The notes beneath the pieces are model-generated. The model made no database searches. It had not been told where the DNA came from and worked only from the letters and a program-made list of their open reading frames with translations. A stretch of 32,053 nucleotides of DNA, from positions 1-32,053 of the forward strand of contig REDT01000207.1 of assembly GCA_007693295.1 (NCBI GenBank), given 5' to 3'. The position numbers and the translations under genes were made by a program. This DNA comes from Balneolaceae bacterium (lineage in GTDB: Bacteria > Bacteroidota > Rhodothermia > Balneolales > Balneolaceae). Below are positions 1 through 32,053 of the stretch, one piece after another (the stretch's first letter is position 1; the number at the start of each line of letters is the position of its first letter).

Positions 1-36
1 GAAAATCTTAGAATCGGAAACAGATATAAAATCACA

Positions 37-3000
37 CTACTGCCCGACAGGACGGTCTTCAAACCGGCGGAGCTGTTCGAAATACTGCTCAATAAGTCGC
101 TGATATTGCTCTGAGAAGCGTGTATAATTGGGATCCTGCAGTCTCGATCGAATCTCCTGCTGGAGCTGCTCCAGGGTCATTTCCGGAGGCAGGGTACGGT
201 CATACTCCCGCACTGCCGTTCCCTCTCTCTCCTCAGATTCACCACGCTGCTGCAGCGACTCTTCCGTTTCAAGCATTCTCGACAGTATATTTTGTTGCCG
301 CTGTACCATTAGCGGGTCGGTAATTCCTCCACGCATCTCATTGATGGAATCTTCCATCTCTTCAATCAGCCGCTGCATCTCGCTTAGAGTACGATCTCCG
401 GGTTCAAGTGCGCCGCGCCGCTGAAGTTCCCGGAGTTTTTGCCGGATCTCATTTTGCTGGCGTGCCAGTTGATCCAGCCGTTCCGACTCCTGTTGGGTAA
501 GCCGCTCGCCCTGGATGTCGTTAATTAAATCCTGTAACTGCTGATTTAGCTGTTGCTGATCTCCTGACATCTGCTGCAGCTCTTCAACCATTTGCTGCAT
601 GCTCATGCCTCCGCCTCCGCCATTACCCTGCTGATCCATTAGCTGATCGATCAGGGAAGCAATCATGGAGGTGAGATCATTGATACCCCCGAGCGATTCA
701 CGGGTGGCTATCGAAGACCCGCGCTGATTTCTCTCTACCATCTGATCCATAGCCCGGCCCAGCCCGCGCTCTACTTCTGCTTTTTTCCGGTTGATCTGGT
801 TTGGAATACCCGGCAGTTCGGCCGATACGGCAAAGAGTGTATCCGATACGAAAGAGAACTGATCGCTGATATTTTTCTGCGTTCGGGCAAGTTCTACAAA
901 TCCCTGGCTTCGATTTCGCGTATCTGAGGCTGTTTGAGTTACATACTCCTGCATGTTCGAAAGTTCAAGAAGCGTATAGAGCGCACGCTGAAGAGCCATG
1001 ATGTTTACCTGGATCTGCTGTCCGCCCATCTGCTGAATAGATGACCGGAACTTTTCTGCTTCCTGCTGAAGCTGCTCACTGATCTGCTGCTGTTGCTCTT
1101 GCATCTCTTCTGAAGGCGCAGACTCACCATTTCCTGTCTGTTCGGATGCGTCATTCTGAAGTTCCCTGAGCTGATCTTTAACCCTGTTCAGTTGTTCCTG
1201 CGACTCCTCTTTTAACTGTTTCAATCTCTCTTCAGACCGCTTGGGGGGATTGCTATCCAAATCCTGCAGCTGTTTTTCAAGATTCTCAATATCGTCTCCA
1301 ACCGACTCCAGTTCATTTTCAAGCTGCTGCAGGGATTGATCGCTTTGCGGAGCGGTTCGCTCTGCGAGATCTTCGTACTGTCGTGCCAGTTTATCGAGAT
1401 CGCTGTTCATCTTCAGGCGCTTGAAAAGCTCAGCCGTTCTCTCGAGGCGTTCGCGATAAAGATTTTCGTTGAAATCCATATTCTCAAGAGCCCTTTCAAT
1501 CTCCTGTGGCGACATACTCTCCAGCGCCTTCTGCATCTGCTCCATAGCTTCCCGCAGGGCAGGGTCATCCAGTTCTTTCATCAGCTGCTGAAGTTCACGA
1601 TAGGCTTGCTGGGTTTCCTGCGAAACATTATCGTTTTGCTGCATCTCCGACCGGAGCTGCTCAAACTGCTCATTCATCCTTTTTACGGCTTCGTCAATCT
1701 CCTCTTGCCGTTCGCGGATTTCATTCATCATCTGCTCCTCTTCATACCCGCCCTCAGGATTTTGCCGAAGTCTTTCCAGGAACTCTTCGTACTCTCGTTC
1801 CATATCGCGAAAGTTGTCTGTAATCTGATCCAGATCGCTCTGTACGTCTCGCTCCTTACTGTCGAGGTCTTCAAAGTAGTCGGCCAGCGAAGGCACCTGG
1901 ATGATCACGCTTTGAGACTCACTCCATTTATATCCTGATACTTCATCGTTGTCCCACACCCTGATGGTAAAGGTCAGTTCATCCCTGGGCCGCAAATTCA
2001 AATCGGTCAGGTCCCAGCCGAATGCTTCAGTTCGTCCATTCCGTGGCCGTTCCAAAGGTTTGGTTCCGGTGATGGGTTCATCCACAAAAGCGCGGGTCAG
2101 CCGCCATCGCAGCTCTGCGCGGGTCAGTCCAAAATCGTCGGTAGCCTGGTATAAAACTTCTACGGAGCGCGGGTCGGTTTTCAGTACGGTTCCAACGGGC
2201 TCCTGTATGGTTACTGCCGGGTATTGATCCTGCCTGAGATTAACTCTTGTGGTGTATGGGTTGCGGTTTTTCAACCCATCTTCATCCACCATTTCAAAGA
2301 GGAGGGTATCGGAGGCCTGGGGTTCCAGGTCGAACTGATAAGCGCGATTGTCTGAACCCTCCATTTTCGACAGATCGATCCATTCACCTTTCGACTTCAC
2401 CCGGATTGACTCAAGTGCTTTATTGGTGGTTCCTTCCAATTGAAGGGAAGAGCCCGGGTAGAGGTTGATTTCCGAAAATGGATAGGATTGCCGGTTTTGG
2501 GGCAACCCCGTGTAGGAGGGAGGCGTAACCCTTGCAATCAACTCCTCAAATCGTGGCTGTAACTGAACGTCAACCCTGTAGGGTTCACTTTTAAAACCAT
2601 CCATCTCAATGCGATAGGTAATACTGTTTGTCAGCTCTATAGCGGCAGCAGAAAATTGATCTGTTCCGCTCTGCTGAAGGGGCCGGCTCCTGAAATCATC
2701 TTCGAGATCTGTTTTAAATTCAAATTGCAGCCGATCGGGCAGGGTGCCGTTGTTAAAAAGAATGGAAGCTTGAAACTCAGAGCCATGTTCAATAGTGGTA
2801 TCGCCGGGTGCAATCGCAAATTCGAAGGGGTTCGGTTTCTCAAACGATTCCCAGAAAGCAATGGCTCTTTTAGAATTATCAGGCTGGGTAATTCCTGCCA
2901 AGCCGAAAAGGAAAACACCGGCTAAAGCCAAAATCAGTGTACTTCGAAAAGTTCTATTGGTTTCGGTACTGTTTACGAAGAGGTTAAGTTCTCTCTGAAG

Positions 3001-3402
3001 CGCATCATACTCAACTCCTTTGATGTTTGATGCAATAGCGGCATCATAAAACCTGGATTTTTTTTGATCCGGGTCCAGATAAAGGTCAAGCGCACTGTGA
3101 ACCCGGTTCTCATCAATGCTTTCAAAGAAGGAGTGATAGAATGATGTAAATGAAGCCCTCTCTTTTTTTCGATGTACCAGGAATGCAGAAAATAGTGCAC
3201 CGGCTGCCAGTACCGCCAGGTATATCGATTTAAATTCACTGCTGAAGTAGTAAAAGCCCTCAAGGAGAATTAAAAGAGAGAAGCCAACAAAAATCAAACC
3301 CGCAAATATCAAAAACATGCTCAGGGTTGACCTTCTCCCCAAACGTTTGTGAGAACGTTTCAACAGGTCTTTAATCTGCTGAATATCCGGTTTGTTTTGC
3401 AT
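37..3402 (-). CDS. DUF4175-like membrane protein with long Q/E-rich coiled-coil region
   Basis: 1121 aa ORF; two N-terminal TM segments (TLSMFLIFAGLIFVGFSLLILL, IYLAVLAAGALFSAFLV) plus a third (TLILALAGVFLFGLAGI), extracytoplasmic beta-type region, then a very long Gln/Glu-rich coiled coil with a GNGGGGGMSMQQM linker. Family assignment from general resemblance only. Confidence 0.7.
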   Translation of the reverse strand: MQNKPDIQQIKDLLKRSHKRLGRRSTLSMFLIFAGLIFVGFSLLILLEGFYYFSSEFKSIYLAVLAAGALFSAFLVHRKKERASFTSFYHSFFESIDENRVHSALDLYLDPDQKKSRFYDAAIASNIKGVEYDALQRELNLFVNSTETNRTFRSTLILALAGVFLFGLAGITQPDNSKRAIAFWESFEKPNPFEFAIAPGDTTIEHGSEFQASILFNNGTLPDRLQFEFKTDLEDDFRSRPLQQSGTDQFSAAAIELTNSITYRIEMDGFKSEPYRVDVQLQPRFEELIARVTPPSYTGLPQNRQSYPFSEINLYPGSSLQLEGTTNKALESIRVKSKGEWIDLSKMEGSDNRAYQFDLEPQASDTLLFEMVDEDGLKNRNPYTTRVNLRQDQYPAVTIQEPVGTVLKTDPRSVEVLYQATDDFGLTRAELRWRLTRAFVDEPITGTKPLERPRNGRTEAFGWDLTDLNLRPRDELTFTIRVWDNDEVSGYKWSESQSVIIQVPSLADYFEDLDSKERDVQSDLDQITDNFRDMEREYEEFLERLRQNPEGGYEEEQMMNEIRERQEEIDEAVKRMNEQFEQLRSEMQQNDNVSQETQQAYRELQQLMKELDDPALREAMEQMQKALESMSPQEIERALENMDFNENLYRERLERTAELFKRLKMNSDLDKLARQYEDLAERTAPQSDQSLQQLENELESVGDDIENLEKQLQDLDSNPPKRSEERLKQLKEESQEQLNRVKDQLRELQNDASEQTGNGESAPSEEMQEQQQQISEQLQQEAEKFRSSIQQMGGQQIQVNIMALQRALYTLLELSNMQEYVTQTASDTRNRSQGFVELARTQKNISDQFSFVSDTLFAVSAELPGIPNQINRKKAEVERGLGRAMDQMVERNQRGSSIATRESLGGINDLTSMIASLIDQLMDQQGNGGGGGMSMQQMVEELQQMSGDQQQLNQQLQDLINDIQGERLTQQESERLDQLARQQNEIRQKLRELQRRGALEPGDRTLSEMQRLIEEMEDSINEMRGGITDPLMVQRQQNILSRMLETEESLQQRGESEEREGTAVREYDRTLPPEMTLEQLQQEIRSRLQDPNYTRFSEQYQRLIEQYFEQLRRFEDRPVGQ

Positions 3403-3470
3403 GTTGCTGTTTGTTGGCTTATGGTGCAGTTCGTAACCTATACAGAAGGTGTAACGTCAGTTGGCCTCAT

Positions 3471-4343
3471 TTATGAGATTTCAGATAAAGTCAATGATTT
3501 ATCCATTCTGAATTTTCCGTTATCCGATTGTACGGTAATTATTTCGTGGGTGGCATCGTGTTCAAGGAAAAGATACCATCCCTGTTCAGCTGCCATTTTC
3601 AAAAACGTTTCTTTCTCCTTCAGCGTTTGAACAGGTGCCATATCATATCCCATCACCCAGGGAAGTGGAACGTGTGCAAACGTAGGTATTAAATCGGCGG
3701 CGAAGACAATCGTGAGGTTTTTGTCGCTAAAAACAGGCAGCTGCTGACCTATGGTGTGGCCGTCCATCGGCATGGTTTTAAACCCGTTCTCAAACTCATG
3801 GTGATCTTTTACTAGATTCAATCGCCCGCTATGTTTGATGGGTTCGATATTCTCAGAAAAAAAACTGGCCTTTTCACGTGCATTCGGATGATTTGCCGTT
3901 TCCCAGTGTCGTTCGTTTACATGGTAAGCCGCATTTGGAAATACCTCTTTCAGGTTACCGGATTCATCAAAGCGGGTTGTACCGCCACAGTGGTCAAAAT
4001 GGAGATGGGAGAAAACCATATCGGTGATATCTTCCGGTTTAAGCCCAATAGCTTTCAGTGAAGAGAGCAGGTCACTGTGTTGATAATCAAGCGAATAGAT
4101 TTTCTCCATCTTTTCATCAAATTTATGGCCGCTGCCATTATCGATCAGATAGATCTTTCCGGTGGAGGCGGATTTAACCACAAGACAGCGCATGGCCATG
4201 GGTATGCGGTTCTTATCGTCTGCAGGTATCTGCCGGCTCCAGAGCGTTTTTGGCACTACACCAAACATAGCGCCGCCATCGAGCATAAACCGCCCGGCTT
4301 CAACGGGGAATAATTCAAGGTCTCCGATTTTAAGTGAATTCAT
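3471..4343 (-). CDS. MBL-fold metallo-hydrolase (lactonase-like)
   Basis: 290 aa; HLHFDHCGG metal-binding motif, DGHTIGQQ, FAADLIPT, C-terminal FLEHD. Confidence 0.85.
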   Translation of the reverse strand: MNSLKIGDLELFPVEAGRFMLDGGAMFGVVPKTLWSRQIPADDKNRIPMAMRCLVVKSASTGKIYLIDNGSGHKFDEKMEKIYSLDYQHSDLLSSLKAIGLKPEDITDMVFSHLHFDHCGGTTRFDESGNLKEVFPNAAYHVNERHWETANHPNAREKASFFSENIEPIKHSGRLNLVKDHHEFENGFKTMPMDGHTIGQQLPVFSDKNLTIVFAADLIPTFAHVPLPWVMGYDMAPVQTLKEKETFLKMAAEQGWYLFLEHDATHEIITVQSDNGKFRMDKSLTLSEIS

Positions 4344-4412
4344 TTTATGGTGGTCAAATATTAAAGTGTCAGAATTTGGGTGATACGTCTAAGCTGAACT
4401 CATACTCTATAT

Positions 4413-4443
4413 AAAAAAAGCCGGCTTCGCAAGAAACCGGCTT
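4413..4443 (-). terminator. Rho-independent terminator closing the ACIII-caa3 operon
   Basis: Minus strand: AAGCCGG-tttcttgcgaag-CCGGCTT followed by a T run (plus strand 4413-4419 is all A), about 20 bp downstream of the coxIV stop. Confidence 0.85.
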
Positions 4444-4464
4444 ATGTAAAAATGTGCTGTACAT

Positions 4465-4767
4465 TTAGAAGCTTGGAATAGGATCACTTCGATACAGGGT
4501 ATCAAGCAGTGTGATGCCTACCAGCAGCAGAAAGAAGACGACTGACGTAATTAACAACATTACATTGAACTGGCTGTCCCACCAAAGGTTCATAAAAAAG
4601 AGTGCCACAATGGTCGCTTTAACTACTGCAATGAATATAGCTACAACCACATTCCACGGATCGGGAATATTTATCCAGGTAACGGCTACTGTAATAAAGG
4701 TGAGGATGAAAAGTGCAGTGCCAATTCCCCACAAAAACTTGGCTGATGAAATATGATGTCCGCTCAT
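4465..4767 (-). CDS. Cytochrome c oxidase subunit IV (prokaryotic type)
   Basis: 100 aa, three TM segments, VVVAIFIAVVKATIVALFFMNLWWDSQFNV typical of the small CoxIV/CyoD-like subunit; directly downstream of subunit III. Confidence 0.85.
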   Translation of the reverse strand: MSGHHISSAKFLWGIGTALFILTFITVAVTWINIPDPWNVVVAIFIAVVKATIVALFFMNLWWDSQFNVMLLITSVVFFLLLVGITLLDTLYRSDPIPSF

Positions 4768-4788
4768 GAGTAAGAGATAGTTTTTCAG

Positions 4789-5448
4789 TTAATCGATCAG
4801 GTAGAGTAATGGGAAAAGGAATATCCAAATCACATCCACAAGGTGCCAGTATAGTCCGGTTATTTCAACCGGAGTATAATACCCGCTGTGAAACACCTTC
4901 TTTTTCGCTTTAATAACCAGCCAGACCATCAAGCCGATTCCAATAACAACGTGTAAACCGTGAAGGCCTGTCATCATGTAGTATATGCTGAAAAAGATAT
5001 TTGCTTTTTCATGCTCCAGGCCGTCGTACGTATAGTAGGCCCCCGGTGCAATTCCTTTTTCAAGTTTTTCGGCATACTCAAAAAACTTAATTACCATGAA
5101 TATAATCGCCAGTCCGATGGTGATGTAGAGGTTATAGATCAGCCCCTTAATCTGGTTCAGCTGAGCCGACCGGATGGCCATGGCAACCGTGAGTGAACTA
5201 CCGATCAGTACAGCCGTATTTACGGTTCCCCAAAAAGCATTCAGCTCTGTTGAAGCTTCCAGGTAAAGTTCGGGGTACCAGGCACGATAGACAATGTATG
5301 CGGCAAAAAGCCCTCCGAAAAAGAGAATTTCAGTAACAAGAAAGATCCACATCCCCAACTTTGAAGATTCAAATTGCTGATCACTGTCAACAAAGTGATG
5401 CTGTATGTGGTCTGTTTTATGCTCTATGTCAACAGAAGTTTGAGCCAT
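4789..5448 (-). CDS. ctaE: Cytochrome c oxidase subunit III
   Basis: 219 aa; KLGMWIFLVTEILFFGGLFAAYIVYR, MTGLHGLHVVIGIG, GLYWHLVDVIWIFLFPLLYL. Confidence 0.95.
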   Translation of the reverse strand: MAQTSVDIEHKTDHIQHHFVDSDQQFESSKLGMWIFLVTEILFFGGLFAAYIVYRAWYPELYLEASTELNAFWGTVNTAVLIGSSLTVAMAIRSAQLNQIKGLIYNLYITIGLAIIFMVIKFFEYAEKLEKGIAPGAYYTYDGLEHEKANIFFSIYYMMTGLHGLHVVIGIGLMVWLVIKAKKKVFHSGYYTPVEITGLYWHLVDVIWIFLFPLLYLID

Positions 5449-5458
5449 GATTTATGAT

Positions 5459-7195
5459 TTACGCTTTATCTTTGACGGTTGTTGAAATGTCCACTTTTTC
5501 ACCTGCATGGTGGCCATTGTGTTTACTGGCGATGCCAAGCTGAAATTCTGACATCGGCTTGTGGTAGTCGTAAGGCCCGTTAATAATTACAGGAGTATGC
5601 TCAAAATTGTGTAGTGGCGGAGGGGAAGATACCTGCCATTCCAGTGCCCGGCTGCCCCAGGGATTGGCCGCTGCTTTTTCTCCTCTGAAGAAAGAGTAGA
5701 GCAGGTAACCAAACATAATAAAGAAGCCAATTCCAATGATGTAAGATCCGATCGTAGAGAACTGGTGGAACGACTGGAACTGATCAATGTAGTTGAAGTA
5801 ACGCCTTGGCATGCCTTGCGACCCCATTACAAACTGCGGCAGAAAGGTCATATTAAAGCCAATAAAGATTATAATGGCTGAAAATTTAGCCCATTTTTCA
5901 CTATACATTTTGCCGAACATCTTAGGCCACCAGTAGTGAAGACCGGCCAGGAATGCCATTACCATACCACCCATCATTACATAGTGAAAATGAGCAACTA
6001 CATAGTAGGTGTCATGCAAATGGATGTCTACAGCCAGGGCACCCAGCATAATCCCGGTAAATCCTCCAATCATAAACTGGAATAGGAAAATCTGGGCATA
6101 GAGCATCGGGGTTTTCATATCTATAGAACCCCGGTACATCGTTGCCACCCAGTTAAATATCTTAATACCGGTTGGTATACCCACAAGAAATGTGAGGAAT
6201 GAGAAAACCATGTTTGCCAGTGATGATTGGCCCGCAGTGAACATATGATGGCCCCATACCAGAAACCCGATAAAAGCAATGGCAAGAGAGGAGATGGCAA
6301 TAGCCCAGTATCCGAAAATAATTTTTCTGGAAAATGTGGATATCACTTCAGAAATAACACCAAAACCGGGTACAATCATAATATAAACGGCAGGGTGGGA
6401 GTAGAACCAGAAGAAGTGCTGGTATAGAACAGGGTCACCGCCAAGAGCCGGGTCAAATATTCCGATGCTGAGCACCCTCTCCATGGTAAGAAGCAGAAGG
6501 GTTATGGCCAAAACGGGAGTTGCCAGCACCTGAATGATACTTGTGGCATAAAGAGCCCACATATTCAATGGAAGCTTGTTCCAGGTCATGCCGGGGGCAC
6601 GAAGTTTATGAATGGTTGTGATGAAGTTTACACCTGTTAAAATGGATGAAAATCCGAGTATGAAAATACCAAGAGTCATCATCATTACATTACCCCCGGT
6701 TGTGGCACTGTAAGGCGTATAGAATGTCCATCCGGTATCTACACCGCCCGTTAAGATGGCAATGAGCGTAAAGACGGCACCAATTACATAAATGTAAAAA
6801 CTGGCGAGGTTAACCCGGGGGAAAGCAACATCCTTGCAGCCAAGCTGAAGGGGCAGTATAAAGTTTCCAAGAGCGGCAGGTACAGATGGCACCAAAAAGA
6901 AGAATACCATAATTGCACCGTGCAGAGTAAATATCTGATTGTAAACATCTGCATCCATAAATGAACGGGCAGGTGTTAACAGCTCGGTACGTAAAACTAA
7001 GGCAAGCATGCCTCCCACAAAAAAGAAGAAGGCTAAAGAGGCGAGGTACATCAATCCAATCTTCTTGTGATCGACGGTCGTCATCCATGCCCAGATGCCG
7101 GTTTCCTCGTTTAGATAGTGTTTTTCAGGATATTCTTCCGGCTTGTATCGCCGGACCTGTATCTTATTTGTTGGTTTTGCTTCAGAAGTTGCCAT
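5459..7195 (-). CDS. ctaD: Cytochrome c oxidase subunit I (A2-type heme-copper oxidase, YSHPAVY motif)
   Basis: 578 aa; [66 protein letters not shown]. Confidence 0.98.
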
Positions 7196-7204
7196 TAAGC
7201 TTGC

Positions 7205-8146
7205 TTATTGTAAGGTTTTTAAATACTCAATAATCGCATCGATCTGACGATCGTTTAATGTACCGGCATAGGACGGCATTACCGGCTGATATCCCTTGGT
7301 AATCCGCGCATTGGGTTCAAGAATGCTCTCACGTACATAATTTTCGTCAACCACTACAATTTCACCATCTTCCATTTCTCTTTCAGACCCCCATAAACCC
7401 TGGAAGGTGGGGCCTTGCAAGCGGGTTCCGTCGGTGGAGTGGCAGGTGTCGCAGGCGTTTCGGGTAACAAGCTGCTCTCCAAGCTCTACCGGATCCATAT
7501 CATCGTCGGCAGAACCGGCTGTTTCAAGCCAGGTGTCAAAATCTTCCTGTGTATGTGCAAATACGGTAGCAAGCATATTGGAGTGAGCCGTTCCACAATA
7601 CTCAGCACAGTATACTATAGACTCACCCGGCTCTGTAACCTCAAACCAAAGTGATGTATACCGGTTGGGAAGTACATCCATTTTTACCCGATAGTCGGGC
7701 ACGAAGAAAGAGTGTATCACATCATCAGAACTCATAACCAGTTTTACAGGGCGGTTAGCCGGTACATGTAGCTCATTAACGCTTACAAAGCCGGTTTCGT
7801 AATGAAACTCCCAAAGCCAGCTTTTAGCAACAACACGAACCTCATAAGCGTCATCAGGAATGGTGATAAGATTCATATAACCGGTAAAACCCCAGCCAAA
7901 AACAATCATCACAAGAATGAGAGGAATAACAGACCATGTAATTTCCAGTTTATTGTTGTGAGATATTACAGGCGTCACATCCTCATCAGACCTTCTGCGG
8001 TATTTCCAGGAGAAGAAGATGATGGCAATGGTGATGCCGACAAGAAAAATGAGGCTTGTAACATTGATAAAATGAAATAATGCATCCGTAGTTTCAGCCG
8101 TCGTACTTTTGGCCGGAGGAAGCATAAAATCGGAAAATCTATTCAT
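7205..8146 (-). CDS. ctaC: Cytochrome c oxidase subunit II with fused C-terminal cytochrome c domain (caa3 type)
   Basis: 313 aa; two N-terminal TM segments, CuA site YCAEYCGTAHSNM, C-terminal CDTCH heme c motif with downstream PVMPSY methionine. Confidence 0.96.
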   Translation of the reverse strand: MNRFSDFMLPPAKSTTAETTDALFHFINVTSLIFLVGITIAIIFFSWKYRRRSDEDVTPVISHNNKLEITWSVIPLILVMIVFGWGFTGYMNLITIPDDAYEVRVVAKSWLWEFHYETGFVSVNELHVPANRPVKLVMSSDDVIHSFFVPDYRVKMDVLPNRYTSLWFEVTEPGESIVYCAEYCGTAHSNMLATVFAHTQEDFDTWLETAGSADDDMDPVELGEQLVTRNACDTCHSTDGTRLQGPTFQGLWGSEREMEDGEIVVVDENYVRESILEPNARITKGYQPVMPSYAGTLNDRQIDAIIEYLKTLQ

Positions 8147-8982
8147 TACTCAATTTCAATTTTGTGTGGTTGTGTAGAACCTCGCTCGCGTATCCAAAAA
8201 ACGCCTAGAAATATACCCAGAATTATGACGGTAGCCAAGCCGCCAAGCTTCATAATGTTCATTGCAACGGGCACATAACTTTGTGAGGATGGGTCGTATG
8301 TAAAACAGTAAAGAAGCACTCTATCCATAGCTGAGCCTATATTTCCATCGGCTGCTTCATAGAGTGAATTGCGCAGATCGAACTCCCTGAAATTGGCTCC
8401 GTAGAGATAACGGGTAATAACAGCCTCGGGACTTATCATCATGATGCTTGCAAGGTGAAGATATTCACCGGTACGTTCATCATATTTGTAATTGAACCCG
8501 ATTGCTTCTGTAAGGGCTTTAATTGACTCTTCATTACCGGTAAGGAAATGCCAGCCATTTTCTGCCTCAGGTCGGTTCAGTTCACTGATATATCGGTTTT
8601 TAAAGTCAGCGGCTAATTCAGGTCCCTCTTCAGGATCAATACTGAATGAAATTATCGTATAATCTTTACCGGGAGTCCAAACTAAATCTTTTACCACTTT
8701 AAATACGCCATCAAGAACCATACTGCAGAGAATAGGGCACTCGTAGTAGAGCGGATTTAGAAGAACAGGTTTTCCACTTTCAATAAGCTCACCAATGCTA
8801 ACAGAATCGCCATCAGAATTGGCGAAGCGGAGATCAAGAGGAATTTTGTCTCCAAGTTTTTCATCAACGCCAATTTCATTAAGAATGGCGGGTCTGTTTT
8901 GGTTAAGCTGTGCACTTGCGCTATCAAAAATGAAAAACACTGATATCAATAATGTGACTATCTTTGTGGTTTTCATAATCAT
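8146..8982 (-). CDS. SCO1/SenC family copper chaperone for oxidase assembly
   Basis: 278 aa; signal peptide, YYECPILCSMVLDG (CxxxC), TIISFSIDPEEGP, C-terminal TM. Stop/start overlap (TAATG) with the subunit II gene. Confidence 0.9.
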   Translation of the reverse strand: MIMKTTKIVTLLISVFFIFDSASAQLNQNRPAILNEIGVDEKLGDKIPLDLRFANSDGDSVSIGELIESGKPVLLNPLYYECPILCSMVLDGVFKVVKDLVWTPGKDYTIISFSIDPEEGPELAADFKNRYISELNRPEAENGWHFLTGNEESIKALTEAIGFNYKYDERTGEYLHLASIMMISPEAVITRYLYGANFREFDLRNSLYEAADGNIGSAMDRVLLYCFTYDPSSQSYVPVAMNIMKLGGLATVIILGIFLGVFWIRERGSTQPHKIEIE

Positions 8983-8985
8983 TTT

Positions 8986-9501
8986 TCAATCATCTGTATC
9001 TTGTGCCATAATTGTTATCGCACTGTCAATAGGAATTCGATAAATACGTTCTTCAGGATCTACAACACCGAATGATCCCAATGTAGCCTGATCTCTTTGT
9101 TGCAATTCGTTGATGTCGAAATAAAGACTTACTTCAGATTGTTGCTGCTCCGTACCGACAATCGTATAGCTGTAAATTGCCATCAGGGCAAATATCATAA
9201 CCACGATAACTGCAGTACCAAAAATTGACCAAAATACAAGTCGTGGATAGTTGAGTTTGTCGGGAACAGCGCCAAAATCGACAGACGTTTTAAAATCATC
9301 CGACGCCTCCAAAGTTACTTCATTTACATCTTCTTCTGAAACGGGCTGAACACCCGTTTCGCGTACCCATTTTTCAATAATTTCTACCGTAACACCATGT
9401 TTCTCTGCAAGTTCTTGCTTCGCAGCGTCATCGCCAGATACCGCTTTTAAAGCAATAGCGGCTTTTTCTTCTTTTGTGAATTTTTTCGGTTCCGAACTCA
9501 T
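8986..9501 (-). CDS. Hypothetical protein: N-terminal transposase-OrfA-like HTH, single TM, extracytoplasmic tail
   Basis: 171 aa; KFTKEEKAAIALKAVSGDDAAKQELAEKHGVTVEIIEKWVRETG resembles the IS3 OrfA-type HTH; TM LVFWSIFGTAVIVVMIFALMAIYSY; located between actF and sco. Confidence 0.75.
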   Translation of the reverse strand: MSSEPKKFTKEEKAAIALKAVSGDDAAKQELAEKHGVTVEIIEKWVRETGVQPVSEEDVNEVTLEASDDFKTSVDFGAVPDKLNYPRLVFWSIFGTAVIVVMIFALMAIYSYTIVGTEQQQSEVSLYFDINELQQRDQATLGSFGVVDPEERIYRIPIDSAITIMAQDTDD

Positions 9502-9522
9502 ATCAAATGTGCTTGAAAATTA

Positions 9523-10722
9523 TTAATGATGGTATTGCTTATCAAGTGATTCGGCAAGCATTGGATCGTTTACCGGGAGCATACTATGCTTTTTGAACTG
9601 CTGGAAAAAGAGACCCATAAAAATTCCGCCCAGACCGATAAGTGTAGCAAAATCGAGCCAGCTTAATGACATTCCGGCATGATTTAATACCGGCATTACT
9701 ATCCAGTGAAGCTCTATCAGGTGCATAAGAATAATGAGCACCGACACAAAACCCAATACTTTTTGATTGTGCTTGGGTTCTCTGTTTAGTAACAGAATAA
9801 ACGGAATGATAAACCGGCCGATTAAAAGTGAGTAGGTAATAATTGCCCAATTCCCCTCCAATCGATGATAGAACCAGATGGTAGCTTCAGGAATGTTCGC
9901 ATAATAGATAAGCAGAAATTGGCTGAATGCGATGTAGGCATAAAACACGGTAAAACCAAATAACCAGGCTCCCAGGTCGTAAATGTGAGCCTTTCCGATT
10001 GTACTCTTCAGCATACCGTTTCGCTGCATCCAAAATACGATCAGAATGATGACAGGGAACAGCACCTGAAAACTCATGGCGAAGAAATAGACTCCAAACA
10101 TGGTGGAGAACCAGTGGGCATCAAGCGACATCAGCCAGTCGAAACTCGCAAACGCAACGGTTAGGGCAAATAACAAGATGCCCGGAGCGCTTAATTTTCG
10201 AAGCAGGTTTGTTAAACCCCAATCGTTTGTACGATCCATTTCAACAGATACCTTATGCAGCTTATATCCAAGAAAACCCCAGATCCCAAAATAGATAAAC
10301 TGGCGTATTACAAAGAAAGGTTCGTTCAGGTAGGGCACCTTGCCAAGCATTATCGGGTCGTTGGCCACGTACTCGGTGTCGGTCCACTGGAACAGGCTGC
10401 TCATACCCAAAATTATCGGGATCATAAAAATGGCCCATATGCCGATATTTGAGAAAAATGTCTCCGGTATTCTTCGGAATACAATTCCCCACGACGATTT
10501 GGTTACATGATGAATCATAACCATAATCAGTGAGGCAAGAGCAATACTGGTGAAGAAGGTAAAACTGGTGAGGTAAGAGAAGAAGAATTGATCTTTGTTC
10601 AGAAAGAAACCGACGCCACTGGCAATTAAACCAACGATACCGGCGCCATAGAAGGTTTTGGCAACATCCATGTTTGCTGGAAATTGAACAGAATCAGTTA
10701 TATTTGGACTACTTGAAGCCAT
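9523..10722 (-). CDS. actF: Alternative complex III subunit ActF (quinol:cytochrome c oxidoreductase membrane subunit)
   Basis: 399 aa polytopic protein; FASFDWLMSLDAHWFSTMFGVYFFA signature; position in the act cluster. Confidence 0.9.
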   Translation of the reverse strand: MASSSPNITDSVQFPANMDVAKTFYGAGIVGLIASGVGFFLNKDQFFFSYLTSFTFFTSIALASLIMVMIHHVTKSSWGIVFRRIPETFFSNIGIWAIFMIPIILGMSSLFQWTDTEYVANDPIMLGKVPYLNEPFFVIRQFIYFGIWGFLGYKLHKVSVEMDRTNDWGLTNLLRKLSAPGILLFALTVAFASFDWLMSLDAHWFSTMFGVYFFAMSFQVLFPVIILIVFWMQRNGMLKSTIGKAHIYDLGAWLFGFTVFYAYIAFSQFLLIYYANIPEATIWFYHRLEGNWAIITYSLLIGRFIIPFILLLNREPKHNQKVLGFVSVLIILMHLIELHWIVMPVLNHAGMSLSWLDFATLIGLGGIFMGLFFQQFKKHSMLPVNDPMLAESLDKQYHH

Positions 10723-10750
10723 GTAATTAGTTCTTAATTTCGGTCAGTTG

Positions 10751-11734
10751 TTAATTATCCGACTGCGCTTTAATAAATTCTACGAGCGACTGTAATTCTG
10801 CTTCAGAAAGAAAGTCGTAAGCAACCATAACATTGTCATAGCCTTCCACAATCTTTACTGCCGGTTCTACGATCGATTCAATCAAATACTCCTCATCGGC
10901 TATTGCAGATGTACCGTCTGTAAAGTTTCTTTCACTGCCATACAAATCGGCAAAAGTAGGCCCTACCAAACTGCGCCCGTCTAATGAGTGGCAAGCCTGA
11001 CAGGCATATTGTATGTACAATCTTTCGCCGCGTTCAACGGAAACATCATCGTCTCCGCGAACTGCACGGGCTTCTGCCAGTATCGCTTCACGTTCCCGCC
11101 TTTCTTCATCTTCTTGCATAAGTTGCGCCAGATCTACGTCAAATTGGTCCATTTCGGCTTCAGGAATATTTTGACTTTTCTGAAGGGCCCGAACATAGGC
11201 TACAATTGCCCAGCGGTCTTCAACTTTGATCTGAGTATTGTATGCAGGCATGCTTCTGATGCCGTTTGCAATGGATGAATATAGTTCACCTTCAGACATT
11301 TCGTAACTTTCACTTCTGTGAAATGTAGGTGCAGGTACATACCCGTAGCCGCCGGTCATGATAATGCCGCGGCCGTCGCCGGTGCCGCCATGGCAAGCCT
11401 GGCAGAAAATTTCATACATCTCTTTACCCCTGTAGAGAAAATCACGGGTAATTTCCATGGGATTTGTATCCACATAGTTATCATCATCATCTTTCCCCTC
11501 AAACAGCACAGTGTCGTGGCGAAGACCGCCTCTCGAAATGGTGCCGGTTACCGGTTCACGCATAGATCGGCCATCTTCAAAAAACGGATTCACCTGTTGA
11601 GCATTAAATCGCTCCTGGTTCATCATGTTCTGTTGAGGATGAATTGGGGGTTTCTCTGACTTCTGACCACGGCATGACATCATCACGATCGAAATCAAGA
11701 GCAGAATAGATAAACGGGTTATGGTTAAAAGCAT
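10751..11734 (-). CDS. actE: Alternative complex III cytochrome c subunit ActE, here with two c-type heme domains
   Basis: 327 aa; lipobox-like IVMMSC, first heme motif FCQACHGGTGDGRGIIMTGGYGYVPAPTFH (ActE type), second ACQACHSLDGRSLVGPTF. Confidence 0.9.
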   Translation of the reverse strand: MLLTITRLSILLLISIVMMSCRGQKSEKPPIHPQQNMMNQERFNAQQVNPFFEDGRSMREPVTGTISRGGLRHDTVLFEGKDDDDNYVDTNPMEITRDFLYRGKEMYEIFCQACHGGTGDGRGIIMTGGYGYVPAPTFHRSESYEMSEGELYSSIANGIRSMPAYNTQIKVEDRWAIVAYVRALQKSQNIPEAEMDQFDVDLAQLMQEDEERREREAILAEARAVRGDDDVSVERGERLYIQYACQACHSLDGRSLVGPTFADLYGSERNFTDGTSAIADEEYLIESIVEPAVKIVEGYDNVMVAYDFLSEAELQSLVEFIKAQSDN

Positions 11735-11769
11735 AATTCTTATGTGATCTTAAAACTAAATGTAATGAC

Positions 11770-12333
11770 TTATGCGTCGTAAATTTCTTCAATGTTGGTT
11801 GCCCCTGCACTTTCCAGGAGTTTCTGTACTTTTTCGGATTCAAACTGTGGATCTTCTGATTCAATGCAGACGAAGAACCCATCATCGGTCGCCTTTTTGA
11901 AATTTTCAGAATTGAATAACGGATGATTCAGCTTGGGAAGTCCATTCAGAAAGAACATTCCAAATACAGCTCCGAATGCCGAAAGAAGTATGGTTAACTC
12001 AAAAATTACCGGAATCCATGCCGGAACATTCATTAATGTTTTACCGCTGATATTTAGCGGATAATCAACCACCATCATCCAGTAGATCATGGCAATGGCT
12101 CCGGCAAATCCGAGCAACCCATGGCTGATAACAATCCAGCCCAGCTTCGACTTTTGAAGGCTCATAGCCTTATCCATGCCATGAATGGGAAATGGGCTGA
12201 ACGTATCGAACTTACGGTATCCGTTTTTATTCACAATTTTGGCTGCATCAATAAGCTCTTTCGGATTCCTGAACTCAGCAAGCACGCCGTATAAGCTTTT
12301 TTCAGAAGTTGATGTACGCATTTGGCTGTCCAT
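11770..12333 (-). CDS. actD: Alternative complex III subunit ActD (DUF3341)
   Basis: 187 aa; SLYGVLAEFRNPKELIDAAKIVNKNGYRKFDTFSPFPIHGMDKAM. Confidence 0.93.
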   Translation of the reverse strand: MDSQMRTSTSEKSLYGVLAEFRNPKELIDAAKIVNKNGYRKFDTFSPFPIHGMDKAMSLQKSKLGWIVISHGLLGFAGAIAMIYWMMVVDYPLNISGKTLMNVPAWIPVIFELTILLSAFGAVFGMFFLNGLPKLNHPLFNSENFKKATDDGFFVCIESEDPQFESEKVQKLLESAGATNIEEIYDA

Positions 12334-12336
12334 AAT

Positions 12337-13767
12337 TTATACCGAGTCTTTTCTTGGTTCGGGAATTTTTACTACAGGCTCTTTATACTCACCGGTTACC
12401 TCATCGTAGTTGTGAGGGTCTGCCTGTGGCATTACACCTTTCAGTTCGGCAACAGCCACCATCGGCAAAAAGCGGAGGAAAAGCAGGAAGAATGTGAAAA
12501 ACAGTCCGAAGGTCCCTATATAAGTTACAACGTCCCAAAAAGTTGGGGAATAGTAACCCCACGAAGAAGGGAGGAAATCTTGTGATAGAGAAGTTACTGT
12601 AATAACAAAACGCTCGAACCACATACCAATGTTTACGACAATGGATATAAAAAAGGTGAAGCCGACACTGCGCCGTAATTTTTTAGACCAGAACAGCTGC
12701 GGTGAGATCACGTTACATGCAATCATAATCCAATATGCCCACGCATAAGGGCCAATGGCTCGTAATATGAAGATCGCTTTTTCGTACTCAACCCCGCTGT
12801 ACCAGGCAATAAAGAACTCCATTATATAGGCAAACCCAACCATGGAGCCTGTTACCAGGATAATGATGTTCATCTTTTCAATATGGTCAACCGTCATGAT
12901 ATCTTCAAGCCCGTAAATTTTTCGGCAGATAATCATCAGCGTTAATACCATTGCAAAACCGGAGAATACCGCACCGGCAACGAAGTAGGGAGGGAAAATT
13001 GTTGTGTGCCATCCCGGAATGATAGACACGGCAAAATCGAAAGATACAATGGTATGAACAGAGAGTACCAGTGGCGTTGCAAGCCCGGCGAGAATCATGT
13101 ACGATTTCTCATAGTTCCACCAGTGCCTGTTACTGCCTCTCCATCCGAGGGCAAATCCACCGTATACAAGTTTTCCGACCTTACTCTTGATCCTGTCTCT
13201 GATAGTGGCAAGATCCGGTACAAGACCCACATACCAGAAAAGAAAAGATACTGTGAAGTAGGTAGATACAGCAAAAACATCCCATAGCAGCGGGCTATTG
13301 AAATTTGGCCACATAGCCATCTGGTTGGGAAGAGGGAATACCCAATAGATAACCCAGATACGGCCAACGTGAATGGCAGGAAAAATACCCGCGCACATAA
13401 CGGCAAAAATCGTCATAGCCTCGGCAAACCGGTTAATAGCCGTTCTCCAATTCTGACGAAATAGAAAAAGAATAGCTGAAATTAACGTACCGGCGTGGCC
13501 AATACCCACCCACCATACAAAGTTAATAATAGCCCAACCCCAGCCAACAGGCTGGTTCAGCCCCCAAATACCGATGCCTTCCCAAATCAGATACGCTATT
13601 GATATGAGAAGAACCAGAAGAAGAATATTTGAAATCCCAAAGGCTACATACCACAGCTTGGGAGTGGGGCGGAGATTTATATCCGTTACCAGTGCGGTAA
13701 TGCTCTTAAAGTCGTGATTCCCCTTTATGAGAGCGGGCTCAGGAACGTATTCGTACGTTTTACTCAT
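12337..13767 (-). CDS. actC: Alternative complex III subunit ActC (NrfD-like quinol-binding membrane subunit)
   Basis: 476 aa NrfD/PsrC-type polytopic protein; [56 protein letters not shown]. Confidence 0.95.
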
Positions 13768-13803
13768 GTTAAGTCAGTTGCTATTAAAATATCTATGGTT
13801 GGA

Positions 13804-16800
13804 TTAAGCCAAACCTGAGTTAGTATTTCGTAGTTTTGCAAGATAGGATGTTCTCGGGCGAACATTCATCTCTTCGAGCATTACATAATTTCGATCATTC
13901 ATTTTATCCTGTGAAATTTTGCTCTCTCTGTCGGTGAGATCACCAAATGAGATCGCATTGGCCGGACAGGCTTGCTGACAGGCCGTTTTCACGGTGCCAT
14001 CGGCCGGCTTTAATGAACCGGTAGCAATTTTCGTGTCTCGTTTAGCTCTGTTTACCCTCTGAACACAATAGCTGCATTTCTCAATAACTCCACGGAAACG
14101 AACGGTTACTTCGGGGTTCATCGCCATCTGTATGATTTCAGGATCATCGCCGGTGGTTAAAAACTCTTTTGTGTAATTGAAGAAGTTAAATCTTCGCACT
14201 TTAAACGGGCAGTTATTCGCGCAATAACGGGTGCCGATACAGCGGTTATAGGTCATCTGGTTCATGCCATCTTCACTGTGAGTAGTGGCTGCAACCGGGC
14301 AAACCTGTTCGCATGGTGCAAGTTCGCAGTGCATGCAGGGAACCGGCTGATGGTAAACCGTTGGATTGTCCTGATCGCCCTCATAGTAACGATCGGTGCG
14401 GATCCAGTGCATAATTCGCCGCCGCCCAACTTCCCGTTTGCCAATAACCGGGATGTTATTTTCAGCCTGGCATGCAATGGTACATACGCCACAGCCAAAA
14501 CAGGCATTCAGATCGATCGCCATTCCCCACTGTGGTTGGTGATCGGGCCCATACTGCTCTGTAAACAGAGAAATAGGACCCTGGTCGGCTGTACCGCGTG
14601 CTTCAGCCTCTTTCATGCCGGGCACTTCAAAACCGTGAAAGCTCTTGAAGGTGGCAAAATCTGGTTTTTCTTTGTATTCGTCCAGTGAAGCAGTGCGGAT
14701 CATATCACGGCCCTCAAGGCTGTGGTGATCCTGTACACATGCAATTTCATATTTCGTGCCGGTAGGTTCTACATTAGCCGATTGATAAAACATCGAAGCG
14801 CTGGTACGAAGAGGGTAGGTATCTACGCCAACCCCGTCTGCTACACGCCCTACATTTTGCCTTCCATAACCTGTTGTAAGGGTGATGGAATCGTCGGCAT
14901 GCCCGGGTTGTACCCAGGCAGCAATCTCTATGGTCTGATCACCTGCAGTTATTCGTACTGTTGGAACTTCATTGCTGCTGAAGCTTCGATCTGAGGGCAA
15001 TCCCAGTGATTCTGCCGTTCGTGGACTCATCAGGGCTACGTTATCCCATGTAATCTTGGTCATGGGCTCGGGCAGCTCCTGAAGCCAGCCGCTATTGGCA
15101 TAACGCCCATCAAATAGAGTGGCGTCAGGTTTAATGCTGATCTCCATTCCGGAAACCGGTTCTGCAGAGAGATGCTCTCTGATACCGGCGCTGAAATTCC
15201 CTGAAAGTGCTACATCTACAGAATCAAAACCGGTATCGGGATCGAGTCCGTCATGGAGTACCACTTCCCATTGGCGAGTGAAATCATTTGTGAAATAGCT
15301 GCTCCAGGTCTCCTGTACAAGGTCGTAGCCTGTACTTTCTTCGCCTGTTAATATGGTATTTAAAAACTCAATCTCGCTCAGGCCATTAAAAAGAGGTAAG
15401 ATCTGAGGCTGTACAACAGATCGCTGACCGGTATAGGAGAGTCCATCAGACCATGTTTCGAGAAAATGCGCACGGTTTACGTGCCAGTCGCATATACGTG
15501 AAGTTTCGTCGTAGTAATCGGCCAGATGTATTTTTGTTTCAACATTGGCCAATGCCAGAGCAAGATCCAGGTCGGCAGGGGCGGTATACACCGGGTTGGT
15601 TCCAATCAGTACAACGGTATCGTAGGTGCCTGCCTTCAATTGCATCATAGCATCCATAAAGGCCTGCCGTTCATCTCTGTCGTCACGGAACGGAAGCTCG
15701 TGATAGGTAACGCTGTTACCGGCGTTGTTCAGTGCAAGATTGATGGCGGCTACAGCCGCATGTACTCCGGGCGAATGCTGTTGTCCGGCCGTTACGATAG
15801 AGTTGCCTCGATTTCCCAGAAGATCATCCGCCAGACGGGATATCCAGTCGTGTGTTGAAAAAGTATTGCTTACACCGCTAAAGGCCTGCAAACCGCTTAT
15901 CTGTTCGGAGAGTTTTGCAGCCAATGCATATGTGAACGCTTCAATTTGAGAAGACTTCAGCCTTAACCTGTGATCGGCATAGGAGCCGGTAGAGGTGAAA
16001 GAGTTTTCAACAGAGTAAATTCTCGACATGGAATCTTCCACAGTTTGAACTCTGCGCTTACCGGTAGTTTTATAGGCGTTTTCGACACTGTTTTTATGGC
16101 CGTTGGGGCTCATAAAGTCATCATCCAGAGAAACTACAATATCGGCCTTGTCAAAATGATTTACGGTTCTGAGCCGGCGGCCGAATGCCAGTTGAGTGCC
16201 TTCAATGGCATTATCATCAGAAAAAGGTTCGTACGTAACCCACTCAGCGTTGGAGAAACGGCTCAGTGCATCGCCTTTCAATCGGTTCAATGTAGGCGAT
16301 GAGCTGGCTTCGCTGATAAACAGGATGTTTCTCGCGGTGTCTGAGAAATGATTGGCTGCAAAAGTTTCAAAATCCGATTTTGAAACTTTCTCTTCGTTGC
16401 GCACGGGCGATCGTGACCTGTCAGGGTCATACATGCTCAAAATGCCTGCCTGCTGGTAGATGTTGGTTCTGCCGCCACTAGAGGGGTGATCTTCATTTCC
16501 TTCCAGTTTGGTAGGGCGCCCTTCATTGTTTTCTACAATTAAACCGGTTACCGTATCCTGAAATGGAATACTTGTGGCATAAAAGTTGGGAACCCCCAGA
16601 ACTAAGTCTTCAGGCTGACTTCTGTAGGGAAGAATTTTTTGAATCGGCCTGCGGCAGGATGCAAATCCGGCCAGGGCAATGGATGCTCCCATTACCCGCA
16701 AAAAGCTTCTTCGTGAAACCTGATCTGTAAGCTCGGTTGCATTTTCAGGGAATTCACGCTCTACAAACTTTTCGTACTCTTTGTTTTTGGCAAGTTCGTT

Positions 16801-16842
16801 TAAGCTTTTCCAGTATGTGGTTTTTGTCGACTGATCGCTCAT
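13804..16842 (-). CDS. actB: Alternative complex III subunit ActB (molybdopterin-oxidoreductase-like plus Fe-S domain)
   Basis: 1012 aa; Tat motif SRRSFLRVMGASIALAGFASC with a following lipobox-like Cys; ferredoxin-like Cys clusters CFGCGVCTIAC, CMHCELAPCEQVCP, CIGTRYCANNCP, CSYCVQRV...CQQACP. Confidence 0.95.
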   Translation of the reverse strand: MSDQSTKTTYWKSLNELAKNKEYEKFVEREFPENATELTDQVSRRSFLRVMGASIALAGFASCRRPIQKILPYRSQPEDLVLGVPNFYATSIPFQDTVTGLIVENNEGRPTKLEGNEDHPSSGGRTNIYQQAGILSMYDPDRSRSPVRNEEKVSKSDFETFAANHFSDTARNILFISEASSSPTLNRLKGDALSRFSNAEWVTYEPFSDDNAIEGTQLAFGRRLRTVNHFDKADIVVSLDDDFMSPNGHKNSVENAYKTTGKRRVQTVEDSMSRIYSVENSFTSTGSYADHRLRLKSSQIEAFTYALAAKLSEQISGLQAFSGVSNTFSTHDWISRLADDLLGNRGNSIVTAGQQHSPGVHAAVAAINLALNNAGNSVTYHELPFRDDRDERQAFMDAMMQLKAGTYDTVVLIGTNPVYTAPADLDLALALANVETKIHLADYYDETSRICDWHVNRAHFLETWSDGLSYTGQRSVVQPQILPLFNGLSEIEFLNTILTGEESTGYDLVQETWSSYFTNDFTRQWEVVLHDGLDPDTGFDSVDVALSGNFSAGIREHLSAEPVSGMEISIKPDATLFDGRYANSGWLQELPEPMTKITWDNVALMSPRTAESLGLPSDRSFSSNEVPTVRITAGDQTIEIAAWVQPGHADDSITLTTGYGRQNVGRVADGVGVDTYPLRTSASMFYQSANVEPTGTKYEIACVQDHHSLEGRDMIRTASLDEYKEKPDFATFKSFHGFEVPGMKEAEARGTADQGPISLFTEQYGPDHQPQWGMAIDLNACFGCGVCTIACQAENNIPVIGKREVGRRRIMHWIRTDRYYEGDQDNPTVYHQPVPCMHCELAPCEQVCPVAATTHSEDGMNQMTYNRCIGTRYCANNCPFKVRRFNFFNYTKEFLTTGDDPEIIQMAMNPEVTVRFRGVIEKCSYCVQRVNRAKRDTKIATGSLKPADGTVKTACQQACPANAISFGDLTDRESKISQDKMNDRNYVMLEEMNVRPRTSYLAKLRNTNSGLA

Positions 16843-16892
16843 TCTTTACAGAATATTAAATTGAAACTCGTGGTTAAAAGGTATCAAATAAA

Positions 16893-17537
16893 TTAGAAGT
16901 GACAGCTCTGGCAATAGGTTGGGGCGTTGATGTTATGCTTGGCTACAAGTTCAAGGCCAAGCTCAAGTTGATTTTCCGCAACATATCCCATAGTGGTAAC
17001 CTCAGAAACCGGCCTTACATGTTTTTCCGGCTCCCTGTGACAATCCAGGCACCATCCCATACTCAGTGGCATAGCCTGGTAAACAATCTCCATTCTATCC
17101 ACGCGGCCATGGCACGATTCACAACCAACTCCTACGTTTACGTGCACCGCATGGTTGAAGTAGGCATAATCGGGCAGCGAATGAACTTTAATCCACTCCA
17201 CGGGCATACCGCTCTCATAACTGTCGCGGACCGGCTGAAGGCTCTCAGCATCTGTTTTAATCTGGCTGTGGCAGTTCATGCAGGTTTGAGTAGTGGGAAT
17301 GTTAGCATACTTGGATTCTGTTACCTGCGTATGGCAGTACTGACAGTCCATCCCCAATTGCCCAACATGCACCTTATGACTGAAAGGAACGGGTTGCTCT
17401 GGTGCGTAACCCACATGGGTAAATTCGGGTGAGAAGAAATACCAAACGCCAAACACAGATGCATTTAGAATAATAATGATCCCAATAAGAATTCTTTTGG
17501 GCGCTTCGTTTGCCCAACTTGGAAAAATCTGAGCCAT
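16893..17537 (-). CDS. actA: Alternative complex III subunit ActA (pentaheme cytochrome c)
   Basis: 214 aa; N-terminal TM anchor and five CxxCH motifs: CQYCH, CMNCH, CESCH, CLDCH, CQSCH. Confidence 0.95.
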   Translation of the reverse strand: MAQIFPSWANEAPKRILIGIIIILNASVFGVWYFFSPEFTHVGYAPEQPVPFSHKVHVGQLGMDCQYCHTQVTESKYANIPTTQTCMNCHSQIKTDAESLQPVRDSYESGMPVEWIKVHSLPDYAYFNHAVHVNVGVGCESCHGRVDRMEIVYQAMPLSMGWCLDCHREPEKHVRPVSEVTTMGYVAENQLELGLELVAKHNINAPTYCQSCHF

Positions 17538-17708
17538 AAGATCAGTTAAAAATTACCATTAGCTGTTTCAGATAGTGTTACCGGTAAGTAGACGGCAAGA
17601 AGGTACCGAAAAATTAAAAACCCCCATACCATATTTGTTTATTTACCGGGTATTTAAACTCATTCTAAATAGTTAGAGTCGATGATAGTTATTTGAATGA
17701 ATCAGTCT

Positions 17709-17716
17709 CAAAGATA
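17709..17716 (-). promoter_or_regulatory. Candidate -7 element for the act operon (minus strand TATCTTTG, matches TAnnTTTG)
   Basis: Plus strand CAAAGATA reads TATCTTTG on minus, ~170 bp upstream of actA; no clean -33 TTTG at the expected spacing. Confidence 0.35.
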
Positions 17717-17941
17717 GGACACAGCTCTTTAACTTGCAGAAATTTCGATCAATTATTTTCACCTCCGATTTATCATGCATAAAGCAATAATTAGTTTAAT
17801 ATAAAATGAAATTAAAGAGATTGAATGATAGTGTTTTAGGAATGATATGGAGAGAAAAAGGTGTTTGTGGAGTCACTTTGGTTAGAGAAAAATTACCCGG
17901 TATTTTTTAAAAAAATCTGACTTTTTGAAAAAGAAAAGCCC

Positions 17942-17949
17942 TATTTTTG
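17942..17949 (+). promoter_or_regulatory. Candidate -7 element for the DUF420 gene (TATTTTTG, matches TAnnTTTG)
   Basis: Exact TAnnTTTG match 33 bp upstream of the ATG; upstream TTTG at 17924-17927 but only 14 bp spacing. Confidence 0.4.
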
Positions 17950-17982
17950 TGCGTATAAACAATTTTTTATCATCACAGCGCC

Positions 17983-18552
17983 ATGGATTCATCTCTTGAT
18001 AAGCAGTTAACTGTAGACTTTATTAGAAACATAAGTGTTCCTAAAGCTATTGGAACTATTCTTATGATTAGCGGCATCGCCTTTCTCTTTTTAATCTGGC
18101 TGATCTATTTCCGGGAAACTGCAGAGGAAACGGCTGCCTGGGTTGCAAACTTGCCGGCACTGAATGCATTTTTGAACAGCGTGAGTACGGTACTGATTGT
18201 GAGTGGATTTTTGGCGATAAAACAGCGAAAATTTATTCTGCACATGAAGCTGATGCTGACTGCATTTATAACCTCCTCTCTTTTTCTGATAAGCTACCTT
18301 GTTTATCACAACTTTGTAGGCCACACGGTCTTTCCGGGCGAGGGGGTAATCAGGCCGGTCTATTTCACCATACTTATATCTCACATCATCTTGTCGGCCT
18401 TTGTGGTGCCCCTTGTGCTAACAAGTTACTATTTTGCTTTTGCAGGGAAATTCAAAACCCACCGCAAGGTATCGAAGTGGACATTTCCAATATGGTTATA
18501 TGTCTCTATTACCGGCGTTGTAATCTTCTTTATACTAAACGCGTACGTTTAG
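17983..18552 (+). CDS. DUF420 family membrane protein
   Basis: 189 aa, several TM segments; LNAFLNSVSTVLIVSGFLAIKQRKFILHMKLMLTAFITSSLFLISYLVYHNFVG, VRP-like VIRPVYFTILISHIILS, WTFPIWLYVSITGVV pattern of DUF420. Confidence 0.85.
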   Translation: MDSSLDKQLTVDFIRNISVPKAIGTILMISGIAFLFLIWLIYFRETAEETAAWVANLPALNAFLNSVSTVLIVSGFLAIKQRKFILHMKLMLTAFITSSLFLISYLVYHNFVGHTVFPGEGVIRPVYFTILISHIILSAFVVPLVLTSYYFAFAGKFKTHRKVSKWTFPIWLYVSITGVVIFFILNAYV

Positions 18553-18614
18553 CCCGGATTTCTTGGTGAGGTGAGTACCGAGGCTTCGATTTGCAGTTAA
18601 CGAAATACGGTTTA

Positions 18615-18637
18615 GCCACCTGCACAGGGCAGGCGGC
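18615..18637. repeat. Imperfect palindrome (REP-like hairpin)
   Basis: GCCACCTGC-acagg-GCAGGCGGC, one mismatch, in the 3' intergenic between convergent genes. Confidence 0.4.
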
Positions 18638-18757
18638 AAATTTCCGTAGCATTGTAATTGTTTATGGATACTGAATCGTAAAGGGAAGAGTACGACACAA
18701 AGAATTTGAAATCGAAACGCTATTGAATCAACTCTTTCCAGCCAGCGCACATTGCGA

Positions 18758-19462
18758 CTATCCCAGGAACTGCTCTCCGGGATCCGGGATCGTTACCTTA
18801 GTATCACAGTACTCTTCGGTGAAAGATTTAAACTCCTCGGGATCGCCTGTTAAAACCGGAAATGTTCCATAGTGGATAGGGATGGCAAGCTTGGCTCCGA
18901 TCATTTCGCAGCAGATTGCGGCTTCTTGCGGCCCCATGGTATAATGGTCGCCAATGGGTACGGCAATTACATGCGGTTCATAAATCTCGCCATATATCTC
19001 AAGATCACTGAAAATATTTGTATCCCCCAAATGATAGAAACAGATGTCATCTTCGAAGGAGACCACCAACCCGCCGGCTTCACCTGCGTATTCACCTCCA
19101 AATGAGGAGCTGTGGTTTGCATTTACAAGCGTGACGGAGAAGTCGTCAAAGTGAACGGTTCCGCCTTTATTGAACTCTACTCTCTGTTCCTCTTTTAACC
19201 CCTTCTTTTTCAAGAGTTGAGAAAGTTCAACCTGGGCAACAACCATACAACCCGTTTTCTTTGCAAGCTCAAGAGTGTCGCCCACGTGGTCTTCATGGCC
19301 ATGTGTTAACAGTATATAATCAATATCATCGGGTTGTTTGTACGCATCCGGAGTTTTAGGGTTATCTGAAAGAAAGGGATCGATGTAAATAACTTTTCCG
19401 GATGGAGATTCAAGTCGAAAGGTAGAGTGTCCCAGCCACCAGGCTTTTATTTTAGTTTCCAT
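18758..19462 (-). CDS. MBL-fold metal-dependent hydrolase, UPF0173 type
   Basis: 234 aa; WWLGHSTFRLESPSGKVIYIDPFLSDNP, LLTHGHEDHVGD, HLGDTNIFSDL, IPIHYGTFP. Confidence 0.9.
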   Translation of the reverse strand: METKIKAWWLGHSTFRLESPSGKVIYIDPFLSDNPKTPDAYKQPDDIDYILLTHGHEDHVGDTLELAKKTGCMVVAQVELSQLLKKKGLKEEQRVEFNKGGTVHFDDFSVTLVNANHSSSFGGEYAGEAGGLVVSFEDDICFYHLGDTNIFSDLEIYGEIYEPHVIAVPIGDHYTMGPQEAAICCEMIGAKLAIPIHYGTFPVLTGDPEEFKSFTEEYCDTKVTIPDPGEQFLG

Positions 19463-19661
19463 AGTCGCTCTTATTTGATTAGTTGTTAGTTCTGCTATTA
19501 TTCAATTTAACAAAATGATGGGAGGAATCGTTGGAAAATCAGGAGCCGGCTCACTTATAGTGGCAGGTTTTTGGTTCTTTGTTGATTGTCCCATTGGAAT
19601 GCCGTTGACATGGGTAATCGTATCACCCACTTCTTGGCAGATTTAGATTCCTTCGTTTCAC

Positions 19662-19863
19662 CAAACGTTCCTGACGAAACGTAGTTGAGGTAATTTGTAC
19701 CGCTACTGTGACCGATCACACTTCACTGCAGGACGTATCATTGTGGTCTGTTCCTGATCATTGTAACAGCTTATGTTTGACCCAGATTCCGTCCCAATAG
19801 GGACGATTGATCGGTAACAAAAAATGTGAGACCGTGCTTTCCACGTTCCGTCAGGAACGTTTG
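19662..19863. repeat. 15-bp perfect inverted repeat pair bracketing ~170 bp of non-coding DNA
   Basis: 19662-19676 CAAACGTTCCTGACG and 19849-19863 CGTCAGGAACGTTTG are exact reverse complements; internal hairpin GTCCCaataGGGAC. Confidence 0.6.
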
Positions 19864-20088
19864 ATGGACTATGGAACATAACATCATAAACTGACTTCAT
19901 CGAATAAGACTTACCCAAACAGATCAACATAGAACCGGGATATTATCTGCCTTTATTACGATTTGAATTACCGTCGCCAAAGCTATAGTGTGTGTTAGTT
20001 CTCTCTAAGAATTAAATTCATTCTTGGACAATTACTCATTAGTTTATTACTTAAAAGAAGTGATGTTTAACATTAAACCTGAAATTGC

Positions 20089-20772
20089 ATGCCTATGTCT
20101 CATCGAATTAAACTCCACCCCGACTCACCTCATAAAAAGAAAATATTTGAGTTAGCTGATGAACTGATAAATGGGGGAGTAGCAGTTGTTCCAACCGATA
20201 GCCAATATGCGTTGGTCTGCGACTATCAAAATAAAAAGGGAATTGATAGAATTCGCAAAATCCGTCGCTTTGACAAGAAAGACCATCTTACGGTGATGTG
20301 CCACAGTTTGCAGCATGTAGCTACATTTGCCAACCTTTCGGATACAAATTTCAAATTGATTAAGAGGCTTATTCCGGGGCCATATACATTCATATTGCCG
20401 GCAACCCGTGAAGTTCCGCGCCTTCTCACCCATCCCAAAAAACGCACGGTCGGTATCCGTGTTCCCGACAACCCAATCTGCCTGGAGATGATTGATGTGC
20501 TGGGCCGTCCTGTACTCGCTATTACGGCAAAGATGCCGGATGTGGAGCATGCCCACCCGGAAGATGGCGACAGAGAATTATTTCTAAGCCGTTTCGATAT
20601 GGTGGTAGATGTAGTTGTGGATGACCAGGGGACTCTTCCCACTGTCGAAACCACAATTGTTGATCTTACCGGTGACCAGCCTGAACTGCTGCGTGAAGGT
20701 TTGGGGATGGATGGCCTGCTTGAAGCCCTGGCTCTTGAGGGCTTGACACTGGCAGACAGGGTGGCCGTATGA
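20089..20772 (+). CDS. Sua5/YciO/YrdC family protein, YciO-like
   Basis: 227 aa; VVPTDSQYALVCDYQNKKGIDRIRKIRRFDKKDHLTVMC and LIPGPYTFILPATREVPRLLTHPKKRTVGIRVPDNPI; the TSAN motif of TsaC/Sua5 is replaced by ITAKM. Confidence 0.85.
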   Translation: MPMSHRIKLHPDSPHKKKIFELADELINGGVAVVPTDSQYALVCDYQNKKGIDRIRKIRRFDKKDHLTVMCHSLQHVATFANLSDTNFKLIKRLIPGPYTFILPATREVPRLLTHPKKRTVGIRVPDNPICLEMIDVLGRPVLAITAKMPDVEHAHPEDGDRELFLSRFDMVVDVVVDDQGTLPTVETTIVDLTGDQPELLREGLGMDGLLEALALEGLTLADRVAV

Positions 20773-21845
20773 AAATTGCAATTAATACCGGTGGGGGAGA
20801 TGCACCCGGGCTGAATGCCGCAATTCGGTCGGCTACACTTTCAGCTCTTCGATTGGGGTGGGAGGTAGTTGGCATTCAAAACGGTTACGGGTCGCTCTAT
20901 ACTGACGAACCATTTATACCACTAACCCGGGAACGTGTGCGGGGTATAACCATGATGGGAGGCACGATTTTGGGTACAGCCAATCGCGGCAATCCCTTTG
21001 AAATGCCCTACAAGAAACCGGATGGCACCTGGGGCGCAGAAGACCGGTCTGATGAGCTCGTTGATGTATTTCGGCGCTATGGAGTAGACGCACTGGTTGC
21101 TATAGGCGGTGACGGATCCATGCGAATTGCAAATAGGATTGCCCAAAAGGGAGTTAAAGTTGTTGGGGTTCCAAAAACAATTGATAATGATATTTGGGCC
21201 TGTGATATCTCCCTGGGCTTTGATACAGCTGTAACCACGGCCACCGATGCGATCGATAAAATTGCAACAACGGCGCAATCTCACAGAAGAATAATGGTAA
21301 TTGAGGTGATGGGGCGATATGCCGGGTGGATTGCACTGCACTCGGGACTATCTGCCTCGGCAGATGCTATCCTGATTCCGGAAATTGAGTTTAGCCTGGA
21401 ATCAATTGTCGATAAAATTTTTGAGAGAGAGGCAAAGGGCGAAAAGTATTCAATCGTTGTTGTGGCAGAAGGGGCAGTAGAAGTGGGCGGAAATCGTTTT
21501 GTGAAAGGAAAGAAAATCGGACAATCGGAACAGCTGGGCGGAATAGCTGAATACCTGGAAAGCGAATTGAGCGAACGAACAGGCAAAGAGTCTCGATCGC
21601 TGGTGTTGGGGCACCTGCAGAGGGGAGGCGTGCCTTCAGCTTACGACAGGCTGATATCGCTTAGATTTGGAGCTGCTGCCGTAAGAGTGCTTGATGAAGG
21701 GCAGGTGAATAAAATGATTGTCATGCAACAAAGTACCATACGGGCCATACCCCTGGAAGAGGTTGCTGATAAAATGAAGCTGGTGCCACTAGACAGTGAT
21801 ACAATAGCAACAGCCAGGGAAATTGGAATTTGTTTGGGAGATTGA
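20769..21845 (+). CDS. 6-phosphofructokinase
   Basis: 358 aa; TGGGDAPGLNA, AIGGDGSMRIA, PKTIDNDI, VIEVMGRYAGWIA, GHLQRGGVPSAYDR; start overlaps upstream stop (ATGA). Confidence 0.95.
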   Translation: MKIAINTGGGDAPGLNAAIRSATLSALRLGWEVVGIQNGYGSLYTDEPFIPLTRERVRGITMMGGTILGTANRGNPFEMPYKKPDGTWGAEDRSDELVDVFRRYGVDALVAIGGDGSMRIANRIAQKGVKVVGVPKTIDNDIWACDISLGFDTAVTTATDAIDKIATTAQSHRRIMVIEVMGRYAGWIALHSGLSASADAILIPEIEFSLESIVDKIFEREAKGEKYSIVVVAEGAVEVGGNRFVKGKKIGQSEQLGGIAEYLESELSERTGKESRSLVLGHLQRGGVPSAYDRLISLRFGAAAVRVLDEGQVNKMIVMQQSTIRAIPLEEVADKMKLVPLDSDTIATAREIGICLGD

Positions 21846-21846
21846 T

Positions 21847-22239
21847 ATGAGCTTTTTAAGCGGGTTACGCGGAATGATGGGGGGTAGTAAACCTACGCTT
21901 TCGGAAAAGTGGCGACTGCCGGACAGTACTTCAGAAATTGAAGAGATTTTAAAAAAGGATGCCGGTATTCAGGTAATCTATAAACACAGTTTCAGTTGCG
22001 GCATCTCAATGTTTGCCAAGCTGAAAGTGGAAGAGGTGATGAAGGATGCATCAGATGAGGCTGAGTTTTACCTCATTGATGTAAGGCAAAGCCGGGATGC
22101 CTCAAATCATGTGGCTGAACTGTCAGGAATCAGGCATGAGTCACCACAGGTTATTGTGATAAAAAATGGTGAAATTGTCTGGCACGCCTCCCACGGCGCC
22201 ATAGACGAGAAATCATTGATGAAGTATATTGAGATATAA
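21847..22239 (+). CDS. YtxJ-type monothiol bacilliredoxin (bacillithiol system redox-active protein)
   Basis: YKHSFSCGISMFAKLKVEEV, SPQVIVIKNGEIVWHASHGAI; the ORF track begins at 21823 but the ATG at 21847, one base after the pfk stop, is the more likely start. Confidence 0.8.
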   Translation: MSFLSGLRGMMGGSKPTLSEKWRLPDSTSEIEEILKKDAGIQVIYKHSFSCGISMFAKLKVEEVMKDASDEAEFYLIDVRQSRDASNHVAELSGIRHESPQVIVIKNGEIVWHASHGAIDEKSLMKYIEI

Positions 22240-22333
22240 ACTTTGGTGTAAATATCTCAATTTGAGAATATTTATTCATTTTTAGTCTGAAACTATCAGT
22301 ATCCCGGCCTTATGGCTAAGACATTTCTTATAC

Positions 22334-22564
22334 TCAGGATACTCCATTTTCGCCGAATTTTTTTTCAGCTACTTTCTGTATTAGCTTCTTAAAATCCTCA
22401 ACTTTATCGCTGTTTAATCGTTTTAACCGGTTGTTGATCGCCTGAGGAGAAACCCCCTCAAACACAGATATATCCGTTTGATCGACTTCATAGTCGATCA
22501 TCATCTTGAGAAGGGTTTTCTCATATTCGCTTCGTAAACTTTTTGAATTGCGTCCGGAACTCAT
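22334..22564 (-). CDS. Small HTH-type protein, unknown function
   Basis: 76 aa; DYEVDQTDISVFEGVSPQAINNRLKRLN reads as a helix-turn-helix. Confidence 0.5.
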   Translation of the reverse strand: MSSGRNSKSLRSEYEKTLLKMMIDYEVDQTDISVFEGVSPQAINNRLKRLNSDKVEDFKKLIQKVAEKKFGENGVS

Positions 22565-22614
22565 CTTTGAATTTGTTTTATAAGTTATTTGATAGTTTGG
22601 TAGTTTTACCGGAT

Positions 22615-22634
22615 GTTTAAATTTAAATTTAAAC
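22615..22634. promoter_or_regulatory. 20-bp perfect palindrome, candidate operator
   Basis: GTTTAAATTTAAATTTAAAC, 50 bp upstream of the 22564 start, between two divergent HTH genes. Confidence 0.4.
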
Positions 22635-22821
22635 TTAAATAGTCACTCTCTGGTATTACTAAGCATACATAAAATATCACAAAATGAGAATTTAAAATAA
22701 TGATTTAGATCAAATCGTTATATAAGAAGGGCTTTGAATACATCTGTCAAAACCCTTCCGGATATTATTATCAACAAAAAAACTGATTATTAGCGATAAG
22801 GAAAAACATAACGTTACGTCA

Positions 22822-23220
22822 ATTTTAGCACGGCTAAAAGATGAACTGAATCTCCAGAAGGATGTAGATCTCGCAGAATTTTTGGGTGTTGCTCAAAATA
22901 CCATCTCTGCCTGGAAAAAGAGAGACAGTGTGAACTATGAGCTGATTTTTGATAAAGTAATTCCCTACAATATCGATCTGAACTGGCTGATTTATGGTAA
23001 GTTGATGCCTCAGATCGTGGAAGATGAAAATTTGCTTGAAACCATCAGGATGGCAAAAGAAAATGAGAACTTCACTGAAGCTGAGGGTAAGGTGATGAAT
23101 GTGATAGAAATCATACAAAGACTTCCCTGGTCAACTTCTACCCGCCGCTTAATTATGGAAAATTATCTCTACCTGGTCTATAATGAACAGCTGGAACTGG
23201 ATAAGCAGAAGGAAAGGTAG
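22822..23220 (+). CDS. Phage CI-repressor-like HTH protein (start extended upstream of the 22882 TTG)
   Basis: In-frame upstream translation completes the HTH: ILARLKDELNLQKDVDLAEFLGVAQNTISAWKKRDSVNYELIFDKV. The exact start is uncertain; no in-frame ATG/GTG/TTG between the stop at 22735 and 22882. Confidence 0.6.
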   Translation: MLARLKDELNLQKDVDLAEFLGVAQNTISAWKKRDSVNYELIFDKVIPYNIDLNWLIYGKLMPQIVEDENLLETIRMAKENENFTEAEGKVMNVIEIIQRLPWSTSTRRLIMENYLYLVYNEQLELDKQKER

Positions 23221-23334
23221 GGTGCGTTTAGTTCGTTGTGAGGCTTTGAACTGAGGGTTCATTTTTTTATGTGTTAAAAACACGACCACTCATCTCGCCT
23301 TATTATGTGGGTATAGACTGAATTTGTTAAAGGC

Positions 23335-23360
23335 AAAAAAGGCCGTCAATGAAACCGGCA
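23335..23360 (-). terminator. Weak intrinsic terminator candidate for the exonuclease gene
   Basis: Minus strand GCCGgtttcattgaCGGCCTTTTTTG; short stem then T run, just after the stop. Confidence 0.3.
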
Positions 23361-23363
23361 ACC

Positions 23364-24071
23364 TCAAGACGCCTGTATCTCTTTTAGCTTACTGAGAGCC
23401 CGCTCATTCAGGTTTTTAAAAATATCCTCGGCAATGTCGCCAACCGTATACTTCATTCTAAGCCAAACAATGTAGGTTGCCATTACATCTTCATAGCAGT
23501 AGTGTTCAATCTCTTCAAGTTTCCCCTCCCTGTACATCGCCAATACTTCATTTCCCTCGGCTGTCTGCTTAAAGGGTACATCAATCAGATAGCCAAGGTG
23601 TTTTAATTTGGGATAGGAGCTGGCCCCGTAGTTGCTGAACTCATCCATCAGGTCAACATTTGATTTGCTGAAGCGATAGCGAATGTCGTAGTGATTCAGC
23701 CGTAAGGGCATCTGCATCCCGTATTTCATAGAGCGATAGGTGATCAGCGGCAGATCAAAACCGCGCCCATTATGATGTATCAGCCCAAAATCTTTATAGG
23801 TGAGCAGGGAGTCGAACAGGGCGGTCAATCCCTTTTTTTCATCCTCACCGTTCCATCCGGCCTTCTGAACCGGCTTGCCGTTATTCTCCACCCAAAGGCC
23901 TACCCACGAAACCATGCGATGGTACATGGGCGGTAAAAAACCGCTGCTGTTACGCGCCAGTTGTTCGGAAGCAGCAATCAGCAGATCATCTTCATCCATA
24001 TCATGGTCATTCATCACCCTTCTGACGAATTCAAAATCGGGAATGGTTTCTACGTCAAATATGAAGAACAT
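23364..24071 (-). CDS. Predicted PolB-like 3'-5' exonuclease
   Basis: 235 aa; FFIFDVETIPDFEFVRRV, IHHNGRGFDLPLITYRSM, CYEDVMATYIVWLRM. Confidence 0.85.
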   Translation of the reverse strand: MFFIFDVETIPDFEFVRRVMNDHDMDEDDLLIAASEQLARNSSGFLPPMYHRMVSWVGLWVENNGKPVQKAGWNGEDEKKGLTALFDSLLTYKDFGLIHHNGRGFDLPLITYRSMKYGMQMPLRLNHYDIRYRFSKSNVDLMDEFSNYGASSYPKLKHLGYLIDVPFKQTAEGNEVLAMYREGKLEEIEHYCYEDVMATYIVWLRMKYTVGDIAEDIFKNLNERALSKLKEIQAS

Positions 24072-24091
24072 GGCTTTTATTTTAGTTTTAT

Positions 24092-24147
24092 GAGTCTTGA
24101 GTCTTGAGTCTTGAGTCTTGAGTCTTGAGTATCGAGTATTGAGATGT
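24092..24147. repeat. Heptanucleotide tandem repeat (GAGTCTT)n with degenerate end and adjacent inverted segment
   Basis: Five perfect GAGTCTT units at 24092-24126, then GAGTATC, GAGTATT, GAGATGT; CGACTCAAGACTC follows near 24162-24174 as a partial reverse complement. Confidence 0.9.
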
Positions 24148-24183
24148 GAGGTGTGTTCTCACGACTCAAGACTCACGACTACC

Positions 24184-25176
24184 TCAGTCTCTTTCACCCG
24201 CAAGACTCCCCATAAATTGCGAGTTGAACTGATCATCTGCAAATCCCATTTTCAACAGATGCATAGTTTTTGTGATAGTTGCTTCCATGGTCATCTTACC
24301 CGCACTGAGTGCACCGCGTTGCTTCAGGGCTTTGCCGCTGGTATAAAGGTCCAGATTAACCGCATCATAGGCAGCTTGCGAGGTGATTATGACATGGCAA
24401 CCGTTTTCTCTGCACTTTTCAACGAATGGAAGCATGTTGTACTCACCCTTAACCGGTATATTTCCGCTGCCAAATGCCTCGATAATGATAGCCTGGGTCA
24501 GGTTAAGATCGATGCAATTCAGGAGTTTGGGGTTTAGGTTTGGGTGAAGTTTAACGACATGAATTGAATCATCAAAATCCGGCCTATAGTTCAGCTCTCC
24601 CTGCGGTCTCAGTATGTGTTCGGCCAAAACAATATCAATCCCAATTTCGGCCAGCAGCGGGAAGTTGGGGGAGGTAAATGCATCAAAATCGCCGATACTC
24701 ATTTTGGTGCTGCGGTTTCCCCGGTAGAGATGATCGTTGAAGCAGATGGCAACTTCAGGTACCGGCCAGGTAGCCAGTTCAACGGCATTTACAAGGTTGC
24801 GGCGGGCGTCGCTTCGAATTTTACTCATGGGCACCTGGCTGCCGGTAAAGATAATGGGCTTGGCAAGGTTGCGAAATGCAAAGGAGAGCGCCGAAGCTGT
24901 ATACGACATGGTGTCGGTTCCGTGCAAAACAACAAACCCGTCATACTCAGAATATTGGCTGTAAATCGTATCGCACAACAGTTTCCAGTGATGCCGGTTA
25001 ACGTCTGAACTGTCCTCAAAAAACACCTTTTGAATGGTTAAATTGGCAATTTCATTCAGCTCCGGAATCTCCCTGTAGAGCAGTTCACCCCACTTTTCAG
25101 GGTTCAGGTCGGCCCCCTTGCTATTGGGATGCATGGCAATGGTTCCGCCGGTTTGAAGTAAAAGAATATTTTTCAT
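24184..25176 (-). CDS. ansA: L-asparaginase (type I)
   Basis: 330 aa; LLLQTGGTIAM, VVLHGTDTMSYTASALSF, IFTGSQVPMSKIRSDARRNL. Confidence 0.93.
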   Translation of the reverse strand: MKNILLLQTGGTIAMHPNSKGADLNPEKWGELLYREIPELNEIANLTIQKVFFEDSSDVNRHHWKLLCDTIYSQYSEYDGFVVLHGTDTMSYTASALSFAFRNLAKPIIFTGSQVPMSKIRSDARRNLVNAVELATWPVPEVAICFNDHLYRGNRSTKMSIGDFDAFTSPNFPLLAEIGIDIVLAEHILRPQGELNYRPDFDDSIHVVKLHPNLNPKLLNCIDLNLTQAIIIEAFGSGNIPVKGEYNMLPFVEKCRENGCHVIITSQAAYDAVNLDLYTSGKALKQRGALSAGKMTMEATITKTMHLLKMGFADDQFNSQFMGSLAGERD

Positions 25177-25418
25177 GTTGATTTGATCGTCAGGGCTTAT
25201 AAATTATGGGGAAGATAGTGAAGTATAGAGAAGTTCCCAGCAGAGGTTGCTGTGCAGAACCTTTGAACTGATTTTAAGCCGAAGCTGCTCCTTATTGAAC
25301 GGAGGAGTGCAGGCCGTCCTGATTCAGAATTTCCGGTAAAAACAGATGCTTGATCTTTAGATTCAGGTTCAGGAATACTAAATTGATTATTGAATAGAAA
25401 CTTAAAAAGGAGTCTAAG

Positions 25419-27542
25419 ATGAACATCTATCAACCCAGGAACATCAGGAATGTAGTATTGTTAGGGCACTCAGGATCCGGGAAAACGACACTCGCCGAAA
25501 CCATGATATTTGAATCGGGAACCTCTTCAAAGAGAGGATCGATTCTTCAAAAGAATACAATTTCTGATTATCGGGAAATAGAAAAAGAGAAGGAGAAATC
25601 GGTTTACAGTTCGCTTTTACATCTCGACTGGCGGGGCACAAAAATCAATCTGCTTGATACTCCGGGCTCACCGGACTTTTGGGGGCAAGTTAGCGATTCG
25701 CTATATGTGGCCGACTCAGCTCTCGTGATTTTGAATAGCGAAGCCGGCGTTGAAGTGAGCACCGAGGCAATCTGGAAGGCAACCGAGCAGAAATCGCTGC
25801 CTTCGATACTTGTAGTTAACAAACTGGACAGCGAATTTTCTGATTTTCAGAAAACGGTCGACATGGCAAAAGAGAGTTTTGGCCGCGGAGTGGCGATAGT
25901 ACAGTTTCCCTACAGCGAGGGTGAAGACTTTCACGCAATTATCGATGTGCTGAAAATGACCATGTACGAATTTCCGGAAGCGGGAGGGCGCCCCGATAAA
26001 CTCCCAATCCCCGAATCGCAAAAAGCGCAGGCCGAGCTGCTTCAAAACGAACTGGTTGAAGCTATTGCTGAGAACGATGAAACCCTGCTTGATCTCTATT
26101 TTGAACACGGCAAACTGGATGAATATCAAATGCGGGATGGATTAATTTTAGGAATGCAGCAACGCGAAATCTTTCCGCTGTTTTGTGCATCGGCCGGCCG
26201 AAATGCCGGAACCGGGCGTATCATGAGCTTTATATCCAATGTTTCGCCGAATCCGCTTCAGCGCAGCATGCCTTTAAAAAGTGGTGAAAACCATACCATT
26301 TCACCTGATGACTCCCCTTCGTTCTTTGCATTTAAAACGATTTCGGAACCACATGTTGGTGATATCACCTTTTTGAAGGCTACGGGTGGTGAATTGAAGC
26401 CGGGTGATGATTTGATCAATATGCGTACCGATAATGGAATTCGGCTTGGAGGGCTCTTTATCAATCAGGGCTCTAAACGGATTGAAGTCAATAAAGTCAT
26501 TGCCGGAGACCTGGCCGTGGCCCTTAAGCTCAAAGACATTCAGGCCGGCGACACCGTAGCCGGGAAAAACAGTGATCTTGAGTTTGAACCCATTCAATAC
26601 CCCGACACAACCATGCGCGTGGCGCTTAGGGTGAAAAAAGAGGGAGAAGAGGATAAGCTGGCCAACGCTCTTCACCAGATTGAGAGAGAGGATCCTTCAG
26701 TAGAGGTGGAGCAGAGCCAGGAGCTGCAACAGACCATTTTACACGGATTGGGTGAAGAGCATTTAAATGTGATTCATCATCTGCTAAAAGAGCGCTTCAA
26801 GCTGGATGTAGAGTTTATGACTCCGCGTATTCCCTATCGTGAAACCATTACCAAAAAAGTTGAAGCCCGCTACAAGCATAAGAAACAGAGTGGTGGGGCC
26901 GGTCAATATGCCGAGGTTTACCTCTCCATCGAACCATGGTATGAAGGAATGCCCGACCGGAACGACCTGAATGTGCGCGATGTGCAGGAGCTGGACCTTG
27001 AGTGGGGCGGAAAGCTGGTGTTTCAAAACTGTATCGTAGGCGGAGTTATCGACAACCGCTTTATGCCCGCCATTTTGAAAGGAATTATGGATAAGATGGC
27101 AAAAGGGCCTATGAGCGGCTGCCGTGCAAGAGATATTCGTGTTTCGGTGTACGACGGCTCCATGCACTCTGTAGATTCGAACGAAGCGGCTTTTAAAACC
27201 GCGGCACTTATGGCTTTTAAAGAGGGGTTTTTGAACGCAAATCCACAACTTATGGAGCCAATCTACGAGGTTGAAGTTACTCTTCCGGCTGATTATATGG
27301 GAGATGTGATGAGTGATTTAAGCTCTCGGCGCGGACAAATTCTGGGGATGGATTCCGAAGGCTCCATTCAGAAAGTAAAGGCAATTGTGCCCCTGAAAGA
27401 ACTGGATCAGTATACAACCCGGCTCAAATCGATGACCCAGGGAAGTGCCACCTATTCACGAAATTTCCACAGTTATGCCCCGGTCCCTCAAGATATACAG
27501 AAGAGGGTTATGGAAGATACCCTTCAGGTTGAGGAGGGGTGA
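25419..27542 (+). CDS. Elongation factor G-like GTPase (EF-G paralog)
   Basis: 707 aa; P-loop GHSGSGKTTL, LLDTPGSPDF, VVNKLDS, domain IV YKHKKQSGGAGQYAEVYLSIEP, domain V EPIYEVEVTLPADYMGDVMSDLSSRRGQILGM. Confidence 0.93.
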   Translation: MNIYQPRNIRNVVLLGHSGSGKTTLAETMIFESGTSSKRGSILQKNTISDYREIEKEKEKSVYSSLLHLDWRGTKINLLDTPGSPDFWGQVSDSLYVADSALVILNSEAGVEVSTEAIWKATEQKSLPSILVVNKLDSEFSDFQKTVDMAKESFGRGVAIVQFPYSEGEDFHAIIDVLKMTMYEFPEAGGRPDKLPIPESQKAQAELLQNELVEAIAENDETLLDLYFEHGKLDEYQMRDGLILGMQQREIFPLFCASAGRNAGTGRIMSFISNVSPNPLQRSMPLKSGENHTISPDDSPSFFAFKTISEPHVGDITFLKATGGELKPGDDLINMRTDNGIRLGGLFINQGSKRIEVNKVIAGDLAVALKLKDIQAGDTVAGKNSDLEFEPIQYPDTTMRVALRVKKEGEEDKLANALHQIEREDPSVEVEQSQELQQTILHGLGEEHLNVIHHLLKERFKLDVEFMTPRIPYRETITKKVEARYKHKKQSGGAGQYAEVYLSIEPWYEGMPDRNDLNVRDVQELDLEWGGKLVFQNCIVGGVIDNRFMPAILKGIMDKMAKGPMSGCRARDIRVSVYDGSMHSVDSNEAAFKTAALMAFKEGFLNANPQLMEPIYEVEVTLPADYMGDVMSDLSSRRGQILGMDSEGSIQKVKAIVPLKELDQYTTRLKSMTQGSATYSRNFHSYAPVPQDIQKRVMEDTLQVEEG

Positions 27543-27603
27543 GTATTTTGTTTGCTTATATCGGATCTGAGTACGATTTATAATATTTCGAATGGTATCG
27601 ATG

Positions 27604-27757
27604 AAAGTCCCCTCCTTTCCAAGGAGGGGATTTAGGGGTGGTTGTGCCATGGGCATCCCTTTTTGGGAAAAAGCTATGAATCAATTTTTTAATCTATAGC
27701 CATGAGGATAGTGCAGTAAACCACCCCCTGACCCCTCCTTGAGAAGGAGGGGAGTCT
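27604..27757. repeat. Two inverted copies of a ~38-bp hairpin repeat
   Basis: AGTCCCCTCCTTTCCAAGGAGGGGATTTAGGGGTGGTT (from 27606) versus AACCACCCCCTGACCCCTCCTTGAGAAGGAGGGGAGTCT (from 27719), near-reverse complements, each an internal CCCCTCCTT/AAGGAGGGG hairpin. Confidence 0.85.
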
Positions 27758-27802
27758 CTTATTCCGAAATTTTAGAATCGAACACACGTTAATAAAAAAT
27801 AT

Positions 27803-28951
27803 TTACCTACAAAAGCGTTCTGCCGTTCCGTACAGTATTTCAGCTAGCTTAACTACCGATTCGGTTTCAACCCATTCAATATCTTCGTGAATACCCCCGC
27901 CTTTGGGGCCAATAATTGCGCAATCAATTCCAGCTTCACCGAAAATTGCCGAATCTTCCCACCACGTGTGCCCGATGGTTAACGGGGTTCTGCCAAGTAC
28001 TGAACCTGCTACCTCTTTCAGGTCCACTACCACCGGCGCTTTGGAGTACACTTCATAAGGGCTGCGCCAGATAACCGGTTCCATTTCAGCTTTAAAGCCG
28101 GGATTGGCTTGCTGAACCTTTTTGATAGCCTGAAGTAGCTCAGATTCTATCATCTTTTCCGTTTCGCCTGGCAGGGTGCGCCTCTCCACGTGAATGGTAC
28201 ATTCGTGCGAATAGACGAACAGGCTCCGTCCTCCATTGATAAGGGGGACATGCATTGAGGCATCACCGCAAAGCGCATGTTTTCTCTCTTTGGGAAGGTT
28301 GTGCGATAATTTGGATAGTTCAGTTAGCAAAAGCCCCATTTTTAAATTGGCATCCGTTCCCAGCATGTGGTTGCCACCGTGTGCGGTTTTGCCCTGTGTG
28401 GTGATCTTAAAAATGCCGAAACCCCGATGAGCCAGGCAGAGATTCAGGCCGGTAGGTTCGGTAACGATAGCCGCATCCGCATTTAGCTTTTGAACCAGAG
28501 CCTGTGCGCCGATGCTCTCATGTTCTTCATCCGCTACAAAAGAGAGAATCAGGTCTCCGCCGAAAGTAATCCGGTTATCCTGAATAAATTTGGCTGCTGC
28601 GAGTATTGCAGCGATCGACCCCTTCATGTCATACGCGCCCCGGCCATAGAGCTTTCCGTCTTCAATCCTGCCGGAAAATGGGTTTTCCATTCCTGAAACC
28701 CCAACGGTATCCATATGGGCGTTCAGCATCAGTGTTTTACCACCCGAATCTCCTTTTATCCTGCCGGTAACATTCACCCTTCCGGGTGCCACTTCATCCA
28801 GTTCGGCTTCAATACCCAGCTCTTTTAGGAGGTTAAAGATGTATGTTCCGATCTCACGCTCTCCGGGGCCTGTCTCATCGAGGCCGGGATTAACGGAGTT
28901 GATCTTTACAAGCGCTTGAAGGGTTTTAATGGCAAATGTTTGGTCGATCAT
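27803..28951 (-). CDS. M20 family metallopeptidase (ArgE/DapE-like deacylase)
   Basis: 382 aa; LMLNAHMDTVGV, YGRGAYDMKGSIAAILAA, FVADEEHESIGA, TVGHT-like TIGHTWWEDSAIF. Confidence 0.9.
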   Translation of the reverse strand: MIDQTFAIKTLQALVKINSVNPGLDETGPGEREIGTYIFNLLKELGIEAELDEVAPGRVNVTGRIKGDSGGKTLMLNAHMDTVGVSGMENPFSGRIEDGKLYGRGAYDMKGSIAAILAAAKFIQDNRITFGGDLILSFVADEEHESIGAQALVQKLNADAAIVTEPTGLNLCLAHRGFGIFKITTQGKTAHGGNHMLGTDANLKMGLLLTELSKLSHNLPKERKHALCGDASMHVPLINGGRSLFVYSHECTIHVERRTLPGETEKMIESELLQAIKKVQQANPGFKAEMEPVIWRSPYEVYSKAPVVVDLKEVAGSVLGRTPLTIGHTWWEDSAIFGEAGIDCAIIGPKGGGIHEDIEWVETESVVKLAEILYGTAERFCR

Positions 28952-30129
28952 ATCATTTCAAGGGCTGATTTCAGGTCGTCTATCAGATCCTCTGCATTTT
29001 CAATTCCGGCCGAGTAGCGGATAAGGCTCTCGGATATTCCAAGCTGCCTTCGCTGCTCTTCGGAAAGTTCAACATGACTTGTTGTTCGGGGAGGGCCGGC
29101 AAGGGTAGATACAGAACCAAGACTTGCGGCAAGATGAACAAACTTTAAGTTGTGAAGCAGGGTTTTCACGTTATCGTATCCTCCCTTAAGTTCAAAACTG
29201 AGAATGCCTCCAAAACCATGCATCTGTTTTTTGGCAATTTTGTGGCCCGGATGGCTCTCAAGACCGGGGTAGAAAACAGTCTCAACTTTTGGATGTTCAT
29301 CCAGCCACTGCGCGATCTTCATTGCATTTTCATTATGCCGGTTCACCCGCAGCTCAAGTGTTTTCATGCCCCTTATTACGTTATAAGCCGTTTCCGGATG
29401 GAGGCTGGCTCCATTAATCTCTCTGAATTCAAAAATTTTCCGAATCAGCTCTTTCTTACCGCATACCAAACCGCAGAGCGTGTCGGAATGCCCGCCCAGG
29501 TACTTGGTTGCGCTGTGAACCACAAGGTCTGCGCCGAGATCTATAGGGTTTTGATTGACCGGCGATGCAAAAGTGTTGTCTACTACAGTTATTGCGCCCG
29601 CTTTTTTAGCCGCTGATGCAATTCGCTTCAGGTCTATGACTTTAAGTGTGGGGTTGGTGGGCGACTCCAGGTAAACCAGGTTGCACCCTTTGGAAATTTC
29701 CCGTTCCAGCTCTTCATGATCTTCTGTTTCACAGAGAGCTACTTCGATGTTAAACTTAGGCAGGAACTCAAGGAACAGCCTGCTTGTACCGCCGTATGAA
29801 TCCTTAATGGATACCACCCGGTCGCCCGGTTTAAGCAGTGCAAAAAATGTATTGCTGATGCCGGCCATGCCGGATGAAAATGAAACAGCTGCTTCTGCAT
29901 GTTCCAAAATGCGGATTTTCTCTTCCAGAACCTGAATCGTCGGATTTGTATTTCTGCTGTAAATATGTCCATCCCGTATGCCTTTGGCCACTTCATTCCA
30001 CTCATCAATATCTTTGTAGGCAAATGTGACGGAACTGAAGATTGGAACGGTATGGCTGCCTTCGGCAAAGGGTTCTGATTCTCCGGCCCATACCGAAAGT
30101 GTGCCGGGTTTCTGTTTTGATAGATCCAT
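28948..30129 (-). CDS. Trans-sulfuration family PLP-dependent enzyme (cystathionine gamma-synthase / gamma-lyase type)
   Basis: 393 aa; YSRNTNPTIQVLEEKI, FSSGMAGISNTFFALLKPGD, VVDNTFASP, HSATKYLGGHSD, SLGSVSTLAGPPRTTSH. Its end overlaps the M20 gene start by 4 nt. Confidence 0.92.
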   Translation of the reverse strand: MDLSKQKPGTLSVWAGESEPFAEGSHTVPIFSSVTFAYKDIDEWNEVAKGIRDGHIYSRNTNPTIQVLEEKIRILEHAEAAVSFSSGMAGISNTFFALLKPGDRVVSIKDSYGGTSRLFLEFLPKFNIEVALCETEDHEELEREISKGCNLVYLESPTNPTLKVIDLKRIASAAKKAGAITVVDNTFASPVNQNPIDLGADLVVHSATKYLGGHSDTLCGLVCGKKELIRKIFEFREINGASLHPETAYNVIRGMKTLELRVNRHNENAMKIAQWLDEHPKVETVFYPGLESHPGHKIAKKQMHGFGGILSFELKGGYDNVKTLLHNLKFVHLAASLGSVSTLAGPPRTTSHVELSEEQRRQLGISESLIRYSAGIENAEDLIDDLKSALEMI

Positions 30130-30171
30130 AGTGAAGGTATTTAACGTGAGTTCGAGATAAGAATTTGTTAG

Positions 30172-30346
30172 AAAGTGTCCCTCCGCCAGCTGGCGGAGGG
30201 CAATGGGGGATGAACAGTAGTGAAATTAAAGCCAAAATTTAAATATTTGAGTTAAATCAACGCTCAGCGGGTCATCCCCCCAGGCTCTTTCGAGCCTTTC
30301 CCCCCTTCCCACGTAGTGATCCCTATGGGATAAGGGGGACTTTTTT
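30172..30346. repeat. Composite palindromic repeat element
   Basis: 22-bp perfect palindrome CCCTCCGCCAGCTGGCGGAGGG (30179-30200); GGGGGATGA (30205-30213) / TCATCCCCC (30272-30280); AGGCTCtttcGAGCCT (30282-30297); ATCCCtatGGGAT (30319-30331); outer AAAGTGTCCC / GGGGGACTTT. Confidence 0.8.
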
Positions 30347-30447
30347 ATCCATCGATTTTATCTCGAATTTACGTTATTTAGTATTGAGATCAGGAATAAC
30401 AGAAAATAAGCAGTGAATCACAAGGGTTATAGTTGACTATAGCAGGA

Positions 30448-30476
30448 TAATTATTTAGAATTGGTCTAAATAATTA
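30448..30476. promoter_or_regulatory. 29-bp inverted repeat, candidate metalloregulator operator
   Basis: TAATTATTTAGA-attgg-TCTAAATAATTA: 12-bp perfect arms with 5-bp spacer ending one base before ATG 30477. Confidence 0.6.
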
Positions 30477-31517
30477 ATGGCACAAAACTATTCTATTCAG
30501 GCTATGGTCTTCAGATTTATACTCTTTGCATTTTCACTCATCCTGCTTTCATCGTGTGCGGAAAAGGATGAGGTTAATATCTACTCTTCAAGGCACTACG
30601 ATACCGATATGCAGCTCTATGACAATTTCACAGAGCAGACCGGTATCCATATCAATCTCATTGAGGGTACAAGTGATGAGTTAATTGAAAGAATTCGAAA
30701 CGAAGGGATAAACAGTCCGGCTGATATTGTGATCACAGTGGATGCAGGCCGGCTTTGGAGAGCCAGAGAAGCCGGGATATTACAGCAACATGAATCGGAG
30801 TATCTTGATTCTGTGATAAAACCGGAACTGCGTGATACAGAGGGGTACTGGGTGGGGTTGTCTGAGCGAGTTCGAGGAATTATTTATAACCGTGAACGGG
30901 TAAATAGTGACGATTTAAAAGGTTACTGGGAGCTGGCCGAACCGGAATGGGAGGGACGTGTATGCGTGCGCTCATCCAACAATATCTACAACCAGTCGCT
31001 GGTAGCCTCCCTCATTGAAAGTCGCGGAGAGGAAGCGGTGGAGGAGTGGGCTGCGGGATTGGTTAACAACTTTGCACGATCACCGCAGGGTGGAGATACC
31101 GATCAGATCAAGGCCGTGGCCGCCGGACTGTGCGACGTGGCCCTGGCCAATCACTACTACCTTGCCCGGCTTGTGCAATCAACACAGCAGCAAGACAGGG
31201 AGGTTGCCGAAAAAGTAGGGATCTATTTTCCGGCTTCGGAATTTGGCGGGGTTCATGTGAATATCAGCGGTGCCGGGATAGCTGCCAATTCTCCCAATCG
31301 TGAAAACGCCATTCAGTTCCTCGAATATTTGGCAACCGAAGATGCACAACTGCTCTTTGCTGTAGGCAATAACGAATTTCCGGCGCTCGACAATGTTGAA
31401 ATACCCGGTGTTCTGGGAGAGTTTGGCGAATACGAAAGTGATGCTGTAAACGTCGCCTCCTACGGCACCAATAATCCGGCAGCCATCCGGTTAATGGATC
31501 GTGTGGGATGGAGATGA
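30477..31517 (+). CDS. Iron(III)-type ABC transporter substrate-binding lipoprotein
   Basis: 346 aa; lipobox LILLSSC, VNIYSSRHYDTDMQLYDNFTEQTGIHINLIEGTSDELIERI, NFARSPQGGDTDQIKAVAAGLCDVALANHYY, LEYLATEDAQLLFAVGNNEFP. Alternative start at 30504 (MVFRFILFAF). Confidence 0.88.
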   Translation: MAQNYSIQAMVFRFILFAFSLILLSSCAEKDEVNIYSSRHYDTDMQLYDNFTEQTGIHINLIEGTSDELIERIRNEGINSPADIVITVDAGRLWRAREAGILQQHESEYLDSVIKPELRDTEGYWVGLSERVRGIIYNRERVNSDDLKGYWELAEPEWEGRVCVRSSNNIYNQSLVASLIESRGEEAVEEWAAGLVNNFARSPQGGDTDQIKAVAAGLCDVALANHYYLARLVQSTQQQDREVAEKVGIYFPASEFGGVHVNISGAGIAANSPNRENAIQFLEYLATEDAQLLFAVGNNEFPALDNVEIPGVLGEFGEYESDAVNVASYGTNNPAAIRLMDRVGWR

Positions 31518-31539
31518 AAAAATCGAATGATGCTTAAGA

Positions 31540-32053
31540 ACTTGAATTCCCCTACTAAGGGATCCCTGGGGCGATTAATAATATGTCGATTGAGAGTCTG
31601 AAAGTCCCCTGCTTTCAAAGCTACTGTGTGTACACATTTTGATAAAGAAAAAGGAGATACTTCCTCATCCCGACAGAAAAGCATTGTCGGGAATCGTCAG
31701 TATGACAAGAATGATGGTGTGAAAGTTGGCGGGCATCCCTTTCAGTGTAGAGCGACGCTCCTCCAGCCCGCCAAACCAGTGACAACGCATTCATTGCGTG
31801 CCGGCGTGAGATTGAATTCTGTATGGTTGGGATTCTTATACGCCGGTCTTCTTAATATTAATCGCTACTGTCATCTCGACCAAGTGAGCAAAGCGAACGC
31901 GTGGAGAGATCTCCTTGTGATGGGGACTACTTTAAACAACGCTCCAAAAGGCTCCTGCCGATAACGGGGAGATTTCTCCACTCCGGCCTTAAAAAGCAGG
32001 CCTCCGGTCGAAAAGACAAGGCATTTTTTGGGAATATCGGCGGGCATCCGGTC
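31540..32053. repeat. Palindromic repeat mosaic in non-coding DNA
   Basis: TCCCGACA/TGTCGGGA (31668-31692); TTGGCGGGC/GCCCGCCAA (31726-31774); TGTCATCTCGACC..GTGGAGAGATCTCC (31869-31914) with imperfect inverted copy GGAGATTTCTCCAC..GGTCGAAAAGACA (31968-32018); GGCGGGCATCC at 31728 and again near 32039. Confidence 0.75.

Follow-up and report, generated by a model that had tools for sequence, protein, structure and literature searches.

Published descriptions of ACIII give ActE as a monoheme subunit (PMC8552683, PMC5928083). ActE has been placed on ActA, where it is fed by the ActA wire, and in R. marinus it is reported to be a direct donor to the caa3 oxidase and lies near subunit IIc in a 20 Å map of the supercomplex (PMC5928083). 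In F. johnsoniae, deletion of actE leaves electron transfer to aa3 running, presumably because ActA there carries one more heme, its sixth, in a mobile domain (PMC8552683). In actinobacteria, the diheme subunit QcrC provides the wiring to the oxidase, with no soluble cytochrome c involved (PMC8361435). How electrons are handed over from ACIII to the oxidase is an open question, and the Flavobacterium deletions did not clarify what ActE does. Literature text searches, which reached little of the subscription literature, found no description of a diheme ActE.

Here we describe an ActE with two heme sites encoded in a 32,053-nucleotide stretch of DNA (the window) from a metagenome-assembled genome (MAG) of Balneolaceae, a family of marine and salt-loving bacteria. 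The window contains an operon with the gene order actABCDEF-ORFG-sco-coxBACD, located entirely on the minus strand, with the following features:

16893..17537, minus strand: ActA, pentaheme, 214 aa (five CxxCH motifs)
13804..16842, minus strand: ActB (B1 and B2)
12337..13767, minus strand: ActC (NrfD family)
11770..12333, minus strand: ActD (PF11821, E 3e-66)
10751..11734, minus strand: ActE, diheme variant, a 327-aa lipoprotein (ORF list, Pfam, alignment)
11165..11452, minus strand: domain E1, the canonical ActE cytochrome c domain, residues ~95-190 (PDB match 6f0k_E)
11390..11404, minus strand: E1 heme motif CQACH, residues 111-115 (sequence, invariant alignment columns)
11048..11164, minus strand: E1-E2 linker, residues ~191-229, with a predicted helix at 202-225 (alignment, AlphaFold model)
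10760..11047, minus strand: domain E2, a CoxB-type cytochrome c domain, residues ~230-325 (BLASTP, PDB, trees, Foldseek)
10988..11002, minus strand: E2 heme motif CQACH, residues 245-249 (sequence; 41/41 Balneolaceae)
10826..10828, minus strand: Met303, probable distal heme ligand of E2 (Met column 100% in E2 and in the CoxB domain)
9523..10722, minus strand: ActF (operon position, length, conservation)
8986..9501, minus strand: ORFG, a small protein, possibly ActG-like, that has a hydrophobic segment (position)
8146..8982, minus strand: Sco/SenC copper chaperone (PF02630)
7205..8146, minus strand: CoxB, subunit II of the caa3 oxidase, which bears a C-terminal heme c domain of its own (7211-7489; CxxCH at 7439-7453)
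5459..7195, minus strand: CoxA (TIGR02891, above cut-off)
4789..5448, minus strand: CoxC
4465..4767, minus strand: CoxD, caa3 subunit IV (TIGR02229)

By CxxCH count and operon comparison, ActA lacks the N-terminal sixth-heme domain found in Flavobacterium ActA. ORFG ranges from ~110 to ~190 aa in length across the order, and its N-terminus in the window gives a weak match, below cut-off, to a transposase-type helix-turn-helix (PF01527).

The actE gene lies between actD and actF, and its product resembles the solved ActE structures: the best PDB match of E1 is R. marinus ActE (6f0k_E, E 1.5e-62), and 6lod_E, 8k9e_E and 6btm_E also match. The protein has an N-terminal lipobox, the cysteine of which (Cys21) is invariant among 17 aligned diheme ActE sequences, and Met162, within the MPAY motif of E1, is likely the distal ligand of the first heme. 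The protein departs from the described subunit in heme number, with CxxCH motifs at residues 111 and 245 and two Pfam domains, Cytochrome_CBB3 (102-181) and Cytochrom_C (233-323), each above cut-off. The ORF, the two motifs and the two domains confirm what a first-pass annotation of the window, made from sequence alone, had read as a two-heme ActE of 327 aa, and the premise of that annotation, that ActE is typically monoheme, agrees with the ACIII literature (PMC8552683, PMC5928083). Because monoheme is the described state of ActE, and because homology is not defined by heme count, we file the protein as an ActE variant; in Balneolaceae, the monoheme subunit of ACIII exists in a diheme form. 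The definition of ActE, described as monoheme in the literature, would need to be widened accordingly.

The second domain is a CoxB-type cytochrome c domain. The last ~98 residues of ActE align with CoxB from the same operon with 44 of 99 residues identical (44%) and 63 of 99 positive (BLASTP, E 6e-24), so that the identity of a little over 40% estimated by eye in the annotation was right. The match far exceeds chance expectation, and in that comparison the similarity of CoxB to E2 was well above its similarity to E1. The best PDB match of E2 is the cytochrome domain of R. marinus caa3 subunit II (1w2l, E 1.4e-30); the remaining entries with E below 0.001 are at 4.6e-12, about 18 orders of magnitude weaker. 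A Foldseek search with the AlphaFold model of ActE returned 6f0k_E first and 1w2l second, the latter with a TM score on the target of 0.94, an rmsd of 1.2 Å and 57% identity. A tree built from 154 cytochrome domains separated the set formed by E2 and the CoxB C-terminal heme domain (CoxB-c) from E1 with an SH-aLRT support of 99. E2 thus has a caa3 subunit II cytochrome c domain as its best match in both sequence and fold, and it groups with CoxB-c apart from E1, which eliminates an internal duplication of ActE's own domain as its source. The E2 part of the AlphaFold model is confident (pLDDT blocks mostly 76-92), and the pTM of the model as a whole is 0.41, such that the arrangement of E1 relative to E2 is not interpretable from it. 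In one tree the N-terminal domains of flavobacterial ActA fell beside E2 on a very long branch, a placement that we regard as an artefact.

To define the distribution of diheme ActE, systematic searches covered the class of the source genome, a sample of the phylum, and the Planctomycetota, and about 100 operons of the phylum were fetched. Two-heme ActE was present in 43/43 fetched operons of Balneolaceae (family f1) and in the single operon of f4, a neighboring lineage represented by one MAG (G291), but in 0/16 operons of the other families of the order (f2, f3 and f5); among the operons fetched from the rest of the class, outside Balneolales, there was none. In a census of the class that covered 245 genomes, matches spanning both domains came from at least 86 Balneolaceae genomes and from G291, and the matches listed for all other genomes end by residue 223. 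The same two-heme ORF is found in dozens of independent genomes, including those of isolates of Rhodohalobacter, Gracilimonas, Fodinibius and Balneola, which excludes an artefact or a peculiarity of the source MAG. Diheme ActE is therefore a Balneolaceae-wide trait shared with one neighboring lineage, and the survey of ActE CxxCH counts that the annotation had called for gave a clear split, diheme in Balneolaceae and f4 and monoheme in the other Balneolales families. ActE is also monoheme in loci from Chlorobiota, Calditrichota, Zixibacteria, Neomarinimicrobiota and Ignavibacteria. Five Balneolaceae genomes (G432, G434, G435, G440 and G441), four of them of 1.4-1.6 Mb, gave no ActE match in the census, possibly because small genomes have lost ACIII or because these genomes are incomplete. 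A locus titled Chitinophagaceae (L143, T5-Br10_B2g13) has a typical Balneolaceae operon with an ActE 71% identical to that of the window and is probably a mislabelled MAG.

E2-type domains on ActE also occur in Planctomycetota. Among the best 80 matches was a 504-aa ActD-ActE fusion with an E2 domain (L193, MAG NAT19), and a search of 392 Planctomycetota genomes gave an ActE match in 122, nine of which spanned both domains. The eight of these nine other than L193 were fetched, and all eight were diheme, six as ActD-ActE-E2 fusions and two as ActE-E2; CoxB bears a heme in 9/9 of the Planctomycetota diheme loci. Other arrangements were seen in the phylum sample. Flavobacteria-like genomes encode ActA with six hemes and CoxB with none, and four Bacteroidota loci (L072, L078, L080 and L082) encode a one-heme ActD-ActE fusion of 379-399 aa, a separate cytochrome gene of ~305 aa after actF, and a CoxB without heme.

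Two Fodinibius-related genomes carry a third CoxB-type heme domain directly after actE (L109:10715-11059 and L108:9072-9539, complement). It is out of frame with actE (in L109 by -1, where nine A follow one another, and in L108 by +1), has no clear signal peptide, and is under purifying selection (dN 0.17, dS 2.4). Candidate explanations are a triheme ActE produced by frameshifting, a separate but coupled gene, or a sequencing error.

The annotation had proposed that E2 arose by duplication of the CoxB domain within the operon. The CoxB-type character of E2 stood (SH-aLRT 99 and the PDB match); descent from the CoxB of its own lineage is plausible: E2 groups with Balneolaceae CoxB at a support of 84 in one tree and falls in a polytomy in another (~97 columns). 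Balneolaceae E2 domains form one clade (support 98 in one tree, UFBoot 100 and SH-aLRT 97 in another), nested within a 90/85 clade of CoxB domains that does not include the E2 domains of Planctomycetota. AU tests did not reject nesting of E2 within Balneolales CoxB, with a p of about 0.40, falling to 0.07 when more phyla were included. The ~97 columns of the domain are enough to settle its family but too few to resolve its source beyond a CoxB-type domain, for which the operon's own coxB is a plausible candidate. E2 showed no clear sign of concerted evolution with its own CoxB-c (47.3% identity to its own, 45.8% to others). An operon tree in which f1 and f4 are held together had a log-likelihood 2.1 higher (p 0.55, with f4 being one genome) and therefore allows a single diheme gain in their common lineage, and the E2 of f4 was left unplaced in the domain tree with the 100/97 Balneolaceae E2 clade.

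Two other histories of E2 deserve consideration. Cytochrome domains of other Balneolaceae proteins, dehydrogenase-like and ~950 aa long, are almost as close to E2 as CoxB is, and in some genomes they match it equally well (in G395, 1.1e-23 compared with 3.3e-23 for CoxB), such that the donor might not have been a CoxB gene at all but another protein of the same domain subfamily. These domains, however, occur in some genomes only, while a CoxB-type domain is present in every intact Balneolaceae operon, and both the PDB match and the tree place E2 inside the CoxB radiation; we therefore give a non-CoxB donor little credence. A single ancient fusion, transferred or retained, as the origin of all diheme ActE in both Balneolaceae and Planctomycetota is somewhat less improbable but still unlikely. 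A single clade of all E2 was not rejected by the AU test (p-AU 0.29), but it lowered the log-likelihood by 17, whereas holding Planctomycetota E2 together with Planctomycetota CoxB raised the likelihood by 13, and Planctomycetota E2 lies outside the 90/85 clade that contains Balneolaceae E2. Two independent diheme gains, one in Balneolaceae and one in Planctomycetota, are favored. Separately, several Balneolaceae loci (L126, L136-L139) contain dehydrogenase-like frames of ~930-980 aa with a C-terminal cytochrome c domain of E2 type.

Both the heme site of E2 and that of CoxB have been retained. Across 41 Balneolaceae genomes, the CxxCH motif and the methionine of E2 are conserved in 100%, and the methionine column is likewise 100% in CoxB-c. 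The remainder of E2 diverges faster than either of the other domains, with mean pairwise identities in the same genomes of 68.7% for E1, 60.9% for CoxB-c and 52.5% for E2, and several positions that are invariant in CoxB-c, among them the Asn and the Arg in DENYxRESI, vary in E2. The E1-E2 linker varies in sequence but is near-constant in length (45-50 aa across diheme ActE). From these patterns we infer that E2 carries a working heme with docking demands unlike those of CoxB-c. Where coxB is intact, the CoxB heme is kept in 42/42 and 28/28 diheme operons (two sets that have genomes in common), indicating that E2 is an addition and not a relocation, and eliminating E2 as a substitute for a lost CoxB heme.

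We propose, with somewhat more confidence than doubt, that E2 acts as a tethered relay from ACIII to the caa3 oxidase. A monoheme ActE ancestor would have gained a CoxB-type domain at its C-terminus via a linker of ~45-50 residues. E1 would sit on ActA as in R. marinus and be reduced by the ActA heme wire. E2, tethered and possibly mobile, would then reduce the CoxB heme c domain, giving a path of ActA to E1 to E2 to CoxB heme c to CuA of the caa3 oxidase. Such a path would remove the need for a diffusing cytochrome c, and the docking of E1, the route of the electrons and any physiological advantage are to be read as predictions of this model. Because ActA has five hemes, the bypass available in Flavobacterium is absent and ActE should lie on the path, an argument that has been made for the five-heme ActA of R. 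marinus (PMC8552683). PF00034 matches in the source genome correspond to CoxB and to E1 and E2 of ActE; the others are a single lipoprotein cytochrome, a fusion to a dehydrogenase and a protein with two hemes. None of them is a free, soluble cytochrome of class I (PF00034 being the one family searched, in a MAG that is 96.8% complete). Hard-wired transfer without a soluble cytochrome, as the annotation suggested, is plausible. The source genome also encodes a ba3-like oxidase on a second contig (L140, contig C312), where the genes for its subunits I and II are accompanied by those for a Sco-like protein and a cupredoxin lipoprotein, and this oxidase with its cupredoxin is a possible second electron sink for ACIII.

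Since CoxB has its own heme c and ActE of the R. marinus type works with a single heme, E2 may not be required, or may have a different partner. In the latter case it could be a branch point, with E1 feeding CoxB directly and E2 feeding a second acceptor, such as the cupredoxin beside the ba3-like oxidase, a peroxidase or a dehydrogenase partner. The second CuA oxidase of the source genome, with its cupredoxin lipoprotein and Sco protein, would provide such an acceptor, the loss from E2 of residues invariant in CoxB points in the same direction, and the authors of the F. johnsoniae work propose that the electron path splits at ActE, citing the extra heme of gonococcal CcoP (PMC8552683). However, E2 is itself of CoxB type, caa3 genes always lie downstream of diheme actE in intact operons, and no acceptor gene has been shown to track with E2, and we consider a branch point rather unlikely. 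It is more doubtful still that E2 serves mainly as a structural clamp or electron buffer that stabilizes the ACIII-caa3 supercomplex, with its heme off the main path: CoxB still bears its heme in every intact diheme operon, so that electrons could already reach CuA, and a linker of near-constant length would suit a clamp, but complete conservation of CxxCH and Met in E2 would be unexpected if its role were purely structural.

A broader, tentative reading is that ACIIIs have repeatedly and independently captured oxidase-type cytochrome c domains, in Balneolaceae, Planctomycetota and flavobacteria, and perhaps as a third copy in the two Fodinibius-related genomes. The capture sites would be the C-terminus of ActE in Balneolaceae, ActD-ActE or the C-terminus of ActE in Planctomycetota, and the N-terminus of ActA in flavobacteria, where the origin of the domain is putative. 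If so, repeated capture would be a general way of arriving at quinol-oxidase supercomplexes that are obligate and tethered and function without soluble cytochrome c, convergent with actinobacterial QcrC. Balneolaceae, with an oxidase-type domain on ActE, and its sister families, without one, constitute a natural experiment, and culturable Balneolaceae are available in Rhodohalobacter, Gracilimonas, Fodinibius and Balneola.

Among the closest known systems, the window operon can be compared with R. marinus ACIII and its caa3 oxidase, with which it shares E1 (6f0k chain E), the lipobox, operon order, a pentaheme ActA and a heme-bearing CoxB; R. marinus ActE, however, is a monoheme protein of 209 aa, and Balneolaceae ActE has the added CoxB-type second heme domain. 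E2 shares sequence, fold and a CxxCH-plus-Met heme site with R. marinus CoxB-c (1w2l), but it is carried on ActE rather than on CoxB, and several CoxB-invariant positions are relaxed. Caldithrix abyssi ACIII likewise has two ActE-linked hemes per operon, although they reside on two separate monoheme ActE proteins from duplicated genes and not on a fused CoxB-type domain (PMC5317091). Actinobacterial diheme QcrC, in the bcc-aa3 supercomplex, is likely alike in connecting a quinol oxidoreductase with an oxidase of the aa3 type (PMC8361435), but its complex is unrelated, being of bc1 type rather than ACIII, and in Balneolaceae the oxidase subunit II also has heme c; the QcrC family model NF050122 scores 43 bits on ActE, below its cut-off of 200. 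The ACIII of F. johnsoniae (6btm) also has an extra ACIII-borne cytochrome c domain at the oxidase interface. The window operon, with five hemes in ActA and one in CoxB, does not belong to this Flavobacterium type: in F. johnsoniae the extra domain is on ActA and CoxB is without a heme domain, which makes it a replacement, whereas in Balneolaceae it is on ActE and the CoxB heme is kept, which makes it an addition.
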